Below are positions 1 to 11,479 of a DNA stretch of 11,479 nucleotides, one piece after another. The translations under genes and the position numbers were made by a program. The notes beneath the pieces were generated by a model. It saw only the letters and a program-made list of their open reading frames with translations, was not told where the DNA came from and ran no database searches. The stretch's first letter is position 1, and each line of letters starts with the position of its first letter. The stretch is taken from assembly GCA_022710245.1 (NCBI GenBank), contig JAKLHH010000124.1, positions 1-11,479 on the forward strand, written 5' to 3'. The DNA is from Myxococcota bacterium (GTDB lineage: Bacteria > Myxococcota > Polyangia > GCA-2747355 > JAKLHH01).

Positions 1-817
1 CGTCGGCCTGCGTGACGGTGAGGCTCTGCAGGTCCGAGGCCGCGAGCTCGCCCGGCACCTGGACGCGCAGGTCATCGGCGGCGATCAGCGGGTGCGCGGT
101 GAGCCAGGCCGTCAGACGCCCGAGCGCGACGTGCAGCGCCCACTCCGCCCCGAGGCGCTCCAGGCGCGCCGAGCCGCCGTCCTTCACCGTCGCGGCCCAG
201 GTGACTCCGTCGAGGATCTCGCGGGCGCTGGCGCGCAGGCAGCGGAGCACCTCCGCGTCGGGGCCCAGCCCGAGGAGGCGATCGTAGAGCGACGGCGCGC
301 CCGCGGCTCGCGCGACGAGCACCGTCTGGGCGGGCGTCAGCGGCGGCGGCGGGGCCTCCTCCTCTCGGGAGAGCGCGAGCAGGCTCTGCCGGCGCTTGCG
401 CCCCGCCGGGGCGCTGCGCGCGAGGGGCTGCGGGCCGGTGCGATCGTCGCGTGGCCGCGTGGCGCGGGGCGCCTCGCGCTCCGGCGCGGCCCGGCGCGGC
501 GGCGGACGCCGACGCCGGCGGGCGACGACCACGATGATGATGAGGAGCGGCAGCCACAGCGGTGCGCTGAGGACCGCCCAGACGGCTGGCTCCGGCAGCA
601 TCGCGGAGAGTGAGGCCTTCCAGCCGAGCACGGTCTCGAAGAGCGAGGTGGACTTGCCCGAGCCCTCCTGCGGTGTCCTCGCCGCCTCCGGCAGCGGCGT
701 GGGCCTGCGCTCCCCGGGGACGTTGCTCGGCACCGGAGCGGGCTTGCGCTGGGGGTGCGCGAGGGAGGGCGCGAGCAGCAGGAGCGCTGTCAGCACTGCG
801 AGCCGGCGGGCGTGCAT
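1..817 (-). CDS. Membrane-anchored protein of unknown function, C-terminus cut by window edge
   Basis: An open frame of 272 codons runs from ATG at 817 off the left edge with no stop, so the true C-terminus is outside the window. The N-terminus is a signal peptide (MHARRLAVLTALLLLAPSLA, residues 1-20). A Pro-rich stretch follows to about residue 76, then a strong membrane segment (about 77-99, containing PLWLPLLIIIVVVA) followed at once by RRRRR. By the positive-inside rule this puts the remaining 170 or more residues in the cytoplasm. That part starts basic and Pro/Arg-rich (100-150) and then becomes more regular, containing SLYDRLLGLGPDAEVLRCL and a helical stretch to the edge. I recognise no family. 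There is no Shine-Dalgarno sequence; a TATGAT hexamer lies 9 nt upstream of the ATG, suggesting a near-leaderless mRNA. An in-frame TTG 18 nt further upstream is a less likely start. The gene is real by codon bias and topology; its function is unknown. Confidence 0.75.
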   Translation of the reverse strand, partial: MHARRLAVLTALLLLAPSLAHPQRKPAPVPSNVPGERRPTPLPEAARTPQEGSGKSTSLFETVLGWKASLSAMLPEPAVWAVLSAPLWLPLLIIIVVVARRRRRPPPRRAAPEREAPRATRPRDDRTGPQPLARSAPAGRKRRQSLLALSREEEAPPPPLTPAQTVLVARAAGAPSLYDRLLGLGPDAEVLRCLRASAREILDGVTWAATVKDGGSARLERLGAEWALHVALGRLTAWLTAHPLIAADDLRVQVPGELAASDLQSLTVTQAD

Positions 818-826
818 GGTGGCGGC

Positions 827-832
827 ATCATA
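827..832 (-). promoter_or_regulatory. Candidate -10 element (TATGAT) of the 1-817 gene
   Basis: TATGAT on the minus strand matches the housekeeping -10 consensus at five of six positions. It ends 9 nt before the ATG at 817, so transcription would begin about 2-3 nt before the start codon. No good -35 hexamer stands at 16-18 nt upstream. The absence of a Shine-Dalgarno sequence fits a leaderless or near-leaderless transcript. This is an inference from sequence only. Confidence 0.35.
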
Positions 833-890
833 CAACAGCCCCGGCGAGTTCGCCTGTTCCTGGCGAGCTGCGACGGAGACGGGCGCGGGT

Positions 891-931
891 CCCGGGGATC
901 GCGCCGTGCCGCGGTGGGCGCGATCCCCGGG
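891..931. repeat. Perfect 15-bp inverted repeat (hairpin)
   Basis: CCCGGGGATCGCGCC at 891-905 is exactly complementary to GGCGCGATCCCCGGG at 917-931, with an 11-nt loop (906-916). It lies about 75 bp upstream of the minus-strand gene starting at 817 and downstream of the START-domain gene. No T-run follows on either strand, so it is not a typical intrinsic terminator. It may be a Rho-assisted or structural terminator for 1230-1916, an operator, or a small mobile-repeat remnant. Confidence 0.7.
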
Positions 932-1131
932 TCGCTGGCGAGCCGGGCAGCAGAGCGGTCGAGCAGCAGAGCCAGAGGACAGGGCGGCGCGCGCAGGATC
1001 AGGTGGAGGACAGCAGCAGCAGCAGCGCGAGCGAAACGAGCAGGAGCGAGTGGCAGCGGAGCGCATGCGCTGCCGTGAGTTGCGACTCCAGTCTAGTCCG
1101 GACGCGATCGATCGCGCAAGTCGCGTGGCTC

Positions 1132-1163
1132 GCGTTCTCGAGGGCCCGCGTTCTCGAGGGCCC
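1132..1163. repeat. Perfect tandem duplication, 2 x 16 bp
   Basis: GCGTTCTCGAGGGCCC occurs at 1132-1147 and again at 1148-1163 without a mismatch. Each copy holds CTCGAG and GGGCCC palindromes. The first 12 bases (GCGTTCTCGAGG) occur again at 1841-1852, directly beside the palindromic repeat copy in the START-domain gene, so the short motif recurs around that gene. It lies just downstream of the minus-strand gene ending at 1230. Confidence 0.8.
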
Positions 1164-1229
1164 AGGTGTCAGCGAGGATGCGGGTGTCAGCGCGCGCCGC
1201 GGTGCGGCGGCCAGGGGCGGAGCAGCGCC

Positions 1230-1916
1230 TCAGTGGGTGTGCGACGGCTGGGCAGCGACCTGGGTGCCCGGGTGGGCGCGCGCCGCGAGCACGCGCGCGG
1301 CCTCCTTGCGCACGGACTCGACCATGGTGGTCACCGCGTCGCGCAGGCCGCTCGTCAGGATCGCGTTCGGCGCGGCGGTGTGCGGCACCGCGAGCATCTG
1401 GTACGTGAGCAGGCTGCGACCGTTGCCCCAGGGGTGGATCCACGCCACGCCCTCGTAGGACTTCAGCGTGCCGTTGAGCATCTTCCAGGTGACGACCAGG
1501 ATGCCGTTGCGGTTGCCGGTCTGGGTGGCGAGGTACGCCCAGGTCTTGTTCACCGGCCAGGGGAGATCGCACTCGATCACGAAGCGGTTGTCCTTCACCC
1601 GCCGCGAGGCGGTGATGCGCGGGACGAAGCTCTTGTAGCTCTGGAACCCGGTCAGGATCTGGCGCACCACCTCGGGCGGCGCGTCGATGACGCCCATCGC
1701 CCGGCCCGGCAGGACACCGGGCGTGCCAGGCACCGAGACGGTCACGATCTCGCCCTCCCGGATCCGGGTGGCGACGTCACGGCTGGCGAAGGCCGGCAGG
1801 GGCAGAGCCAGCAGGCCGAGGGCGAGGGGAAGCCAGAGCGGCGTTCTCGAGGAGCGGCGCCCCACACGTCGGGCGGTGGTGGGGAGCTGCCGCGACCAAC
1901 AATTCGTGCTCATCAT
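1230..1916 (-). CDS. Exported START/SRPBCC-fold protein (polyketide cyclase / lipid-transfer type)
   Basis: The protein has 228 residues. The start at 1916 is chosen because AAGGAG lies 5 nt upstream of tandem ATGs (MM); a longer frame back to 2036 has no ribosome site. The signal peptide is unusually long: a 25-residue basic n-region, a hydrophobic core (LWLPLALGLLALPL, about 27-40) and AFA cleavage at residue 44. The mature part shows START/SRPBCC features: GVIDAPPEVVRQIL at the N-terminal helix, then YKSFVPRI, DLPWPVNKTWAYL, GVAWIHPWGNGRSLLTYQML and a C-terminal amphipathic helix (GLRDAVTTMVESVRKEAARV). Relatives bind hydrophobic ligands in a helix-grip pocket; the ligand here cannot be told. 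Residues 5-21 of the n-region are encoded by a dispersed palindromic repeat (see 1854-1905), so the repeat has apparently been captured as coding sequence. The periplasm is the likely location. The fold call is good; the function is uncertain. Confidence 0.85.
   Translation of the reverse strand: MMSTNCWSRQLPTTARRVGRRSSRTPLWLPLALGLLALPLPAFASRDVATRIREGEIVTVSVPGTPGVLPGRAMGVIDAPPEVVRQILTGFQSYKSFVPRITASRRVKDNRFVIECDLPWPVNKTWAYLATQTGNRNGILVVTWKMLNGTLKSYEGVAWIHPWGNGRSLLTYQMLAVPHTAAPNAILTSGLRDAVTTMVESVRKEAARVLAARAHPGTQVAAQPSHTH
1854..1905 (-). repeat. Dispersed palindromic repeat, copy A (inside coding sequence)
   Basis: This 52-bp stretch aligns without gaps to the tandem copies at 11026-11139, with eight differences. 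The CCGCGACCAACAATT end is intact; the other end lacks the GTCGCGGC outer arm and reads GAGCGGC, so the copy is decayed on one side. The inner hairpin is CCCCAC (1860-1865) with GTGGGG (1879-1884), and two of its base pairs differ from the tandem copies on both sides at once, keeping the pairing. Read on the minus strand it encodes NCWSRQLPTTARRVGRRS, starting four codons into the START-domain protein. Confidence 0.8.
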
Positions 1917-2204
1917 GGTCTCTCCTTGGCGCGAAGGGATATCAGGATCCATGCCAGCGGGGAAGAGCACGAAAGGAGGAAGTTTTTCCCGATGTGGCGT
2001 GGGCGGGTGTGGCTCCGTTGCAACAGCTTCCGGCACGCCCGCCGCAGAAACGCATCACCCCTGTACGATTGTTTAACACTTCGCCTACCCCTCCGCGTAT
2101 GTCTCCTCGGCTGAGCGATCCAGAGTTGACAGAGCTGATTCGAGAAGACGGGCCGGCGAGACAGAGCAGCTAGAGCCAACCCACCCCCAGACCGAGGTTA
2201 GACG
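1917..2204. other. Divergent intergenic region between START-domain gene and ECF sigma gene
   Basis: 288 bp hold the control regions of both genes, but I cannot place a convincing promoter. TTGACA at 2126-2131 (plus) is a perfect -35 hexamer, yet the bases 16-18 nt downstream are GC-rich with no -10. TACGAT at 2064-2069 resembles a -10 but lacks a partner -35. AAAGGAGG at 1972-1979 (plus) is followed 12 nt later by ATG at 1992 of a 40-codon Arg-rich frame that I do not accept as a gene. This is the most AT-rich patch nearby (2064-2085), as expected for a promoter region. Confidence 0.4.
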
Positions 2205-2879
2205 ATGCGCCAGAAGACCACCGGTGCAGTGAGGACTCGTGTATCCGCCGCTCAGAAGACGGACGCCCTCAAGCAGGAGGAGGCTCGCCTGCTCAAGCGC
2301 GTGCTCCGCGGCGACCAGCAGGCCTGGGCCGAGTTCTCCCGCCGGTACGAGAACCTGATCGTCTCCTGCGTGATCAAGGTCCTGCGCCGCTACAACGCGT
2401 CCTTCTGCGCCGAGGACCTGGCGGACCTGGTCGCCGAGGTGTGGCTGGTCCTGCTCCGCGACGACATGCGCAAGCTGCGGCTCTATGACGCGTCGCGCGG
2501 CTACCGGCTGGCGAGCTGGGTCGGTCTGATGGCCACCAACTCGACCATCGACCAGCTGCGGCTCCGCTCGGCCGACTGCACGTACCTCGACGACATCGCC
2601 TGCCCCGAGCGGCTCCTCGTCGACGCCTCCTCCCCGGACGCGGGCATCGAGGAGCGCGAGGCGGCGGATCTGGCCCGGCGCGCGCTCGACCAGCTCTCGG
2701 GCGAGGAGCGGGACTTCGTGGTCTCCTGCTTCCACGAGGAGCGCCGGCCCGAGGAGCTCGCCGAGGAGCTCGGCATCACCGTGAACACGGTCTACAGCCG
2801 CAAGTTCAAGATCCGCGAGAAGCTGGTGCGCATCGTCGGCGAGCTCGACGCGTCGTGCGCGGCGGCGATGGCGGCGTAG
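2205..2879 (+). CDS. ECF-like sigma-70 family RNA polymerase sigma factor
   Basis: The protein has 224 residues; ATG at 2205 follows GAGG by 7 nt. Region 2 spans about residues 27-119: LLKRVLRGDQQAWAEFSRRY (region 2.1-like), then EDLADLVAEVWLVLL (2.2) and the promoter-melting helix ASRGYRLASWVGLMATNSTI followed by DQLR (about 96-119). A variable acidic linker (about 122-155) leads to region 4 (about 160-212): ALDQLSGEERDFVV and the helix-turn-helix PEELAEELGITVNTVYSRKF for -35 recognition. There is no sigma region 1 or 3, which is the ECF layout. The first 24 residues form a basic extension. No anti-sigma gene follows: the next 440 bp are non-coding and the neighbour is convergent, so control must come from elsewhere or be transcriptional. 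The family call is secure; the target promoters and signal are unknown. Confidence 0.92.
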   Translation: MRQKTTGAVRTRVSAAQKTDALKQEEARLLKRVLRGDQQAWAEFSRRYENLIVSCVIKVLRRYNASFCAEDLADLVAEVWLVLLRDDMRKLRLYDASRGYRLASWVGLMATNSTIDQLRLRSADCTYLDDIACPERLLVDASSPDAGIEEREAADLARRALDQLSGEERDFVVSCFHEERRPEELAEELGITVNTVYSRKFKIREKLVRIVGELDASCAAAMAA

Positions 2880-2910
2880 GGCTTATCCCTCCACCCATCC
2901 CCAGATCGCC

Positions 2911-3142
2911 GCCCGGGCCACGGCTTCGCCGTGCCTCGCCCGCTCGAGCGAGCCGCTCGTTTATTGCTCGCTGGTCTTGCGACGTCGGTCGCGAGCCCGC
3001 GGACGGCGGAGGCGCCGCGCATCATTCCCGCGGGCGAGAGGCCGTGCAGGGGCGGCTGCGCGCGGGAGGTGCGCCGAGGAGAGGCAGACGCTTCTGGCGC
3101 TTGCTTGCGGCTCGCTCGAGCGGGCGAGGCGATGGCCCGGGC
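2911..3142. repeat. Long imperfect inverted repeat, possible MITE or structured RNA
   Basis: The 24 bases at 2933-2956 are the exact reverse complement of 3107-3130, and the outer 10 bases GCCCGGGCCA (2911-2920) are the exact reverse complement of 3133-3142. The left arm carries about 11 extra bases between the two matching blocks, and these form most of a CACGGC-TTC-GCCGTG hairpin (2919-2933). The arms enclose 150 bp of unrecognised GC-rich sequence. No clear target-site duplication flanks it: TCGCC is on the left and TCGCT on the right. It may be a degenerate miniature inverted-repeat element, or a large RNA stem-loop at the end of the sigma transcript. Confidence 0.75.
2919..2933 (+). terminator. 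Hairpin without U-tract downstream of the sigma gene
   Basis: CACGGC (2919-2924) pairs with GCCGTG (2928-2933) around a TTC loop, 40 nt after the sigma stop codon. No T-run follows, so if it terminates transcription it would do so weakly or with Rho. It coincides with the extra bases in the left arm of the 2911-3142 inverted repeat. Confidence 0.3.
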
Positions 3143-3166
3143 TCGCTCGACGCCAGTGCAGGGAGC

Positions 3167-3297
3167 AAGAAGCAGAAGCAGAAGCAGAAGCAGAAGCAAT
3201 AGGCGGAGGCAGAAGCAGAAGCAATAGGCGGAGGCAGAAGCAATAGGCGGAGGCAGAAGCAATAGGCGGAGGCAGAAGCAATAGGCGGAGGCAGAAG
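3167..3297. repeat. Compound tandem array: AGCAGA-type hexamers and 19-bp units
   Basis: The array starts with about five GAAGCA hexamers (to about 3200). It then switches to a 19-bp unit, CAATAGGCGGAGGCAGAAG, whose starts fall at 3197, 3222, 3241, 3260 and 3279. The first spacing is 25, that is 19 plus one extra hexamer; the others are exactly 19. The 19-mer itself contains GGCAGAAGCA, so it seems to have grown from the hexamer. The plus strand is almost entirely purine apart from C and a single T per unit. Near-identity of units suggests recent slippage and variable copy number. Confidence 0.9.
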
Positions 3298-3322
3298 AGG
3301 CGGGGGAGGCGGGAGGCGGAGG
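3291..3322 (+). other. G-rich tract at the end of the tandem array
   Basis: The plus strand reads as closely spaced G-runs (GG, GGGGG, GG, GGG, GG, GG, GG), ending at the stop codon of the sigma-54 activator gene. It could form a two-tier G-quadruplex, or a triplex with the adjacent purine array. Only two runs have three or more G, so it does not meet the usual G3 motif. Confidence 0.35.
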
Positions 3323-4693
<1,371 letters not shown>

Positions 4694-4700
4694 GGGCCGG

Positions 4701-4730
4701 AGCATAGTGCAAGCGAGCGCGCGGTGTAAA
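4701..4730 (-). promoter_or_regulatory. Candidate sigma-70 promoter of the sigma-54 activator gene, leaderless
   Basis: On the minus strand TTTACA (4730-4725; five of six to TTGACA) and TATGCT (4706-4701; four of six to TATAAT) are 18 bp apart. TATGCT ends 7 nt before the ATG at 4693, so the predicted transcript starts at or within a base or two of the start codon. No ribosome binding sequence is present, which agrees with leaderless translation. Confidence 0.5.
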
Positions 4731-4746
4731 CGCTGCGGCCGCGGCT

Positions 4747-4799
4747 CCCCGCGGCTCCCGCGGCCCCCCAGCGGCTCCCAGCCCCCCGCCACGGCCCCC
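4747..4799 (-). other. Canonical G-quadruplex motif in the ssb / regulator spacer
   Basis: The minus strand has six G-tracts of 3-6 (at 4747-4750, 4757-4759, 4764-4769, 4777-4779, 4782-4787 and 4795-4799), separated by loops of 6, 4, 7, 2 and 7 nt. This satisfies the G3+N1-7 rule with tracts to spare. The tracts partly come from three copies of GCGGCTCCC (4741, 4751 and 4771). The motif lies upstream of both divergent genes. Confidence 0.7.
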
Positions 4800-4831
4800 G
4801 GGGCGCCGGGAACCGCCGGATCTGCGGGTGC

Positions 4832-4860
4832 TTGACAGGGCGGGGGGGGTAGTTCATCGT
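4832..4860 (+). promoter_or_regulatory. Candidate ssb promoter
   Basis: TTGACA at 4832-4837 is a perfect -35 hexamer. Seventeen bases downstream CATCGT (4855-4860) matches the -10 consensus at only three of six positions, so the -10 is weak. The spacer contains eight consecutive G (4842-4849), unusual for a promoter spacer. Transcription would start near 4867, which would place the ribosome site at or just past the 5' end. The position just upstream of ssb supports the -35, and the exact start is uncertain. Confidence 0.4.
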
Positions 4861-4877
4861 CCTCGCGAGGAGGCCCC

Positions 4878-5303
4878 ATGGCAGGCGTCAACAAGGTGAT
4901 CTTGATCGGCAATCTCGGCGCGGACCCGGAGCTCCGCTACACCAGCGGCGGCTCGGCGGTGGCCGACCTGCGGCTCGCTACCACCCGCAAGTACACGGGC
5001 AAGGACGGCGCCACGCAGGAAGACACCCAGTGGCACCGCGTGGTCGTCTGGGGTAAGCAGGCCGAGCACTGCAAGGAGTACCTGAGCAAGGGCCGGCAGT
5101 GCTACGTCGAGGGTCGCCTGCAGACGCGCCAGTGGGAGGACCGCGACGGCAACAAGCGCTACACCACCGAGGTGGTGGCCGAGATCGTGCAGTTCCTCGG
5201 CGGCGGCGGCCGCGGGGGCGGCGCCGGCGTGGGCGGCGAGCCACCGCCGCCGGACGACTCCCAGGCGCCGTCGAACCTCGGCGACGACGACATCCCCTTC
5301 TAG
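4878..5303 (+). CDS. ssb: Single-stranded DNA-binding protein
   Basis: The protein has 141 residues. It coats single-stranded DNA during replication, repair and recombination, and recruits partners through its acidic tail. ATG at 4878 follows GAGGAGG by 4 nt. The OB-fold covers about residues 1-108: [20 protein letters not shown] is the classic start, then [41 protein letters not shown] and [15 protein letters not shown] short Gly-rich and Pro-rich linker (about 109-130) leads to the conserved tip DDDIPF at the C-terminus, which contacts repair and replication proteins. Relatives of E. coli length have a longer linker, so this is a compact version. The gene is apparently monocistronic: it is divergent from the sigma-54 activator, with 286 bp before the next gene. 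Assignment is secure. Confidence 0.97.
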
Positions 5304-5391
5304 AGATCGAGAGCGGTCCCTTGCTGGTCCCGCCGCTCCGCGGCGATCCACCTTGCTCGCATCCGCATCCGCGGTCGCGGGCGCCGCACAG

Positions 5392-5438
5392 ATTCGCCCT
5401 GCATCGCGGAGCGCCCGCAGGACGCGAGCAGGGCGAAT
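5392..5438. repeat. 11-bp inverted repeat abutting repeat copy B
   Basis: ATTCGCCCTGC (5392-5402) is exactly complementary to GCAGGGCGAAT (5428-5438), with a 25-nt loop that can itself form GCGG...CCGC. Its right arm overlaps the first bases of the palindromic repeat copy B, so two palindromes are joined head to tail. There is no T-run, so it is not a standard terminator for ssb. Confidence 0.65.
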
Positions 5439-5506
5439 TGTTGGTCGCGGCAGCTGCGCCCGGCCGCCGTACCCCCGGGCGCACCTGGGCGGCGCCGCGA
5501 CAAGTG
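5435..5506 (+). repeat. Dispersed palindromic repeat, copy B (long inner hairpin)
   Basis: It begins GAATTGTTGGTCGCGG and ends GCGCCGCGACAAGTG, like the tandem copies at 11026-11139 read in reverse. The outer stem is GTCGCGGC (5444-5451) with GCCGCGAC (5494-5501), perfect over 8 bp. The middle differs from the other copies and is about 12 bp longer, yet forms its own perfect 8-bp stem, GCGCCCGG (5456-5463) with CCGGGCGC (5475-5482). It lies between ssb and the lipoprotein operon and is non-coding. Confidence 0.85.
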
Positions 5507-5589
5507 TTGGGCGGTCGTCCGAGGCCGTCGCGACCCATCACAGGTTGTTGGACTGGACCCCACGGCGCCAACAGCTGACCAGGAGTCTC

Positions 5590-7764
5590 ATGCACCTCAC
5601 GCGCCTCACGCTGCTCGCCTGCGCTCTCGGAGTGCTCTCCACGCTGCCGGCCTGCACCGGCCTGCACGCCACCCGGCCCGATGAGCTCCGCGTCACTCGC
5701 GCGGTGCTCTACCAGAACGGCATCGGCTACTTCGAGAGGCAGGGGCGCGTCGAGGGCAACCTCCTCAAGCTGCGCATCCTGCCGCAGCAGATCGCCGACG
5801 TGCTCAAGTCGCTGACCGTCGTCGACCTCGGCACCGGGCGCGCGATCAACATCGCGCTCCCCGTCGAGAAGACCCGCGTGCGCCAGCTCGCCGCGCTGCC
5901 CCAGCAGGTGCGCGAGAGCGGCGGCCTGGTGGGCATCGCGCAGGCCTTCCGCGGCGCGCGCGCGACGGTGCAGGCGAGCGACGCCTCGGGTGAGGGGCGG
6001 CTGGTCGGCGTCGAGCAGCTCTCCGACAAGGGGGAGTGGCGCCTGACCATCCTGCGCGACGACGGCACCCTGCAGAGCTTCGAGCTCTCCAAGGTCTACG
6101 CGCTGCAGGTCCAGGACCGCACCCTCGAGCTCGGCCTGCGCAAGGCGCTCGATGTCTCCCTCGACGAGGGCTCCTGGAAGCCGGTCGAGCTCGCCGTGCA
6201 CCTGGCCGGCCCGACGCCGCACGACGTCCTCGTCAGCTACGTGGTGGAGATGCCGACCTGGAAGCCGGCCTACCGCGTGGTCCTCGGCAAGGACTCCAAG
6301 GAGGGGCTGCTGCAGGGCTGGGCGGTGGTCGACAACGTCTCCGGCGAGGACTGGGACCAGGTCGGCCTCGCGCTCACGGCGGGGACGCCGCTCACCTTCA
6401 CCTATGACCTCTACACCCCGCGCTACGTGCGCCGGCCTGACCTCTCGCCGCAGCAGGAGGCCTGGGCCGAGGCGCCGCCGCCGCCGACGGGCGGCGCCGC
6501 CGACGAGTCCGCCGCTGCCGCGCCCGCCGAGGAGGCGAAGTCGCTGGCCGACTCCGACGACGGCGAGGGCTACGGCAGCGGCTACGGCAAGGGCGGCGGC
6601 AAGGACAAGGCGAAGAAGGAGGCGCGCTATCGCGCTCCGCGGCGGGCCTCGGCGGCCCCCTCGCCGAAGTCGGACACGATGACGCGCGGCCCGGGCGGGT
6701 ACGGTGGGGCGCCCGCCGCCGAGCCGGCGCCGACCATGTCGAACGCGCTCCTCGAGAAGAGCTTTCGCGCGCTGGTCGCCGGCTCGCGGGTCGGCAGCCT
6801 CTTCCGCTACGACATCGAGGAGCCGGTCACCATCAAGGACCGCCAGAGCGCCCTCGTCTCCATCCTGAACAAGAAGGTGCCGGCCGAGGACATCCTCCTC
6901 TACCGGGTGGACGCCTCCCCGATCAACCCCTACCGCGCGGTGCGCCTCACCAACAGCACCGGCTACATGCTGGAGAAGGGGCCGGTCGCCATCTACCGCG
7001 ACGGGAACTTCGTCGGCGAGGCGGTGGGCGGGCAGGTGGAGGCGAAGACCTCCGCCTTCATCCCCTACTCGGTGGACGGGCGCTTCATCATCACCCTGCA
7101 GGACGAGGTGAAGGACGAGCAGGCGCGCCTGATCAAGATCGTCGACGGCCAGATCGTGGTGGAGGTCAAGCAGGTCTCGCTCCACAAGTACACCATCCAC
7201 AACGCGAGCGGCGAGGCCACGACCCTCTACGTGCAGCGCGGGCACCGGCCCGGCTGGAAGCTCACCAAGCCGGACAAGGGCGTGCTGATCGAGAAGGACA
7301 ACTACTTCGCGCCGGCCAAGGTCGCCGCCAAGGGCAAGACCGAGCTCGAGGTGCGCGAGGAGACGCCGGTCCGCCGCTGGGTCAGCGTCTACTCCGAGGA
7401 GGGCCGGCAGGCGCTCGGCCTCTACCTGAAGGACCCCAGCGCCGATCCGAAGCTGAAGGCCTCCCTGCGCGAGGCGCTCGACCTGCAGGAGAAGCTGGCC
7501 AAGGTGGAGGAGGAGCTCGCGCGCCTGCGGCGTGAGAAGGACACCTTCGCGCAGCGGCAGACCGAGGTGCGCGAGAACCTCAAGCTCCTCGGCAAGTCGA
7601 TCCGCAACGCCGACCTGGCGCGCAAGCTCACCACGACGCTCCTCGAGCTGGAGACCAAGCTCAACGACGCGACCCGCAACCTGGTGGCCAAGGACGTCAA
7701 GCGGACAGAGATGCGCGATCGCCTGACCGTGCTCTTCAAGTCGATCACGCTCGAGGTCAAGTAG
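5590..7764 (+). CDS. DUF4139-type lipoprotein with C-terminal coiled coil
   Basis: The protein has 724 residues. ATG at 5590 follows AGGAG by 4 nt and gives a lipoprotein signal with lipobox LPAC (Cys22); Thr at +2 suggests the outer membrane. The open frame upstream of 5590 is non-coding repeat sequence. An N-terminal beta-rich region starts RAVLYQNGIGYFERQG. The DUF4139-like signature follows: MPTWKPAY (about 222-228), then VVDNVSGEDWDQVGLALTAG (GEDW at 252-255). A low-complexity insert rich in Ala, Pro, Gly and Lys (about 295-385) splits the domain, and beta-rich sequence resumes (SLFRYDIEEPVTI, VRLTNSTGYMLEKGPVAIYR). A coiled coil (about 625-710) ends the protein. DUF4139 proteins are of unknown biochemical function. 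The stop overlaps the next gene's GTG by one base (TAGTG), so the two are translationally coupled. Family call good, role unknown. Confidence 0.88.
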   Translation: MHLTRLTLLACALGVLSTLPACTGLHATRPDELRVTRAVLYQNGIGYFERQGRVEGNLLKLRILPQQIADVLKSLTVVDLGTGRAINIALPVEKTRVRQLAALPQQVRESGGLVGIAQAFRGARATVQASDASGEGRLVGVEQLSDKGEWRLTILRDDGTLQSFELSKVYALQVQDRTLELGLRKALDVSLDEGSWKPVELAVHLAGPTPHDVLVSYVVEMPTWKPAYRVVLGKDSKEGLLQGWAVVDNVSGEDWDQVGLALTAGTPLTFTYDLYTPRYVRRPDLSPQQEAWAEAPPPPTGGAADESAAAAPAEEAKSLADSDDGEGYGSGYGKGGGKDKAKKEARYRAPRRASAAPSPKSDTMTRGPGGYGGAPAAEPAPTMSNALLEKSFRALVAGSRVGSLFRYDIEEPVTIKDRQSALVSILNKKVPAEDILLYRVDASPINPYRAVRLTNSTGYMLEKGPVAIYRDGNFVGEAVGGQVEAKTSAFIPYSVDGRFIITLQDEVKDEQARLIKIVDGQIVVEVKQVSLHKYTIHNASGEATTLYVQRGHRPGWKLTKPDKGVLIEKDNYFAPAKVAAKGKTELEVREETPVRRWVSVYSEEGRQALGLYLKDPSADPKLKASLREALDLQEKLAKVEEELARLRREKDTFAQRQTEVRENLKLLGKSIRNADLARKLTTTLLELETKLNDATRNLVAKDVKRTEMRDRLTVLFKSITLEVK

Positions 7765-8570
7765 TGTACCGACGTCGGACCATCGCGGTGGTGATGCCGG
7801 CCTTCAACGTGGAGGACCGCGTGGAGCGCGCGGTCCTCTCCGTCCCCGGCTTCGTCGATCACGTGATCGTCATCGACGACGGCAGCGACGACGGCACCGG
7901 CGCGGTGGCCAGGCGCACCGGTCGGCCCGGGCTCTGCGTGCTCCGCCACCCGCAGAACAGCGGGGTCGGCGCCGCCATCGCCACCGGCTACGCGGAGGCG
8001 CTGCGCCTCGGCGCCGAGATCACGGCGGTGATGGCCGGCGACGGGCAGATGGACCCCGCCGACCTGCCGGCGCTCCTCGACCCGGTGGTCGACGGGCGCG
8101 CCGAGTACGTGAAGGGCAACCGCTTCCGCCGGCGCGGCGTCTGGCGGGTGATGCCGAAGGCACGCCTCTTCGGCAACGTGGTGCTGAGCCTGCTCACGCG
8201 GCTCACCTCGGGCTACTGGCACATCTTCGACTCGCAGTGCGGCTACACGGCGATCTCCGGCGGTGCGCTCCGCGCCATCGGCTGTCGCCTCTTCGCGCGC
8301 TACGGCTACCCGAACGACCTCCTCGCGCGGCTCGGCGAGGTGGGCGCGCGCGTGGAGGAGGTGCCGGTGCGGGCGGTCTACGACGGGCAACGCTCGGGGA
8401 TCCGCCCCTGGACCGTGGTCTATCCGATCCTCTTCGTCCTGCTCCGCTCCATGGGGCGGCGGCTCTGGCGGCAGAGGCTGCGGCCGCTCCTCGGCGCGCG
8501 GCCGGTTGCGCCCGCGCTGGCGCCGCAGCCGCAGGCCCCGAAGCACCTCCTCTCGGCGCCGCCGCGCTGA
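7764..8570 (+). CDS. Family 2 glycosyltransferase, dolichol-phosphate-mannose-synthase-like
   Basis: The protein has 268 residues. The GTG start at 7764 uses the last base of the upstream TAG stop. The GT-A fold shows the usual order: AVVMPAFNVEDRVERAV (about 8-24), the nucleotide site HVIVIDDGSDDGTGAVA, NSGVGAAIATGYAEAL, and AVMAGDGQMDPADLPALL, where GDGQMDP is the DXD-equivalent metal site. KGNRF and a C-terminal QCGYTAISGGAL follow, then YGYPNDLLARLGEVGARVEEVPV and IRPWTVVYPILFVLLRS. This is the pattern of transferases that load a sugar from a nucleotide donor onto a polyprenyl-phosphate or similar lipid carrier. The last 30 residues are a Pro/Ala-rich tail without a clear membrane helix. 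It is coupled to the DUF4139 lipoprotein and sits 17 bp ahead of a second glycosyltransferase, suggesting shared envelope glycan work. Donor and acceptor are unknown. Confidence 0.9.
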   Translation: MYRRRTIAVVMPAFNVEDRVERAVLSVPGFVDHVIVIDDGSDDGTGAVARRTGRPGLCVLRHPQNSGVGAAIATGYAEALRLGAEITAVMAGDGQMDPADLPALLDPVVDGRAEYVKGNRFRRRGVWRVMPKARLFGNVVLSLLTRLTSGYWHIFDSQCGYTAISGGALRAIGCRLFARYGYPNDLLARLGEVGARVEEVPVRAVYDGQRSGIRPWTVVYPILFVLLRSMGRRLWRQRLRPLLGARPVAPALAPQPQAPKHLLSAPPR

Positions 8571-8587
8571 CCCTCGAGGCAGCCGCG

Positions 8588-9790
8588 ATGCGGCTGGGCG
8601 TCCTCACCACCTCGTACCCGCGCCGCCCCGACGACCTCGCCGGCACCTTCGTGGCGGGCCTGGCGGGCTGGCTCGCCGCGCAGGGCGACGAGCTCGAGGT
8701 GCTCGCCCCGGCGCCGCCGGCTCCCGCGCTGCCGCCGGCGGAGGCCGAGCCGCGCCCCGGGATCCGTCTCGAGCAGCTCCGCTACGCGCGGCGGCCGCGG
8801 CTCTTCTACGGCGCCGGCGCCCCCGACAACCTCCAGCACCCCGCCACGTGGCTGCAGGTGCCCGGCTTCGTGCTGCGCCTCGCGCGGGCCTGTCACGCGC
8901 GCGCCGCCGGCTGGGACGCGGTGATCAGCCACTGGCTGCTCCCCTGCGGCGTGATCGCCGCTCGCGCGGGCCGCGGCCTGCCCCACCTGGCCATCGCGCA
9001 CTCCTCGGACGTGCACCTCCTCGGGCGGATGGGGCCGCTCGCGGCGGCGGCGCTGGCCGCGCTCGCGCGCCCTCGCACCGCGCTCCTGCTCAGCAGCGAG
9101 GCGCTGCGCCCGCTGCTCGCGCGGCGCGCCCGCGGCACCTCCACCCGCCGACTCGTCGAGGCGGCGCGCGTGATGCGCATGGGGATCGCCGCGCCGGCGC
9201 ACGCGGTCTCCGCCGGGGAGCGCGCGGCCTGTCGCCGGCGGCTCGGGCTCGAGGGGCGGGTGGCGGTGCTCTCCCTCGGGAGGCTGGTGCCGGTCAAGGG
9301 CGTCGCGCTCCTCCTCGAGGCCTGCGCCGGGCTCGCGAGCGTGACCCTGCTCGTCGCGGGCGAGGGGCCGGAGCGGGCGAGGCTCGAGCGCCGCGCGGGC
9401 GAGCTCGGGCTCGCGGTGAGGTTTCTCGGCGAGCAGCTCGGGCGCGAGAAGGCGGAGCTCCTCGCCGCCGCCGATCTCCTCGCGCTGCCCTCGCGCCTGC
9501 TCGCCGACGGACGCACCGACTCGGCGCCGGTCGTCCTCCTCGAGGCGATGGCCGCCGGGCTGCCGCTGGTGGCGAGCCGGGTGGGCGGCAACGCGGAGCT
9601 GATCGAGGACGGCGTGAGCGGGCTCCTCGTCGAGAGCGGCGAGGTGGCGCCGCTCCGAGCGGCGCTCGCGAGGCTGGCGGCGGAGCCGGCGCTGCGGGCG
9701 CGCCTCGCCGCGGCGGGGCGCGAGGTGGCGGCGCGCCACACCTGGGAGGCGCTCGGGCCGCGGGTGCGCTCGATCCTCGGGGAGCTCTGA
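8588..9790 (+). CDS. Family 4 glycosyltransferase (GT-B fold)
   Basis: The protein has 400 residues. ATG at 8588 is 17 bp after the preceding stop, with GAGG about 11 nt upstream, and opens a typical GT4 N-terminus (MRLGVLTTSYPRRPDDLAGT, then an AGLAGWLAAQGDELEVLAP strand). The acceptor half includes WDAVISHWLLPCGVIAA and AIAHSSDVHLL. The C-terminal donor half has LSLGRLVPVKG (R232 and K237, phosphate binding), VTLLVAGEGPERARLE, AAADLLALPS and DSAPVVLLEAMAAGLPLVAS. The retaining-GT EX7E motif appears as D311-x7-E319: the first Glu is replaced by Asp, a conservative change. It should be cytosolic or peripheral, and last in the three-gene cluster 5590-9790. Many relatives build O-antigen, capsule or exopolysaccharide; the substrate here is unknown. 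Longer frames starting at 8237 and 8263 are wrong starts or shadows. Confidence 0.9.
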   Translation: MRLGVLTTSYPRRPDDLAGTFVAGLAGWLAAQGDELEVLAPAPPAPALPPAEAEPRPGIRLEQLRYARRPRLFYGAGAPDNLQHPATWLQVPGFVLRLARACHARAAGWDAVISHWLLPCGVIAARAGRGLPHLAIAHSSDVHLLGRMGPLAAAALAALARPRTALLLSSEALRPLLARRARGTSTRRLVEAARVMRMGIAAPAHAVSAGERAACRRRLGLEGRVAVLSLGRLVPVKGVALLLEACAGLASVTLLVAGEGPERARLERRAGELGLAVRFLGEQLGREKAELLAAADLLALPSRLLADGRTDSAPVVLLEAMAAGLPLVASRVGGNAELIEDGVSGLLVESGEVAPLRAALARLAAEPALRARLAAAGREVAARHTWEALGPRVRSILGEL

Positions 9791-9807
9791 GGTCTGCCTG
9801 GGCGCTC

Positions 9808-9836
9808 TTCGACAGCTCCCCGCCAGTGGTGATACC
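9808..9836 (+). promoter_or_regulatory. Weak promoter candidate for the glycine-rich lipoprotein gene
   Basis: TTCGAC (9808-9813) and GATACC (9831-9836) are 17 bp apart in the short gap after the glycosyltransferase cluster. Both match the sigma-70 consensus poorly (about two and three of six). It is included because this 82-bp gap is the only place for a separate promoter, but read-through from the cluster is equally possible. Confidence 0.25.
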
Positions 9837-9872
9837 CTGACCTTGTCTCAAGCCTGCGCTCTCGACGGGGAG

Positions 9873-11009
9873 ATGATGTGGACATCTTCGGCGTATCCCA
9901 GACGCGCTCCCACCGCTTGCTGGGCGCTCATCTCGCTGCTCGCGGGTTGCGCTCGTTCGGGGTCGACCTGCGTCAGCGATGGGCCCCTCGCCGACCTCGC
10001 CCAAGATAGCGCCGCGTCCGACCGTGCCCTCGACCAGCCCTGTCCATTTGGCCGCGCGGACGGCACCGCGTGCCTCGGTCTCGTGCCAGCCAACGGCTTC
10101 ACCTGGGGGACCACGCAGACCATCAACCCGATCAGCGGCACCACCGGCGTCAACACCTCGACCTGCGTCACGGCCACGGTGAGCGGAGGGTTCGTCGCCG
10201 GCATCTTGCAGGGAGGGGCCTGCGTCTTCACGCTCGACGCGCTCGTCGTCGCCAAGGGGGGGACCCTCGTGGCGTCGGGCGACCGCCCGCTCGTGTTGCT
10301 CGTCCGCGGAGACGTGCTCGTGGCGGGGACCATCGACGCGGGCGGCAAGGAGCAGACCCCGGGGCCGGGTGGGGGCGCCGCCAGTGCGTGGCAGGTGAGT
10401 GGCCCCCCCGGAGAAGGGCACGTTGGCGACTGTGGGAGTCACCTCGGCGGGGGCGGTGGCGGGTACGGCACCGCCGGCGGACCATCGTGCGGCGGGGTCG
10501 GGGGCGCGGTTACCGGGACCGCGGAGCTCGTGCCCCTCGCTGGTGGGAACGCGGGAGGCGTCGGCGGTGGAGGCGGCGGCGTGCTGCAGATCTCCGCGAC
10601 CGGCACTCTCCGCGTCGATGGTGCGATCACCGTCGGCGGAGGCGGCGGGAGCAGCGGAGGCGGTGGAGGCTCGGGTGGCGGGGTGCTGCTCGAGGCGGCC
10701 CGGATCGAGGGCGCAGGGATCGTCGCCGCCAACGGCGGAGGCGGTGGGGCCTATACGTGGCCCTCCACCGACGCGACCGGCGCGGACGGTGACGCCTCCT
10801 GGCAGCCGGCTGCTGGCGCCACTGCCGGGCCCGGCACCATAGGCGGGAGCGGCGCGACGGCTGCCTTCACGGCCACCGCCGGTGCGGGGGACGCGAGCGG
10901 CGGAGGGGGCGGCGTGGGTCGGGTCCGCTACAACACCCCTGCGCCGCCGCCCACGCCGCCTTTGCCGACGAGCGCGCACTTCAGCGTCGGACGCGTCCAG
11001 CTCAACTAG
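9873..11009 (+). CDS. Glycine-rich, probably beta-helical lipoprotein
   Basis: The protein has 378 residues. Two adjacent ATGs (9873, 9876) follow CGGGGAG; the second has the better spacing, and an upstream in-frame TTG at 9843 has no ribosome site. The lipoprotein signal is ALISLLAGC with the acylated Cys at residue 26. The N-terminal mature part is Asp/Ser/Cys-containing (CVSDGPLADLAQDSAASDRA). From about residue 140 the chain repeats short hydrophobic strands followed by Gly-runs: LVVAKGGTLVASGDR, VLVAGTIDAGGKE, LRVDGAITVGGGGG, ARIEGAGIVAANGGGGG. That is typical of a right-handed beta-helix with glycine-filled turns. It is expected on the cell surface, anchored by lipid, possibly in adhesion or matrix contact. 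It ends in a short Pro-rich segment and a polar tail (FSVGRVQLN). I cannot name the family. Its third-position GC is less extreme than that of the preceding genes at its 5' end. Confidence 0.82.
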   Translation: MMWTSSAYPRRAPTACWALISLLAGCARSGSTCVSDGPLADLAQDSAASDRALDQPCPFGRADGTACLGLVPANGFTWGTTQTINPISGTTGVNTSTCVTATVSGGFVAGILQGGACVFTLDALVVAKGGTLVASGDRPLVLLVRGDVLVAGTIDAGGKEQTPGPGGGAASAWQVSGPPGEGHVGDCGSHLGGGGGGYGTAGGPSCGGVGGAVTGTAELVPLAGGNAGGVGGGGGGVLQISATGTLRVDGAITVGGGGGSSGGGGGSGGGVLLEAARIEGAGIVAANGGGGGAYTWPSTDATGADGDASWQPAAGATAGPGTIGGSGATAAFTATAGAGDASGGGGGVGRVRYNTPAPPPTPPLPTSAHFSVGRVQLN

Positions 11010-11025
11010 CTCTGCCACCACGCCG

Positions 11026-11085
11026 CAATTGTCGCGGCGCCGCCCAGGTCGGGCGGTCGGGCGAAGCTGCCGCGACCAACAATTG
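11026..11085. repeat. Dispersed palindromic repeat, copy C (first tandem unit)
   Basis: One 54-bp unit from CAATTG (11026) to the next CAATTG (11080-11085), which it shares with copy D. The outer arms TTGTCGCGGC and GCCGCGACCAA pair with one bulged base. The inner part can form CGCCC with GGGCG. The length is a multiple of three and the minus-strand frame NCWSRQLRPTARPGRRRD is open through it. Confidence 0.9.
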
Positions 11086-11139
11086 TCGCGGCGCCGCCCA
11101 GGTCGGGCGGTCGGGCGAAGCTGCCGCGACCAACAATTG
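11080..11139. repeat. Dispersed palindromic repeat, copy D (second tandem unit)
   Basis: Identical in all 54 bases to copy C and directly adjacent to it, ending in a third CAATTG (11134-11139). Perfect identity indicates a recent tandem duplication or active homogenisation. CAATTG is itself a 6-bp palindrome and marks each unit boundary. Confidence 0.9.
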
Positions 11140-11230
11140 ACACTGACCCCGGACGGCGACATCTCCACAGACCAGCAGCGCCAGATCGAAGACGGCGTCG
11201 GGTTGTTTGGCCGAAGCGAAAGTGAGGAGC

Positions 11231-11479
11231 TCAGCCCGCCAGCGCCGAGCGAGCCGGCCCGAGCGCCTCCGCCGTGAGCCCACGTGCCTCGAGCTCCTCG
11301 GGGAGCGGCGAGCCGGTGATGAGCGCGCCCGCCAGCCGCGCGAGGGCCGGCGAGGTCTCGATGCCGAAGCCCCCCTGGCCGGCGAGCCAGAAGAAGCCGG
11401 GGGCCGTGGGGTCGAAGCCGACCGCGGGAAGCTCGTCGGCGACGAAGCTGCGCAGCCCCGCCCAGCGCCGCTCCACCGC
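11231..11479 (-). CDS. C-terminal end of a FAD-dependent amine/amino-acid oxidase-like protein (DadA/DAO type), partial
   Basis: Only the last 82 residues are in the window; the gene continues beyond the right edge, and a GTG at 11476 is most likely internal. The sequence WAGLRSFVADELPAVGFDPT, then PGFFWLAGQGGFGIETSPAL and ALITGSPLPEELE, is the conserved end of the FAD-dependent DAO family. It holds the Arg-containing active-site strand, the Pro-Val/Ala-Gly turn and the GQGGxGI motif that closes over the flavin. Family members oxidise amino acids or related amines, passing electrons to oxygen or the respiratory chain. The substrate cannot be told from this part. The last 15 residues are an Ala-rich tail. 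It is convergent with the glycine-rich lipoprotein across the repeat region. Confidence 0.85.
   Translation of the reverse strand, partial: AVERRWAGLRSFVADELPAVGFDPTAPGFFWLAGQGGFGIETSPALARLAGALITGSPLPEELEARGLTAEALGPARSALAG

Follow-up and report, generated by a model that had tools for sequence, protein, structure and literature searches.

What kind of DNA is a hairpin-forming repeat of about 50-66 bp that occurs in four copies (A-D) at three places in the window, by which we mean the whole 11,479-nucleotide stretch analysed here? All four copies reported by the first-pass annotation were present (Table 1), and copies B, C and D had both of the outer arms that it described, GTCGCGGC/GCCGCGAC, without a mismatch, while A had one side only, in line with its description. 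In their common orientation the copies read AATTGTTGGTCGCGGCAGCT...GGCGCCGCGAC-AATT. The 20-mer AATTGTTGGTCGCGGCAGCT is unchanged in all four copies. C and D are identical at 58/58 positions, A agrees with C at 45 of 58, and B has 12 more bases than C/D in its inner part; the other arm of copy A and its AATT have decayed (about 1847-1855). The longest word found at four places in 40 dinucleotide shuffles had 14 bases, against 20 in the window, with the simple tandem array at 3161-3300 excluded from both the window and the shuffles. Chance or base composition as the source of the repeat was therefore rejected.

Table 1. Repeat copies and neighbouring genes, in window coordinates.
Feature	Position	Strand	Description
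Secreted-protein gene	1230..1916	-	no Pfam match of its own; AAGGAG upstream of ATG
Copy A	1847..1904	-	58 bases; AATT at 1901-1904; inside coding sequence 1230-1916
ssb, single-strand binding protein	4878..5303	+	ends 132 bases before copy B
Copy B	5436..5505	+	70 bases; AATT at left border, AAGT at right; between ssb and DUF4139 gene
AAGTGTTGG	5502..5510	+	8/9 identical to unit start AATTGTTGG; expected start site of a second head-to-tail unit
DUF4139 protein gene	5590..7764	+	starts 84 bases after copy B
Glycine-rich protein gene	9876..11009	+	no Pfam match; C/D start 17 bases past its stop codon
Copy C	11027..11084	-	AATT at either border
Copy D	11081..11138	-	same sequence as C; AATT 11081-11084 common to C and D
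Next open frame, putative gene	11231-11479	-	runs off window; convergent to C/D's neighbour

C and D form an exact head-to-tail tandem with a period of 54 bp (TRF, 100% matches). Apart from the four unit starts themselves, AAGTGTTGG behind the stem of B is the window's sole near-copy (8/9) of AATTGTTGG, and it is the trace of a second tandem. The measured periods, 54 and 66, are multiples of three, and the repeat unit has no stop in any of the six frames. Six open frames are not unusual for this composition (P 0.24-0.42, dinucleotide shuffle), and this openness was rejected as a sign of selection for lack of significance. A candidate extra copy adjoining B (5506-5535, minus strand) reached a local score of 30, with a mean of 28.3 and a maximum of 35 in 60 shuffles, and was not counted.

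The cores of the repeat measure 46 nt (C/D) and 58 nt (B), each with an 8-bp outer stem. Copy B has an inner stem of its own, as had been proposed, which is 9 bp long (TGCGCCCGG/CCGGGCGCA) and not 8 bp. The double changes between A and C, at positions 9/29 and 11/27 in the numbering of the first-pass annotation, are real, and these two compensated pairs account for 4 of the 7 differences within the 43-base core; their P value was 0.04 under a null of random positions and 0.13 under a null of fixed positions with random bases. Single-strand folding with DNA parameters gave core z-scores of -0.97 for A, -1.99 for B and -2.82 for C/D, and, with flanks included, of -0.32, 0.10, -2.31 and -3.50 for A, B, C and D; the RNA folding z-scores of the copies ran from -0.09 to -1.98. 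Copy A folded no better than shuffles as DNA core, as DNA with flanks or as RNA. Given three distinct sequences, P values of 0.04-0.13 and the shuffle-like folding of A, the view that selection or copying keeps up the pairing is not established, and covariation was not accepted as proof of it.

Copy A lies in frame, from codon 5, in the signal-peptide gene at 1230-1916, adding about 18 amino acids to its product, in which residues 5 to about 22 (NCWSRQLPTTARRVGRRS) derive from the repeat. Behind the copy, a conserved motif stands at residue 70, whereas its median position among 35 homologues is 47, and the stretch before the motif is shorter in 34/35 of these, whose N-termini vary and of which one row, P0026, is fragment-like. 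Some homologues carry PF03364/PF10604; in searches of 15 genomes the protein had only distant matches, in 3/15, at 31-40% identity. The first-pass annotation was silent on the in-frame position of copy A within a coding sequence, on the start of a further unit behind B and on the confinement of AATT to the copy borders.

A six-frame peptide search of the repeat against 5.8 billion proteins gave one protein, P0157, at E 1.5. It is a membrane protein of 211 aa with several hydrophobic segments, is encoded on a 4,111-bp contig and is unrelated to the 1230-1916 protein. At positions 121-139 it carries NCRGAAQVGRSGEAAATNN, 19 residues identical to the C/D unit read on the other strand in phase AAT-TGT. 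About 10^-9 chance exact matches are expected under a rough composition model, and we took the P0157 copy as real because of this 19-residue identity and not because of the search E-value of 1.5. By hydropathy, this hydrophilic insert has hydrophobic segments on either side; its loop position is not confirmed because the AlphaFold model of P0157, which draws a single helix over residues 104-132, a span covering most of the insert, is unusable (mean pLDDT 57). Weak matches to P0157 occurred in 1/23 and 1/282 genomes, of which the L041 match was spurious and the L051 match was not recovered by tblastn at E 1. Because insert-free homologues were not found among these genomes, we infer the insertion in P0157 from the repeat alone. 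Five copies of one unit are present at four loci, four at the three window loci and one as the P0157 peptide. Two of them stand in frame in unrelated proteins (copy A, and the P0157 copy, known as a peptide only), with one strand translated in copy A and the other in P0157. The proposal of a dispersed, REP/MITE-like palindromic family is supported, and more strongly so through this fifth copy.

The exact 20-mer had no match in the GTDB contigs (84,980 species). With up to 2 mismatches it was found in 0/96 genomes of the class, in 6/317 genomes of the class (reversed control pattern, 5 genomes), in 5/377 genomes sampled from the phylum (4 with the control) and in 0/4 genomes in the class of G004; the sets of 96, 317 and 377 overlap, and all nine distinct match places were without the second arm. 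BLAST of five genomes with the C/D unit and of G042 with a unit based on B returned noise-level matches only (best E 0.010 and 0.041). In viral contigs, the 18-mer TTGTTGGTCGCGGCAGCT had four matches, none with a palindrome, a gapped arm pattern had one, within a long open frame, and a 19-mer of the other arm had none. A phage or plasmid source was rejected, as at E 1e-5 the C/D region had no plasmid match and the B region no phage match. No transposase was found among the nine window proteins scanned, and no RAYT gene, which in REP systems stands between two inverted copies. A filled/empty site pair was not found either, since of ten window genes tested only the DUF4139 gene, which served as the query for finding relatives, had a match within the 20-kb region from the closest examined genome.

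The copies appear to form a new family within a known class of tiny selfish DNA, one able to enter genes without breaking them. We consider them to be probably non-autonomous mobile palindromes of very small size (about 50-66 bp), close to REPs and to the Rickettsia palindromic elements (RPEs) and able to insert in frame. A transposase gene lying elsewhere in the genome would supply the enzyme that copies the unit in trans; a RAYT-like enzyme of the HUH/Y1 type would recognise the single-stranded hairpin, one of the DDE type the inverted ends. The unit would insert at AATT or carry AATT along. Inside genes it would survive by adding 18 stop-free codons where extra residues are tolerated, namely in the signal-peptide n-region (copy A) and in a stretch between membrane segments (P0157).

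The likeness to GTAG/CGTC REPs lies in the short unit, the variable paired loop, the alternative stem residues, the placement at 3' ends and the intragenic copies (available sections of PMC3733652). Imperfect palindromes of about 20-60 bp are described as REPs in the available text of PMC3116915, a size range that includes the 46-nt and 58-nt cores; according to the part of PMC2817692 at hand, more than 100 copies in one genome are usual. REPs often lie near 3' ends, between co-directional or convergent genes (PMC3733652, same sections). B stands between co-directional genes and C/D past a stop codon, facing a putative convergent frame, and both places agree with this; A is intragenic. Those sections describe REP families with loops that vary yet stay self-complementary and with alternative complementary residues in the stem, and the variable paired loop is thus not new in itself. 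As first noted, GTAG is absent from both strands in 4/4 copies. GTTG stands before the stem in the window copies and is not among the GTAG variants given in the excerpted PMC3733652 (GYAG, GYRG, GTRG, GTMG, GTGG). CGTC occurs at no copy end and only within A, on the other strand. TGTC, a listed CGTC variant, begins the other strand of B, C and D, not of A, and its last three bases pair within the 8-bp stem; the CGTC superfamily, in the excerpts describing it, has an unpaired CGTC (TGTC or CCTC in many repeats) at one end and often a CCA tail. The CGTC families in these excerpts have 8-9 bp stems that start with A/T pairs and, in most, loops of 4-5 bases, whereas the window repeat has a stem that starts with G/C and a larger inner part. 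Head-to-tail dimers are described there as absent, under-represented or negligible in GTAG/CGTC REPs, whereas C/D is head-to-tail.

Like the RPEs, the window repeat forms palindromes between genes and in frame in unrelated genes, with open frames (available portions of PMC2229807, PMC10969869 and PMC3733652). By the same partial descriptions RPEs differ in length, at 105-146 bp against units of 50-66 bp here, and RPE-4/RPE-6 belong to CGTC families, whereas the window copies are without CGTC at their ends and have TGTC at one end in 3/4. The hosts differ as well, Rickettsia against a GC-rich Myxococcota-like contig; the repeat is set apart from RPEs by description and not by sequence comparison.

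The borders of the copies bear on a rather unlikely alternative, a DDE-type MITE, in which imperfect terminal inverted repeats (TTGGTCGCGGC / TTGTCGCGGC) would bound a 50-bp element, AATT would be its 4-bp target duplication and a full-length insertion sequence would move it. AATT flanks C and D on both sides, B has AATT/AAGT, and the tandem fits one copy entering the duplicated AATT of another. However, both AATTs are intact only in C/D, which have one of them in common, and A has AATT on one side. All 5 AATTs of the window are at copy borders and 0 elsewhere, where 2.45 are expected, and an AATT carried by the element fits this at least equally. At B the similarity continues five bases beyond AAGT, no parent element is present in the window, and the length is at or under the 70-300 bp stated for MITEs in the available part of PMC3733652. 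Correia/NEMIS MITEs resemble the repeat in being non-autonomous, with inverted ends and some in-frame translation, and in the accessible text of PMC2229807 they have lengths of about 107 and 155 bp and terminal repeats of 24 bp; against these, the window repeat shows no intact target duplication except in the tandem, and the window has no parent element.

That the repeat is a functional RNA or DNA hairpin, an mRNA-stabilising or terminating element kept at the 3' ends of genes, is unlikely. Hairpins can form, C/D begin 17 bases past a stop codon and B lies 132 bases past ssb, but copy A is in coding sequence just past a start codon and the P0157 copy is mid-gene. A scan of 10900-11300 found no terminator-like site around C/D, no Rfam family reached its gathering score in the window, and the fold z-scores are modest, that of A being unremarkable.

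An origin as part of a gene, with later spread by ordinary recombination or duplication without a mobile element, appears very improbable. It would account for the few visible copies and for C/D as a plain tandem duplication, and B and D share 11/20 bases in their left flanks, which 2% of random pairs reach, with the repeat match pair I1 extending into these flanks. Against this, the 20-base flanks are ordinary in the remaining five of six comparisons between copies, and the five copies lie at four loci, in both orientations, within and between unrelated genes.

Integron attC sites, likewise imperfect palindromes with a conserved outer stem, a variable inner part and extra unpaired bases near genes, carry GTTRRRY and RYYYAAC boxes and can practically be dismissed, since A, C and D lack the boxes, which appear at one place only, the right flank of B, the copies are not one per cassette and differ in orientation, and no integrase was among the nine window proteins scanned.

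Selfish palindromes inside reading frames are described in Rickettsia, Opitutus, Thauera and others (available sections of PMC3733652), and in the partial literature at hand we found no description of AATT-GTTG-hairpin as a mobilisation signal. If small mobile palindromes are confirmed here, a GTAG-less family from a GC-rich Myxococcota-like lineage would join the bacteria with intragenic selfish palindromes, and the neutrality of such inserts and their copying enzyme would become testable questions. Tentatively, the repeat may even represent a class of its own, protein-coding palindromes of an uncultured Myxococcota lineage that would spread into reading frames at AATT as six-frame stop-free, multiple-of-three units. 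Were that true, inserts of 18-22 residues of common origin may occur in genes genome-wide, and the Rickettsia elements would have an independent counterpart in bacteria other than the intracellular Rickettsiales.

Read in one orientation, the palindromic unit has the form AATT-GTTG-GTCGCGGC-AGCT-(inner part)-GCCGCGAC-AATT, and its first 20 bases are identical in all four copies. In the window the longest word occurring four times had 20 bases, compared with at most 14 in 40 shuffles. The repeat is real and dispersed. Copies C and D form a single 54-bp tandem of 100% identity, the inner part of copy B carries 12 extra bases that give a 9-bp inner stem, and copy A, whose other arm has been lost, agrees with C at 45 of 58 positions. 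Directly after the right border of copy B (AAGT) comes GTTGG, which places AAGTGTTGG at the expected start of a next unit, as at the D/C junction. This stretch is identical to the unit start AATTGTTGG at 8 of 9 bases, and only five places in the window match the unit start at 8 bases or more, the other four being the unit starts themselves. Copy B looks like what is left of a head-to-tail dimer of the C/D type.

Repeats and genes of the window, with their coordinates
Feature	Coordinates	Strand	Remarks
Copy A	1847-1904	-	
Copy B	5436-5505	+	
Copy C	11027-11084	-	
Copy D	11081-11138	-	
AAGTGTTGG	5502-5510		directly after copy B
Gene containing copy A	1230-1916	-	
DUF4139 gene	5590-7764	+	downstream of copy B
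Glycine-rich protein gene	9876-11009		Pfam without match; possible lipoprotein signal LLAGC, read by eye
Inverted repeat, 24 bp	2933-2956 / 3107-3130		perfect; arms 150 bases apart; intergenic, after sigma-factor gene
19-bp tandem array AGGCGGAGGCAGAAGCAAT	3207-3297		4.8 copies, 97% matches; between sigma-factor gene and NtrC-like regulator gene
16-bp tandem GGCCCGCGTTCTCGAG	1127-1163		2.3 copies

The repeat is partly protein-coding. Copy A lies within a gene that has AAGGAG upstream of its ATG; the repeat starts at codon 5, and the encoded N-terminus reads MMST-NCWSRQLPTTARRVGRRSS-RTPLWLPLALGLLALPLPAFA. A conserved GRA-like motif, located by a simple pattern, stands at position 70 of this protein compared with a median of 47 in its homologues (n=35, including P0026, an apparent fragment with the motif at position 8), and only one of the 35, P0006, has it beyond 70 (at 109). 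The shift fits an in-frame addition of some 18 residues, although N-termini vary in this family. The search for an orthologue with an exact empty site found none, the matches being 31-40% identical and confined to 3 of 15 genomes.

A fifth copy was found in another protein. The C/D tandem was translated in six frames, 26 residues of each were joined, and the joined peptide was searched against 5.8 billion proteins (E <=10). Since only sequences of about 86-273 residues qualified as candidates, further carriers may have escaped; among 1,369 candidates one was reported, the unrelated membrane protein P0157 (E 1.5), which is 211 residues long and whose longest contig measures 4,111 bp. At residues 121-139 it carries NCRGAAQVGRSGEAAATNN, identical to the C/D translation from the strand opposite to that read in copy A, in phase AAT-TGT as in copy A; under simple composition models about 10^-9 exact matches to this peptide are expected by chance. 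The stretch is hydrophilic and flanked on both sides by hydrophobic segments; the structure model, in which a helix extends into the insert, is of too low a quality for a loop to be confirmed. Pfam gave no match to P0157. In two sets of 23 and 282 genomes, one genome each gave a weak match to the protein; neither held up, so no form of it lacking the insert was seen. Six-frame openness (P 0.24-0.42 by dinucleotide shuffle) and multiple-of-three lengths (two distinct units only) were not counted as signs of adaptation.

The first-pass annotation had proposed that compensated changes maintain pairing in the variable inner part. Its double changes are both present in the sequence; maintenance itself is unproven. 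Copies A and C have seven differences in a 43-base core, for which the probability of at least two compensated pairs on some axis is 0.04 if positions are random and 0.13 if positions are fixed and bases random. C/D fold better than shuffles, the core of copy B does so weakly and with its flanks not at all, and copy A folds no better than shuffles. PMC3733652 describes REP families with alternative complementary stem residues and with self-complementary loops, so there would be nothing new in a variable paired pattern.

The window has five occurrences of AATT, every one at a copy border (0 found outside the copies, 2.45 expected); it is likewise rarer than expected in 12 other GC-rich loci. 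C/D has it at both sides, copy B is bordered by AATT/AAGT and copy A has it at one side. AATT is either carried by the element or a rare site that the element seeks, and at the borders it is either a 4-bp target duplication or part of the unit. The flanking 20-mers were ordinary in five of six between-copy comparisons; B and D have 11 of 20 bases in common in their left flanks, a level reached by 2% of random pairs.

The DUF4139 protein has a best other match of 76% identity (JGI source). Among 309 genomes of the class of G001, the closest was G042, with 78% identity across positions 4-250 of a 250-residue segment and 69% against the whole protein. Judged by protein similarity only, the contig is Myxococcota-like. 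The exact 20-mer had no match in contigs of 84,980 species. At a tolerance of two changes, which more diverged copies would escape, 6 of the 317 class genomes contained it once (control pattern, 5), as did 5 of 377 genomes sampled from the phylum (control pattern, 4); this is about the control rate, and the second arm was absent at these near-matches in both sets. G042 had no repeat by pattern search and gave only noise by BLAST. Either the family is narrow or the collections lack its host lineage; the latter is likely, since no genome nearer than G042 was found. The 24-bp inverted repeat is possibly another MITE-like element; an 18-base piece of it had no exact match among the 66 loci examined.

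The repeat is probably mobile, and we favour a non-autonomous palindromic unit that would be copied in trans. Its size, outer stem, variable inner hairpin and location after genes resemble REPs as described in PMC3733652 and PMC3116915. The GTAG mark, earlier reported missing, is indeed absent from the copies; unlike in GTAG REPs, GTTG precedes the stem. CGTC stands at no end of the copies, but TGTC, a variant found in many CGTC repeats according to PMC3733652, is present at one end of copies B, C and D. Here, however, the TGTC bases are paired within the stem, and stem and loop differ from those of the CGTC families; any kinship would therefore be tentative, and the repeat is assigned to neither REP superfamily. 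In-frame copies in two unrelated proteins recall the Rickettsia palindromic elements (RPEs). Neither PMC3733652 nor PMC10969869 contains the text "Myxococc", and among the matches listed in literature searches there was no paper on such an element in Myxococcota. Intragenic REPs are known from Opitutus, Rickettsia, Thauera and others (PMC3733652). Such behaviour is thus not new, and the repeat is, as far as searched, a new family within a known kind of element.
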